From Effusibacillus pohliae DSM 22757 (GTDB taxonomy: Bacteria > Bacillota > Bacilli > Tumebacillales > Effusibacillaceae): 54,023 nt of DNA. A program made the position numbers and the translations under genes. The notes under the pieces were generated by a model that saw only the letters and a list, made by a program, of their open reading frames with translations, made no database searches and was not told where the DNA came from. Positions 1 to 54,023 of the stretch are shown here, in pieces. The stretch covers positions 1 to 54,023 of the forward strand of contig NZ_AQXL01000114.1 in the NCBI RefSeq assembly GCF_000376225.1. The letters are read 5' to 3'. How positions within the stretch are numbered: position 1 is the stretch's first letter; every line of letters starts with the position of its first letter.

Positions 1-1
1 C

Positions 2-373
2 GTTGCCTGTGTTCTCAAAGGGTCGCTGGATCAAAAGCCGCAGATGTTTATGCGGGAGTTTTCAACCGTGTTGTCCGGACTGCTGGAGCTCTCCGACTGG
101 CTGGCTGAACTCGGTTGCACCGAGGTTGCCATGGAAAGCACGGGCGTGTACTGGAAACCTGTGTTCAATGTGTTGGAAGCGACCTGTACCGTTACACTTG
201 CCAATGCCGCTCACATCAAAAACCTCCCTGGACGCAAGACCGACAAAAAGGATGCCCAATGGATTGCTGAACTGCATCGGTGTGGATCATCAAATGTTAC
301 TTCCACAGATTCGATTTGTGAAGCAGAGATGCCAAGTTCCTTCTCTAACTTGGTGTGGTCTTTTTCATTTTGA
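2..373 (+). pseudogene. IS110-family transposase fragment (N-terminal part, truncated)
   Basis: This is the left-truncated start of a transposase of the IS110 family, which uses a DEDD (RuvC-like) nuclease domain. The frame is already open at the window edge, so the first catalytic Asp lies outside. The stretch VAMESTGVYWKPV carries the family Glu, and KTDKKDAQWIAEL carries the next acidic residues. Family similarity stops at about 'AELHRCG' (near position 288). The frame then runs through unrelated sequence to a stop at 371-373, so the middle of the RuvC domain and the whole C-terminal transposase domain are missing. The break abuts the damaged end of the lipoprotein gene that reads from the other side. 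It is a dead remnant; the assignment is from motif recognition. Confidence 0.8.
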
Positions 374-771
374 TGTAAAGTAATGATTCGAGTTCACCTT
401 TTTGTTCCTCGTAGAATTTTTTCAAGGTGTTATCATCCAGAGTTTTCATCAGGATTGCTTTTAATAGGAACTTTCGCTGTTGAAGTTCACCTTGTAGACC
501 GTTCAATTTCTTCTCGTCCGGATCGTTTATCTGTTGAATACCTAATTCCTTCGCCTTGATCTCAAGAAGTCTGTTATCAATTAGATTATCGAGAATTGTA
601 ATATCGTTCCTTAAAGACTTTTTCGACTTGTGTTGTAGTAATTTTTTCTTCCCCGATTGCTGCTGCGACACCTGAATCGGTCGAACTTCCTGATTTTACG
701 CATCCTGTCATAAGAGATGAGAATAAAACTAATACGGCTACATGGTTCGTTCTGATCTTCACGTCATTCAC
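345..771 (-). pseudogene. PrsA/SurA-like lipoprotein foldase, frameshifted and truncated
   Basis: Two leftward frames together look like one gene. The first (771 to 586) has a lipoprotein signal ending LMTGC and then a SurA-like N-terminus with AIGEEKITTTQVEKVF. The second frame, entered by skipping one base around 605-620, continues with ILDNLIDNRLLEIKAKELG and a helical stretch ending KKFYEEQKGELE. This is the usual order of PrsA-type peptidyl-prolyl isomerases: lipid anchor, SurA_N helices, then rotamase domain. The rotamase part is absent and the frame stops at 345, close to the IS110 fragment. The start overlaps the stop of the upstream membrane-protein gene (GTGA), so the two were probably one operon. 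The foldase assignment is inference from layout and motifs; it could be another SurA_N-type lipoprotein. Confidence 0.6.
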
Positions 772-1217
772 CTCAATGTTTTGATAAAATCTTCTACCTC
801 GTTTTTATTTGGGGTTTGAAATTTAAACGCATAAAACAAGCCACCATGCTTCACAACATAAACCTGTTCTTCTTTATTGGTATACAAGCTTACGGAATTA
901 TCACCGATTGAAATTTGTTCCTTTTGCATTTTCGGATATATAGGTTCACTCCGAGATAAAGTTAGGGAAACATTGTTTTTGTAATAAATTGTGACGGACG
1001 GTGCCATGAATCCATCATCGTATTTCTCTATGGACGAAACCGGCCAACTATTTGGTAAGTTAGGGGGACCTGATAAATGAAAAATATTTGCAATATCTGA
1101 ACTTTTTATCGGCGCTTTGTATGCAGCCCCCCCATATATCCCTATCAACACAACCGGAATGGCAATTAACAGTAACACTACGAGCAGTACAAGTCCCAAC
1201 TTCTCCTTATTTTTCAA
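768..1217 (-). CDS. Hypothetical single-pass membrane protein
   Basis: I do not recognise a named family for this 149-residue protein. It has a short charged N-terminus (MKNKEKLG) followed by one strong membrane segment at about residues 8-30, then a predicted outside domain of about 115 residues with alternating hydrophobic positions, ending VEDFIKTLR. The topology and beta-rich tail resemble small extracytoplasmic DUF4367-like domains, but no diagnostic motif is visible. Its stop overlaps the start of the broken foldase gene downstream, suggesting translational coupling and perhaps a shared role in the cell envelope. Base composition is more AT-rich than the core genes further right, which fits acquired DNA. 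Confidence 0.6.
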   Translation of the reverse strand: MKNKEKLGLVLLVVLLLIAIPVVLIGIYGGAAYKAPIKSSDIANIFHLSGPPNLPNSWPVSSIEKYDDGFMAPSVTIYYKNNVSLTLSRSEPIYPKMQKEQISIGDNSVSLYTNKEEQVYVVKHGGLFYAFKFQTPNKNEVEDFIKTLR

Positions 1218-1469
1218 AATCTATCCCTCGTTTCGTTGAATGATTTTTAACTACTGAATTTGAACTACTGTAGGTTCACTCTTTTTGTTAGAATCAGACA
1301 CAGTCATAAATTCAATGTGAAGCTCTCTATAATTGGCTTTCGAAATTTGGGTTAATATTTTATGGCTGGTTACCGTAACTTTGAATTTGATTCTGACCTC
1401 GCCTGTGATTTTATTCTACTCCTCTACAAGGAGAAAATCTTTACAAAAAATTTATGTTTTCTGATTAAC

Positions 1470-2743
1470 TCAACATTCGCAGCTTAATTGTGCGAACAAA
1501 CCCTTGATGTAATTGGGCAAACCCGAAATCCATTGCTGGAGTTGACTCCAAACAGCAGACTGAGCCGGTTTGGACTTGGCTTTCGTAAACGCCAAGACGA
1601 ATGCAATCAGGTGTTGCAAGGCGGTTTTGAGGTCCAGATCTCGGACTTCGTCGGAAAAAAGAAAGAACAGACCTCCCAGCGACCGTGTATCGGTTTCGTG
1701 ACGACGTTCCCATTCCAGTACGAGATAACGTGTAAACACGATGGTCGTGTGACTGATGAGCATGTCAAACGAACGGCCTTGAAACTCCGTTCCCAGCTTC
1801 AGATACGACTTGGCAAATTTGAAAAACGTCTCGATGCTCCAACGCATGCCATAGATCCGAACGATTTCAGTATCTTCCAATGCCAAGTCCGTGCTGAGCA
1901 GAACGAGCCAATCCCGCCGACGATTGCGATTTTGAACAACTACCAGCTTGATCGGCAGACCGCAGGCGGTTTGAACAATGACCGAACCCAGAATTGCAGC
2001 CGTTTTGTTTTTGGGCAAACGGGCATAGAGTTCCTGCAACGTCACACGGTCGTTGCCGGTATCGCTGCTTCAAATCTTTCACCATGCCAATCACATGCAG
2101 TCCTTTGGACATGAGTTCGCGCAAAAGCGGGGCCTGTGTAAACCAACTGTCCATCAGGACCACATCGGGCACTGAATCCGGCCTTAAGCGCTCGGTTGAG
2201 TAAAGCAACGACCGCATCCGGTTTTCGTGAAAGGGCCTCCATCCGACGTTTGTAGCCTTGCGTACGCCGGGACAACCCGTCCTTCATTTCGCAAAGACGA
2301 TTGACCAATTTGGCAGAGCTAAGTCTGACGAAATCAATGGGCGCAAAGCTGAAACCATCCGTCCATCCGAGCGTTAGCATGTTGTAGCCGCGGGTATAGC
2401 GGCTTGTCGTATGATCAAAAACGCGGGCCAGCAACTCTGCCTTCTTACTGCGGTCCCGCCGAAGAACGGAATCATCAACGATGAAGGCCTGAATACGGGA
2501 TGGAGAAGTCAAGGAATCAAAGTGCTGAACGACCTTCAGACTCAGAGCATGCAAAAAGCGGCGCCATGCAAAGCGCGGGTGGTTGAGGAAGCGATAGACC
2601 ACATTCTTTCCAGGCAAAGACTCGCGGCGATCGCCGTTGAGAAGACGAAACCAATTGCGTCCTTCAAACACGAGCGTAAAGATCAGTCGAAAGATGGCAA
2701 GACTGGACAATCCGAACGACTTGGAAATGCCGGCTTTGCGCAA
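1470..2743 (-). pseudogene. IS4-family transposase, two frameshifts
   Basis: Three leftward frames join into one DDE transposase. Frame one (from 2743) has the first catalytic region IQAFIVDDSVLRRD. Frame two holds DVVLMDSWFTQAPLL with the second Asp. Frame three (to 1470) holds YGMRWSIETFFKFAK, an exact match to the IS4 signature Y-(2)-R-(3)-E-(6)-K that includes the catalytic Glu. The shifts fall at about 2168-2170 and 2056-2057; each is repaired by removing one C from a CC or CCC run, giving GFSA-DVVLMDSW and KQRY-GNDRVTLQ. The TTG at 2743 is only the first possible start in this frame; the open frame extends upstream to about 2812 with no obvious start. Clear terminal inverted repeats were not found. 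The element is inactive if the shifts are real. Confidence 0.85.
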
Positions 2744-2860
2744 CAGTTGCCCGATTTGTAAAGTTGAGAATACAGCCGAAATTTTGAACCACTGCGCAAC
2801 TCCGTTCTACAAACTTGGATTGCCTTTATCACACTCGTAAAAGTGCACCTTCTCCAACAA

Positions 2861-2883
2861 AAAAACGCGCCATCAGGCGCGCC
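2861..2883 (-). terminator. Intrinsic terminator after yaaL
   Basis: Read leftward, CGCGCC-TGAT-GGCGCG is followed by seven T. It sits directly behind the yaaL stop codon and ends the dnaX-ybaB-recR-yaaL operon. Confidence 0.9.
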
Positions 2884-3155
2884 TACATCGCTTTCGGGTA
2901 AGGGATGTCGATGCGGATTCCTTTTTCCCGAGCTTTTCGTAGATAAAAACTGTACTTTTTCTCCGCCGCTTCCAACACGTAAATCGCGTGGTCAATCAGA
3001 TCCGGGTCGGACAGCAAATCGATCCGCTGCTGCGCCAGTATCCAATCCTGATGCGCCTGGCGCAGTTCTTCCAAAAACTTTTCTTCGTCCGATGGTTCCT
3101 TGTCCGGTCCTTCCGTCCAGGCCTTCCATTTGTTCCAAAACCCCTTCCCGCTCAT
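2883..3155 (-). CDS. yaaL: YaaL-family protein (DUF2508)
   Basis: A small, highly charged helical protein of 90 residues with no membrane segment, matching the YaaL/DUF2508 family that follows recR in Bacillus and relatives. Recognisable parts are the acidic stretch SDEEKFLEELRQAHQDW and the central LSDPDLIDHAIYVLEAAE. The function is unknown. I place the start at ATG 3155 (MSGKGFW), because GGGGGA lies at the right distance upstream; the six extra residues from the GTG further up would cover that ribosome site. It follows recR after about 170 bases and is the last gene of the conserved run; bofA, which often comes next in Bacillus, is not adjacent, and the IS4 remnant starts instead. Confidence 0.85.
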   Translation of the reverse strand: MSGKGFWNKWKAWTEGPDKEPSDEEKFLEELRQAHQDWILAQQRIDLLSDPDLIDHAIYVLEAAEKKYSFYLRKAREKGIRIDIPYPKAM

Positions 3156-3322
3156 ACGTACTCCCCCTACCACTCTACGAGACTGGTGATAGTAGAGTAT
3201 AAGCGGGACTGTCCCAAACTATGACGGAAAAATCTTGTTTGAAACAGTTTTTTTGAGTCCCCGTCAAGTGCTCGTCACTTGACGGGGTGTTGCGTTGCTG
3301 TGCTTCACTTTGATGGGATCCT

Positions 3323-3928
3323 TTAGATTTCCCGGCGGCCTTCCAGCGCTTTCGACAGCGTGACTTCGTCCGCGTACTCCAGGTCGCCTCCCACGGGCAG
3401 GCCGTGGGCGATGCGGGTAATTTTGATGCCGGCCGGTTTCAGCAAACGGGAGATGTACATGGCGGTCGCCTCACCTTCCACATTCGGGTTGGTGGCGAGG
3501 ATTACCTCCTGCACATTCACGTCCGTGTCCTGCAAGCGGCGAAGCAGCTCCGGAATTCGAATCTGGTCGGGACCGATTCCTTCCATCGGGGAAATCGCCC
3601 CTTGCAGCACATGGTAGCGGCCGTTGAACTCGCGCGTTTTTTCCATCGCCACTACGTCTTTGGCGTCCTGCACGACGCACAGGATCTCTCGGTTTCGCGA
3701 CGGATCGCTGCAAATCCGGCAGGGATCGACATCGGTGATGTTGCAGCAGATCGAACAGTAATGCAGATGACGCTTGGCGTTCACCAAAGCTTTGGCAAAT
3801 TCCAATACGTCCTCCTCTTTCATATTCAGTACGTGGAACGCAAGGCGCTGCGCCGTTTTTGGGCCGATTCCGGGCAGCAGCATGAATCCGTCAATCAGAT
3901 CGGCGATCGGCTGCGGATAATACAGCAT
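3323..3928 (-). CDS. recR: Recombination protein RecR
   Basis: RecR loads RecA onto single-stranded gaps together with RecO and RecF. At 201 residues it has the normal length. The N-terminus carries the helix-hairpin-helix [16 protein letters not shown] (about 17-32), then the zinc site C58-x2-C61 and C70-x2-C73, then a Toprim domain beginning at [15 protein letters not shown] (about 82). The C-terminal [16 protein letters not shown] is the family Walker-like motif. It lies 23 bases downstream of ybaB, in the universal dnaX-ybaB-recR order, and is surely co-transcribed with them. All expected residues are present. Confidence 0.97.
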
Positions 3929-3951
3929 CTGGTTTCTCCTCTACTGCAAAT

Positions 3952-4257
3952 CTAAAACGGAAGGTTGAATCCCTTCGTAAAATGACCCAGTTCTTTTTGC
4001 GTCATTTCATCCGCTTTTTTCATCGCGTCGTTGACGGCGGCCAGCACGAGGTCCTGCAGCATTTCCACATCGTCGGGATCGACCACCTCCGGCTTAATGG
4101 TGACCGATTGCACGAGCTTGTGTCCGGTGACGACCACCGTGACCGCGCCGCCCCCGGCCGAACCTTCCACCGTTTTTTCCCCCAGCGCCGCTTGCGCTTT
4201 CATCAGCTCTTCCTGCATTTTTTTTGCCTGTTTCATCAATTGATTCATGTTTTTCAT
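3952..4257 (-). CDS. ybaB: Nucleoid-associated protein YbaB/EbfC
   Basis: A 101-residue DNA-binding protein of the YbaB/EbfC family (YaaK in B. subtilis), which forms tweezer-shaped dimers and coats DNA. The N-terminus [20 protein letters not shown] is the helical dimer part, the middle [16 protein letters not shown] is the signature sheet, and the C-terminus holds [21 protein letters not shown]. It lies six bases downstream of dnaX and upstream of recR. The tight spacing and constant gene order across bacteria support a joint role in replication and repair. Confidence 0.96.
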
Positions 4258-4263
4258 CCCGAT

Positions 4264-5967
4264 TCACTCCTCGATTTCTACAAGGTTCTCGCCAAACATA
4301 TCGATCACTTGCTTCACAAGTTGGTCTTCCGATGCGCTTGCCAATTCTACCGTGCTTTGCTGCTTGTATTTTTGCCAATCCGATTGCAACACGGCCACCA
4401 GCGACGCCGGTTCCCGCAAAAATTCGGTCAAGACCTGATCGATCACCGATTTGTGGATCGGCTTCATCACCGTGTCGCGGTGAATCTGGTTTTTGAAAGC
4501 GACGATCACATTGCCGCCGGCCACCGCCACCGGTTCGCCGTCCAGCAACCAGGCCTGCGCGGTGATTTTCCGCCGTTTCACCTCGTCGAGGATCTGGTTC
4601 CAGCCGCCGCTGATTGTTTCAAACAGTTCCTGGTTTGGATTTTGCAGCAGCGATCCGATCGATCGGGCAGGCGTTGCAGCTGCGGTCTTCGTCGCCGGAA
4701 TCGCCGTTGGCGCGGAAACCGATTTTTCGGCAGCTTGGTTCCGTTGCGGGCTTGCCGTCCGTGTCAGGTTTGCGCTCGCCGCGGCTGCTGGCTGGCCGGG
4801 AGGCGCAACTGCTGCCGCGTTGCCTTGTGCTAGTTTGCGTTCCAACTCCTCGATCCGCCGGATCAAATCGGTGACATCGTGGGTATCTGTCCTGCACAAG
4901 CGGATCAACAGCATTTCCAGCAACAGCCGGCCTTGCGCGTGCCACTTCAGCTCCTGCGCGGTCTGCGTCATCTGGTCGATCATCGCAATCAAACGGGACG
5001 CGTCAAACAGTTCGGCGATTTCCGCAAATGTTTTGTCGTATCGCGCCCGGTCCTGAATCTCTTCCAGGTTGGGCACCGTTTTGAACATCAGCAGATCGCG
5101 GAAATAGACTGTCAGATCGTGCACGATTTGCCCAACGTCCTTGCCATCCTCGATCAGGTCGCCCGCCAGCCTCAGAACCTGCCGGATGTCCTTGCCGGCG
5201 ATCGAGCGGGCGATGGCAGCCAACGTGTCGGTTCGCACGCCGCCGATCAAAGTGATCACCGCATCGACCGTCACCTGATCGCGGCCATACGAGATCGTCT
5301 GATCAAAAATGGACAATGCATCCCGCATGCCGCCCTCTGCCGCCCGTGCGATCATCCACAATGCATCCTCTTCTGCGGCGATCTGTTTTTCGTTTGCGAT
5401 GCGCCGCAAACGGTCGACGATCTGGCGGCCTGAAATCTTGCGAAAATCAAACCGCTGGCAGCGGGACACAATCGTCGCCGGAATTTTGTGCGGCTCTGTC
5501 GTCGCCAAAATAAACACTACATGATGCGGCGGCTCTTCCAATGTTTTTAACAGGGCATTGAACGCTTCCGTAGTCAGCATGTGGACTTCATCCACGATAT
5601 ATACCTTGTAGCGGACTTCCGTCGGAGCGTACTTCACCTGTTCCCGCAAGTCGCGGATTTCGTCGACTCCACGGTTGGAAGCCGCGTCGATCTCCACCAC
5701 GTCCATGATCGAACCCGCCGTGATGCCGCGGCAGGCGGGGCATTCATTGCAGGGCTCGTCCGTCGGTCCGCTCTCGCAATTGATCGCTTTCGCCAACACT
5801 TTCGCCGTGCTGGTCTTGCCGGTTCCGCGCGGACCTGAAAACAGGTACGCGTGGGCAAACCGTTTGCTGCGAAGCGCATTTTGCAACGTCCGGGTCACGT
5901 GTTCTTGCCCGACCATGTCTGCAAATGTTTGTGGACGCCATTCCCGGTACAAGGCAATGTACGACAC
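4264..5967 (-). CDS. dnaX: DNA polymerase III subunit gamma/tau
   Basis: This is the clamp-loader ATPase that opens and loads DnaN. It is 567 residues long. Domain I has Walker A GPRGTGKT (about 45-52), a zinc knuckle formed by C64, C73, C76 and C79, Walker B with DEVH (about 126-129) and sensor 1 in ILATTEPHK. Domain III ends near residue 360, followed by an Ala/Pro-rich linker and a C-terminal tau-like domain with an acidic tail. I see no A-rich slippery site of the E. coli type, so a separate gamma product is not indicated. It heads the dnaX-ybaB-recR-yaaL operon. Confidence 0.97.
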   Translation of the reverse strand: MSYIALYREWRPQTFADMVGQEHVTRTLQNALRSKRFAHAYLFSGPRGTGKTSTAKVLAKAINCESGPTDEPCNECPACRGITAGSIMDVVEIDAASNRGVDEIRDLREQVKYAPTEVRYKVYIVDEVHMLTTEAFNALLKTLEEPPHHVVFILATTEPHKIPATIVSRCQRFDFRKISGRQIVDRLRRIANEKQIAAEEDALWMIARAAEGGMRDALSIFDQTISYGRDQVTVDAVITLIGGVRTDTLAAIARSIAGKDIRQVLRLAGDLIEDGKDVGQIVHDLTVYFRDLLMFKTVPNLEEIQDRARYDKTFAEIAELFDASRLIAMIDQMTQTAQELKWHAQGRLLLEMLLIRLCRTDTHDVTDLIRRIEELERKLAQGNAAAVAPPGQPAAAASANLTRTASPQRNQAAEKSVSAPTAIPATKTAAATPARSIGSLLQNPNQELFETISGGWNQILDEVKRRKITAQAWLLDGEPVAVAGGNVIVAFKNQIHRDTVMKPIHKSVIDQVLTEFLREPASLVAVLQSDWQKYKQQSTVELASASEDQLVKQVIDMFGENLVEIEE

Positions 5968-6104
5968 CGCGACCCCTCCTCCGCATAAATCAGCCTATCA
6001 TCTTTAGATTACCACATACACACTTTGCAAACAAAGAAAAGAGAGGAAATTCGGCTAAAGACGCCCGCGTCCGTGTGGGCAACGCCGGGTTGATCGTCCA
6101 TGAT

Positions 6105-6131
6105 CAAAAACCGCCCTTGCAGCAAGGACGG
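6105..6131 (-). terminator. Terminator after SRP RNA
   Basis: Leftward hairpin CCGTCCTT-GCTGC-AAGGGCGG (one G-U pair) followed by TTTTT. It lies between the SRP RNA gene and dnaX and would end the SRP RNA transcript. Confidence 0.85.
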
Positions 6132-6172
6132 TTTGGAAAAAAGCCAGGGATTCGCTCTTCGATTGATGGAAA

Positions 6173-6293
6173 GCCATCGGCTCAGACCAGGCGCCCCTGC
6201 GGCACACGGAAAGATTCCCTTAGTGCTGCTTCCGTCAGGACCTGACACGGTTCGGGAGTTCCCGTTGCACAGGACCCGGTCTGAACCAATGGC
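6173..6293 (-). ncRNA. ffs: Signal recognition particle RNA, short type
   Basis: The conserved apical part of domain IV reads, on the minus strand, GGTCCTGACGGAAGCAGC with the GGAAGC loop that docks Ffh, closed by the paired strands around it. The ends pair over about 18 bases: GCCATTGGTTCAGACCGG with CTGGTCTGAGCCGATGGC. This closing helix gives about 121 nucleotides, so no Alu domain is visible. B. subtilis scRNA is about 270 nucleotides with an Alu domain. The position, between dnaX and a tRNA-Ser gene next to tadA, is typical of Firmicutes. Ends are estimated from pairing. Confidence 0.9.
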
Positions 6294-6343
6294 TCTCGAA
6301 TGAATCAGTCATGTTTGGTTGTCAGCAACCCTGATTGAAGGGC

Positions 6344-6436
<93 letters not shown>

Positions 6437-6440
6437 AGAT

Positions 6441-6890
6441 TCACTTGCGGCGTTGCCGGAAAAACTCCTTCAGTATCATACCACATTCCTCGGCCAGGAC
6501 GCCAGAGGTAAGTTGTGGTTGATGGTTGAACCGGTCCGTCTCGATCAGGTTGACGATCGATCCGGCCGCGCCGAATTTTGGTTCACGCGCGCCAAAAATC
6601 ACTTCGTCGATACGAGCCAACAAAATCGCCCCGGCGCACATCGGACAAGGCTCCAGTGTAACATAGAGCTTACAGCCCGTCAACCGCCATCCGCCCAACA
6701 CACGGCTCGCTTCGCGCAGGGCAACGATTTCCGCGTGAGCGGTCGGATCTTTCCAGGTCTCGCGCATATTGTGGCCGCGCGCGATCACCTGCCCTTCGCG
6801 AACGACGACTGCCCCGATCGGCACCTCTCCCCATTTGATCGCTTTTTCCGCCTCTTGTAGCGCTTCCCGCATGAACTTCTCATGTTCCAT
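6441..6890 (-). CDS. tadA: tRNA-specific adenosine deaminase
   Basis: TadA converts A34 to inosine in tRNA-Arg(ACG). From ATG 6890 the protein has 149 residues, the usual size. The zinc-deaminase motifs are present: H52-A-E54 in PTAHAEIVAL and P-C82-P-M-C85 in LEPCPMCAGAILLARI. The frame is open far upstream (to 7292), but family alignment places the start at MEHEKFMREALQEAE; ATG 6908 would add six residues. Neither has a strong ribosome site. The gene lies next to tRNA-Ser(CGA), and the neighbouring tRNA and SRP RNA genes share its direction. Confidence 0.95.
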   Translation of the reverse strand: MEHEKFMREALQEAEKAIKWGEVPIGAVVVREGQVIARGHNMRETWKDPTAHAEIVALREASRVLGGWRLTGCKLYVTLEPCPMCAGAILLARIDEVIFGAREPKFGAAGSIVNLIETDRFNHQPQLTSGVLAEECGMILKEFFRQRRK

Positions 6891-7088
6891 CTGTTCGGCA
6901 CCACTCATCGAGAAATGCACAATACGGACCATCAGTGTACCATAACCGGAATTCAAAACGCAATCGCAGCGGAGCAGCCGTTCTGCTTGGGAACTATTGC
7001 TTGCATACACGGGTCTCCGTTCGAGAACAATCATAAAACCGGCGGATCTCATCTCAATCAACGTGCAACTTCGGGGGAGGGTACTGTA

Positions 7089-7241
7089 ATGAACCGGGTG
7101 TTCGAAAACGAACCGATGCAACTGGATGACTGCGCAAAACGATGCAGGCGCTGCAAAGAAACCGCCTGCAAACAACCTGCTCACGTGGAAGTCCTGTATT
7201 GTCCCCGCTTTGCAACGATGGAAAGCAACTCTGACACTTGA
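7089..7241 (+). CDS. Small cysteine-rich protein, 50 residues
   Basis: An ORF of 50 codons preceded by a strong ribosome site (GGGGGAGGG eight bases before the ATG). The product is polar and has five cysteines spaced C-x3-C-x2-C-x4-C-x10-C in its middle, the spacing of a small metal-binding or redox peptide. No signal peptide or membrane segment is visible. I do not recognise a family. It reads rightward between the leftward tadA and tRNA-Arg genes, so it needs its own promoter; none was identified with confidence. The strong ribosome site and the Cys pattern are the only support. Confidence 0.5.
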   Translation: MNRVFENEPMQLDDCAKRCRRCKETACKQPAHVEVLYCPRFATMESNSDT

Positions 7242-7486
7242 CCGGCTTCCGCTACTTCCATTTCTTTTTCGATTCAATTCTCGTTCGTGCAAAATGCTGC
7301 TCGGCGACCTGCATAACTCCTCAGCAAGTGCTTACCCATCTACCGCCCCAAAATCAGGCTAAAATCCAATGTCCGGTCAACCCCCCATGGGAACACAACG
7401 ATCAGCGGAACGGGCATTATTGAAGTTCGTCAGTCATACTTTTGATAGGGAAAAACCCGTCATTCGATCCGATCAAGACCAGAAAG
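7242..7486. other. Intergenic stretch with no recognisable gene
   Basis: Between the small Cys-rich ORF and the tRNA-Arg terminator I see no supported gene. Short open frames here overlap each other in several registers, lack ribosome sites and resemble no family. Confidence 0.6.
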
Positions 7487-7527
7487 AATGCGGGCTTCCG
7501 CAACCCCCACAGAAACCCGCATCCTGG
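7487..7527 (-). terminator. Likely terminator after tRNA-Arg
   Basis: Read leftward, GGATGCGGGTTTC pairs with GAAGCCCGCATTC over 13 positions with two mismatches, followed by a weak T-rich run TCTTTCT. It lies 12 bases past the tRNA-Arg gene. Confidence 0.55.
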
Positions 7528-7538
7528 CAAATAAACGC

Positions 7539-7618
7539 TGGTGCACCCGGAGGGATTCGAACCCCCCCCAAGACGCGGTTTAGGAAACCACCGCTCTATC
7601 CACCTGAGCTACGGGTGC
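7539..7618 (-). tRNA. tRNA-Arg(CCT)
   Basis: Leftward tRNA with acceptor GCACCCG/CGGGTGC, D-arm, anticodon loop TTCCTAA giving anticodon CCT, T-loop TTCGAAT and encoded CCA. It reads AGG. The total is 80 nucleotides because the variable region is GTCTTGGG (eight bases rather than five) next to a run of eight G. Confidence 0.92.
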
Positions 7619-7690
7619 ATGCGTATAACTTATTATATGGATTTCGAGAGGTGGAATCAACCCGCAGAGTTTGCCTCTACCGGGCGCTGT

Positions 7691-8074
7691 TCACTGTCCC
7701 TGTTTCTTATCCAGCTGCATCATGATATTCCACGTGCGGAGAAAATTTTTGCGCTGCTCGGGAGACGCTTTCTTATAAGCCAGCCAAAATTTGTGGCTAT
7801 CCGGGTCTTGCTGAAACAGTTCCGCGATTTCGCGGGCTTCTTTCAGCAAACGGATTTTGTAATATTCCTTCTCTTCTTTCAATATGTCCGAGCGACCGAG
7901 CAGATAATCAAGCGACACATGGTAATAGTCGGCCAACCGAACCAGCGTGTCGAGATCCGGTTCGTTACGGCCGGACTCATAGTGGGCGTATCGAGCTCGA
8001 GAAATGCCAAGTGCATCAGCCACTTCCTGTTGTGTCTTCGTACCGCGCAACATGGACAGACGTTTCGCGAGCAT
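7691..8074 (-). CDS. XRE-family transcriptional regulator
   Basis: A 127-residue regulator with an N-terminal Cro/C1-type helix-turn-helix: TQQEVADALGISRARYAHYE followed by SGRNEPDLDTLVRLADYY and HVSLDYLLGR, the standard XRE layout. The C-terminal half is charged and helical and may oligomerise or bind a partner. I place the start at ATG 8074, which follows GGAGGTGGG by four bases; the frame is open upstream but without a site. It is divergent to another XRE gene, and a dyad lies between its -35 and -10, so it is probably autoregulated. The regulated function is not evident from the sequence. Confidence 0.88.
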   Translation of the reverse strand: MLAKRLSMLRGTKTQQEVADALGISRARYAHYESGRNEPDLDTLVRLADYYHVSLDYLLGRSDILKEEKEYYKIRLLKEAREIAELFQQDPDSHKFWLAYKKASPEQRKNFLRTWNIMMQLDKKQGQ

Positions 8075-8097
8075 ACTCCCACCTCCATTCTCATCTC

Positions 8098-8126
8098 TAT
8101 TATAGTTACAAATTGTATCTCTTGAA
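8098..8126 (-). promoter_or_regulatory. Promoter of the leftward XRE gene with dyad in the spacer
   Basis: The -10 TATAAT (8098-8103) and a weak -35 TTCAAG (8121-8126), 16-17 bases apart. The perfect dyad TACAA-A-TTGTA (8107-8117) lies in the spacer, where a bound repressor would block RNA polymerase. Confidence 0.65.
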
Positions 8127-8158
8127 AACAAAAAAAACAAAAATTATCTTCACTTAGG

Positions 8159-8187
8159 TTGACGATACAAAATGTAACATGTATCCT
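8159..8187 (+). promoter_or_regulatory. Promoter of the rightward XRE gene with dyad in the spacer
   Basis: TTGACG (8159-8164), a 17-base spacer, then TATCCT (8182-8187). The dyad GATACA-(10)-TGTATC (8164-8185) covers the spacer. Confidence 0.7.
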
Positions 8188-8198
8188 AAAGATATCCA

Positions 8199-8213
8199 GA
8201 TACCTTTTGTATC
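8199..8213 (+). promoter_or_regulatory. Third GATAC/GTATC dyad
   Basis: GATAC-CTTTT-GTATC, the same half-sites as the promoter dyad upstream, 16-17 bases before the GTG start of the rightward XRE gene; probably a further operator. Confidence 0.55.
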
Positions 8214-8229
8214 AGAGGGGTGGGGTAGT

Positions 8230-8466
8230 GTGAGAAGGGAACGGTTGGCAAAAGAACGGACATCCCGCAACCTGACACAGGAGCAGGTGGCCATGCAGCT
8301 TGGCATTTCGACCATTTACCTCAGAAAATTGGAGGGAGGACAATCGAAACCAGGGCGGGAGACGATGTTGAAGCTGGAGCGTTTCTATGGAGTGCCTGCA
8401 CGAGAATTGTTTCCTGACATTTTTTCTGAAATTTCGAGCCCTTCATCTTCCCAAAGAAAGAGGTGA
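8230..8466 (+). CDS. XRE-family transcriptional regulator (small, single HTH)
   Basis: A 78-residue protein that is little more than a Cro/C1 helix-turn-helix: RLAKERTSRNLTQEQVAMQL, then GISTIYLRKLEGGQSKPGRE and TMLKLERFYGVPARELF. The GTG at 8230 is preferred over the upstream ATG at 8179 because GAGGGGTGGGG precedes it and the helix-turn-helix begins right after; the upstream ATG also lies across the predicted -10. It is divergent to the larger XRE gene and is followed, with overlapping or touching frames, by a small gene of unknown function. The pair resembles a phage-type switch, but no phage genes are nearby. Confidence 0.85.
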   Translation: MRRERLAKERTSRNLTQEQVAMQLGISTIYLRKLEGGQSKPGRETMLKLERFYGVPARELFPDIFSEISSPSSSQRKR

Positions 8467-8471
8467 GACAT

Positions 8472-8714
8472 GTGGAACACGACTTCGTTGCCCGCTTGAT
8501 CCGCAACACTCGGCTGAGCGAGAATGATGCAGAACATCTCCTTTCCCTCTCGATCAACGACATCATCCAGTATTTGATCGGCGTAAAAGGCGGATTTGTG
8601 TATCGCGCGTACCTGCTGGAACGCCTGCTGGAACTTGTGGACGGCCCGCGGGGAATTGCGGTTCCGGAATCGGTCTATTCCGAATTGCTGCAGCGCCAGT
8701 CAACACCACAATAG
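8472..8714 (+). CDS. Small hypothetical protein coupled to XRE regulator
   Basis: An 80-residue acidic helical protein starting at GTG 8472 (an in-frame GTG at 8463 is also possible). AAGAGGTGAG sits about five bases upstream and overlaps the end of the regulator gene, so translation is probably coupled. No membrane segment or known motif is visible; the middle reads LLSLSINDIIQYLIGVKGG and the end VPESVYSELLQRQ. I do not recognise the family. The context suggests a partner, target or anti-repressor of the small XRE protein. An intrinsic terminator follows immediately. Confidence 0.65.
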   Translation: MEHDFVARLIRNTRLSENDAEHLLSLSINDIIQYLIGVKGGFVYRAYLLERLLELVDGPRGIAVPESVYSELLQRQSTPQ

Positions 8715-8729
8715 CAGACAAAATAAAAT

Positions 8730-8751
8730 CCAGCCCTCGCGGCTGGTTTTT
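8730..8751 (+). terminator. Terminator after the XRE module
   Basis: CCAGCC-CTCGC-GGCTGG followed by TTTTT, rightward, ending the two-gene XRE operon. Confidence 0.9.
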
Positions 8752-8768
8752 CATCCCTATGAAATGAC

Positions 8769-8862
8769 TGGCGGAGTGAGAGGGATTCGAACCCTCGATA
8801 CGGGTTATCCCCGTATACTCGCTTAGCAGGCGAGCGCCTTCGACCTACTCGGCCATCACTCC
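8769..8862 (-). tRNA. tRNA-Ser(GCT)
   Basis: Leftward class II tRNA: acceptor GGAGTGA/TCACTCC, anticodon loop CTGCTAA with anticodon GCT, long variable arm, T-loop GTTCGAATC and encoded CCA. It reads AGC and AGU. Confidence 0.95.
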
Positions 8863-8927
8863 ATCGTTTTCCGCACACCCGGCAGGATCCCATACTTCCT
8901 CATTGTACCGTGCGGATGGCCGAACGG

Positions 8928-9191
8928 TCAAGATTTCGAGTTGGTCAACTTTTTCATCTTATACCGACGGACCAGCGCGTACCACGTCACAAACAGCAAA
9001 AATGCCCATCCCAACACATAGAACACCATCGACAGAATCTGGGACACCGGATGCGGCGACAGGCTGATCATAAAGCCGACGAGAAACATGGCGAACGTGA
9101 TGAACATCGACCGGCCGAACGCCGCCCGGTGCAAAGCGAAATACTGAACGATCACGCAGACGATGACCGCGAGCAACCCCGTAAAAAACAT
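8928..9191 (-). CDS. Small three-helix membrane protein, unknown
   Basis: An 87-residue hydrophobic protein with three likely membrane helices: about residues 2-19 (FFTGLLAVIVCVIVQYFA), 29-47 and 53-72, ending in a basic tail YKMKKLTNSKS that should stay in the cytoplasm. The start is ATG 9191, preceded by AAGGAG at ten bases; the open frame extends upstream but without a site. No named family is recognised. It lies between tRNA-Ser(GCT) and the TnpB remnant and reads leftward like the core genes. Confidence 0.7.
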   Translation of the reverse strand: MFFTGLLAVIVCVIVQYFALHRAAFGRSMFITFAMFLVGFMISLSPHPVSQILSMVFYVLGWAFLLFVTWYALVRRYKMKKLTNSKS

Positions 9192-9360
9192 TATGGTACC
9201 GCTCCTTCTCTGACAATTCACATCCATTATACACGATTTCGTGCTGCAATTCGAGCAAAAGGAGACCCCTCGCATTTGTTTTTCCATCTCGACATTCTCT
9301 GTTTTACAGAAATCGCGCGCGAAAGCCCATGTTTTAATCGTGGAATGAAGCGCGTTGTGG

Positions 9361-9400
9361 TATAATCAGGTAAAGGCGGATGTACTTTGAAAACTGAACA
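9361..9400 (+). other. rrn-leader-like string near a TATAAT
   Basis: TATAAT at 9361 is followed by TACTTTGAAAACTGAACA (about 9383-9400), a string I associate with Firmicute rRNA leaders and spacers. No good -35 is visible and no rRNA gene is present, so it is probably a relic or a chance resemblance. Confidence 0.35.
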
Positions 9401-9479
9401 TAGGGGGTTGCGACAGGAAACGCTCTTTCGCGTAAAATGTTCAAGCACAATCCGCGAAGTCGTGGCCGAAATGCGAAAA

Positions 9480-9615
9480 CCAAGCAGTTGGCTATCGGAC
9501 TAAATCCAACAAAGAACCGTGGGACACACGGGGATCGCTTGGTGCCGCAAAGCAGAACTCCCGGTTTCGGGGGTGCTCTCAAGAATCCATCGGCTTCAGC
9601 CGTGTGGAGTGTCAA
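9480..9615 (+). mobile_element. IS605/IS1341-type TnpB right-end remnant with omega-RNA-like end
   Basis: The decayed frame reading GDRLVPQSRTPGFGGALKNP followed by SASAV has the wording of TnpB C-termini, and the DNA ends with the family's right-end pattern: AAGCAGAACTCCC, then CAAGAATCC, the hairpin CATCGGCTTCAGCCGTG (about 9588-9604) and GGAGTGTCAA. In active elements this stretch is the scaffold of the omega (reRNA) guide RNA used by the TnpB nuclease, and the guide starts right after the end. The rest of tnpB and the left end are absent. The element is a fragment; whether the RNA is still made cannot be told. Confidence 0.65.
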
Positions 9616-9694
9616 ATGCGGATGTCCCAGGATGTCATGCAGATTTATCCTGTCGTGGAAACAGCAACGTGCATTGTTTGTGGGATAAAATCTA

Positions 9695-9725
9695 ACGGGG
9701 TCCGTCCGCGGGACCCCCTTTTTCA
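9695..9725 (+). terminator. Rightward terminator downstream of TnpB remnant
   Basis: GGGGTCC-GTCCGC-GGGACCCC followed by CTTTTT. It is oriented rightward, towards the end of serS, so it would end a transcript crossing the TnpB remnant. Confidence 0.75.
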
Positions 9726-9764
9726 TATCGCAAAAATCAAGCAGGAACGAACCACTCGCCGTGG

Positions 9765-11345
<1,581 letters not shown>

Positions 11346-11375
11346 AGTGTACCACATTGGCTCCGCTTCATTCAA
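11346..11375 (-). promoter_or_regulatory. Promoter of the serS T-box transcript
   Basis: TTGAAT (11370-11375), an 18-base spacer, TACACT (11346-11351), leftward, immediately upstream of the T-box leader. Confidence 0.7.
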
Positions 11376-11661
11376 GCTACTGTTGTTACCAGTGTTCAAG
11401 TTTTTCAGCTCTAACTGATTACGATTTCAAATTATTGCGGTTACCACCCAATTGCCGCAACGTATCGAAAAATATTTTCTTGGAAAACTGAAACTTTTTT
11501 CGATTTCAGTTCGTCTTTAATATTAGAACCGAGCAACTAGTTTATTTGCTTCAAAAAATTAGGAAAGGAGGCTAAAGTCTTAAAAAGGCAATAGTTCCAG
11601 AGTACAGAGTTGTGTCGCCATATTTCAGAATAGCGAGTATCATCGAAAGGAGAGTTTGAAC
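11376..11661. other. AT-rich intergenic region before lipoprotein cluster
   Basis: No supported gene. It holds an inverted repeat ACTGAAA-(10)-TTTCAGT near 11486-11510 and an AAAGGAGG near 11564 that has no good start codon after it. The leftward frame at 11572-11799 has no ribosome site and looks spurious. Confidence 0.55.
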
Positions 11662-11760
11662 ATGATCAAAGAAAAAATGTTGATGAACGTAATGGTATCT
11701 ATGCTGCTTTCTACCACCGATTTTGCTTATCTCGTCAAGGATAGAGGAACCATATGGTGA
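11662..11760 (+). CDS. Possible 32-residue peptide upstream of lipoprotein
   Basis: ATG 11662 is preceded by AAAGGAGAG at a good distance and opens 32 codons rich in Met and Leu. The stop TGA (11758-11760) overlaps the ATG (11754) or GTG (11757) starts of the lipoprotein gene, so translation would be coupled. The peptide has a mildly hydrophobic middle (MVSMLLSTTDFAYLV) and no recognisable motif. It could be a leader peptide that sets translation of the next gene, or the relic of a longer protein. Confidence 0.4.
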   Translation: MIKEKMLMNVMVSMLLSTTDFAYLVKDRGTIW

Positions 11761-12950
11761 TAAACGGAATGACCAGAATTTTCGTTCTATTAATTTCAAT
11801 CACGGTGATAGGTATAATCGGTTGTCAAATGGGCGGAAAACAACCCTCTGATGCTTCCACTGTGAACCACAAAACGAATGAGAGTGAATCTGGAGCGGTC
11901 TCCACAGACATGAAAGATAACTTGCCAAGTGTAATTGAGAGACAAGAAGCCTGGAAAGATCAATCAATCCGTTCCTTTGATGCAGTACTCCCTAATCAAA
12001 AAGCATGGATTCCACTTGCACTTGGCTCGGATGGTACAATAGTAGGAGTAGTAACGCCGCAAGACAAAGATCTGTCAGGACAAGTAATCTTGTTTGATGT
12101 TAACAAACAGGCGTACAAGACAATTTACTCGTTCAGAGAGCCTGCTCAGCCAATCGGAGCCGACATCAATGATAATTGGATCGTATGGAGCGAGGCGCTT
12201 GACCAAAGTTTTACCAACTGGAAAATTCACGTATATGATCGGGTTAAAAATACAAAACGAGTGATATATGAATCAGCAAAAGATACGAATGGAATGGGAT
12301 ATCCCGGTCCATTGATTATGCCAAAACTTTATGAAAACTGGTTGGTTTTCAGTCCGGCTGTGGATCAGCCGAAAAATGGAATCCCCTCGATAGTTGTAAA
12401 GAAACTAGATCTGCGAACGGGCGAATCGTCTGATATCGCTTCACCCGGCGGACATCCGGTTATGACAAAGGATTTCATAGCCTGGATTGGAAAAGATTCG
12501 GAACAAGCGTCTGGTGCGGTTTATTGGAATAAAGGTGGACACATTGAGCAACTGACTCACAAACAGGAAGTTACGTATCTTGCCGCCGAAGGGAGTACGA
12601 TTGCCTGGTCCGGTCATCGAACGGGGGAGGGCGGTTGGTCCGTCAACCTCATCGAAAATGGCGTTGAACGAAAGATCTTTTCTGCTAAACAGGGTAACTC
12701 TCTTGAGTTTCTAGGTTTAAGTCCTCGAATCCTAGCCTGGCAGTCACGTGAGGACGTACAGGTGTATGATCGGAAACTTAATAAGGTAGTTACCTTAGAA
12801 AAAAATGTGAATCCCAGTTCTGTGATTGCAAAAGATCAATTGTTACTGTGGTCAACACCGATTCCAAAAACGATGGAAGAAAGGGCTGCAGTCACGTCTC
12901 GAAAGGGGATTTTACCCCACACACTCCATTTAATACAGTTCAGTGATTAA
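11754..12950 (+). CDS. Lipoprotein with beta-propeller-like repeats
   Basis: A 398-residue protein with a lipoprotein signal: hydrophobic stretch, then lipobox I-I-G-C24, so it should be anchored outside the cell membrane. After a Ser/Asn-rich linker the protein contains repeated blade-like units with WIVWSEA, NWLVFSPA, DFIAWIGK, STIAWSGH and RILAWQSR, each about 45-60 residues apart, which is how TolB/WD40-like propellers look. No catalytic residues can be named. It lies behind a possible coupled 32-codon ORF and is followed 22 bases later by another gene of unknown function. Codon use is more AT-rich than in the core genes. Confidence 0.75.
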   Translation: MVINGMTRIFVLLISITVIGIIGCQMGGKQPSDASTVNHKTNESESGAVSTDMKDNLPSVIERQEAWKDQSIRSFDAVLPNQKAWIPLALGSDGTIVGVVTPQDKDLSGQVILFDVNKQAYKTIYSFREPAQPIGADINDNWIVWSEALDQSFTNWKIHVYDRVKNTKRVIYESAKDTNGMGYPGPLIMPKLYENWLVFSPAVDQPKNGIPSIVVKKLDLRTGESSDIASPGGHPVMTKDFIAWIGKDSEQASGAVYWNKGGHIEQLTHKQEVTYLAAEGSTIAWSGHRTGEGGWSVNLIENGVERKIFSAKQGNSLEFLGLSPRILAWQSREDVQVYDRKLNKVVTLEKNVNPSSVIAKDQLLLWSTPIPKTMEERAAVTSRKGILPHTLHLIQFSD

Positions 12951-12972
12951 TTCAAAAAGCGCGTGAGTTAGG

Positions 12973-13371
12973 ATGACGGAGGGGGAATCCCCTCCGGCAG
13001 CCCCATCGACAACACAAAAAAGTGGGGCGGTGGTATTGGCTTCCTCACAAAATTGGAAAGTGCTGATTGATTGCCAACTAAAAAACTCCCAATTCCACCA
13101 AACAGCCTACATCCAATATATCGGCAATCAACAATCAGTGGAAACCGTAACGCTTGCCATTTCTGATGGGACCGGTCAATCAAAATCTGTACTGAGTCCA
13201 AATGAAATCAGTCATTCATTTTTGAAGCAAGCTATTACCACAAGTTCTAGTGTAAGCGGCTGGGAACAAGCAAAAAAAGAACTGCAATCCATCAAAATCA
13301 CAGTCAGTTGGGTAGCAAACGGGAAATCAAACGAGGAAACGCTGCAACCTGCAATTTATTTTCCCGAATAA
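12973..13371 (+). CDS. Hypothetical protein, 132 residues
   Basis: The gene starts at ATG 12973 with only a weak ribosome site (TTAGG) and an N-terminal Pro/Ser/Thr-rich segment such as usually follows a signal peptide, yet no signal peptide is encoded. The body is beta-rich (WKVLIDCQLKNS, then VETVTLAISDGTGQ), ending in SIKITVSWVANGKSNEETL. I do not recognise a family. It may be the remains of a secreted protein that lost its 5' end, or a real cytoplasmic product. It shares direction and AT-rich composition with the lipoprotein gene before it. Confidence 0.45.
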   Translation: MTEGESPPAAPSTTQKSGAVVLASSQNWKVLIDCQLKNSQFHQTAYIQYIGNQQSVETVTLAISDGTGQSKSVLSPNEISHSFLKQAITTSSSVSGWEQAKKELQSIKITVSWVANGKSNEETLQPAIYFPE

Positions 13372-13405
13372 AAATTGGACAAAAAATGATGTTCCGTGAA
13401 ACTAA

Positions 13406-13452
13406 ACCGACAAAACAAAACCCGAGTAGCAAACACTGACTCTGCTCGGGTT
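13406..13452 (-). terminator. Terminator after GH15 gene
   Basis: Read leftward, AACCCGAGCAG pairs with CTACTCGGGTT and is followed by a T-rich run TTGTTTTG. It ends the pdxS-pdxT-GH15 transcript. Confidence 0.75.
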
Positions 13453-13461
13453 CCCTGCGGC

Positions 13462-14535
13462 TCAACCGGCCAGCTCCTGCAGCCGTTTCGCCAGAATGAG
13501 ATACATCGCGTGCGACCAGAGCAGCGGTTTGGCCGGTTCTCCCCAACGGTCCACCCATTCCTGATATTTTTCGGGAAAAAACAGGCTTTCCTGCACCTGT
13601 TCCGGCAAGTTGCCCTGATCGTCCGCCTGCGCTTCCACCCACGCCAGCAGTTCCTTCGCCCGCTGCAGGTTGCCGGCTTCCGCGTAGTACCAGCCCAACC
13701 AAGCGGTCAACAGCACCCAGGCGCCGCCGCCGTAAAACGAATCTTCCGGATAGCGGTGCACGCCGCCGGTGACCAGCCGGTGTTCGATCTCTTCCACCGT
13801 CCTGACCATTATATGCCCGTTGGGCGGCACGACTTTGTAAGGTACGGACAACCACAATAGGTTGGCGTCGATGCTGGGATTTCCGAACGACTTGACGAAC
13901 CGCCCGTTTTGTACGCCGTGTTCCTGCAGCGCTTCCCGGATGGCGCTCAGCGTCCTGGGAATCTGTACAACCGGCACATACCGGTAGATCGCCTGCAAAC
14001 CGCCAAAAACCGCCGCCAGCGTACTTGGATGAACGCGGTCCCCGAACTCTTCCCAGCAGTCATGGTTTGGGACATGCCAAAAGGTCGTCAGGTAACGGAT
14101 CGTCTCCTCGATACTGCGATGCACCTTCATCAAAAACGAGTCATCACCCGTCAGACGGATGTGTTCCGCCACCCCCCACAGGTAGGCGCCATACCCGTCC
14201 AGTTGAAAATTGCCCCATTCTTCCGTACCCTCGTCCCCATCCAATGTGAAGCGCGTATGCAGGAAATCGTCTTTCCCAATCGGCTCACCGTTCTGATGTT
14301 TCAGAAAAAGCTGGTTCAACTTCGCCAGGTGCTTGCGGATCGCCATGTCCACCCACTGAAAAAATCGGCCGGCCGCCGCATGCTCACCCGATTTGTCGAG
14401 CGCGTGGGCGATGAATGTGCCATCCCGCAGCCAACAATACCGGTAGACGGTAAATACCGTAGATGCAGGAAAGGCTCCGTTCGGAGCCTGTGTTTGCAAA
14501 AGCAGCTGGACGCTGTGTTGATAGAGTTTGTTCAA
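13462..14535 (-). CDS. Glycoside hydrolase family 15-like protein
   Basis: A 357-residue protein with features of the (alpha/alpha)6 catalytic domain of GH15 (glucoamylase, glucodextranase or trehalase type). YRYCWLRDGTF (about 31-41) is the family hallmark substrate strand; NHDCWEEFGD (about 157-166) holds the likely acid Glu; NLPEQVQE (about 309-316) holds the likely base Glu. The N-terminal beta-sandwich found in many bacterial enzymes is missing and there is no signal peptide, so it should act in the cytoplasm. The TTG start overlaps the pdxT stop (TTGA), so translation is coupled to the PLP-synthase genes, an odd partnership. The exact substrate cannot be told. Confidence 0.8.
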   Translation of the reverse strand: MNKLYQHSVQLLLQTQAPNGAFPASTVFTVYRYCWLRDGTFIAHALDKSGEHAAAGRFFQWVDMAIRKHLAKLNQLFLKHQNGEPIGKDDFLHTRFTLDGDEGTEEWGNFQLDGYGAYLWGVAEHIRLTGDDSFLMKVHRSIEETIRYLTTFWHVPNHDCWEEFGDRVHPSTLAAVFGGLQAIYRYVPVVQIPRTLSAIREALQEHGVQNGRFVKSFGNPSIDANLLWLSVPYKVVPPNGHIMVRTVEEIEHRLVTGGVHRYPEDSFYGGGAWVLLTAWLGWYYAEAGNLQRAKELLAWVEAQADDQGNLPEQVQESLFFPEKYQEWVDRWGEPAKPLLWSHAMYLILAKRLQELAG

Positions 14536-15110
14536 GCGGATTCACGCACCATATCGAGAAAATACTTGTGAAACCGTACATCGTTCGTCAATTCCGGATG
14601 AAAAGCGGCCGCCAGCAAATGGCCCTGTCTGGCCGCCACAATCCGATCCTGGTAGGTGGCTAGCACCTCGACGCCATCACCCGTTTCCATGATATGCGGC
14701 GCCCGGATAAAGACGGCCCGGTACAGCTCCCCTTCGATCCCTTTCACCTCTAGATCGGTCTCGAAACTTTCCCGCTGCCGGCCGAACGAATTGCGGTTGA
14801 CCAGAATGTCCATCACGCCCAAATGAGCCCAATCCTGGCCATGAATCCGGTTCGCCAAGAGAATCAGCCCGGCGCAGGTGCCAAACATCGGAGTTCCCGC
14901 CTGCGCCATCTGCCGAATCGGTTCCATCAGCCCATACTGGTTCATCAATTTTCCGATCGTCGTGCTTTCCCCGCCGGGCAGCACCAACCCGTCCAGCCCT
15001 TCCAATTCTTCCTTCCGCTTGACGGGAACCACCTGATCGGCACCGGCCTGTTGCAAACTGTTGATATGTTCCGTAACTGCGCCTTGCAGGGCCAACACAC
15101 CGATTTTCAT
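14532..15110 (-). CDS. pdxT: PLP synthase glutaminase subunit PdxT
   Basis: The glutaminase half of the ribose-5-phosphate-dependent pyridoxal 5'-phosphate synthase; it hydrolyses glutamine and feeds ammonia to PdxS. 192 residues, normal length. The class I amidotransferase triad is seen: C79 in MFGTCAGLILLA, and H171/E173 in AAFHPELT. The oxyanion motif LPGGEST is at about 44-50. It follows pdxS after 15 bases and runs into the GH15-like gene with a 4-base overlap. Confidence 0.97.
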   Translation of the reverse strand: MKIGVLALQGAVTEHINSLQQAGADQVVPVKRKEELEGLDGLVLPGGESTTIGKLMNQYGLMEPIRQMAQAGTPMFGTCAGLILLANRIHGQDWAHLGVMDILVNRNSFGRQRESFETDLEVKGIEGELYRAVFIRAPHIMETGDGVEVLATYQDRIVAARQGHLLAAAFHPELTNDVRFHKYFLDMVRESA

Positions 15111-15125
15111 AAGCCGGTCGGCCTC

Positions 15126-16007
15126 CTACCAGCCGCGTTCTGCCATCCGCTCGTTCTCGGCGAGGGTCGACAGCTCGATGCCTCTCATCGCGACACCCAG
15201 GTTTTTGGACAGTTCGGCGATCAGTCCATAGTCTTGATAATGCGTGGTCGCCTGCACGATCGCTTTTGCGTATTTTTCGGGATTTTCCGATTTGAAGATA
15301 CCAGAGCCGACAAACACGCCGTCCGCACCCAGGTGCATCATCAATGCGGCGTCCGCCGGAGTAGCCACACCGCCAGCAGCAAAATTGACGACCGGCAGCC
15401 GGCCCAGCTTTTTCACTTCCAGCAGCAGCTCATACGGCGCGCCCAGGCTTTTCGCTTCGAACACGAGCTCGTCTTCCGACATGTTCTGTACCTTGCGGAT
15501 CTGCGCCTGCACGGTGCGCATGTGCTTGACCGCTTCCACGATGTTGCCGGTACCCGGCTCGCCTTTCGTACGGATCATCGAAGCGCCTTCCGCGATGCGC
15601 CGCAGCGCTTCCCCCAAATCGCGGGCGCCGCACACGAACGGAACGGTGAATTCTTTTTTGTTGATATGGAACTTGTCGTCAGCCGGCGTCAGCACTTCCG
15701 ACTCGTCGATGTAATCGACCCCGAGCGCTTCCAGCACTTTCGCCTCAACAAAATGCCCGATCCGCGCTTTTGCCATCACCGGTATCGAAACCGCGTTCAT
15801 CACTTCTTCTATGATCGTCGGGTCAGCCATGCGGGCAACCCCGCCTGCCGCGCGAATATCCGCAGGCACGCGCTCCAGCGCCATCACGGCAACCGCGCCC
15901 GCCTCTTCAGCGATCTTCGCCTGTTCGGCGTTGACCACGTCCATGATCACGCCGCCCTTTTGCATCTCCGCCATCCCGCGTTTGACTCGAGAAGTCCCTA
16001 CTTCCAT
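15126..16007 (-). CDS. pdxS: PLP synthase subunit PdxS
   Basis: The synthase half of the PLP complex, a (beta/alpha)8 barrel that joins ribose 5-phosphate, glyceraldehyde 3-phosphate and ammonia. 293 residues. Lys80 in [16 protein letters not shown] is the imine-forming lysine; [20 protein letters not shown] and the Gly-rich [20 protein letters not shown] phosphate sites are present. It is one of the most conserved proteins in the window. It heads the pdxS-pdxT-GH15 operon, behind its own promoter. Confidence 0.98.
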
Positions 16008-16049
16008 CGTGACCCCACTCCTCTGCAGCTCTAAGATTACATCTTTCTT

Positions 16050-16078
16050 ATTTTAACGCACCCTGTGGTGAAGAACAA
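16050..16078 (-). promoter_or_regulatory. Promoter of pdxS
   Basis: TTGTTC (16073-16078), 17-base spacer, TAAAAT (16050-16055), leftward, about 45 bases before the pdxS start. Confidence 0.7.
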
Positions 16079-16090
16079 CCTTTCATTTAA

Positions 16091-16126
16091 TACCGCAAAA
16101 AGTACTGCAAAAAGTACCGCAAAAAA
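16091..16126. repeat. Three tandem 12-bp units
   Basis: TACCGCAAAAAG, TACTGCAAAAAG and TACCGCAAAAAA in direct succession between the terminator and the pdxS promoter. They lie just upstream of the -35. Confidence 0.8.
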
Positions 16127-16127
16127 C

Positions 16128-16163
16128 GGCAAAATCCCAAGGAGTTGCAGAACTCCTCGGGAT
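16128..16163 (-). terminator. Terminator after small membrane gene
   Basis: Read leftward, CCCGAGGAGTT-CTGC-AACTCCTTGGG followed by ATTTTG. It separates the dacA group from pdxS. Confidence 0.75.
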
Positions 16164-16170
16164 TGCTTGC

Positions 16171-16323
16171 CTATTCCCGCTTTTGCCCCGGTTGATCCAG
16201 ATGTTCCTCCTGCTTCATCCGGCGCAGGAAAGCCCGGAACATGAAAAATCCGCCCGGCAGGATGAGCAAAAGCAAAATCGTATTCAAAGCCAGCCACCAT
16301 GCCGGATTGATTCCGGAACCCAT
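16171..16323 (-). CDS. Small membrane protein, 50 residues
   Basis: A short gene ending TAG at 16171-16173. From ATG 16323 it encodes 50 residues: a short N-terminus MGSGINPAWW, one membrane helix LALNTILLLLILPGGFFMF, then a basic and acidic cytoplasmic tail RAFLRRMKQEEHLDQPGQKRE split over the membrane-proximal end. AGGTGA lies five bases before this ATG; an ATG six bases upstream is also possible. It is 17 bases downstream of dacA and before a terminator, so it is probably in the dacA transcript. I do not know its role; tail-anchored or DUF3951-like small proteins are possible relatives. Confidence 0.6.
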   Translation of the reverse strand: MGSGINPAWWLALNTILLLLILPGGFFMFRAFLRRMKQEEHLDQPGQKRE

Positions 16324-16340
16324 TGGCATCACCTGCTCGA

Positions 16341-17537
16341 TTAGAGTTTGTGGAGCAGCCCCTGGATGCTGCTCGTGATCCCGTTAACCAGTTTGCGGAA
16401 AAACAGCCGAATCCAGCTCCCTTTTTCCACATCCTGCGTCGCCGCCACATCGACCGAATTGAGCACCTGTCCGTTTTTCACCAGCTGCATTTTGCCGAGC
16501 ACCTGTCCCTTTTTGATCGGTGCCGCGGCGTTGTTCCAGACAAACTTCGTTTCGATGCCCTGCTCATCGCCATTTTTCAGGGTGACGTAAAAATCCTGCA
16601 CAGGCGCCACTTCCACCTCTTCCTGTTTCGCGTCGGGGATGTTCGCTTTTTGCGCCAGCGGCTTGTCCTTTTCGGCCATTCGCTTCGATACGTAGTTGGT
16701 GAACCCGTAATCAAGCAGCTTGGTGGTGTCGCTTTGCCGCTGTAGGTCATCCTTCGCTCCCATGACCACTCCCAGCAAACGGAACCCGTTGCGTTCGGCC
16801 GTGCTCACCAGGCAGTAGCCGGCCTGGTCGGTAAAGCCGGTTTTCAGGCCGTCCATCCCGTCGTACTTGCCGATCAGGTGGTTGGTGTTTTCAAATTTGT
16901 TCTTGCCGTCCCGCAGTTCAAATTCCTTCACTTTGGTGAATTCGAGAATTTGCGGATATTTGGTGATTAGTTCGCGTGCCGCGATCGCCAAGTCGCGGGC
17001 AGTCGTATAATGGTCCGGATTGTGCAGCCCGTTCGTATCGGCAAAATGGGTCGAGTTCATTCCCAACTGCTTCGCCTTTTCGTTCATGCGCTGCACAAAT
17101 GCCTGCTCGCTGCCGGCGATAAAAATGGCGGTCGCCACACACGCATCGTTTGCGGAAGGAACCGCAATAAACTTGATCATGTCTTGCAGCGTAAACTTCT
17201 CTTTCGGATCCAGCCAGACGCTCGAACCTTCGATATTGTAAGCTTCGGGCGGAACCGGCACCACATCGGTCAGCTTCTTCTGCCCGGATTGCACCGCTTC
17301 CATCGTCAGCAAGAGTGTCATGATTTTGGTCGTGCTGGCAGGGAACCGCTTTTCATCAGCGTTTTTTTGAAATAAGATTTGTCCCGATTTTACGTCCATT
17401 AACAGCGCGGCGGGCGCATCAACAGCCGGTCCCTCGGCCGCCGCCGCTCCGGAAATTGGCAATAAGGCTGAAACGGCTGCCGACATTGCAACTGCCAAGC
17501 TGAGAATCCTGCTTGTCCACTTTCGTTTCCCGATCAT
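16341..17537 (-). CDS. dacA: D-alanyl-D-alanine carboxypeptidase (PBP5 type)
   Basis: A penicillin-binding protein that trims the terminal D-Ala from peptidoglycan stem peptides outside the membrane. 398 residues. A Sec signal peptide ends near ISGAAAAEG (about 29-36). The SxxK motif is S68-T-T-K71, the second motif is SAN in VPSANDACVA, and the third is KTG in GLKTGFTDQAGYCLV. A beta-rich domain and a C-terminal amphipathic helix (FFRKLVNGITSSIQGLLHKL) complete the PBP5 layout and anchor it to the membrane. As in B. subtilis it follows guaB. Confidence 0.95.
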   Translation of the reverse strand: MIGKRKWTSRILSLAVAMSAAVSALLPISGAAAAEGPAVDAPAALLMDVKSGQILFQKNADEKRFPASTTKIMTLLLTMEAVQSGQKKLTDVVPVPPEAYNIEGSSVWLDPKEKFTLQDMIKFIAVPSANDACVATAIFIAGSEQAFVQRMNEKAKQLGMNSTHFADTNGLHNPDHYTTARDLAIAARELITKYPQILEFTKVKEFELRDGKNKFENTNHLIGKYDGMDGLKTGFTDQAGYCLVSTAERNGFRLLGVVMGAKDDLQRQSDTTKLLDYGFTNYVSKRMAEKDKPLAQKANIPDAKQEEVEVAPVQDFYVTLKNGDEQGIETKFVWNNAAAPIKKGQVLGKMQLVKNGQVLNSVDVAATQDVEKGSWIRLFFRKLVNGITSSIQGLLHKL

Positions 17538-17564
17538 GCGTATCTCCTCTCATGCAAGCTACTT

Positions 17565-17570
17565 TTGATT
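17565..17570 (-). promoter_or_regulatory. -10 of dacA
   Basis: TATAAT on the minus strand, about 30 bases before the dacA start. No good -35 is visible at 17 bases; the region overlaps the guaB terminator. Confidence 0.45.
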
Positions 17571-17590
17571 ATATCACAGGCTGCAAACAT

Positions 17591-17626
17591 GAAAAAGGCG
17601 AGGGTCAAACGTTCCCCGCCTTTTTA
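17591..17626. terminator. Bidirectional terminator after guaB
   Basis: AAAAAGGCGAGG and CCCCGCCTTTTT arms around a short loop, with A/T runs on both sides; ends guaB transcription leftward. Confidence 0.85.
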
Positions 17627-17680
17627 ACTTTCCTGTTTTTCCCTGATACTTCGACGCTTCGCTGCATCTTGTCGCTCTTT

Positions 17681-19183
<1,503 letters not shown>

Positions 19184-19261
19184 TTATGGCTAGTTTAACA
19201 AAGGGGGTTGGATCGGGTCAACCACTCGGAACAGCGGGCAGAGCGGAAAGGAGGTTCTCGC

Positions 19262-20296
19262 ATGCAATCGGTGACGCGGATTCGCACCGAAGAGCCTTAC
19301 CGCAAAATGTGGGACACGTTTGTGTACTTTGAAAACGAACAGACGGCCAGCCGCTACCTGCGGGACCAATACGAAAAATCGGGGCTGCCGGAACCGCAAC
19401 GGGCCGCTTATCAGGCGACGCCGAAACTGATTTTTGGCATCAAGCAGGCCCGCCAGTACTACCGGGCGGCGGAAACCTGCGACATCATGACCAAACCGCT
19501 GCTTTTGTATTACGGCATGATGAGTCTGGCGCGCGCGCTGATTGCCTGCCGCGACCCTGATTACCCCACGACCACCAGCGTACTGAAACATGGGCTCTCG
19601 ACCCGCAAGCTGAAGCGCGATTCATACTGCTTTATTCAGGACGAAATTCGCGTCCAAAAAGACGGCCTGTTTGTCGTGCTGCACGAAATGCTGGGCGGCA
19701 GCCGTTTTTCCGAGCGGCAGCGGGTGGTCATGAAAGATCTGCTGGCCGTGCTGCCGGAGCTGATCCCCTGTTACCAGCGTCTGTACGGTTTGCCTTGCGT
19801 CTGCGAATTTGAACAAAAATCGGACGAGCACCATACGTATTGGGATTTGCCGCGCTGGATCCTGCAGGCGCGAGGGTATACGCGCGAGGAATTTCTCAAC
19901 ATGCTCAACCGGATGCATACAGACCCGTCTTCCCAGGCCAACCGGCCTGTTTTCTATCTTCAGGAGTGCGACCCTCCTGGCCGGCTGCATCTGCACCACG
20001 GCTCGCCTGTTGCCCACCATCCTCTGCTGATCGGTGATGTTACCGGCAAGATGCATATCCGCTACCCGCTGGCGGGAGACTTTTTGCTGCCGGAGATCAG
20101 CCTGCACTTTATGGTGATGTTCGTGTTGGGGATGCTCTGCCGGTATGAGACAGAGCGTTGGGGAGAGATGATCCTCACGTTTTTGTCGCAGGACGTGTAT
20201 TTGATCAACGAATTCTTGAATCTGTCGATGCGGAAATTCCCCAACCTGATTTTGAACGAACTGTTCGGTGAACAGTACATCTTTTACAGCGTGTAA
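19262..20296 (+). CDS. yaaC: YaaC-like protein
   Basis: A 344-residue protein recognised as the YaaC family that lies divergent to guaB in Bacillus. Characteristic parts are MWDTFVYFENEQTASRYL near the N-terminus and MTKPLLLYYGMMSLARALI further on. It has no signal or clear membrane segment, and its function is unknown. The start is ATG 19262, which follows AAAGGAGG by a few bases; the longer open frame from 19208 covers that site. It points against the direction of replication and is followed 12 bases later by the polyprenyl synthase gene, so the two may be co-transcribed. Confidence 0.85.
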   Translation: MQSVTRIRTEEPYRKMWDTFVYFENEQTASRYLRDQYEKSGLPEPQRAAYQATPKLIFGIKQARQYYRAAETCDIMTKPLLLYYGMMSLARALIACRDPDYPTTTSVLKHGLSTRKLKRDSYCFIQDEIRVQKDGLFVVLHEMLGGSRFSERQRVVMKDLLAVLPELIPCYQRLYGLPCVCEFEQKSDEHHTYWDLPRWILQARGYTREEFLNMLNRMHTDPSSQANRPVFYLQECDPPGRLHLHHGSPVAHHPLLIGDVTGKMHIRYPLAGDFLLPEISLHFMVMFVLGMLCRYETERWGEMILTFLSQDVYLINEFLNLSMRKFPNLILNELFGEQYIFYSV

Positions 20297-20308
20297 GGGG
20301 GGTGCCTC

Positions 20309-21250
20309 ATGGATCATCCGTTGCTGCACAAAGTCGACCAAAAACTCCGCTACCTGTTGCGTACAGACATCCCGTCGCTCCGTCCGCTGGTCGACCATTT
20401 TATGCAAACCAGAGGCAAAGGCGTCCGTCCGTTGCTGGTGCTGCTATGCGGTGAAATCGCGGCGTCTCCTGTCAATCAATCGATCGATCTTGCAGCGGCT
20501 GTCGAGCTTTTGCATATGGCTTCGCTTGTGCATGACGATCTGGTCGATCATTCGGACCTCCGCCGCCAACAGGCGACGATCCACCGGCTTTGGGGTGAAA
20601 GAGCGGCCGTACTGGTCGGCGACTATTTTTTTGGCAAAATGCTGCGGGTGATCAGTGCCTATCCGCCGGCGGTCCCCCTTTTTGCGGCGGTGATCGAACA
20701 TCTGGTGGGCGGCGAATTCCTGCAGGCGGACCAGCAATACGACGCTTGGCTGCCGGAAACGGAATACCTCAACCGCATCTACCACAAGACCGCATTTTTT
20801 ATGGCGAACTGCTGCAAAATCGGCTGTCTGCCAGGCCATCTTGCGGCGAAAAAGAGCGAGGCACTCACGCGGTTCGGCTACTGTCTCGGTATGGCGTACC
20901 AACTTTGGGATGATCTGCAGGATATTCTCGAAACGCCCGATGCGATCGGAAAACCGGTGATGCAAGACGTCGCCAGGGGGGTCTACACACTGCCTTACCT
21001 GCACGCGTTTCAGTATGCAAACCGCCACTTTTCGTCCGATTCCGACAAACACCAGATTCCGCGGGAATCAATTGCATATACAGCCGGACTTGCAGCACAA
21101 TACATTGAAAAATCGGCCCGCAGCCTGTCCGCACTCCCCCCCTCCAACGCCAAAAACGGACTGCTGCAAATCGCCTGGCGGTTAAAGACGAAAATCGAAC
21201 AACTTCATTCGCTTCAGGAGGCGGATCGTCATGCTCCTTCGCTCGATTAA
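20309..21250 (+). CDS. Polyprenyl diphosphate synthase
   Basis: A trans-prenyltransferase that lengthens isoprenoid diphosphates. 313 residues, close to HepT/HepS-component II and other chain-length enzymes. The first aspartate-rich motif is D76-D-L-V-D80 in LVHDDLVDHSD, and the second is D201-D-L-Q-D205 in YQLWDDLQDI. GKGVRPLLVLL (about 37-47) is the IPP-binding region. Its 3' end overlaps by 20 bases the UbiA gene that would use its product. The usual menaquinone-type heptaprenyl gene set is not next to it, so the chain length and the end product are open. The gene is head-on to replication. Confidence 0.88.
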   Translation: MDHPLLHKVDQKLRYLLRTDIPSLRPLVDHFMQTRGKGVRPLLVLLCGEIAASPVNQSIDLAAAVELLHMASLVHDDLVDHSDLRRQQATIHRLWGERAAVLVGDYFFGKMLRVISAYPPAVPLFAAVIEHLVGGEFLQADQQYDAWLPETEYLNRIYHKTAFFMANCCKIGCLPGHLAAKKSEALTRFGYCLGMAYQLWDDLQDILETPDAIGKPVMQDVARGVYTLPYLHAFQYANRHFSSDSDKHQIPRESIAYTAGLAAQYIEKSARSLSALPPSNAKNGLLQIAWRLKTKIEQLHSLQEADRHAPSLD

Positions 21251-22160
21251 AGGCATGTGGTTGTTAATCCGGATTGTACCGGTCGTTTCATGGAGCTGGT
21301 GCGCGATCATCCTGTCGATCGGGTTTGCGGCGCACGACTTAAACGGATTTGCTTCACTGTCCTGGAATGTGATCGGCGTGATTCTGGCCGGTGCGCTTCT
21401 GTTGCAGGGGATAGTCGCCCATGCGTTCAACGACCGCACCGATTGGCGATCCGGCACCGACCGGAATTCGCCCGGCATCCTCTCGGGGGGGAGCAAAGTG
21501 ATTCCGAAACAGTTGTATTCGGAACGGCAGTTGCTGTTTATTGGTGCCGCCGGGTTGCTAGCGGCAGCCGGTTTGGGAAAATATCTGAGCGCGCTGACCT
21601 CCAATTTTGTCTGGATCTATATTTTGATCGGAATGTGGGCAGCGGTGACGTATACCGTTCCGCCGTTTCGGCTTGCCTATTCCCCGCTAGCGGGGGAATG
21701 GTTGGCGGCGTTTCCGGCGATGGTCGCCTGTGCGCTTGGCACTTACTATGTGTTGACCGGTTCCCTGTCTACACCGGTCGTATGGGCGGCCGCCATCCAC
21801 TCGCTCTTGTGCGTGGCCTGGCTGATGCAGCACCATTTGAGCGATATTGATGCGGATCTCGAAGCCACTCCGCGGAAAATGACAACGGTTGCCTATGTGG
21901 CAGCCCGTTGGGGCAAACAGGCCGCCCCGTACGTGGCAGCCGCCTATTTTCTGCTGGCCGCGTTCGTCAGCTTTCTCGCAACGCTTGCCGTCCACCCGAT
22001 TTTTCTGTTTTCAGTGTTCTGCTCGCTGATGGGGGCAGCCGCCGCATGGAACACGAATCCGTTTAACATTGGAAATATCACATTCAATCAGCTGCGGATG
22101 ATCGCGGTGACCATTTTGCACACGTTGCTGCTGTTTGGATTTGAGGTGCTGACAGCGTAG
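21231..22160 (+). CDS. UbiA-family prenyltransferase
   Basis: An integral membrane enzyme that transfers a prenyl chain to an acceptor. 309 residues with eight or nine membrane helices. The two aspartate-rich loops are N67-D-x2-D71 through D77 (AFNDRTDWRSGTDR) and SDIDAD (about 204-209, LMQHHLSDIDADLEATPRK). The first loop differs from the MenA consensus only slightly, so a MenA-like acceptor is possible, but other UbiA families are not excluded. The start at ATG 21231 follows GGAGGCGG and lies inside the synthase gene. The two make a matched supply-and-transfer pair. A terminator follows. Confidence 0.87.
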   Translation: MLLRSIKGMWLLIRIVPVVSWSWCAIILSIGFAAHDLNGFASLSWNVIGVILAGALLLQGIVAHAFNDRTDWRSGTDRNSPGILSGGSKVIPKQLYSERQLLFIGAAGLLAAAGLGKYLSALTSNFVWIYILIGMWAAVTYTVPPFRLAYSPLAGEWLAAFPAMVACALGTYYVLTGSLSTPVVWAAAIHSLLCVAWLMQHHLSDIDADLEATPRKMTTVAYVAARWGKQAAPYVAAAYFLLAAFVSFLATLAVHPIFLFSVFCSLMGAAAAWNTNPFNIGNITFNQLRMIAVTILHTLLLFGFEVLTA

Positions 22161-22206
22161 CATTTTTCGCGAATTCAATGAAACATGAATTGTAGAGCGG
22201 GGACAG

Positions 22207-22237
22207 AGGATGCCTTCCATACAAGGCATCTTTTTGT
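22207..22237 (+). terminator. Terminator after UbiA gene
   Basis: GATGCCTT-CCATAC-AAGGCATC followed by TTTTTG, rightward; closes the yaaC-synthase-UbiA unit. Confidence 0.9.
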
Positions 22238-22308
22238 TTGACCAGAAAATCAGCCGGCAGCCGGCAAACAAACATACAACCAAGATTCATGTATATGAAT
22301 TTTGCCTA

Positions 22309-22342
22309 TTGCACTAAGTGTATTAAGTGATATAATACACTT
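22309..22342 (+). promoter_or_regulatory. Promoter with palindromic operator of the GntR-ABC operon
   Basis: TTGCAC (22309-22314), 16-base spacer, TATAAT (22331-22336). A perfect inverted repeat AAGTGTATTA (22316-22325) and TAATACACTT (22333-22342), seven bases apart, overlaps the spacer and -10. This is the form of a GntR/YtrA-type operator, so the first gene should repress its own operon. Confidence 0.8.
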
Positions 22343-22421
22343 CAGACATAAGAGTTCACAAAACCAGCTGCTTTTCCGACGAGAGATTAATCAATGATCT
22401 ACCTGGTTGAGGAGGGATGTC

Positions 22422-22808
22422 ATGGATGCGGTTGAAGTGGGGGGATTGCGCTTTCGGCTCGATCTCACAAAACCGTTGTACGAGCAAGTGCTTCAGCAGA
22501 TACGATACGCAGTCGCGAGAGGAGAGATCACGTTGGGAACGAAAATTCCGTCCGTGCGGGAGTTGGCCCAACAATTGCGGATCAACCCGAATACGGTGAT
22601 GAGAGCCTATCAGGAACTGGAACGTGACGGGCTGGTAGAAACAAGGCGGGGACAGGGGACGTTCATCACATCTTCGGCGGAAACGGTCGAGCAGGTTAAG
22701 AAAGTGCTGGCGGCAGAAGCGGTGCAATCGTTCGTTGATTCATTAAAGGCGCTGGGTATCGACCGCAAAACGGCGCAAATGCTCGTCGAGGAGGCGGAGT
22801 GGGAATGA
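22422..22808 (+). CDS. GntR-family regulator, YtrA type
   Basis: A 128-residue regulator: winged helix with PLYEQVLQQIRYAVARGEI, then GTKIPSVRELAQQLRINPN and TVMRAYQELERDGLVETRRG, the classical GntR wording. The short C-terminus without an effector domain is the YtrA subfamily, whose members control ABC transporters encoded in the same operon, often responding to envelope stress or antibiotics. The start is ATG 22422 behind GAGGAGGGATGTC. Its stop overlaps the ATPase start (ATGA). The operator upstream points to autoregulation. Confidence 0.93.
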   Translation: MDAVEVGGLRFRLDLTKPLYEQVLQQIRYAVARGEITLGTKIPSVRELAQQLRINPNTVMRAYQELERDGLVETRRGQGTFITSSAETVEQVKKVLAAEAVQSFVDSLKALGIDRKTAQMLVEEAEWE

Positions 22809-23500
22809 ATCTGGCGATCCGGATGCGCAATGTCGTCAAGACATATGATTCGAAACGGGTACTCGACGGATTGGACGCCGATTTTCCGGCAGGCGGCGTG
22901 ATCGGGCTGCTCGGGCAAAATGGCGCCGGAAAATCGACGCTGTTCAAGATGATTGTCGGACTGGTCCGGCCGGACGCAGGAGAGATTCAGGTGTTTGGGC
23001 AAAAACCGGACTGGCGCCTCAATGCCGACATCGCGTACTTGCCCGACCGCGGGCGCTGGTACCCCCATCATTCGCTCGCTCAGGCGTTCGAATATGCCGA
23101 GGCTGTATTTCCCCGATTCGATCGGAACAAAGCGTTGGTCATGGCGGAAGAGATGGGCCTGGATCTGGAACAAAAGGTGGCTTCGCTGTCCAAAGGCCAG
23201 GAAGCGCGGCTGCTGTTGACGCTGTGCCTCGCCCGTGAGGCGAGGCTGGTGCTGCTGGACGAACCGTTTTCCGGCATCGATCTCGTCTCCCGCGAGCGGA
23301 TCATTCAGGGAATCATCGATTCCATGATGGAACGTCCCCGCACGATCGTGATCAGCACGCATGAGATCCACGAAGCCGAAAGCCTGTTCGACCATGTGGT
23401 CATCATTGACCAGGGACGGGTGGTTCTCGCCGATGAAGCGGAAAAACTGCGGTCACAGCAAGCGTCGATCGAATCGATATACAGGAGGTTGTTCCGATGA
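22805..23500 (+). CDS. ABC transporter ATPase (first)
   Basis: A 231-residue ATPase of the ABC-2/YtrB type. Walker A is GQNGAGKS (about 37-44), the signature is LSKGQEARL (about 128-136) and Walker B with the catalytic Glu is LVLLDEP (about 148-154). The segment after Walker A (ADIAYLPDRGRWYPHHS) has no conventional Q-loop Gln at the usual spot, as in other small YtrB/EcsA-like proteins. Coupled by ATGA to the GntR gene before it and to the permease after it. ATG 22805 has a good ribosome site; GTG 22799 is an alternative. Confidence 0.93.
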   Translation: MNLAIRMRNVVKTYDSKRVLDGLDADFPAGGVIGLLGQNGAGKSTLFKMIVGLVRPDAGEIQVFGQKPDWRLNADIAYLPDRGRWYPHHSLAQAFEYAEAVFPRFDRNKALVMAEEMGLDLEQKVASLSKGQEARLLLTLCLAREARLVLLDEPFSGIDLVSRERIIQGIIDSMMERPRTIVISTHEIHEAESLFDHVVIIDQGRVVLADEAEKLRSQQASIESIYRRLFR

Positions 23501-24276
23501 GCGTGTTTGGGGCATTGGTGCAAAACAGTTTGAAGCTGAGGAAGCATCGGCCGGAGCGCTGGCGGTATGCCTGGCGAGCGTACCTCGCACTCGCGATCGT
23601 GTTGGGCCTGGGGTGGTATACGTGGGCGTTGCTTCACGGCAACGTGACCTCGCCATTTTTCTTCTGGTATTTGCCAGCTCTGGTGTTCGTGGGATTCTGG
23701 ACCGGATATTCCCAAATCAAACGAGAATGGCGCGGTGGAACGGCCGGTTGGTGGCTGTCGCTGCCCTACCCGCGACACTGGCTCCTCGGCGCAAAGCTGG
23801 TGGCCGCAGGGATAAGGTATCTGCTGGTATTGGTCATCGGATATGTTTCGACTTTGATCCTGTTTTTCGAAGGGATATGGCTGCAGCCGAACGTTTGGAA
23901 TGGGCAGATGTTGCTGTTCACCGCAGTTACCCTGGTCAAGTTGTTGCTGTTTCTGCTGTTAGGGGGGCCATTTTTTCTGACGTTTGGCCTGGCGCTCGGC
24001 GTGCTGCAACAGACGAGCTGGAAGGTGATCTCCCCTTTGTTTTGGCTGTTGTACATCGCGGTTGCAAACGTGCTGATGTGGAAGACATTTTCATCGCTCA
24101 ATCTGGATGTCAACAAGGCGGATCGGTCGGGGTTCTGGATGTTCGTGTCCGGGCTGGTGCCGCAATTGCACGATATCGTGACGCTCTCCATCTTGATGCT
24201 GCTGGCATCCCTGGTGCTTGGCGGTCTGCTGTTCTGGTTCGCTACGCGGCTGCTGGAACGGCACGCAGAAGTATAA
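23497..24276 (+). CDS. ABC transporter permease (first)
   Basis: A 259-residue membrane protein with about six helices (for example YLALAIVLGLGWYTWALLHG and YLLVLVIGYVSTLILFF), the expected partner of the first ATPase. There is no signal peptide and no extracytoplasmic domain, which fits a YtrC/D-like or ABC-2 export permease. Its ATG overlaps the ATPase stop by four bases. Substrate unknown; a lipid, peptide or antibiotic is the usual suggestion for such GntR-controlled systems. Confidence 0.9.
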   Translation: MSVFGALVQNSLKLRKHRPERWRYAWRAYLALAIVLGLGWYTWALLHGNVTSPFFFWYLPALVFVGFWTGYSQIKREWRGGTAGWWLSLPYPRHWLLGAKLVAAGIRYLLVLVIGYVSTLILFFEGIWLQPNVWNGQMLLFTAVTLVKLLLFLLLGGPFFLTFGLALGVLQQTSWKVISPLFWLLYIAVANVLMWKTFSSLNLDVNKADRSGFWMFVSGLVPQLHDIVTLSILMLLASLVLGGLLFWFATRLLERHAEV

Positions 24277-24453
24277 GGGCGATCGATCGGGTTTTTTGAA
24301 ACCCCTTGCTTCATGAAAAGAAGAGAACCTGCCGGGCCGATGAGTGGCGGTGCTTTGTGCATCCACCGGCCGAGAATCAAAAGTCTAGCGGGTCAAAAAA
24401 CCTGTCAAAAGGATTCAAAATGTCCGTTAAACCTGCCAAAGGAGGGCTTCGAA

Positions 24454-25368
24454 ATGTCTGTTGCCATCGTAATTGAAGATTTGCACAAGCGATACAAAGA
24501 CAACCACGCCGTGCGCGGGGTCAGTTTTACCGTTGAAAAAGGGGAAATCTTCGGAATCGTGGGTCCGAATGGGGCCGGGAAGACCACAACGATCGAGATC
24601 ATGGAAGGTTTGCGCAAGCGGGATTCCGGTACCGTCCGGATTCTTGGACTGGATCCTGACCGTGACGCTTATGAGTTGCGCCAGCGGATCGGCGTTCAGT
24701 TTCAGTCCACATCCATTCAGGAGCGCATGAAGGTGGGCGAAGCGATCCGTCTGTTTGCCTCTTTCTACAGGCAGCGCGGAGATGTGGAGCGAATCGTTGA
24801 AACACTCGGTCTCAAAGACCGGTTGCATGCGCAGTTCAAAGACCTGTCGGGCGGCTGGAAACAGCGGGTGACGCTGGCGCTGGCCACGATTCACGATCCG
24901 GAAATCGTGTTTCTTGACGAGCCGAGCACCGGGCTGGATCCGCAAGCACGCCGGGAAATGTGGGATTTGATCCGGCAATTGCGGAATCAGGGGAAGACGA
25001 TCGTAGTGACAACGCACTACATGGAAGAGGCAGAACGGCTCTGTGATCGAGTCGCAATGTTCAACAAAGGAAAGCTGGCGGCGTTGGACACCCCGAAGCG
25101 ATTGGTCGCCCAATTGGCCGCCGCCAACTACCTGACGTTCGAATCGGCAGCAGCCGATCCCGATGTGATCCGCTTGCTGCCGGGCGTCGAACGGGTGGAA
25201 CGGGACAATCTTACCGTTCGGGTGTACAGTTCGAATTTGCAACACACATCTATGCACTTGTTTCAAACGGCGGAACAGCAGAATTGGCAACTCGAGGCAT
25301 TCCGTTTTGAGGTCGGGAGTCTGGATGACATTTTCGTACATTTCATGGAAGAGGGGCGTTCGGCATGA
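24454..25368 (+). CDS. ABC transporter ATPase (second)
   Basis: A 304-residue ATPase of the DrrA/ABC-2 export class, longer than the first. Walker A is GPNGAGKT (about 37-44), Q-loop GVQFQSTSI (about 80-88), signature LSGGWKQRV (131-139, with Trp in place of the usual Gln), Walker B IVFLDEPSTGLD (about 151-162) and H-loop TTHYMEEAE. A C-terminal domain of about 85 residues follows, as in DrrA-type proteins. The start is ATG 24454 behind AAAGGAGGG. It begins 177 bases after the first permease with no clear terminator between, and is coupled by ATGA to its own permease. Confidence 0.93.
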   Translation: MSVAIVIEDLHKRYKDNHAVRGVSFTVEKGEIFGIVGPNGAGKTTTIEIMEGLRKRDSGTVRILGLDPDRDAYELRQRIGVQFQSTSIQERMKVGEAIRLFASFYRQRGDVERIVETLGLKDRLHAQFKDLSGGWKQRVTLALATIHDPEIVFLDEPSTGLDPQARREMWDLIRQLRNQGKTIVVTTHYMEEAERLCDRVAMFNKGKLAALDTPKRLVAQLAAANYLTFESAAADPDVIRLLPGVERVERDNLTVRVYSSNLQHTSMHLFQTAEQQNWQLEAFRFEVGSLDDIFVHFMEEGRSA

Positions 25369-26105
25369 GTGCTTTCGCGCGTCTGACAGCCATCGAAATC
25401 AAGTTATTTTTCCGGGAAAAACAGGCTGTGTTTTGGACATTTTTGTTTCCAATGCTGATGATCTGGTTGTTCGGTTCGATGTTCGGCGATCAAAAAATCG
25501 GCCAGATGAGCTACAGCGATGCATACGTTCCGTCCTGGATCGCGGTGAATTTGCTGACCACGGCGCTCTTTACTATCGGCACCGTATTGGCCGGCTATCG
25601 TGAAAAAGGAGTTCTTCGCCGCTTCCAGGCAACCCCGTTGCGTCCGTGGGTAATGCTTGGCGCCCACATGGTGTTCGGTACGGTGGTGTTCCTGATCAGC
25701 GCGGTCGTGTTGATCGCGTTTGGGGCGGCAGCATTTGACTTGCACTTTCCCAAATTTCCGCTTAGCGCTGCAGCGGCCGCATTGTTGTCTCTTTGTGCCC
25801 TGTTCCCGTTCGCACTGTTTTTGACTTCTCTGGCCAAAAACACCCGTACGGCGTCCGCGATCAGTTCGTTGTTGCTGAACCTGATGATGTTTTTGTCCGG
25901 CGCCACGTTCCCGCTTGAAGTCATGCCCTCCTTCCTGAAAACGGTGGCCAAAACGTTGCCGTTGTATTATGTGGTCGATCTGATGCGCCAAACGTGGAAT
26001 TTTTCAGCCATCTGGGAGAATCGTTTGGATGTGGCCGTGTTGTTCGGAATATTCGCAGTATCGACTGTATTGGCAACAAAATTTTTCCGCTGGAGCGCGG
26101 AGTAA
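25365..26105 (+). CDS. ABC-2 type permease (second)
   Basis: A 246-residue ABC-2 export permease with six predicted helices. The N-terminus MSAFARLTAIEIKLFFREKQ is the cytoplasmic lead-in typical of the family; the motif FLSGATFPLEVMPSFLKTVA near residue 180 is the conserved ABC-2 loop, and PLYYVVDLMRQ follows. Its ATG overlaps the ATPase stop. Drug or lipid export is the typical role, but the substrate is unknown. Confidence 0.93.
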   Translation: MSAFARLTAIEIKLFFREKQAVFWTFLFPMLMIWLFGSMFGDQKIGQMSYSDAYVPSWIAVNLLTTALFTIGTVLAGYREKGVLRRFQATPLRPWVMLGAHMVFGTVVFLISAVVLIAFGAAAFDLHFPKFPLSAAAAALLSLCALFPFALFLTSLAKNTRTASAISSLLLNLMMFLSGATFPLEVMPSFLKTVAKTLPLYYVVDLMRQTWNFSAIWENRLDVAVLFGIFAVSTVLATKFFRWSAE

Positions 26106-26127
26106 GCAGCCAAACGAAACGAATGCA

Positions 26128-26165
26128 AACGGCCACATTTACGCAAAAAAGTGCCGTTTTCTTCT
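26128..26165 (+). terminator. Terminator after the ABC operon
   Basis: AAACGGC(C)AC and GTGCCGTTT arms followed by a T-rich run TTTTCTT, rightward. Confidence 0.65.
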
Positions 26166-26189
26166 AGTTGAATGCATCCTGTTAATACA

Positions 26190-26226
26190 GCAAGTTCCAT
26201 CTGCAGCAAAAACAGATGGAACTTGC
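26190..26226. terminator. 14-bp inverted repeat behind gyrA
   Basis: GCAAGTTCCATCTG and its perfect reverse complement, nine bases apart. No T-run follows on either strand, so it may act with the neighbouring hairpin or as an RNA stabiliser at the gyrA 3' end. Confidence 0.6.
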
Positions 26227-26246
26227 TTGAAATCATTCCACCAGTC

Positions 26247-28688
26247 TCACGCTTCGTCCTCGTCGTCTTCGCTGGTCGCGACGCGGGCGACTGTGGACAC
26301 TTCTTCGTCGTCTTTCAGGCTGATCAGTTTCACGCCTTGCGTATAGCGGCCAAGCTCGGAAATTTCCTTGATGCGCAGCCGGATGACCACGCCCGTGTTG
26401 GTGATGATCATCAGGTCTTCGTCGGGTGACACCACTTTCAGTCCGACTACGTGGCCGTTTTTCTCCGTCACGTTTAACGTTTTGATGCCTTTGCCGCCGC
26501 GGGTCTGCAGCCGGTAGTCCTGTTCGCTGGTACGTTTTCCGTAGCCGCGGGATGTAACGGCCAGGATGTCCCAGCCCGGCTGAATGATGTCCATATCGAT
26601 CACCCGGTCGTCATCCTGCAGTTCAATCCCTTTCACGCCGGTCGCGGTACGGCCCATCGGCCGCACATCGCGTTCATGAAAACGAATCGACATGCCGTTT
26701 TGCGTACCCATGATAATCTCTCGATCCCCGTCGGTCAATCGCACGCCGAACAGTTCATCGTCGTCGCGGATCGTCAGGGCGATCAACCCCGCCTTGCGAA
26801 TGTTGGCGAATTCGGTCAGCGAAGTCTTCTTGACGATGCCTTGCCGGGTCGCCATAAACAGGTACTGTCCGTCCGTGAAATCCTTCACCGGAATCACGGC
26901 CGACACGACTTCGCCTGGTTCAATGTTCAACAGGTTGATGATCGGGGTCCCTTTCGCCGCCCGGCCAAACTCCGGTATCTCGTACGCTTTCAGCCGGTAG
27001 ACTTTGCCTTTGTTGGTGAAGAAGAGAATGTAATTGTGGGAAGACGTAATGAACAGATGTTCCACAAAATCCTCTTCTTTCGTCCCCATCGCGGTCACGC
27101 CGCGGCCGCCCCGGCGCTGGCTCCTGTAGGTGGAAGCGGGCAAGCGCTTCACATATCCGGCATGCGTGATGGTGACCACCACATCTTCCTGCGGGATCAG
27201 ATCTTCCACGTCGATTTCGCCCTCGGCTGCGACGATCTGTGTGCGCCGGTCATCACCGAACCGCTCTTTGATCTCCGTCAGTTCGTCCCGGATGACGCCC
27301 ATCAATTTCGCCTCGTCGGCGAGGATTTCTTTCAAATGGGCAATCAATTTCTGCAGCTCATTGTACTCGTTCTCGATCTTGTCGCGTTCCAAACCAGTCA
27401 ACCGGCGCAGGCGCATGTCAAGGATCGCTTGTGCCTGTTCGGCGGTCAACCCGAACCGGCTCATTAACCCGTTGCGCGCTTCTTCATCTGTCGCCGACGC
27501 GCGGATTAGGGCGATCACCGCATCGATGTGATCGAGCGCAATCCGCAATCCTTCCAAAATATGGGCGCGCGCTTCCGCCTTGTTCAGATCGAACTGGGTG
27601 CGGCGGCGGATCACCTCTTTTTGGTGTTGCAGATAATAGTAAAGCGTATCGCGCAAATCCAGCACCTTCGGCTCGCCGTTGACAAGCGCCAGCGTATTGA
27701 CGCCGAAGGTCGACTGCATCGGTGTATGTTTGAACAGGTTGTTCAGCACAACCTGCGGTTTCACATCGCGCCGCAGTTCGATCACGATGCGGATGCCCTT
27801 GCGGTTCGATTCGTCCCGCAAGTCGGTGATTCCGTCGATCTGCTTCTCCCGCACCAATTCCGCGATTCGTTCCACCAACCGCGCTTTGTTGACCTGATAG
27901 GGGATTTCCTTGACGATAATCTGAGATTTGCCACCCTTCGTCTCCTCGATTTCGGTGACAGCCCGCATGACGATCGATCCCTTGCCCGTCTGATACGCTT
28001 TGCGGATGCCGTCGCGGCCCAGAATCAAAGCGCCGGTCGGAAAATCGGGCCCTTTCACCACCGTCATCAGGTCGTTTACCGTGGCGTCCGGCCTGTCAAT
28101 CAGCATCAGCACGCCGTCGATCACTTCCCGCAGATTGTGCGGAGGGATGTTGGTGGCCATCCCGACGGCGATGCCCGAAGAACCGTTTACCAGCAAGTTC
28201 GGAAACCGGGACGGCAACACGAGCGGTTCTTTTTCGCTGCCGTCATAGTTCGGTCCGAAATCAACCGTTTCCCTGTTAATGTCGCGCAGCAGTTCCATCG
28301 CGATCTGCGACATGCGCGACTCGGTGTAACGCATCGCGGCCGCCGCATCGCCGTCGATCGAACCGAAGTTCCCGTGGCCGTCGACCAACAGATAGCGGGT
28401 GGAGAAATCCTGCGCCATCCGCACCAGCGCGTCATAAACGGCAGAGTCTCCGTGCGGGTGGTATTTCCCCAATACATCCCCGACGATGCGCGCAGACTTC
28501 TTGTATGGTTTGTCCGGTGTGTTCCCCGCTTCGTACATCGCGTACAAAATACGGCGATGTACAGGCTTCAGTCCATCCCGTACGTCCGGAATCGCCCGGC
28601 TGACGATTACGCTCATCGCGTAATCCAGGAAGGAACTGCGCAGTTCTTCACTTATGTCAATCGGTAACACTTTGCCTGTTTCCGGCAT
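26247..28688 (-). CDS. gyrA: DNA gyrase subunit A
   Basis: The strand-breaking subunit of gyrase; with GyrB it adds negative supercoils. 813 residues. The active-site Tyr121 is in [12 protein letters not shown]. The quinolone-determining region [19 protein letters not shown] has Ser82 and Asp86, the drug-sensitive type of residues. The C-terminal beta-pinwheel contains the GyrA-box QTRGGKG (near [12 protein letters not shown]), needed for supercoiling. The tail is acidic (EDDEDEA). It follows gyrB after about 110 bases. Confidence 0.98.
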
Positions 28689-28797
28689 TCGATTCCCTCC
28701 AAGGTTGCTCTTGCGAGTCCTGCCGAAGCGTTTTGTAGCCTATGAGTAAAAAAGAATCGGATTCGTGACGCAGTCGTTCGTCATTTTCGTTGCTCGG

Positions 28798-30720
<1,923 letters not shown>

Positions 30721-30759
30721 TCATACCCGTAAATTTTACCATATCTGACGTTCACAACG

Positions 30760-30790
30760 CAAAAAATCAAGAAAGCACGCCACCGCGTGC
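30760..30790 (-). terminator. Terminator between remB and gyrB
   Basis: Leftward GCACGC-GGTG-GCGTGC followed by TTTCTTGATTTTTT; ends the dnaA-remB transcripts. Confidence 0.75.
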
Positions 30791-30801
30791 AATCGCTCCT
30801 C

Positions 30802-31059
30802 CTATCTTTCGTCAAGATCCTCGAGGAAACCTGCCCGTTTTTTCAGCGTCAACGAAGAAATCGGCGAAAAATACACTTTGCGGTTGGTGACCACAAACGA
30901 TTTGCTCTCGTTTTCATCGACCACCACGACAAATCCTTCCTCTTCCGCTACCTTCAAAAATTCCTGGGTGCTGTCCGCCGCCTCTTTCATCTTGAGATCG
31001 AAAATAGCGATCACTTCCTTGCTGGAAACCATCACGTCGCCGCCCAAATGGATGAACAT
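30802..31059 (-). CDS. remB: Extracellular matrix regulator RemB (DUF370)
   Basis: A small DUF370 protein of 85 residues, YaaB/RemB in B. subtilis, which acts with RemA-like proteins on biofilm matrix genes. The family wording MFIHLGGDVMVSSKEVIAIF is at the start. The ATG at 31059 is chosen because the upstream extension overlaps recF and has no family match; AAAGGCGGG precedes it. It lies between recF and gyrB, as in Bacillus. Confidence 0.92.
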   Translation of the reverse strand: MFIHLGGDVMVSSKEVIAIFDLKMKEAADSTQEFLKVAEEEGFVVVVDENESKSFVVTNRKVYFSPISSLTLKKRAGFLEDLDER

Positions 31060-31090
31060 CAAAACACCCGCCTTTCCGCCACACCGATTT

Positions 31091-32203
31091 TTACGATTCG
31101 CTGACAGTCCCGTTGCGAACCCGGTAGACAACCGCTTTCTCCCGCATCAATTGTTCGAGCCCGTAGGTCATGGTGGTCGTGATCAATGTTTGCACCCGTT
31201 CGCCCATGCCGTCTAGCAGATGGAGCTGCCGCATCTCGTCCAGTTCCGACAGCACGTCGTCCAACAGCAAAACCGGATACTCGCCAACCTCATGCCGGAT
31301 CAGCTCGATCTCGGCCAGCTTTATCGACAGCGCGGCCGTTCTTTGTTGCCCTTGCGATCCGTATGTCTGTACATCTTTGCCGTCAATCCGCACTTCGATA
31401 TCGTCCCGGTGCGGTCCGACAGACGTCGACCCTCGGCGAAAATCGTCCTTCTGCCGGACGGCCAATTGTGCACGAAACCGGTCAGCCAACGCATCCGGAG
31501 AATCCCCTTGCTGCAAAAGCGAACATTTGTACTCCAACGTCAATTCTTCTCCGCCGGAGGTGATCCGCTTGTGAATCTCCGCTGAAAATTGCTGCAGTTT
31601 GTCCACGAATTCGAGGCGCTTGCGGATGATTTTCGTCCCGTACTCGACCAGCTGTTCGTCCCAGACGGCCAGTGTTCCCAAGAGCCCGCTATCGACCCGC
31701 TCGCTGTCTTTCAGAATGTTGTTCCGCTGCTGCAGCACTTTCTGGTAGCGCGACAGATTATGCAGGTATTGAGGGCTCATCTGCCCCAGTTCGATGTCGA
31801 GAAACCGCCGCCTGACCTGCGGCCCGCCTTTGACGAGCAGCAAATCCTCAGGGGCGAACAGCACCACGTTCAGATGGCCGATAAAATCGCTGATCTTCCG
31901 TTTTTCGACGCCGTTGACCCGGACTTTTTTGCCCCGTTCGAAAATGTTCAGGTCGAGCGAATAGGTTCGCCGGCTGCGCTCCACTTTTCCTGACACCCAC
32001 GCCGATTCTGCTCCCCAGCGGATCATCTCCGCATCGCGCCCGGCCCGGTGCGACTTGGCCAAAGCGAGAAGCAGCACGCTTTCCAGGATATTCGTCTTGC
32101 CCTGCGCGTTTTGCCCGACAAAGATCGTGACCTGCGGAGACAGACGGAGGGAAAGCGACCGGTAGTTGCGAAAATCCCGCAATTCCAATGTTTGCAGTCT
32201 CAT
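31091..32203 (-). CDS. recF: DNA repair/replication protein RecF
   Basis: An SMC-like ATPase that marks gap ends for RecA loading with RecO and RecR. 370 residues. Walker A is GQNAQGKTN (about 30-38), the signature is near SQGQQRTAALSIKLAEIELI (about 280-299) and Walker B is PVLLLDDVLSELD (about 318-330). The ATG overlaps the yaaA stop (ATGA), so the two are coupled. Confidence 0.98.
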   Translation of the reverse strand: MRLQTLELRDFRNYRSLSLRLSPQVTIFVGQNAQGKTNILESVLLLALAKSHRAGRDAEMIRWGAESAWVSGKVERSRRTYSLDLNIFERGKKVRVNGVEKRKISDFIGHLNVVLFAPEDLLLVKGGPQVRRRFLDIELGQMSPQYLHNLSRYQKVLQQRNNILKDSERVDSGLLGTLAVWDEQLVEYGTKIIRKRLEFVDKLQQFSAEIHKRITSGGEELTLEYKCSLLQQGDSPDALADRFRAQLAVRQKDDFRRGSTSVGPHRDDIEVRIDGKDVQTYGSQGQQRTAALSIKLAEIELIRHEVGEYPVLLLDDVLSELDEMRQLHLLDGMGERVQTLITTTMTYGLEQLMREKAVVYRVRNGTVSES

Positions 32204-32436
32204 ACCGGCTGTTCGCGCTTCAGGATCAACCGGCCAATCCCTGCGATCTCCACCACATCGCCGTCACGCAGCTTGCGCCCGCGCCGGTTCTCCGCTTCCC
32301 CATTGACCCGGATCGGGGTTTCCTGTAAAAACGTTTTGACCTCGCCGCCGGAACCGACAATATCTGCATATTTCAGCAACTGCCCCAACGTGATTTCGTC
32401 CGATATGAGAATCACTTCGCGAGCCAAGAGCAACAT
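32200..32436 (-). CDS. yaaA: S4-domain protein YaaA (RlbA-like)
   Basis: A 78-residue S4-like RNA-binding protein that lies between dnaN and recF in Firmicutes. The S4 alpha-L fold is seen in ITLGQLLKYADIVGSGGEVK and IRVNGEAENRRGRKLRDGDV. The start is uncertain: ATG 32436 is the first likely start, but GGAGG directly in front of it is very close, and the TTG codons after it are possible. It is coupled to recF by a 4-base overlap. Confidence 0.88.
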   Translation of the reverse strand: MLLLAREVILISDEITLGQLLKYADIVGSGGEVKTFLQETPIRVNGEAENRRGRKLRDGDVVEIAGIGRLILKREQPV

Positions 32437-32622
32437 CCTCCAACCTATCCCCCGCCAAGTGGCGCGAATTTTTGCAGCATATTCCGAGTGCTTCCCCCCA
32501 GAGGAGATATAGGGTGACTTGGCAATTTCGTTGCCATAGCGCCACTTATACACTTTTGGTGCAAGTGACACTTCGGCAGTACAACTGCCGAGTCCTCCTA
32601 TGGGCGGGAACCCAAGTAATTA

Positions 32623-33759
32623 TTAATTGATGCGAACGGGCAAAATTAGGTGAATATAGTTTGGGTAGTCCGGTTGTTTGATCAGAAACGGACTCATCGA
32701 ACCTGTAAATTCTACCGTAATCTCTTCCCCTTCCACAACCCGCAGCGCGTCGATCACGTATTTGGCGTTGAACGCGATCAGCAGTTCGTCACCACTGAAT
32801 TCGGACGGATGGATCGTTTCCGACACCTTGCCGATCTCCGCCGAAGTCGACGAAATCTCCAACCGGTCCGGCTTGATGTTCAAACGCACCACATGGTTAT
32901 CGTTATCGCGCGCGATCAGGGCGGCCCGTTCCACCGCATCCAGCAGAACTTTCGTACCGACGCGGATTTTCGTTTTGAACACGGTCGGAATGATGCGCGA
33001 CGTATCCGGGTATTGTCCTTCGATCAAGCGCGAATAGAACTTCGTATGTTCCAGTTTGAACAAAATCTGGTTGTCGGCAATCACCACGTCCACCAGGCTG
33101 TCATCGTCAGGCAGTAGGCGGCCTAACTCGGACAAGCTTCTGCCCGGAATGATCACATTGCCAAACGCCAGAGCAGCGGGCGCTTCCACCGCCGCAGTCC
33201 GCTGCGCCAGCCGGTGGCTGTCGGTTGCAACAAACCGGAGCTGCCCATCGTTGAGAGAAGCGACGACACCGGTCAGCACCGGCCGTATCTCTTCCGTGGA
33301 AACAGCCGGGACCGTCTGCCGGATCATATCTTTTAACACAACAGCCGGGATGCTGAACGTCTGATCCCCGGAAATCTGCGGCAATCTGGGAAATTCCTCA
33401 GGATGCAGCCCGTGCAGCATAAACTCGGAGGAACCGGAACGAATCACCGTCAGATAATTTTGCTTGACTTCCAGTTCTACCGTCGAATACGGCAGTTTCC
33501 GGACGATTTCCGAAAAATAACGGGCGGACAGAACGATCGCCCCTTCTTCCATAATCTGCACCTTCGGCTCTTCCCCTATGTCCGCGGGAAGGATCGTTTC
33601 AATGCCCGTTTCCAGGTCGGTGGCGGTCATTTTCAGACCGTTCCGCTCGGCGGCAATCTTAATGCCCGACAAAACGGGCATCGTTGTTTTGCTCGACACC
33701 GCCTTTTGCACGTTTTGAATGGCAGACAGCAGCGTGTTGCGGTCAATCGAAAGTTTCAC
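32623..33759 (-). CDS. dnaN: DNA polymerase III sliding clamp beta
   Basis: The ring that holds DNA polymerase III on DNA. From GTG 33759 it has 378 residues, the normal size; GAGGAGG lies nine bases upstream, and the first residues MKLSIDRNTLL match the family. The three clamp domains follow in order; the C-terminal end VEFTGSMSPFLIKQPDYPNY and ILPVRIN is the ligand-binding pocket region with the typical ending. The open frame upstream of GTG 33759 has no family match. Confidence 0.98.
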   Translation of the reverse strand: MKLSIDRNTLLSAIQNVQKAVSSKTTMPVLSGIKIAAERNGLKMTATDLETGIETILPADIGEEPKVQIMEEGAIVLSARYFSEIVRKLPYSTVELEVKQNYLTVIRSGSSEFMLHGLHPEEFPRLPQISGDQTFSIPAVVLKDMIRQTVPAVSTEEIRPVLTGVVASLNDGQLRFVATDSHRLAQRTAAVEAPAALAFGNVIIPGRSLSELGRLLPDDDSLVDVVIADNQILFKLEHTKFYSRLIEGQYPDTSRIIPTVFKTKIRVGTKVLLDAVERAALIARDNDNHVVRLNIKPDRLEISSTSAEIGKVSETIHPSEFSGDELLIAFNAKYVIDALRVVEGEEITVEFTGSMSPFLIKQPDYPNYIHLILPVRIN

Positions 33760-33794
33760 CCAAAAAATCCTCCTCGTTTGGTCATAAGCGATCC

Positions 33795-33955
33795 GTGACA
33801 TGCATATATTATTCTTTTGAATCGTTTTTGGTAGTCATCATCATAGTAAGCGCTGTGGATTTGTGGATAAGGTCTGTGAATTCCTGGTTTATCCCATTTT
33901 GCGGTTGTGGACAATCTGTCGATAAGTCTGTTCCGGCTATCCACAGGATCAACAG
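33795..33955 (-). other. DnaA-box cluster and AT-rich stretch between dnaA and dnaN (likely unwinding part of oriC)
   Basis: Contains TGTGGATTT (33853), a consensus TGTGGATAA (33861-33869), TTATCCCAT (33888), TGTGGACAA (33905), TGTCGATAA (33916) and CTATCCACA (33936-33944). Next to the boxes, towards dnaN, lies an AT-rich block (about 33799-33845) containing the trinucleotide-like run TAG-TCATCATCA-TAG. In B. subtilis the DNA unwinding element with its DnaA-trio sits at this very place, so a bipartite origin is likely. Confidence 0.75.
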
Positions 33956-35311
33956 CTAGACGCCGATTTTTTCTTTCAGCATCTCGATCGTTTGCCGCAA
34001 GGAAAAATTGTTCTCCAGCTCCTTCGAGATCTTCTCGTGCGCGTGAATCACCGTCGTATGGTCGCGGCCGCCGAATTCGTCGCCGATTCGCGGCAGGGAA
34101 AAATCGGTCAACTCGCGCGCCAGATACATGGCGATCTGACGGGGGAATGCGATCGCTTTCGTCCGTTTTTTTGCCTTAAAATCTTCGATCCGCAGATCAA
34201 AGTGTTCGCTGACCACCTTTTGGATCTCCTGAATCGTGATCGTTTTCGGCCGGTTGTCGGAGATGATGTCTTTCAGCGCTTCCGCCGCCAGTTCGGCGTT
34301 CAGGTCCTTGTTGATCAGCGAGGAAAACGCGACCACCCGGATCAGCGCTCCTTCCAGCTCCCGGATGTTGGTATCGATCTTGTTGGCGATGTACATGATT
34401 ACATCGTTCGGGATGTTGAGGCCGTCCGCTTTCGCTTTTTTGCGCAGAATCGCCACGCGCGTTTCCAGATCGGGCGGCTGGATGTCGGTGATCAACCCCC
34501 ATTCGAAGCGGGAACGCAGCCGGTCTTCCAGTGTAGGAATGTCTTTCGGCGGACGGTCGCTGGAGATCACGATCTGCTTGTTTTCTTCATGCAGCGTGTT
34601 GAACGTATGGAAAAATTCCTCCTGGGTCTGTTCTTTTCCGGCCAGAAACTGAATATCATCGATCAGGAGTACGTCAATGTTCCGGTACTTGTTGCGAAAA
34701 TCTTCCGTTCGGTTGTACTGGATGGCGTTGATGAACTCGTTGGTAAATTTTTCCGAAGAGATATAGACCACTTTCGCCGTCGGATTGTGCTCCAGCACGT
34801 AATGTCCGATCGCGTGCATCAAATGCGTTTTGCCCAAACCAACTCCGCCGTAGATAAAGAACGGGTTGTACGCTTTCGCCGGCGCTTCCGCGACCGCCAA
34901 GGCGGCAGCGTGCGCAAACCGGTTGCCGGCGCCGATGACAAACGTTTCGAACGTGTATTTCGGGTTGAGGGCGGAGGGTATGTATTCCTCGGACAGGTCT
35001 CTGTCCGCCCGGGCAGCGGCTGCACGCTTTGTTTCTTTTGACGCAAACTGTTCTTCCGAAATTTGCGGGATCACAAATTTCACCGACATATCGCGCAGGG
35101 TGATCGCCGATAACGTTTCTTTGATGATCCCGAGGTACCTCGATTCCAGCCAGTCGCGGGCGAAATCGTTCGGGACGCTGACGACCAAGGTACTGCCTTC
35201 CAGCGACAGCGGTTTGGTCGCTTTGAACCAGGTTTCAAAACTCGGTTTCGATAAAGTCTGTTCCAGTAAGGAAAGTGCTTTCTGCCAGAGTTCGCCGGCC
35301 TGTCGATCCAT
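33956..35311 (-). CDS. dnaA: Chromosomal replication initiator DnaA
   Basis: The AAA+ protein that binds DnaA boxes and opens the origin. From ATG 35311 it has 451 residues. Domain I begins [18 protein letters not shown]; domain III has Walker [11 protein letters not shown] and Walker [11 protein letters not shown]; domain IV ends in the DNA-binding signature [16 protein letters not shown]. The frame is open for 11 more residues, but GGGAGGT lies 12 bases before ATG 35311, and the family starts there. It is followed by the DnaA-box cluster and dnaN. Confidence 0.98.
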
Positions 35312-35757
35312 GGATCCTACATACCTCCCAAATCTCAAGAACAATTGCCAAGACGAAAAAAAAATTCACCCCAAACGGCTCCCCTGCAGGAAACTGTGGA
35401 TCATTCCGATAGGCGAATTTTGTCGTACGTTCGTGGATTTCGACAGGATTTGCAAGTCCTAGCTGAGGAAATGTGGATACGATTCTTCCATACGAGGATA
35501 AGTATTCACAATGTTATCCACAGTCTGTGGACAAGCATGTGCATAAACATCAGTTATCCACTGTTGTGACAAAACCATGATACCAAAAATGATGACGTAT
35601 CTGCAATGGGTATTTCCCAACTTATCCACAAAGCTGACACGATTCAGCAGCGACCGTGCACAACCTTGTGGATTGTGGATAATCTGTTAAAAAATTTGTC
35701 GAATCTTGTGGATGAGACAAACCGGACGGTCCGCAGTTATGCACAGTCCCCGGCGGC
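35312..35757. other. oriC: Origin of replication oriC: DnaA-box cluster upstream of dnaA
   Basis: A gene-free stretch rich in DnaA boxes. Consensus TTATCCACA or TGTGGATAA occurs at 35514-35522, 35622-35630 and 35674-35682. One-mismatch copies are at 35472 (TGTGGATAC), 35526 (TGTGGACAA), 35538 (TGTGCATAA), 35554 (TTATCCACT), 35707 (TGTGGATGA) and 35737 (TTATGCACA). It lies between the divergent dnaA and rpmH, and all core genes point away from it. It corresponds to the upstream box clusters of the B. subtilis origin. Confidence 0.95.
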
Positions 35758-35786
35758 TTGACACCAGACGGCTGAAAGTCTATAAT
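35758..35786 (+). promoter_or_regulatory. Perfect sigma-A promoter of rpmH
   Basis: TTGACA (35758-35763), 17-base spacer, TATAAT (35781-35786): full consensus, as expected for a highly expressed ribosomal-protein gene. AGGAGGTG precedes the start codon. Confidence 0.92.
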
Positions 35787-35860
35787 GACTTAGTATGTTG
35801 CGATAGGTATGCGCAAGAAAATGAACCGTTTTCTTTTTCGATACAGGAGGTGTAGCAAGC

Positions 35861-35995
35861 ATGAAACCGACGTTCCAGCCGAATGTACGCAAGCGCAAGA
35901 AAGTTCACGGTTTCCGGAAACGCATGAGCACGAAAAACGGCCGTAAAGTTCTAGCCGCACGCCGCCGTAAAGGGAGAAAGGTATTATCCGCATAA
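35861..35995 (+). CDS. rpmH: Ribosomal protein L34
   Basis: A 44-residue, very basic protein of the large ribosomal subunit. It starts [20 protein letters not shown] and goes on [20 protein letters not shown] to VLSA, the almost invariant L34 wording. AGGAGGTG (35845-35852) lies eight bases upstream. A perfect promoter precedes it and a terminator follows, so rpmH is largely a separate, strong transcript ahead of rnpA. Confidence 0.99.
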
Positions 35996-36021
35996 GGCCA
36001 CAATGTTTTGTGGCCTTTTTT
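35995..36021 (+). terminator. Terminator after rpmH
   Basis: AAGGCCACA-ATGTTT-TGTGGCCTT followed by more T; partial read-through would feed rnpA. Confidence 0.9.
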
Positions 36022-36096
36022 CTGCAATTTAACATGTAACTTTGCCAGGAAAAATGTTTAAACCGCCGGTTTTTTCGCACATAATGAGAGGTAGAC

Positions 36097-36435
36097 ATGA
36101 ATCGAAAACATCGTCTCAAGGACAATCGGGATTTTCAGCGAGTGTTTCAGCGAGGCAAATCGTTTGCCAACCGGTATCTGGTGCTCTACCATGCGCCCAA
36201 CCAGGAGGGGCATTACCGGGTGGGGCTGTCCGTATCGAAAAAAGTCGGCAACGCGGTGGTGCGCAACCGGGTGAAGCGCTATCTGCGGGAAGCGGTTCGT
36301 GCCCAACAACTGGATCCGGCGTTGCCGGTCGATTTTGTGATCATCGCCCGGCCGTCGGCAGCCGATCTGGACTTTGACGGGTTTCGCAAAAATCTAGTAC
36401 ACTTACTTTTGAAAACGGGATACATAAAAAGATGA
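36097..36435 (+). CDS. rnpA: Ribonuclease P protein component
   Basis: The protein subunit of RNase P that helps the RNA subunit mature the 5' ends of tRNAs. 112 residues. The family RNR motif is in [20 protein letters not shown] (about 48-67), and [20 protein letters not shown] is the typical N-terminus. It overlaps yidD by four bases. Gene order rpmH-rnpA-yidD-yidC is standard. Confidence 0.97.
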
Positions 36436-36653
36436 AACGGATCGCACTTTTGCTTATCCAATTTTATCGAAACTGGATTTCGCCCTTGAAACCGCCTACT
36501 TGCCGGTTTTATCCGACCTGCTCGGCATATGCTCTGGAAGCGATCGAGAAACATGGCTTGTGGCGGGGAGGCTGGTTGATTGCGATACGCTTGGTGAAAT
36601 GCGGACCGTGGCATCCCGGCGGGCATGATCCCGTTCCGAACGTAAAAAAATAG
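36432..36653 (+). CDS. yidD: Membrane insertion efficiency factor YidD
   Basis: A 73-residue protein of the YidD family, which helps YidC. It has the family signature [20 protein letters not shown] followed by [12 protein letters not shown], with conserved cysteines in [10 protein letters not shown], and ends [15 protein letters not shown]. It overlaps rnpA and lies 30 bases before yidC. Confidence 0.96.
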
Positions 36654-36683
36654 GGATTTCGCCATTTAGGAGGGGACATCTGC

Positions 36684-37418
36684 TTGAAGAAGATCGGTTT
36701 CTGGTCAGTATTGGCATTTTTGTCTGTTACGCTCACCGGTTGCGGAGCGAGTCCTGCCGGAACGCTCGACCGCTCCGGCATTTGGGGCAGTTTTGTCGGG
36801 CTGATTTCGGATGGGATCGATTATTTTGCCAAACTGGTCCATGATTACGGGATCTCGATTCTGATCGTGACGCTGATTATTCGTATCATCATCTTCCCGT
36901 TGATGTACAAACAGTTGAAACATTCGAAGATCATGCAGGAACTGCAGCCGGAAATGGCGAAAATCCGGGAAAAGTACAAAAACGATCCGCAAAAAATGCA
37001 GCAGGAAATGGTCAAGCTGTTCCAGGCGAAGGGGACCAATCCGTTGGCCGGCTGTTTTCCGGTGCTGGTCCAACTGCCGATTTTGATGGCGTTGTACCAG
37101 GCGATCATGTTCAACGCGCATATTAAGACGGCCAAGTTCCTCGGGCTGGTGACACTGGGAGTGCCGGAACATTTCGTGTTGCCCGTCTTGGCCGCCTTGA
37201 CCACGTACATTCAGACGCGGATGACGATGATGAACCCGAACGATCCGCAGCAAAAGATGATGTTGTACATCATGCCGGCGATGATTTTCTTTTTCGCGTT
37301 TACATTCCCGGCTGCGCTGTCGCTGTACTGGGTGTTTGGGAACATCCTGACGATCATTCAGTATTATTTCTTGAAGCGACCGCAAAAGGCGGCGACTCAG
37401 GGAGGCCCTGCCAAATGA
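36684..37418 (+). CDS. yidC: Membrane protein insertase YidC (SpoIIIJ-like)
   Basis: Inserts proteins into the cytoplasmic membrane, alone or with SecYEG, and in spore formers is needed for forespore signalling. 244 residues, the short Gram-positive form. The N-terminus is a lipoprotein signal with L-T-G-C20. Five helices follow; FPLMYKQLKHSKIMQELQPE begins the cytoplasmic hairpin, and GCFPVLVQLPILMALYQAIM is the hydrophilic-groove helix region. Its stop overlaps the jag start by four bases. Confidence 0.97.
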   Translation: MKKIGFWSVLAFLSVTLTGCGASPAGTLDRSGIWGSFVGLISDGIDYFAKLVHDYGISILIVTLIIRIIIFPLMYKQLKHSKIMQELQPEMAKIREKYKNDPQKMQQEMVKLFQAKGTNPLAGCFPVLVQLPILMALYQAIMFNAHIKTAKFLGLVTLGVPEHFVLPVLAALTTYIQTRMTMMNPNDPQQKMMLYIMPAMIFFFAFTFPAALSLYWVFGNILTIIQYYFLKRPQKAATQGGPAK

Positions 37419-38158
37419 AAAAAGTGATCGCCACGGGCAAAACAATTGAAGAGGCAATGCGAGTCGCATTGAGCAAGCTCGGGGTTGCGGAAGACCAGGT
37501 GGAAGTGCGCGTTTTGAAACAGCCGTCACGCGGGTTTTTGGGCCTGATTGGCGCGCGCGAAGCGGAAATCGAGGTGTCAGTGAAGGAATCCAGCTTGCGG
37601 CAGGCGATCGGGCGGGCGGGGCCTGTTGCGCCCGCCGACGTTTTGCCGGAAGAAGATCCGCAGCGGGCGGTGGAACATGCGGAGGATGCTGATACACAGC
37701 GAGCTGTTGAGCAGGCGCTGGAATTTCTGCGGAATGTGATCCGCTCGATGGGGCTGCGGGCCGAAGTGGCGGTCAGCCAGAGCAGTGACGGGCATTACCT
37801 GTTCCAGGTGCAAGGCGACCGAATGGGGATTCTGATCGGCCGGCGCGGGCAGACGCTGGACGCGCTGCAGTATCTTGTCAATCTTGTGGCCAACAAGCAT
37901 TCGCGCACATTTTTGCGGATCGTGCTCGACGCGGAAGGATACCGCGCCCGCCGGAAGGAGACATTGGAGCGGTTGGCCGACCGGATGGCGAAACAGGCGA
38001 TCAAAGAGCGGCAGAATATCGAGTTGGAGCCGATGCCGGCACACGAGCGAAAAATTATCCACACCTATCTGCAGGGCCACTCGCGGGTGGGAACCCGCAG
38101 TGTCGGCGAGGAACCGAACCGGAAAGTCCTGATTTATCTGAAATCATTCACAAAATGA
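37415..38158 (+). CDS. jag: RNA-binding protein Jag/KhpB
   Basis: A 247-residue RNA-binding protein that works with KhpA. The N-terminal Jag domain (about 1-50) contains VIATGKTIEEAMRVALSKLG and the FLGLIGAREAEIEV end. A KH domain (about 110-170) has the GRRGQTLDALQYLVNLVANK helix, and an R3H domain lies at the C-terminus with PMPAHERKIIHTYLQGH. The middle linker is acidic. It is translationally coupled to yidC, as usual. Confidence 0.97.
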   Translation: MKKVIATGKTIEEAMRVALSKLGVAEDQVEVRVLKQPSRGFLGLIGAREAEIEVSVKESSLRQAIGRAGPVAPADVLPEEDPQRAVEHAEDADTQRAVEQALEFLRNVIRSMGLRAEVAVSQSSDGHYLFQVQGDRMGILIGRRGQTLDALQYLVNLVANKHSRTFLRIVLDAEGYRARRKETLERLADRMAKQAIKERQNIELEPMPAHERKIIHTYLQGHSRVGTRSVGEEPNRKVLIYLKSFTK

Positions 38159-38172
38159 TGCACAAAACCCAA

Positions 38173-38190
38173 TTGTCCACATGTGGATAA
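38173..38190. promoter_or_regulatory. Head-to-head DnaA boxes between jag and mnmE
   Basis: TTGTCCACA (38173-38181) and consensus TGTGGATAA (38182-38190) form a palindrome directly behind jag, 2.4 kb from oriC. Confidence 0.6.
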
Positions 38191-38218
38191 CCGTCATCTG
38201 AGCGATGGCGGTTTTTTG
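38188..38218 (+). terminator. Terminator after jag
   Basis: AACCGTCATC-TGAGC-GATGGCGGTT followed by TTTTTT-like run, rightward. Confidence 0.85.
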
Positions 38219-38295
38219 CGTCTCTATGGTGGGGAGATTGATTATGTTACAATGAAATGTGCACAATGAGTTGTAAACAGTGTGGAGGATTTTGT

Positions 38296-39675
38296 ATGTT
38301 CGAATTCGATACGATCGCTGCGATTGCCACTGCGTTGGGCGAAGGCAGCGTCGGCATTATCAGGGTGAGCGGTCCCGATTCGATTCGGATTGTGGATAAA
38401 GTGTTTCGTTCGAAAAAAAGTTTGCAGGAAGCGGACACCCATACGCTTCATTATGGCCATATCGTCGATCCGCAAACGGGTGATCCTGTGGATGAAGTGT
38501 TGGTCGCGGTGATGCGGGCGCCGCGCAGTTACACGATGGAGGATGTGGTCGAAGTTCACTGCCACGGAGGGATCGTCGTGGTGCAGCGCGTGCTGCAGGT
38601 CGTGTTGGCAGCCGGTGCCCGTCTGGCGGAGCCGGGGGAATTCACCAAACGGGCGTTTTTGAATGGGAGGATCGATTTGTCGCAGGCGGAAGCGGTGATC
38701 GATCTGATCCGCTCAAAGACTGATTCTTCGATGAAACTGGCGCTCAGGCAGGTGGAGGGTCTGTTGAGCAAGAAAATCCGGTCGCTGCGGCAGTCGATGA
38801 TCGAACTGCTGGCCCACATCGAAGTGACGATCGACTATCCAGAACACGATGTGGAAGATGTGACGATTCGCCATATCCTTCGGCAAGGTACGGCGATGCT
38901 GGAGGAGATCGATCGCCTGCTGGAGGGCGCCAGGATGGGACGGATTTTGCGGGAAGGCATCCGGACGGTGATTATCGGCCGGCCGAATGTGGGGAAGTCG
39001 TCACTGCTGAACGCGCTGTCGCGCACCGACCGGGCGATTGTGACTGATATTCCGGGAACGACGCGCGACATCTTGGAGGAACAGGTGAGCATTCGCGGGA
39101 TTCCGTTGCAGATCATCGACACGGCGGGCATCCGCGAGACGGAGGATGTCGTGGAGCGGATCGGGGTGGAACGAAGCCGCAGCGCCTTGGAGGAAGCGGA
39201 TCTGGTGCTGTTCATGCTGGACGCCAGCCGCGAATTGTCCGAGGTGGATCGCGAGCTTTTGACGAACATTCAGGGAAAGCCTGCTATTCTGATTCTGAAT
39301 AAATTGGATTTGCCGCGAAAAATCGATACCGATCAGATGAAGCAGCTGGCCGCGGACGCCCCGCTTGTGGAAATGTCGATCAAAGAGGGACGCGGCATCG
39401 AGCAGCTGGAAGCGGAAGTGGAACGGCTGTTTCTGGCTGGCGGGATTGACGGCAAGGAAGCGGCTTACGTATCGAATACCCGCCACATCGCGTTGCTGGA
39501 AAAAGCGAAGCGGCAGCTGGAGGAAGCGATCGCTTCGGCGAATGCCGGTATGACGCTTGATCTGGTGGCGGTCGAGATCCGCGAGGCGTGGGAGACGCTG
39601 GGGGAAGTGATCGGCGAGGCGGTCGGCGAGGATCTATTGGATCAGATTTTCTCGCAGTTTTGTTTGGGCAAATAG
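38296..39675 (+). CDS. mnmE: tRNA modification GTPase MnmE
   Basis: With MnmG it makes the (carboxymethyl)aminomethyl group on U34 of certain tRNAs. From ATG 38296 it has 459 residues. The N-terminal folate-binding domain contains [15 protein letters not shown], the G domain has G1 GRPNVGKS (228-235), G3 DTAG and G4 NKLD, and the protein ends in the essential C-x-G-K (CLGK, 456-459). GGAGG precedes this ATG; the open frame extends 13 codons upstream without family match. mnmG follows after 11 bases. Confidence 0.98.
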
Positions 39676-39686
39676 AGGGAGGTGCG

Positions 39687-41579
39687 ATGATGCGTTATTT
39701 TGCTGGGGAATACCAAGTGATTGTAATCGGAGCGGGCCACGCCGGTTGCGAAGCGGCTCTGGCGGCGGCGAGGCTCGGTTGCAAGACGCTGCTGTTGAAC
39801 ATCAATTTGGACACGGTCGCCTATATGCCCTGCAATCCGGCGATCGGCGGGCCGGCGAAAGGCAACGTGGTGCGCGAGATCGATGCGCTGGGCGGGGAAA
39901 TGGCGGCCAATATCGATAAAACGTACATTCAGATGCGCCTGTTAAACACCGGAAAAGGGCCGGCTGTGCACGCGCTGCGGGCACAGGCTGACAAGGCATT
40001 GTACAGCCTGACGATGAAACATACGATCGAAAATACCCCGAATCTGACGCTCCGCCAAGGAATGGTGGAAGAGCTGCTGGTCGAAGGAGACCGGATTAAA
40101 GGGGTTGTAACGAAAACGGGAGCGGAATACCACGGGCAGGCGGTCGTCCTGACAACCGGCACTTACTTGCGCGGCCGCGTGATCATCGGCGACGTTTCGT
40201 ACCAAAGCGGTCCGAACGGGCAGATGCCTGCCATGAAGCTGACCGACTCGCTGCTCGACCTCGGGTTTCAACTGACTCGCTTCAAGACCGGCACACCTCC
40301 GCGGGTGAATCGGCACACGATCAATTTCGACAAGTGCATCGTCCAGCCGGGGGATTCGGAACCGTTGCATTTCTCGTTTTCCGACGATGTGAAGCCGCGG
40401 GAGCAGGTGCCTTGCTGGCTGACGTACACGAATGAAACCACCCATTCGATCATTCTGGAAAATCTGCATAGGGCGCCGATGTATTCGGGTGAAATCGAGG
40501 GCACCGGCCCGCGTTATTGCCCGTCGATCGAAGATAAGGTGGTCCGCTTTGCCGACCGACCGGCCCATCAGATTTTCCTGGAGCCGGAAGGGAAAGATAC
40601 GGCCGAATGGTATGTGCAAGGCTTGTCCACTTCGCTGCCGGAGGATGTGCAATTCCAGATTTTGCGAACGATTCCCGGCCTGGAACAGGTAGAGATGATG
40701 CGGCCTGGCTATGCGATCGAGTATGATGCGATTTTGCCGACCCAACTGAAACTGACGCTGGAAACGAAAGAGATCAAAGGGTTGTATACGGCGGGACAAA
40801 TCAACGGAACGTCCGGCTATGAAGAAGCGGCCGGGCAGGGCATCATCGCGGGAATCAACGCCGCCCTGTCGGTTCTCGATCGGGAGCCGGTGATTTTGGG
40901 CCGGTCTGACGCCTACATCGGTGTGATGATCGATGATCTGGTCACCAAAGGCACGAATGAACCGTACCGCCTGCTGACGTCCCGCGCCGAGTACCGGCTG
41001 ATTTTGCGGAACGACAATGCGGACCTGCGGTTGATGGACATCGGCTACCGGATCGGCCTGGTGCCACTGCAGCGCTATGAACGACTGCTGCGCAAGAAAG
41101 AGGGCATCGAGCGGGAAATGACGCGGCTGCAATCGATCCGATTCAAGGCGGACGAGATCAATCCGTTCCTGCAATCGAAAGGGACCAAACCGCTGGAAAA
41201 AGACCAGGCGGTGACGTTGGATCAACTGCTGAAGCGGCCGGAGATCGACTACAAAGCGATCGAGGAACTGGCACCCTCACCGGAACCGGTGCATCCGGAA
41301 GTGGCGGAACAGGTGGAGATCCAGATCAAATACGCCGGGTATATCAACAAGCAAACCCAGCAGATCGAACGGCAGAAAAAATTGGAGCAGCGGCTGATTC
41401 CGGAAGATATCGATTATCATGCGATTCACGGGCTGTCTTCGGAAGCGAAGGAGAAACTGTCGAACATCCGCCCGCGGTCGATCGGCCAGGCCTCGCGCAT
41501 CTCGGGTGTCACGCCGGCTGACATTTCGATTTTGCTGGTCTGGCTGGAAGGAAAAATCAAAAGGAGTGCCGGCGCATGA
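39687..41579 (+). CDS. mnmG: tRNA uridine-5-carboxymethylaminomethyl modification enzyme MnmG
   Basis: The FAD-dependent partner of MnmE, 630 residues. The FAD dinucleotide fold starts [20 protein letters not shown]. Further family marks are [33 protein letters not shown] and [20 protein letters not shown]. The C-terminal helical domain binds MnmE. GGGAGGTG lies just before ATG 39687; the next codon is also ATG. Overlaps rsmG by four bases. Confidence 0.98.
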
Positions 41580-42304
41580 CGAGCTCTTTACAGCAGCGGT
41601 TCGCAGTGAAAATCGGACAGCAGACGGGGATTGAAGTGGGTGAGGAGATCCTCGCCCGTTTTGCTCGTTATTATGAAATGCTGGTCGATTGGAATGAACG
41701 GATGAACCTGACGGCGATCACGGATGAAGCGGGCGTCTATTGGAAGCATTTTTACGACTCGCTGACACTCCTGACGGTTCCGCAGTTTGATCGGTCTGCC
41801 AATTTGCTGGATGTGGGGGCGGGGGCCGGTTTTCCGTCGGTGCCGGTGGCGATTGTTTCCCCCGAGCTGCGGGTGAAGGTGCTTGATTCGCTGCAAAAGC
41901 GCATCACCTTTTTGAGCGAATTGGGGAGGGAGTTGCAGTTGGCCGATTTTTCGGCGGTGCATGGACGGGCGGAGGATTTCGGCCGCAAGCCCGAGTGGCG
42001 CGATACATTCGATCAGGTGACCGCAAGGGCGGTCGCCCGGTTACCTGTGTTGCTTGAATTGTGCTTGCCGTTCGTCAAAGTGGGCGGCTATTTTTTCGTG
42101 ATGAAGGGGCCGGACGGAGAAGCGGAGGCGAAGGAATCAGCGAAAGCGCTGCAAGTGTTGGGCGGCGAGCTGGTGGATGTGCGAACATTCGATTTGGAAG
42201 AAGTGGAAGGCACCCGGATGATCCTGGTGGTGAAAAAAATCAAGGCAACGCCTGCTGCGTACCCCCGGAAAGCGGGAACCCCCGCCAAAAAACCGATCCT
42301 CTAG
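41576..42304 (+). CDS. rsmG: 16S rRNA (guanine-N7) methyltransferase RsmG
   Basis: Methylates G527 of 16S rRNA (E. coli numbering), the site linked to low-level streptomycin resistance when lost. 242 residues. The SAM site is [17 protein letters not shown] (about 78-94), followed by [17 protein letters not shown]. The C-terminus is longer and basic ([18 protein letters not shown]). It is coupled to mnmG by ATGA. Confidence 0.97.
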
Positions 42305-42324
42305 CACCCAAAGGGCACAAGTCA

Positions 42325-42350
42325 CGCTTTGGCACTAAAGTGCCAAGTCG
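42325..42350. other. Hairpin between rsmG and noc
   Basis: TTGGCACT-AA-AGTGCCAA (42329-42346), extended by CACG and CGTG outside a two-base mismatch. There is no T-run, so it is not a standard terminator. Confidence 0.6.
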
Positions 42351-42454
42351 TGCTACACAAAGAAGGAACTTTTGGCAGCCGTCTCGAATAAATAGTCGTG
42401 CATACCGAATGTGCCGGTATTCTTTTCGGGAATTGAGGCAGGTGGGGGAGAAGA

Positions 42455-43273
42455 ATGAGAGACCAGTTGTCCAGATTGTTTGGCGGATCCGACCGGGAAG
42501 CGTCCGGGACGGAAGAAGTGATACAGATACCGGTCGATTCGATTCAGCCAAACCGGTTTCAGCCGCGAACGGTGTTTGACGATGAACGGATCAACGAACT
42601 GAGCCAGACGATCAAGACGCATGGGATTATCCAGCCGATCGTGGTCAGAAAATACGGCGCCGTCTATGAGTTGATCGCGGGAGAGCGGCGCTGGCGGGCG
42701 GCAAAAAAATTGGGTTTGTCCAGTATCCCGGCGATCGTTCGCGAGTTTACCGATACGCAGGCAGCCTCCGTTGCGCTGATCGAAAATTTGCAGCGGGAAG
42801 GACTGACGGCGATTGAAGAGGCGGTTGCCTACCAGCAATTAATCGAACTGCACGGGCTGACACAGGAAAGTCTGGCGCAAAGGCTCGGCAAAGCGCAATC
42901 GACGATCGCCAACAAACTGCGACTGCTGAATTTGCCGCAGCAAGTGCAGGATGCGTTGTTGAAACGCGAGATCACCGAACGGCATGCGCGAGCGATGCTT
43001 TCCTTGCCGACGCCGGAACTGCAACTGCAAGTGCTGGCGGAAGTGATCGAAAAGCAGTGGAACGTGAAACAAACGGAAACGCGGGTCGAACAGCTGCTGG
43101 AAAAACCGAAACCGAAACCGCGGAAAGTTTCATTTTCCAGAGATGTCCGCTTGGCTGTTAACACGATTCGTCAATCGCTCGATATGATCCATAAAACGGG
43201 ACTGACAGTGGAAACGTTGGAGGAAGACCACCCGGAGTACTACCAGTTTGTGATTCGAGTCCCGAAAACGTAA
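42455..43273 (+). CDS. noc: Nucleoid occlusion protein Noc
   Basis: A ParB-like CTPase that coats origin-proximal DNA and the membrane to keep the divisome off the nucleoid. 272 residues. The short N-terminus [11 protein letters not shown] can form the membrane-targeting amphipathic helix. The ParB/Srx region contains [12 protein letters not shown] and [14 protein letters not shown] plus [17 protein letters not shown], and the helix-turn-helix has [19 protein letters not shown]. It differs from Spo0J in its [12 protein letters not shown] recognition helix, the usual Noc form. No Noc-binding palindrome was found in this window. Confidence 0.93.
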
Positions 43274-43291
43274 ATCGGCCATCTGTTTTCC

Positions 43292-43320
43292 AATCAGGCG
43301 ACCATCCGCCTGATTTTTTG
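43292..43320 (+). terminator. Terminator after noc
   Basis: AATCAGGCG-ACCATC-CGCCTGATT followed by TTTT, rightward; separates noc from soj. Confidence 0.9.
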
Positions 43321-43470
43321 TTTGCTTTTGACACCGGACGTTCTGCCTATTGTTCCGGGTACTTCTGGCAATGTGCCTTTTATTTTGCCCCTCTATCTTG
43401 TAAAATATAGGTTGTCAGATTCATAGGCAGGAATCGCATCTTAGAACTCTATAATAACGAGGTGAAACTC

Positions 43471-44229
43471 TTGGCGAGGATTATCGCAGTCGCAAATCAA
43501 AAGGGCGGAGTCGGTAAGACCACGACGGCCGTAAACCTCGGTGCCTGCCTGGCGACACTGGGTAAACGAGCGCTTTTGGTAGATATTGACCCGCAGGGAA
43601 ACACGACGAGCGGGGTTGGAATCAATAAAGCGGACGTTAATTGTTGCATTTATGACGTTTTGATCAACGAGGTGGATGTACTCGACGCCATTTTGCCAAC
43701 CGAGGTGGAAGGACTTCATATCATACCGGCCACCATTCAACTGGCGGGTGCCGAAATCGAACTGGTGCCGACCATTTCCCGTGAGGTAAGGCTTCGGAAA
43801 GCGTTGCAGCCTCTCAAGAATAAGTACGATTACATCATTATCGACTGTCCTCCTTCACTTGGCCTTCTGACGGTCAACGCCTTGACCGCTTCCGACTCGG
43901 TATTGATTCCCATCCAATGTGAATATTACGCCTTGGAAGGGTTAAGTCAGTTGCTGAACACGATCCGGTTGGTGCAGAAACATTTGAATACCAAGCTGGA
44001 AATCGAGGGTGTTGTGTTGACCATGTTGGATGCCCGCACCAATCTGGGAATCCAGGTGATTGAGGATGTCAAAAAGTACTTCCGGGAGAAAGTGTATAAT
44101 ACGATCATTCCCCGGAATGTTCGCTTAAGCGAAGCTCCCAGCCATGGACAGCCGATCATTACATATGATCCGAAGTCACGGGGCGCGGAAGTGTATATGG
44201 ACCTTGCAAAGGAAGTGTCGAACTTATGA
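43471..44229 (+). CDS. soj: Chromosome partitioning ATPase Soj (ParA)
   Basis: A deviant Walker-A ATPase that moves Spo0J-bound origins and regulates DnaA. The Walker A is KGGVGKTTTA (about 11-20). From TTG 43471 the protein has 252 residues and begins MARIIAVANQ, the family start; GAGGTGAA lies just upstream. The in-frame GTG at 43462 would add three residues and overlap that site. Other marks are VDIDPQGN and IDCPPSLGLLTVNALTA. The stop overlaps the spo0J start. Confidence 0.97.
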   Translation: MARIIAVANQKGGVGKTTTAVNLGACLATLGKRALLVDIDPQGNTTSGVGINKADVNCCIYDVLINEVDVLDAILPTEVEGLHIIPATIQLAGAEIELVPTISREVRLRKALQPLKNKYDYIIIDCPPSLGLLTVNALTASDSVLIPIQCEYYALEGLSQLLNTIRLVQKHLNTKLEIEGVVLTMLDARTNLGIQVIEDVKKYFREKVYNTIIPRNVRLSEAPSHGQPIITYDPKSRGAEVYMDLAKEVSNL

Positions 44230-45062
44230 GCAAGCGTCTTGGCAAAGGGTTAGAAGCGCTGTTGCCGCAAATTGCAGACGATGATACGGTGTTGACTGCA
44301 AAGGTGGAAGATTTGCGCCCCAATCCGTATCAACCGCGTAAAGAGTTCAACCAGGAGAAGTTGCAGGAACTGGCGGAGTCGATCAGGCAGCATGGTGTGA
44401 TCCAACCGATTATCGTCAGAAAAAGTTTCCGGGGTTACGAGATTGTCGCGGGCGAAAGAAGGTGGCGGGCAGCTCGCTCGGCCGGTCTGGCGGAAGTTCC
44501 GATCGTTGTAAAAGAATTTGACGATCGGCAGATGACCGAGATCGCTCTGATCGAGAACCTGCAGCGGGAAGATCTGAATCCGATTGAGATCGCGGAAGCT
44601 TATAGCAATCTGATGGAAAAATTTGACCTGACACAGGATGAGTTGGCGAAAAAAGTCGGCCAAAGCAGGTCGCACGTGGCGAACTTCCTGCGTTTGTTAC
44701 ATTTGCCCCAGCAAATCCGCGATTATGTTTCACGTGGAACAATTACAATGGGACATGCCCGGGCGATTCTCGGTCTGGAAGATCAACAACAGCAATTGTT
44801 GGTCGTGAAAAAGATCATTGAAGATGAACTGAGTGTGCGGGCGGTGGAACAGTTGGTCAACCGGCTGACACAAAATGTTCCACGTGAAACAAAAAAGAAA
44901 AAACAGGCACCTGATCGTATTATTCAACAGTACGAAGAAAAATTCAGATCGTGTCTGGGGACTTCCGTAAAAATCCAGTCTGGCAAGAAGCGGGGAAAAA
45001 TCGAGATTGAATACTACTCGCTGGAAGATTTGGAACGGATTCTGCAATTGATCAGCGATTGA
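44226..45062 (+). CDS. spo0J: Chromosome partitioning protein Spo0J (ParB)
   Basis: A CTP-dependent clamp that loads at parS and recruits condensin. 278 residues. The ParB/Srx domain has GVIQPIIVRKSF and [14 protein letters not shown], the helix-turn-helix has DELAKKVGQSRSHVANFLRL, and the C-terminal dimer domain ends YYSLEDLERILQLI. Two perfect parS sites lie inside its own coding sequence (44726-44741 and 44876-44891). It is coupled to soj by a 4-base overlap and is followed by a terminator. Confidence 0.97.
   Translation: MSKRLGKGLEALLPQIADDDTVLTAKVEDLRPNPYQPRKEFNQEKLQELAESIRQHGVIQPIIVRKSFRGYEIVAGERRWRAARSAGLAEVPIVVKEFDDRQMTEIALIENLQREDLNPIEIAEAYSNLMEKFDLTQDELAKKVGQSRSHVANFLRLLHLPQQIRDYVSRGTITMGHARAILGLEDQQQQLLVVKKIIEDELSVRAVEQLVNRLTQNVPRETKKKKQAPDRIIQQYEEKFRSCLGTSVKIQSGKKRGKIEIEYYSLEDLERILQLISD
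44726..44741 (-). other. parS: parS site (inverted copy)
   Basis: TGTTTCACGTGGAACA, the exact reverse complement of the parS at 44876. It fits the 16-bp Firmicute parS consensus. Confidence 0.93.
44876..44891 (+). other. parS: parS site
   Basis: TGTTCCACGTGAAACA, a full match to TGTTNCACGTGAAACA, inside spo0J as in B. subtilis. Confidence 0.96.
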
Positions 45063-45078
45063 TCAGCAAAAGAACGGA

Positions 45079-45111
45079 TCGGAGAGGCGTCCGCCCTCTC
45101 CTTCTTTTTGA
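45079..45111 (+). terminator. Terminator after spo0J
   Basis: GGAGAGG-CGTCCGC-CCTCTCC followed by TTCTTTTT, rightward. Confidence 0.85.
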
Positions 45112-45421
45112 ACGTTTGGATCCAAAAAGCTTCCTCTGGATTGTGGGGCACTTCGCCAGGAGTGCTTCGAATCCTTTTTATGGCGTCGAAATGAATGCTG
45201 AAAAGGATTCACCGCAAGGCCGCGGTATTGTGAAGGATTTCTCGAAAGCCCAGTTATGATGGCCGAATTTGCCTGCAGCGGCGTTGTGATCAGCCAATTT
45301 TTTCTGCAATGCCGGTTTTCTGTCTGTCGATGAAGCGAATACACGAATGAGCATACCCTTTTTGCAGAACAAACGAATGTGTGGTCTGGTAGATCAACCG
45401 AAAAGAGTGGGGTGGAGACAA
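45112..45421. other. Intergenic region before the cysteine desulfurase
   Basis: No supported gene. It holds a short hairpin GCACT-TCGCCAGG-AGTGC near 45148-45166. Small open frames here lack ribosome sites; the one at 45059-45259 overlaps spo0J's end and the terminator. Confidence 0.6.
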
Positions 45422-46558
45422 ATGATCTATCTGGATAACGCGGCTTCCACATGGCCAAAACCACCGGAAGTGGCGGAAGCAATGCTGCAAGTGATGCGGG
45501 AGTTTGCCGCCAATCCGGGCCGCAGCGGACACCGTCTGGCGCTGCAGGCGGCCGCAACGATTGAGCAAACGAGAACCCGGCTGGCGAAGCTGTTTCACGT
45601 GAAAAATCCGAATGATGTGATCTTCACCCAAAACGCGACCGAATCGATCAATCTGGGGCTAAAGGGATATCTGAAGCCGGGGGATCATGTAGTCACCACC
45701 AGCCTGGAACACAATTCTGTCCGAAGACCGCTGGAATTTCTGCGGCAAAATGGGATTGACGTTACATACGTAACGGTATCGGATTCAGACGATTCCCTGC
45801 TTCGGGACGTAGAAGAGTCATTTCGCAAAAATACCAAGCTGTTGGTCGTCACACATGCATCCAATCTGACCGGAAGAATTTTACCGATCGAACAACTGGG
45901 CTGGATCGCCCGGCGGCACAACGTCAAATTCATGGTGGACGCGTCGCAGACGGCCGGCTTTTGGCCGATTGATGTGGAAGCGATGAATATCGACCTGTTG
46001 GCTTTTCCCGGTCATAAGAGTTTGTATGGTCCGCAGGGGACAGGCGGTCTCTACATCCATCCCGAACTCGACTTGGTGCCGCTGTTGCACGGGGGGACCG
46101 GAGGTCAATCGGAATTGGCGGAGCAGCCGCCGACTCGCCCCGACCGGTACGAAAGCGGGACTCGCAACACGGTCGGCATCGCCGGTCTTGGTGCCGGCCT
46201 CAAATTTATTGAAGAGACAGGCCTGGAAACGATTCGTAAACACGAAGAGCAATTGACCCGCCTGCTGATCGAAGAATTGTCCGCTATTCCAGGGCTTGCG
46301 CTCTACGGACCGGATCGGGATCAGCCGCGCTGCCCGGTCGTTTCGTTTTCGATGGAGGGATATGACGCGAATGAGGTCGGGTTTATTTTGGATACGCATT
46401 ACCAGATCGCAGTGCGGGCGGGACTGCACTGTTCTCCGCTTGCCCATGAAACGGTTGGCACCATCCGGACAGGGCTGGTTCGTGCCAGTCTTGGATATTT
46501 CAATACAGAACAGGAAATCGGAGAATTGGTTCGTGCATTAAAAGAGATTGCAGGATGA
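45422..46558 (+). CDS. Cysteine desulfurase-like class V aminotransferase
   Basis: A PLP enzyme of 378 residues. The start MIYLDNAASTWPKPPEVAEA is the SufS/NifS form, and GGTGGAG precedes ATG 45422. The PLP lysine is in LLAFPGHKSLYGPQG, and the C-terminal loop RAGLHCSPLAHETVGT carries the cysteine that would take the sulfur. It is the short form common next to DUF-type genes, distinct from IscS by its loop. It could supply sulfur for tRNA thiolation or Fe-S clusters, or act on another amine; no scaffold gene is nearby. A parS-like site lies in its coding sequence. Confidence 0.88.
   Translation: MIYLDNAASTWPKPPEVAEAMLQVMREFAANPGRSGHRLALQAAATIEQTRTRLAKLFHVKNPNDVIFTQNATESINLGLKGYLKPGDHVVTTSLEHNSVRRPLEFLRQNGIDVTYVTVSDSDDSLLRDVEESFRKNTKLLVVTHASNLTGRILPIEQLGWIARRHNVKFMVDASQTAGFWPIDVEAMNIDLLAFPGHKSLYGPQGTGGLYIHPELDLVPLLHGGTGGQSELAEQPPTRPDRYESGTRNTVGIAGLGAGLKFIEETGLETIRKHEEQLTRLLIEELSAIPGLALYGPDRDQPRCPVVSFSMEGYDANEVGFILDTHYQIAVRAGLHCSPLAHETVGTIRTGLVRASLGYFNTEQEIGELVRALKEIAG
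45591..45606 (+). other. parS: parS-like site with one mismatch
   Basis: TGTTTCACGTGAAAAA; differs from the consensus only at position 15. It lies inside the desulfurase gene, 700 bases from the spo0J sites. Confidence 0.7.
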
Positions 46559-46571
46559 GAGGAGCAAGGAC

Positions 46572-47258
46572 ATGGCACTGTTAGGGACATTGGTGAACGC
46601 GGCGGCGATCATCGCCGGTTCGCTGTTGGGTGCAATTTTACAGCGGATCCCGGAAAAAATGAAACAGACGATCATTCAGGGACTGGGGATGGCAGTGTTT
46701 GTAATCGGTGCCACCATGGCGTTCAAGGCGGGGGATGACCTCTTTTGGGTGATCGTCTCGCTGGTGATCGGAGCGGTGATCGGCGAATGGATGGACATTG
46801 AGGCGAAACTGGATGCGGCGGGCCGCCTCGCCGAGCAAAAATTGGACCGCTTCGGTCAAGGGAAGATTTCGGAAGCGTTCGTGTTCGCCTCCCTGATCTA
46901 CTGCGTGGGAGCGATGGCGATCGTCGGCGGGCTGGAAAGCGGCCTCAACCAAAATCACTCGGTTCTCTACACAAAATCGCTGCTGGATGGATTCTCGGCC
47001 ATCATCTTTACTTCCACGATGGGCATCGGCGTCGCGCTGGCTGCCGTGCCGGTGCTTTTGTATCAGGGAATCATTGCGCTGTCGGCCCACTGGTTGCGGG
47101 AATTCTTGTCGCAGCCGGTGATCACCGTCATGTCGGCAACGGGCGGCGTTCTGATCATGGGGATTGCGCTGAATGTGTTGGAAATCAAAAAAATGAATGT
47201 GGGCAACCTACTGCCAGCCATCTTTGTTGCCGGCATCATCAAGTGGTTGCTGTCCTGA
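46572..47258 (+). CDS. DUF554 membrane protein
   Basis: A polytopic membrane protein of 228 residues of the DUF554 family (YdfK/YqgA type). Marks are MALLGTLVNAAAIIAGSLLG, FWVIVSLVIGAVIGEWMDIE and SLIYCVGAMAIVGGLESGL. About seven membrane helices. Function unknown; sometimes described as a putative transporter. The start is ATG 46572 behind GAGGAGCAAGG, 13 bases after the desulfurase gene. Confidence 0.9.
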   Translation: MALLGTLVNAAAIIAGSLLGAILQRIPEKMKQTIIQGLGMAVFVIGATMAFKAGDDLFWVIVSLVIGAVIGEWMDIEAKLDAAGRLAEQKLDRFGQGKISEAFVFASLIYCVGAMAIVGGLESGLNQNHSVLYTKSLLDGFSAIIFTSTMGIGVALAAVPVLLYQGIIALSAHWLREFLSQPVITVMSATGGVLIMGIALNVLEIKKMNVGNLLPAIFVAGIIKWLLS

Positions 47259-47349
47259 GATAGGACTTACGGCCTGCGAAATCATCAAGCAAAATATGGT
47301 AAACTAAACGACAAGAACGCACTTGTTCGGTGGGGAGGAGCAATCCTGC

Positions 47350-47856
47350 ATGTTCGATTTTCAGCAGTGGATCTTGGATCATCCGGAAGCTTTGGTTTTC
47401 GTACTGATCGGTTTTTTGGTTATGACGGTTTTGTTTTTTGTGATTCAAACGGTGCGTTTCAACCGGTTGTACAAAAGATATCGGCAATTGATGAGGGGAG
47501 TCGACAAGTCCAACCTGGAGGAGGTGATGATCAAGCAGGCGGCCGAATTGCAAAATCTGCGCAATCAGGTTCAGGCGGTGCAGGAGGCGCAGTCGAAAGT
47601 CCGCCAGGACATCGCAAACAGCATTGGCCCGATCGGCATCGTACGCTACAATGCATTTGATGATGTGGGCAGCGACCTCAGTTTTTCGGTCGCGTTGTTG
47701 AACCGGAACAAAAATGGGGTGGTCATCTCCAGCCTCTATGGCCGGGAGGATACGCGAACCTACGCCAAGCCTGTGAAAAACGGCGACTCCGCCTACAAAT
47801 TGACGGATGAGGAGAAGGAAGCGATTCAACTGGCGATTCGGAATTTCGAACAGTGA
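47350..47856 (+). CDS. DUF4446 membrane-anchored protein
   Basis: A 168-residue protein with one N-terminal membrane helix (about 13-35, EALVFVLIGFLVMTVLFFVI), a coiled-coil stretch (IKQAAELQNLRNQVQAVQEA) and a conserved C-terminal domain GPIGIVRYNAFDDVGSDLSF then SVALLNRNKNGVVISSLYGR. This is the DUF4446 layout seen near spo0J in Firmicutes. Function unknown. The start is ATG 47350 behind GGGGAGGAG. Confidence 0.88.
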   Translation: MFDFQQWILDHPEALVFVLIGFLVMTVLFFVIQTVRFNRLYKRYRQLMRGVDKSNLEEVMIKQAAELQNLRNQVQAVQEAQSKVRQDIANSIGPIGIVRYNAFDDVGSDLSFSVALLNRNKNGVVISSLYGREDTRTYAKPVKNGDSAYKLTDEEKEAIQLAIRNFEQ

Positions 47857-48081
47857 ACGGCACCAGCCGGAAAAACAATTGGCAGGGGCCGCACAAAACA
47901 ACTGCATGGACGGCGGTAGCCACGAAGCAAATTAGCCAGCGGCTGACACAACCTCGGTTCGCCACTCGTTTTTCAAATGAGAGAGTCCCCGTCGATCGGG
48001 GACTTTTTTGATCACGGAACGATCAACTCGGCGTTGCGACGCAAACGGATGGGCTAGTGCCGAACACGACGCTTTTGGTGC
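47857..48081. other. Intergenic with terminator behind DUF4446
   Basis: No gene is supported. AGTCCCCG-TCGAT-CGGGGACT with a T-run (47984-48010) ends the rightward transcript from the desulfurase group. Confidence 0.75.
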
Positions 48082-48133
48082 CCCAGCAAAGTACTTGGAA
48101 TAAGGCTGCGAAGCGCAGCGTCACTTTGCTGGG
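48082..48133. repeat. Hairpin repeat copy 1
   Basis: Outer stem CCCAGCAAAGT (48082-48092) and ACTTTGCTGGG (48123-48133), inner stem GCTGCG-AAG-CGCAGC. The same design recurs 91 bases on with compensatory changes. It continues with GCGATGTGGCGGC outside the stem. Confidence 0.85.
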
Positions 48134-48172
48134 CGATGTGGCGGCTTTTGTGTTTGGACCGGCATGTGGGTC

Positions 48173-48223
48173 CCCAGCGAAGTACTCGGAGTAAGCTGTG
48201 AAGGGCAGCGCCACTTCGCTGGG
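48173..48223. repeat. Hairpin repeat copy 2
   Basis: Outer stem CCCAGCGAAGT (48173-48183) and ACTTCGCTGGG (48213-48223). Compared with copy 1 an A-T pair has become G-C, both sides changed. The inner stem is weaker (GCTGTG-AAG-GGCAGC). Flank GTGATGCGGCGGGCGC resembles the flank of copy 1. Confidence 0.85.
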
Positions 48224-48265
48224 TGATGCGGCGGGCGCTTTTAGCCGAGTTTCCTCTAGTGCTGC

Positions 48266-48514
48266 TTATTTCAATTGCTGCAGGCGCTTATGAACCTGCT
48301 GCGGCGTCAGGCCGTGGGCGTTAATTACAGGGCATCCCTGTGCCACGTTGTGAATCCCCATCAGGTTTTGGTCAGCGCCGGAAATCACGATCGCAGTATA
48401 CTTGTTTTGCGCCTGGTTCAAGTTGGCCGCATCCAGCGTGTCGACCTGATACCCTTGTTCGGACAGATATTCTTGCACCGGGGTCAGATTGGCTTCGACA
48501 GCAATTCGACTCAT
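48266..48514 (-). CDS. UPF0180 family protein (YkuS-like)
   Basis: An 82-residue cytoplasmic protein of the UPF0180 family. Family wording is IAVEANLTPVQEYLSEQGY at the start, GADQNLMGIHNVAQGCPVIN in the middle and GLTPQQVHKRLQQL at the end. Function unknown. It lies two bases behind yyaC, in the same leftward operon, which here runs against the core gene direction. Confidence 0.88.
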   Translation of the reverse strand: MSRIAVEANLTPVQEYLSEQGYQVDTLDAANLNQAQNKYTAIVISGADQNLMGIHNVAQGCPVINAHGLTPQQVHKRLQQLK

Positions 48515-48516
48515 GC

Positions 48517-49128
48517 TTACAGCCCTCCTTTTGGAATCGCACGAAGATAGTTTGATTCCAAGCGGACGTCTCTATACGGGGCAACTTTCAGCAGCGGCGC
48601 GACCGTTTCCGCCAGCGTTTGGGCAATGCACTCGGCCATTTTCATGACGACCGACAGGCGGGTGTTTTGCAGCACAAAGTATTCCATAAACCCGCCGACA
48701 TTGACGATTCCGGTGATGTGCACGTCACCGACCTCCGGCAGATTTTTGTTAACACCCGCCCCCGGCTTCAAAGGCCCTTCTCCGATGCAGATCATGCCGA
48801 CCGAACTGAGCTGTCCCAGGCAAGCGTCCACTGCAATCAGATAAGGATCCGGATAGAGCCGTTTGATGGAAGCCAATGTTTCGGTCAAATTGACGGCGTG
48901 CACCGGATGTTCTAATGTGCCGTATACCGGGCATTCTTCATGCATAAAAATCGTCTGCAGCCGACTGCCCACCAACGGACCCAACGCGTCCCCGGTCGAA
49001 CGATCGGTGCCGATGCAGAGAATGACGATCGGCTGCTCGGGAGCCCGTTTGACGAGCAACCCGGATAAATGGGAACGCAGCACGGAGGCGGCATTCGGAA
49101 GGGTATGATCAATTCTGAAATTCGACAT
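48517..49128 (-). CDS. yyaC: Sporulation protein YyaC (DUF1256)
   Basis: A 203-residue protein of the YyaC family, related to the germination protease fold. Marks are IVILCIGTDRSTGDALGPLV and LIAVDACLGQLSSVGMICIG, both with acidic residues typical of the GPR/HybD hydrolase fold, and GVGGVN-like KPGAGVNKNLPEVGDVHITG. It is found only in spore formers. The start ATG 49128 follows GGAGGAATTCT. It reads leftward, divergent to the CvpA-like gene. Confidence 0.9.
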   Translation of the reverse strand: MSNFRIDHTLPNAASVLRSHLSGLLVKRAPEQPIVILCIGTDRSTGDALGPLVGSRLQTIFMHEECPVYGTLEHPVHAVNLTETLASIKRLYPDPYLIAVDACLGQLSSVGMICIGEGPLKPGAGVNKNLPEVGDVHITGIVNVGGFMEYFVLQNTRLSVVMKMAECIAQTLAETVAPLLKVAPYRDVRLESNYLRAIPKGGL

Positions 49129-49267
49129 AGAATTCCTCCGGTTAGGGTATTACTATCAGTTTATGGAAAACGAAGCGGTTCTATACTCCGATGCTTGTAA
49201 TAGGTATAAAATGGGACACTACCTTAGGTGGAACAGGGTTGGTTGGCATTTAGGAGGCTGGGGCGGC

Positions 49268-49801
49268 ATGATCGACCTGCTGATTCTCTGTCTGTTGTCG
49301 TGGTCGGGCATTTTAGGCTGGCGGCGCGGAGGATTTCGCGCGCTGATCGATAGCGTGAGCGTCGGCGGTGCGAGTGCCGCTGCCATTTTCTTGATTCCGC
49401 TGCTGCGGGATCACTTCATCGACGGCGGCGCGTTGGAGTTTCGAAAATGGTTGCGCGAGCATATCCGTTCCGTTCCGACCGGATTCGGGTTGTCCGATCC
49501 GGGGCCGGGCGTTGCGCAGAACTTGTACCATTTGCTGATCGTCGGCATTGCGGCGCTTGCGGTGTGGATCGGGATGCAGATGATTTTGCAGGTGTTTCAG
49601 ACCGTATGGAAAGAACCGGGCGGAACGGTTCTGTCGAGGATTGCGGGAAGCCTGCTGGGGATTGCGATAGGAAGCGTTTTGGCGGCGTATATGGTAAAAT
49701 GTTTAGGGCTCCTGTCGTGGGTCCAAGGCTGGGAAGCTTTGGATCTGCAGCTGGCGCGTTCCTTTTTTGTCTGGATTGTTATGAACGCAATTGCAAGGTA
49801 G
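49268..49801 (+). CDS. CvpA-like membrane protein
   Basis: A 177-residue protein with four membrane helices: MIDLLILCLLSWSGILGWRR begins the first and leads into the Gly-Arg-Gly turn (WRRGGFRAL) typical of CvpA/colicin V production proteins. Further helices are near LYHLLIVGIAALAVWIGMQM and IAGSLLGIAIGSVLAAYMV. Function unknown. ATG 49268 is preceded by AGGAGG at ten bases; the 35-residue upstream extension is unlikely. The MscS gene follows in 18 bases. Confidence 0.72.
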   Translation: MIDLLILCLLSWSGILGWRRGGFRALIDSVSVGGASAAAIFLIPLLRDHFIDGGALEFRKWLREHIRSVPTGFGLSDPGPGVAQNLYHLLIVGIAALAVWIGMQMILQVFQTVWKEPGGTVLSRIAGSLLGIAIGSVLAAYMVKCLGLLSWVQGWEALDLQLARSFFVWIVMNAIAR

Positions 49802-49819
49802 CTTGGAGGAGTGGGAGAA

Positions 49820-50713
49820 ATGCATTTGTGGATGCAGTTTCATGAATTGAATCGCAATCTGTTGGACAAACTCAGCGACCCGGGATTCTGGGGGAGCATT
49901 GTATACGGATGCTTGAAAATTGGATTGCTGCTGATCGGGGCCAAAATCATCATCAGCGTCGGATCAGCGGCGTTCGCCCGTTTGTTTTCGAACCGAGCCG
50001 TTCGCATGGACGCTCGTCGGACACGCACCCTGACGGTATTAAGCACCAACGTGCTCCGCTATGTGGTCTACTTCTTTGTGATCATGACGATTCTCGAACA
50101 GCTGGACTTTCCGATCAAATCGCTGTTGGCCGGGGCAGGCATCGTCGGGTTGGCGATCGGTTTCGGCGCCCAGAGTTTGATCCGCGACGTGATCACCGGG
50201 TTCTTTATCATCTTGGAGGACCAGTTTGCGGTCGGTGATTTGATTCAAACGGGCAACTACCGCGGCACGGTGGAAGCGATCGGCTTGCGGATCACCACGA
50301 TTCGGGCGTGGACCGGGGAAGTGCATATCATACCGAACGGGCGGATCACCGATGTGACCAATTTTTCGAAAGCCAACTCGCTGGCGGTGATCGATGTGGG
50401 TGTCGCTTACGAGGAGAACCTGGACCGGGTGTTTGAGACGCTGAAAGAGGTGTTGAAGAAGGCGCAGGAAGAAATGCCGTCGATCGTCGGTGAACCGCAG
50501 GTACTGGGCGTGCAAAACTTCGGACCGTCGGAGGTTATCATCCGAGTGACGGCCGATTGCAAGCCGACGGAAAACATTCCGGTAGCCCGCGAATTGCGCA
50601 GGCGAATCAAGTTGGCGTTTGACGAAAAAGGGATCGAAATCCCCTATCCGAAGCAGGTCATGATTTCGCCGTCGGTCGACGGCAAGGGCAATCCGGTTTC
50701 GACTGAAGGGTAA
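49820..50713 (+). CDS. Small-conductance mechanosensitive channel, MscS family
   Basis: A 297-residue MscS-type channel that opens on membrane tension to release solutes. Two N-terminal helices precede the pore helix region SLLAGAGIVGLAIGFGAQSL with its Gly/Ala pattern, then GFFIILEDQFAVGDLIQTG starts the beta domain, and WTGEVHIIPNGRITDVTNFS the upper vestibule. The length fits YkuT/YbdG-like small forms. The start is ATG 49820 behind GGAGGAGTGGGAG. It is followed by yyzM. Confidence 0.93.
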   Translation: MHLWMQFHELNRNLLDKLSDPGFWGSIVYGCLKIGLLLIGAKIIISVGSAAFARLFSNRAVRMDARRTRTLTVLSTNVLRYVVYFFVIMTILEQLDFPIKSLLAGAGIVGLAIGFGAQSLIRDVITGFFIILEDQFAVGDLIQTGNYRGTVEAIGLRITTIRAWTGEVHIIPNGRITDVTNFSKANSLAVIDVGVAYEENLDRVFETLKEVLKKAQEEMPSIVGEPQVLGVQNFGPSEVIIRVTADCKPTENIPVARELRRRIKLAFDEKGIEIPYPKQVMISPSVDGKGNPVSTEG

Positions 50714-50781
50714 TTGCATCACGCCGGCGGAAAAATCGGGTAGCGTGACCCGCCGAGGCGAAGTAGAAAGGAGGATGCAGG

Positions 50782-50994
50782 GTGGAACGGAAGGAATTCG
50801 GGCTGGGCGACGTGGTCCAGATGAAGAAACCGCATCCCTGTGGAGCGAATGAGTGGCAGGTGATTCGCATGGGTGCGGACATTCGCATGAAATGCATCAA
50901 TTGCCAGCGGAGTGTGATGATCCCGCGCAGCCAGTTTGAGCGGCAGATGCGGAAGGTGCTGCGGAGGGCAGGGGAAGGGGACCTGGAAGCATGA
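50782..50994 (+). CDS. yyzM: YyzM-like protein (DUF951)
   Basis: A 70-residue DUF951 protein. The signature is GDVVQMKKPHPCGANEWQV and RMGADIRMKCINCQRSVMIP, with a C-x-x-C pair (about 38-41) and an upstream Cys near 20 that could bind zinc. Function unknown; it is next to MscS-like genes in many Firmicutes. AGGAGGATG lies before the GTG start. The stop overlaps the molybdoenzyme start by four bases. Confidence 0.92.
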   Translation: MERKEFGLGDVVQMKKPHPCGANEWQVIRMGADIRMKCINCQRSVMIPRSQFERQMRKVLRRAGEGDLEA

Positions 50995-52991
50995 CGGTGC
51001 GACAAATACGGACGGCTTGTCCCCTCGACTGCTGGGACTGCTGCAGCATGATCGCCTATGTGGAGGACGGGAAAGTCCTGAAAGTGGAAGGCGATCCGGA
51101 TCATCCGATCACGCGGGGCAGACTGTGCGTAAAAGGAAAACGGCTGGTGGACCGGATGTATCACCCGGAGCGGGTGCTGCATCCCAAGAAGAAAGTGGAT
51201 GGCTGCTGGGAGGACATTCCGTGGCAGCAGGCGTTTCAAGAAATCGCGGATAAGATGCGGACAGCGAAGGAGAGATACGGACCGACCGCCGTCATGCACA
51301 CGTTTGACAGCGGTTCCGGCGGCATGTTGAAGGAACTGGAAGTCCGTTTTTTTAACCTGTTCGGCGGCTATACAAAAACGGTCGGGTCGCTTTGCTGGGA
51401 AGCCGGTCTGGAAGCCGGCCGCTACGACATGGGCGTCTGTCTCAGCCATGATCCATACGATCATCTGAACAGCAGGGCGATTGTCGTGTGGGGCCGTAAT
51501 GTGACAGTCACCAATATGCACATGATGCCTTTCATCAAAGCCGCCCGAAAAAATGGGACAAAGCTGGTGATCGTCAATCCGCTGCACACCGATTTGTCGG
51601 ACAGCGCCGATTGGCAGGTGTATCCGCGGCCGGGGACGGATGGAGCGCTGGCGTTGGCCGTCTGCCGGGTGCTGCTGGATGCAGGTCGGTATGATCGGGA
51701 GTTTGTGGAACGGCATTCGGTCGGATTCACCGAATTCGCTTCCTATTTGCGCAAACTGTCGCTGGAAGAACTGTGTGCGGAAGCGGAAGTGTCGATGGCT
51801 GACGTGCTCAAGCTGGCCGATCTATATGCGGACCGGCCTGTCGCGACGCTGCTGGGGATCGGTTTGCAGCGCTATGCGAATGGAGGAAACACGATCCGGG
51901 CCATTCACGCGCTGGCGGCGATGAGCGGCAATATCGGAATCTCTGGCGGCGGGGTGAATTATGCCAATCGCATCTGGTCGAAGTGGCTGGATTGGGATGC
52001 GCTTACTCTGGAAGGGCGCGGCGGGGTGTGGCGCGAATTTTCGAAAGTGGAACAGGCGGAAGCGATCCTGCAAGCGGACCCGCCGGTGGAAATCTTGTTT
52101 GTCACCCGATCGAATCCGGTGGCGCAGGTGGGAAACCGCAAGCGGACAATGGAAGCGTACCGGAACGTCGGCTGCGTGGTGCTGATCGATATGTTCATGC
52201 ATGACACGGCGGATGTAGCCGACTATTTTTTGCCCTGCACCAGTGTGTTTGAAGAAGAAGATATTCTGTACTCCTCCATGTGGCATCCCTACTTGATCTA
52301 TGTCAACCAGTGTGTGGAACCGCTCGGGCAGGCAAAACGGGACTGGGAGATTTTTGCCGGTCTGGCGGACACATTAGGCTTTGGCGCGGAATTTCGACGA
52401 CCGCTGCACGAATGGCTGCGCGTCGTGTTGGCACCGCTGGCGGAAGCGGGGGTGACGCTGGAACGGTTGCAGGAGGAGCACTTCGTCGCGGCTCCGAGTG
52501 CGAAAATCCCCTGGGCAGACCGCAAGTTTGCCACACCTTCCGGCAAATACGAATTTTACTCCGATACGGCTGTGAGAGAAGGCCGCACTGCGTTGCCCGT
52601 GTACCAAAAACCTCGCGAACATCCGCATCGCGACCGGAAACGGGGGGACAAGTATCCCTACCAACTGCTGACCGTTCATCCGCGCCACTCGTTAAACTCG
52701 CAGCACTATATCCTGAAGCGTCAGGAACAGCCGATTGTGGAAGTGTCCGAATCGGTCGCCCGCGAGAAGCAGCTGCAAGACGGCGACCGCGTACGCGTGT
52801 ATAATGACCGTGGCGAATTTGTGGGGCGGATTCGAATCAAGCGAACGATGCATCCGCAAACGGTTGTGATCGAGCAGGGCTGGTGGAACCGGATGGGCGG
52901 CAGCGTCAATGACCTGACGTCCAATCAACCGGCTGACCTCGGGATTTCCAGTTCTGTCTATGATTGCGTGTGCAACGTGGAGAAAGTGTAA
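50991..52991 (+). CDS. Molybdopterin oxidoreductase, YyaE-like
   Basis: A molybdenum bis-MGD enzyme of the DMSO-reductase superfamily, 666 residues, without a signal peptide. The N-terminal 4Fe-4S site is C10-x3-C14-x2-C17 and C46 in RLCVKGK. GSLCWEAGLEAGRYD (about 132-146) places Cys135 near the position of the Mo ligand. MGD-binding parts include VVWGRNVTVTNMHMMPF and LLTVHPRHSLNSQHYILKRQ, and the C-terminal NDLTSNQPADLGISSSVYDC. It matches the YyaE formate-dehydrogenase-like family of the same region in B. subtilis. Substrate unknown. Translation is coupled to yyzM. Confidence 0.92.
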   Translation: MTVRQIRTACPLDCWDCCSMIAYVEDGKVLKVEGDPDHPITRGRLCVKGKRLVDRMYHPERVLHPKKKVDGCWEDIPWQQAFQEIADKMRTAKERYGPTAVMHTFDSGSGGMLKELEVRFFNLFGGYTKTVGSLCWEAGLEAGRYDMGVCLSHDPYDHLNSRAIVVWGRNVTVTNMHMMPFIKAARKNGTKLVIVNPLHTDLSDSADWQVYPRPGTDGALALAVCRVLLDAGRYDREFVERHSVGFTEFASYLRKLSLEELCAEAEVSMADVLKLADLYADRPVATLLGIGLQRYANGGNTIRAIHALAAMSGNIGISGGGVNYANRIWSKWLDWDALTLEGRGGVWREFSKVEQAEAILQADPPVEILFVTRSNPVAQVGNRKRTMEAYRNVGCVVLIDMFMHDTADVADYFLPCTSVFEEEDILYSSMWHPYLIYVNQCVEPLGQAKRDWEIFAGLADTLGFGAEFRRPLHEWLRVVLAPLAEAGVTLERLQEEHFVAAPSAKIPWADRKFATPSGKYEFYSDTAVREGRTALPVYQKPREHPHRDRKRGDKYPYQLLTVHPRHSLNSQHYILKRQEQPIVEVSESVAREKQLQDGDRVRVYNDRGEFVGRIRIKRTMHPQTVVIEQGWWNRMGGSVNDLTSNQPADLGISSSVYDCVCNVEKV

Positions 52992-53057
52992 TTCGAGCGC
53001 ACCGGTTGCATACTAAGCGTTGCATAAGTCAGCCAGCGCGCAGGAGGGGTTTTTCCG

Positions 53058-53291
53058 ATGCTCGGAGAAAAAATCGTTGCCGTCCGCAAAGACGCCAACG
53101 GCAACATCACGCAAGTGAAAACGCATACCGGCCGGATTTTGACGATCGAGCAGGCGATGCAACAGGCAGCAGCCGGCGGATTCGATTCGCTGAACGCCAT
53201 CGACCGGCAGGGAAACTGGTACATGGCCAACTCGGCCGGCGACGGAGAACCGGAACAGGGCTGCAACCTGTCGATTTTGCCTGAATTCTAA
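53058..53291 (+). CDS. DUF3892 protein
   Basis: A 77-residue protein of DUF3892: IVAVRKDANGNITQVKTHTG, TIEQAMQQAAAGGFDSL and IDRQGNWYMANSAGD are the family wording. Function unknown; small DUF3892 proteins occur as single genes in many Bacilli. GGAGGGG lies nine bases before the ATG. The stop overlaps the end of the convergent secreted-protein gene by four bases. Confidence 0.88.
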   Translation: MLGEKIVAVRKDANGNITQVKTHTGRILTIEQAMQQAAAGGFDSLNAIDRQGNWYMANSAGDGEPEQGCNLSILPEF

Positions 53292-53725
53292 CGCAGGTCG
53301 TAGAGCAACGGGATACTGCAATACTGTTGCAGCGTTGACAGCAGGGGAGGGCGACCGGGATCGAAGCGGATCAGCAAGGGTCGGTTGTCCTCCGTCAGCA
53401 GCAGCAACAACGGATCTTTCGCCGGTCTGAAAATGACAAACAGCCGCGAGATCGTCACATTGCCAGCGTGAACCGGCGGGGTGAGAGGCACTTTCAGGAT
53501 CAGCCCATCGCGGAATTCCAGCTTCGCTTCCGGTGCCAAGCCGGTTACCGATTGCAGCCACAAGCGGGCTTCCTGTTGGATCTCCTCCGTGTTGAGCATG
53601 TGTTGCACCACTTTCCCTTTCGTCACATCGAACAGCTCAAGATCATGCATTTCGGCCGCTTGCGCCGTTTGTTGGCCGAACAGAGCAATCAAAAACGCCG
53701 CTGACAGCAGGAATTTTTTGAACAT
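53288..53725 (-). CDS. Secreted hypothetical protein
   Basis: A 145-residue protein with a clear Sec signal peptide, MFKKFLLSAAFLIALFGQQT to cleavage near AQA-AEM (about 23-24). The mature part is beta-rich, with LKVPLTPPVHAGNVTISRLF and LFVIFRPAKDPLLLLLTEDN, and one cysteine. I do not recognise the family. The ATG is preceded by GGAGGTGGGCTTAG. It converges with the DUF3892 gene. Confidence 0.65.
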   Translation of the reverse strand: MFKKFLLSAAFLIALFGQQTAQAAEMHDLELFDVTKGKVVQHMLNTEEIQQEARLWLQSVTGLAPEAKLEFRDGLILKVPLTPPVHAGNVTISRLFVIFRPAKDPLLLLLTEDNRPLLIRFDPGRPPLLSTLQQYCSIPLLYDLR

Positions 53726-54023
53726 CTAAGCCCACCTCCATTCTTACTTTGCCCTAACCGGGCAAAAAGAACCTATCGTTTGAGGCCGAGGTGCCGTGGC
53801 GAAGGCGATTGGCAAGCGGCACGAGGCGGGGCGAAGCAAAAAGAACCTGTTTTTTCCAGGAAAGTTTCTGCCGGTCAATTTTTCCGTTTTTCAGATTTCC
53901 GAGCTTTTTGCGATGTCCGGGAAGCCAAACGGGACAAGGGCTGAGAAATAAGCGAAAATAATCTTTCCCCCAAAAATCAGCGGAAAACGTACCCTTTCAG
54001 ACACAAAAATAGGCCGGGTTCCG
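53726..54023. other. Intergenic end of the window
   Basis: No gene is supported. GCAAAAAGAACCT occurs twice (53762-53774 and 53836-53848). On the minus strand this would be the leader of the secreted protein gene; no known riboswitch class is recognised. Confidence 0.5.

Follow-up and report, generated by a model that had tools for sequence, protein, structure and literature searches.

The closest described systems include small stem-loop repeats. Passages of PMC2229807 describe ERIC, NEMIS (Correia), RPE, and RUP repeats as small, as forming a stem-loop when transcribed, and as presumed non-autonomous mobile elements. Terminal inverted repeats and target-site duplications occur in several of these types, some contain reading frames, and NEMIS transcripts were proposed to be targets of RNase III (PMC2229807). 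REPs, as covered in sections of PMC3733652, are extragenic palindromes of 20-40 bp that carry an unpaired tag at one end; they belong to the GTAG and CGTC superfamilies, their copy numbers are high and uneven, and CGTC repeats also occur without a linked transposase. The main text of PMC3733652 does not contain the words Firmicutes, Paenibacillus, or Brevibacillus.

Here we describe a hairpin repeat from the window, by which we mean the entire stretch of DNA that was analysed (54,023 nt of contig NZ_AQXL01000114.1 from Effusibacillus pohliae DSM 22757). Like the ERIC/NEMIS-type repeats, it is dispersed and mostly intergenic and has both filled and empty sites, albeit without an exact insertion junction. 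Unlike in several of them, its ends are the arms of the stem, the middle of the stem covaries, the internal loop is conserved, and no target-site duplication was seen at the nested and tRNA sites, whose junctions are old or diverged. It shares with REPs an extragenic palindrome and a high, uneven copy number, but its unit is ~66 nt, and its CGTC lies inside the loop, adjoining the 3' arm, instead of forming an end tag. Because it behaves like the ERIC/NEMIS/REP class but resembled REPs in none of the tests that we ran, we view it as a new family within that class. In the open-licence literature that we searched (mostly titles and the beginnings of abstracts), we found no description of the hairpin repeat, nor of any such repeats in the group of Paenibacillus, Cohnella, Brevibacillus, and Tepidibacillus, and it apparently has not been described before.

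We think it quite likely that the two hairpins in the window are adjacent copies of a non-autonomous, mobile palindromic repeat whose hairpin is under selection. The basis for this is the family of copies, the covariation of the stem, the nesting of the hairpins within another repeat, and the presence or absence of the hairpin at particular sites.

Two hairpins between convergent genes

The hairpins lie in a gap that is gene-free, as the sequence-only reading had stated. The features of this region are:

47323-47856, + strand: DUF4446 gene, left neighbour (PF14584, 6.8e-51)
47857-48265: gene-free gap of 409 nt between the DUF4446 gene (+) and the convergent UPF0180 gene (-)
47984-48009, + strand: ordinary intrinsic terminator of the DUF4446 gene, AGTCCCCG-TCGAT-CGGGGACT plus a T-run, seen in the sequence
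48071-48136, + strand: copy 1 of the hairpin repeat, with a G-rich 5' foot, the outer stem, and the conserved inner loop (74.0 bits with model R1, see below)
48082-48092/48123-48133, + strand: outer stem of copy 1, arms CCCAGCAAAGT / ACTTTGCTGGG
48105-48119, + strand: inner hairpin of copy 1, GCTGCG-AAG-CGCAGC, 6 pairs (from the sequence and folding)
48162-48226, + strand: copy 2 of the hairpin repeat (74.2 bits with model R1)
48173-48183/48213-48223, + strand: outer stem of copy 2, arms CCCAGCGAAGT / ACTTCGCTGGG
48195-48209, + strand: inner hairpin of copy 2, 5 pairs (from the sequence and folding)
48266-48514, - strand: UPF0180 gene, right neighbour, convergent (PF03698, 7.2e-25)

The two copies start 91 nt apart. 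Their outer stems differ by a single pair, which is A-T in copy 1 and G-C in copy 2, so both sides are altered; this is the compensatory change that the sequence-only reading had reported. It had also described the inner hairpins and the GATG..GCGG flanks as parts of a shared unit. Both are indeed common to the two copies, but the flank is an arm of an enclosing Bacillaceae-1 repeat. It was right that the hairpins are not normal terminators: neither stem has a T-run directly 3' (the next letters are CGATGTGG and TGATGCGG), neither is in the output of our terminator scan, and the gap contains the separate, ordinary terminator at 47984-48009 (whose stem the scan reported on the - strand only).

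Two copies with one altered pair would be weak evidence if taken alone. Folding of the single sequences is unremarkable on the + strand, with z of -1.47 and -1.46; of 200 shuffles, 14 and 17 do as well. The - strand folds somewhat better, at z of -2.79 and -2.06. A repeat scan with default settings found neither the repeat nor its arms, which at 11 bases are below the scan's minimum of 12. Given the unexceptional folding on the + strand, this null result, and the lack of a match in Rfam (see below), the case rests on the relatives of these hairpins. With the 171-base region as the query, DNA relatives elsewhere in the E. pohliae genome have E values down to 2.8e-23. The observation in the window goes beyond chance because a family of copies exists and because those copies covary.

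A repeat family in the Bacilli

The hairpin itself takes up ~52 nt of the ~66 nt unit of a dispersed repeat. In the E. pohliae genome, the 171-base DNA query had 35 matches at E ≤ 1, and the weakest of these are probably due to chance. We built a covariance model (R1) from 21 seeds from this genome, which we located through DNA similarity and a sequence pattern and selected by hand with a pairing score in view. As both window copies are among the seeds, their own scores (E = 8.7e-16 and 8.1e-16) carry no proof.

When 150 of 1187 candidates from the E. pohliae genome were scored, there were at least 71 matches to R1 at E ≤ 0.1; this count includes two that repeat another match on its opposite strand, along with some that belong to a shorter variant. 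At E ≤ 0.01, R1 has matches in 10 of 41 genomes (E. pohliae and relatives): at least 63 in E. pohliae; 13, 30, and 2 in congeners; 3 in one genome of the same order; and 7, 3, 1, 1, and 1 in five genomes of the same class. Nine other genomes of the same order have no match at this threshold. Across the class, 65 of 398 genomes and 15 of 145 genera have matches at E ≤ 1e-4; scoring stopped at 13 candidates in each genome, which caps the copy counts there.

In a collection of named genomes, at least 120 stretches match a strict sequence pattern. R1 was scanned on 80 of the 120, and the 80 pattern matches listed are all from Paenibacillus, Cohnella, Brevibacillus, Tepidibacillus, or Paenibacillaceae bins. 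We also counted copies in 12 named genomes (E ≤ 0.001, up to 150 candidates scored in each): at least 150 in Paenibacillus mesophilus, 120 in Cohnella zeiphila, 92 in Paenibacillus sp. YN15, 52 in T. decaturensis (Tepidibacillus), 37 in Brevibacillus sp. SYP-B805, 28 in P. contaminans, 21 in P. flagellatus, 13 in C. thermotolerans, 10 in C. cholangitidis, 10 in P. faecalis, 5 in P. silviterrae, and 4 in B. invocatus. Copies per genome range from 1 to at least 150, which is a variation of over a hundredfold. Tandem arrays are frequent and have a period of 64-69 nt; the pair in the window is spaced more widely. One stretch in a viral collection also matches.

The sequence-only reading had suggested a new structured repeat family, whose further copies a covariance model should find in this genome and its relatives. 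There are many such copies, their arms covary, and no Rfam family matched the hairpin stretches that we tested. The outcome is a large and recognisable family of repeats, structured and seemingly mobile, from Paenibacillus, Cohnella, Brevibacillus, Tepidibacillus, and their relatives.

Covariation of the outer stem

We aligned 70 distinct copies with MAFFT without using the structure. The 11-pair outer stem is 97.3% paired in these copies; the model used to collect them includes the stem and so favours paired copies. The outermost three and the innermost four pairs are nearly invariant. The four middle pairs each occur as four to six standard pair types, with strong covariation. Over the whole structure, there are 124 two-sided cells (a tally of sequences and not of events), as compared to 42.4 in shuffles, none of 500 of which was as high, and 6 to 24 in slid controls. 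The number of pairs with a two-sided change is not above the shuffles (4 versus 4.8; four pairs vary), and neither is the number of further pair types (20 versus 18.5). In the 21 seeds alone, 6 of 12 pairs have two-sided changes. Since the letters of the stem change on both sides together, the folded shape is being kept.

Outside the outer stem, sequence conservation extends to the internal loop (AGTACTCGGAAT...CGTCACT), and the 5' foot is mostly GGGG(N)CCC. The inner helix of the family (3 pairs) is weakly conserved, at 80% paired with zero two-sided changes.

Nesting within a Bacillaceae-1 repeat

Both window hairpins are enclosed by the halves of another repeat, which they split:

48004-48037, - strand: 3' half of a broken Bacillaceae-1 RNA (RF01690), 94% match to an intact copy
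48231-48257, - strand: 5' half of the broken Bacillaceae-1 repeat, including the GCGG flank, 93% match

The Bacillaceae-1 RNA appears in a table of PMC2864571. In the E. pohliae genome, we found 13 near-full-length copies of ~67 bp, all without the hairpin. RF01690 matches 11 of the 12 loci with intact copies that were tested, and the thirteenth copy is in the window, where RF01690 matches 6039-6106 and the repeat spans 6042-6110. In the hairpin region (47850-48300), RF01690 has no match up to E of 10. The repeat had no match in eight relatives of E. pohliae. Most of the copies examined follow the T-run of a terminator-like hairpin, and the RF01690 matches of intact copies are on the other strand from that T-run. 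Although Rfam types Bacillaceae-1 as a small RNA, its behaviour in this genome is that of a dispersed repeat.

Intact Bacillaceae-1 has an apical loop of ~6 nt at the place where the window and loci L003, L005, L010, and L111 carry the hairpin. Some of these composites of hairpin and Bacillaceae-1 have probably spread as composites.

Where the copies are located

We reduced 291 model hits to 248 distinct copies by dropping repeats of one place and overlapping hits on opposite strands. These 248 include weak hits (E up to 0.1, for loci in E. pohliae and its relatives) and the short variant, and nine copies from the g32 genomes are represented by one entry. According to the gene calls of a retrained hexamer-based caller, 241 of the 248 are intergenic. 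Among the 48 that lie between tandem coding sequences and point against them, 16 have the 3' foot within 10 nt of a stop codon.

The main rival to a mobile palindrome is that the hairpin acts in cis in RNA processing or stability and has a role for the host. It would be transcribed as part of operons and of tRNA and rRNA precursors, an RNase or RNA-binding protein would cut or bind it via the internal loop, and copies would be kept where they are useful. We consider this unlikely, and it remains the main rival chiefly for the copies between tRNA-Glu and tRNA-Val. It fits with the conservation of the internal loop besides the stem and with the placement of copies near tRNAs: in 49 of 53 tRNA-spacer copies, the 3' foot is 2-8 nt from a tRNA, in either orientation, although related Glu/Val loci (from genomes of the same genus and from Brevibacillus-like genomes) account for 20 of the 53. 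Nine Brevibacillus-like genomes have 1-3 copies each, 14 in total, of which 13 are in a tRNA-Glu/Val spacer; this looks like maintenance in place instead of mobility. (We infer the label Brevibacillus-like, for f26, from B. invocatus, a copy of which has the coordinates of one in the f26 genome G126.) Several copies are, by eye, just 5' of Shine-Dalgarno-like sites. Also, the g32 genomes have a single-copy, 78-nt variant that is at one locus, as judged by its flanks, in all 9 of the 9 genomes examined (L286-L294, 1501-1578).

Other aspects of the context argue against this rival. Copies are found in both orientations, so different strands would be in the transcript: between tandem coding sequences, 62 have the orientation of the genes and 48 the opposite one, with no clear bias, and between tRNAs the counts are 34 and 19. 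Furthermore, few sites or flanking genes are common between species when the flanks of the sampled copies are compared.

The 3' arm of the g32 variant overlaps a Shine-Dalgarno-like GGGAGGT, and from its sequence it could possibly control translation. The gene directly after it (seen in L286) we take to be endonuclease III-like.

Intervening sequences of 23S rRNA are insertions in a helix of the rRNA that are excised without religation. In genome G006, hairpins similarly extend the apical loops of two 23S helices, at model positions of ~583 and 1435 (checked in L062). PMC4990558 is a paper on such intervening sequences. However, most sampled copies of the hairpin are outside of rRNA.

L062, 579-617 and 1501-1565: insertions in 23S rRNA, G006 (a like pair of model hits is in L071 and in L076)

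In G001, six copies have identical flanks (L073, L079, L083, L118, L119, and L120), and those in L118 and L119 are in the 16S-23S spacer, opposite to the transcription of the rRNA. The copy in L182 is, by eye, in the loop of a terminator. A copy in G002 (L132, 1425-1489, - strand) lies ~16 nt upstream of the tmRNA gene.

Turnover and possible maintenance at single sites

G002 has two near-identical tRNA clusters that differ 5' of tRNA-Val: one has 82 nt with the hairpin and the other has 5 nt without it, which argues against a processing role that keeps the copy in place. In the filled cluster, the left neighbour of the hairpin is a duplicated 3' end of tRNA-Glu. The junctions of the empty and filled spacers do not align cleanly, so the empty one may reflect a deletion. 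At the nested and tRNA sites, whose junctions are old or diverged, we saw no target-site duplication.

In the gyrB-gyrA spacer of the congeners G001 and G002, the stems differ by a compensated change from C-G to G-C, which suggests selection in place. In the E. pohliae spacer R1 has no hit, and what is left there is a degraded remnant at most, just upstream of the start of gyrA (28688, - strand); this too speaks against a processing role. The claim that the stem is under selection, which the sequence-only reading had based on the window pair, therefore holds for the family as a whole through its covariation. For a single copy in place the support is weak, with the compensated difference between the two congeners on one side and the degraded-looking site in E. 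pohliae on the other.

A probable non-autonomous mobile palindrome

To return to the mobile palindrome that we favour, a putative enzyme would recognise the folded hairpin as single-stranded DNA, as a cruciform, or as RNA. It may read the ends of the stem and the internal loop by sequence and the middle of the stem by pairing alone. If the middle is read solely by pairing, then a replicating lineage would keep the fold while the middle drifts. Within operons and the precursors of tRNA and rRNA, the repeat would be a passive RNA hairpin; it might be tolerated in transcripts because it lies in spacers or loops, where it could be trimmed or be cut by a double-strand-specific RNase. The hairpins in the window would have been carried inside the Bacillaceae-1 repeat downstream of the terminator, and they probably have no function for the host. 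We identified no transposition event, mobiliser, or target-site duplication in the loci and genomes examined.

Other explanations

A bolder version, which we consider distinctly unlikely, is a mobile hairpin of Bacilli whose recognition depends on structure and not on a fixed target. The ~66-nt unit would be copied by its fold into spacers, beside its own copies, and into apical loops, with Bacillaceae-1, 23S rRNA, and terminator loops as targets and possibly via an RNA intermediate, and the middle of the stem could drift so long as the pairing holds. Insertion into a loop stands for individual cases only, namely Bacillaceae-1, 23S rRNA, and (by eye) the terminator in L182.

We rejected insertion into hairpin loops as a general rule. 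Among 177 full-length, untandemed copies, the complementarity of the two flanks was not above that of mismatched controls. The duplex energies of the flanks (observed/control) were -14.28/-13.86 in the E. pohliae genome, -12.16/-11.5 in the named genomes, -11.62/-12.76 in the other relatives, -12.73/-12.4 for CDS-flanked copies, and -12.63/-16.48 for tRNA-flanked copies.

A REP-type repeat that is moved by a RAYT (Y1) transposase would also be palindromic, extragenic, multi-copy, and found in tandem arrays, and 12 of the 20 genomes examined, including that of E. pohliae, have a Y1 domain (PF01797). We give this little credence. There is no Y1 match in five carriers, several of which are drafts: Tepidibacillus (52 copies), Brevibacillus sp. 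SYP-B805 (37), Cohnella zeiphila (120), P. flagellatus (21), and G034 (7). Conversely, nine Y1 matches are present in G185, where the hairpin occurs once. Nor does the unit, at ~66 nt instead of 20-40, have a GTAG or CGTC tag at its end. As no Y1 transposase was found in the five carriers, a RAYT is not the general answer, and its role as the general mobiliser is largely refuted. The more than hundredfold variation in copy number and the copies in tRNA and rRNA operons make this family a tractable case in which to study how REP-like elements might spread without a RAYT.

Finally, a standalone small RNA encoded at 48060-48245 is hardly credible: the region is structured and is enclosed by an RNA that Rfam types as a small RNA gene, but a scan for sigma-70-type promoters found no such site in 47850-48320, Bacillaceae-1 is split there, and copies of the hairpin lie in both orientations beside unrelated genes.

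Additional observations

We considered an upstream companion hairpin, in which the G-run would pair with C's upstream, and found no support for it. In 17 Brevibacillus-like tRNA spacers, the mean stem was 4.53, versus 4.19 in shuffles; this is a crude comparison, as several spacers (for example L301 and L302) were cut at the wrong point 5' of the stem.

In G002, an unrelated insert of ~120 nt follows a tRNA-Glu gene (between tRNA-Glu and tRNA-Val) and a tRNA-Arg gene (L126 and L127). At its end is a second copy of the 3' end of that tRNA, as would be expected from a small element that targets tRNAs.

The window also has a weak copy of the hairpin at 32457-32493 (- strand; 25.5 bits), which may be decayed. 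A shorter relative, of the AAAGTGCTTGTCACTTT type and ~43 nt, is found at 3248-3290 of the window and in L101, L103, L121-L125, L135, and L137-L140. In several places a second hairpin follows it, and one copy of it in G001 is ~600 nt from a match to the Y1 transposase.
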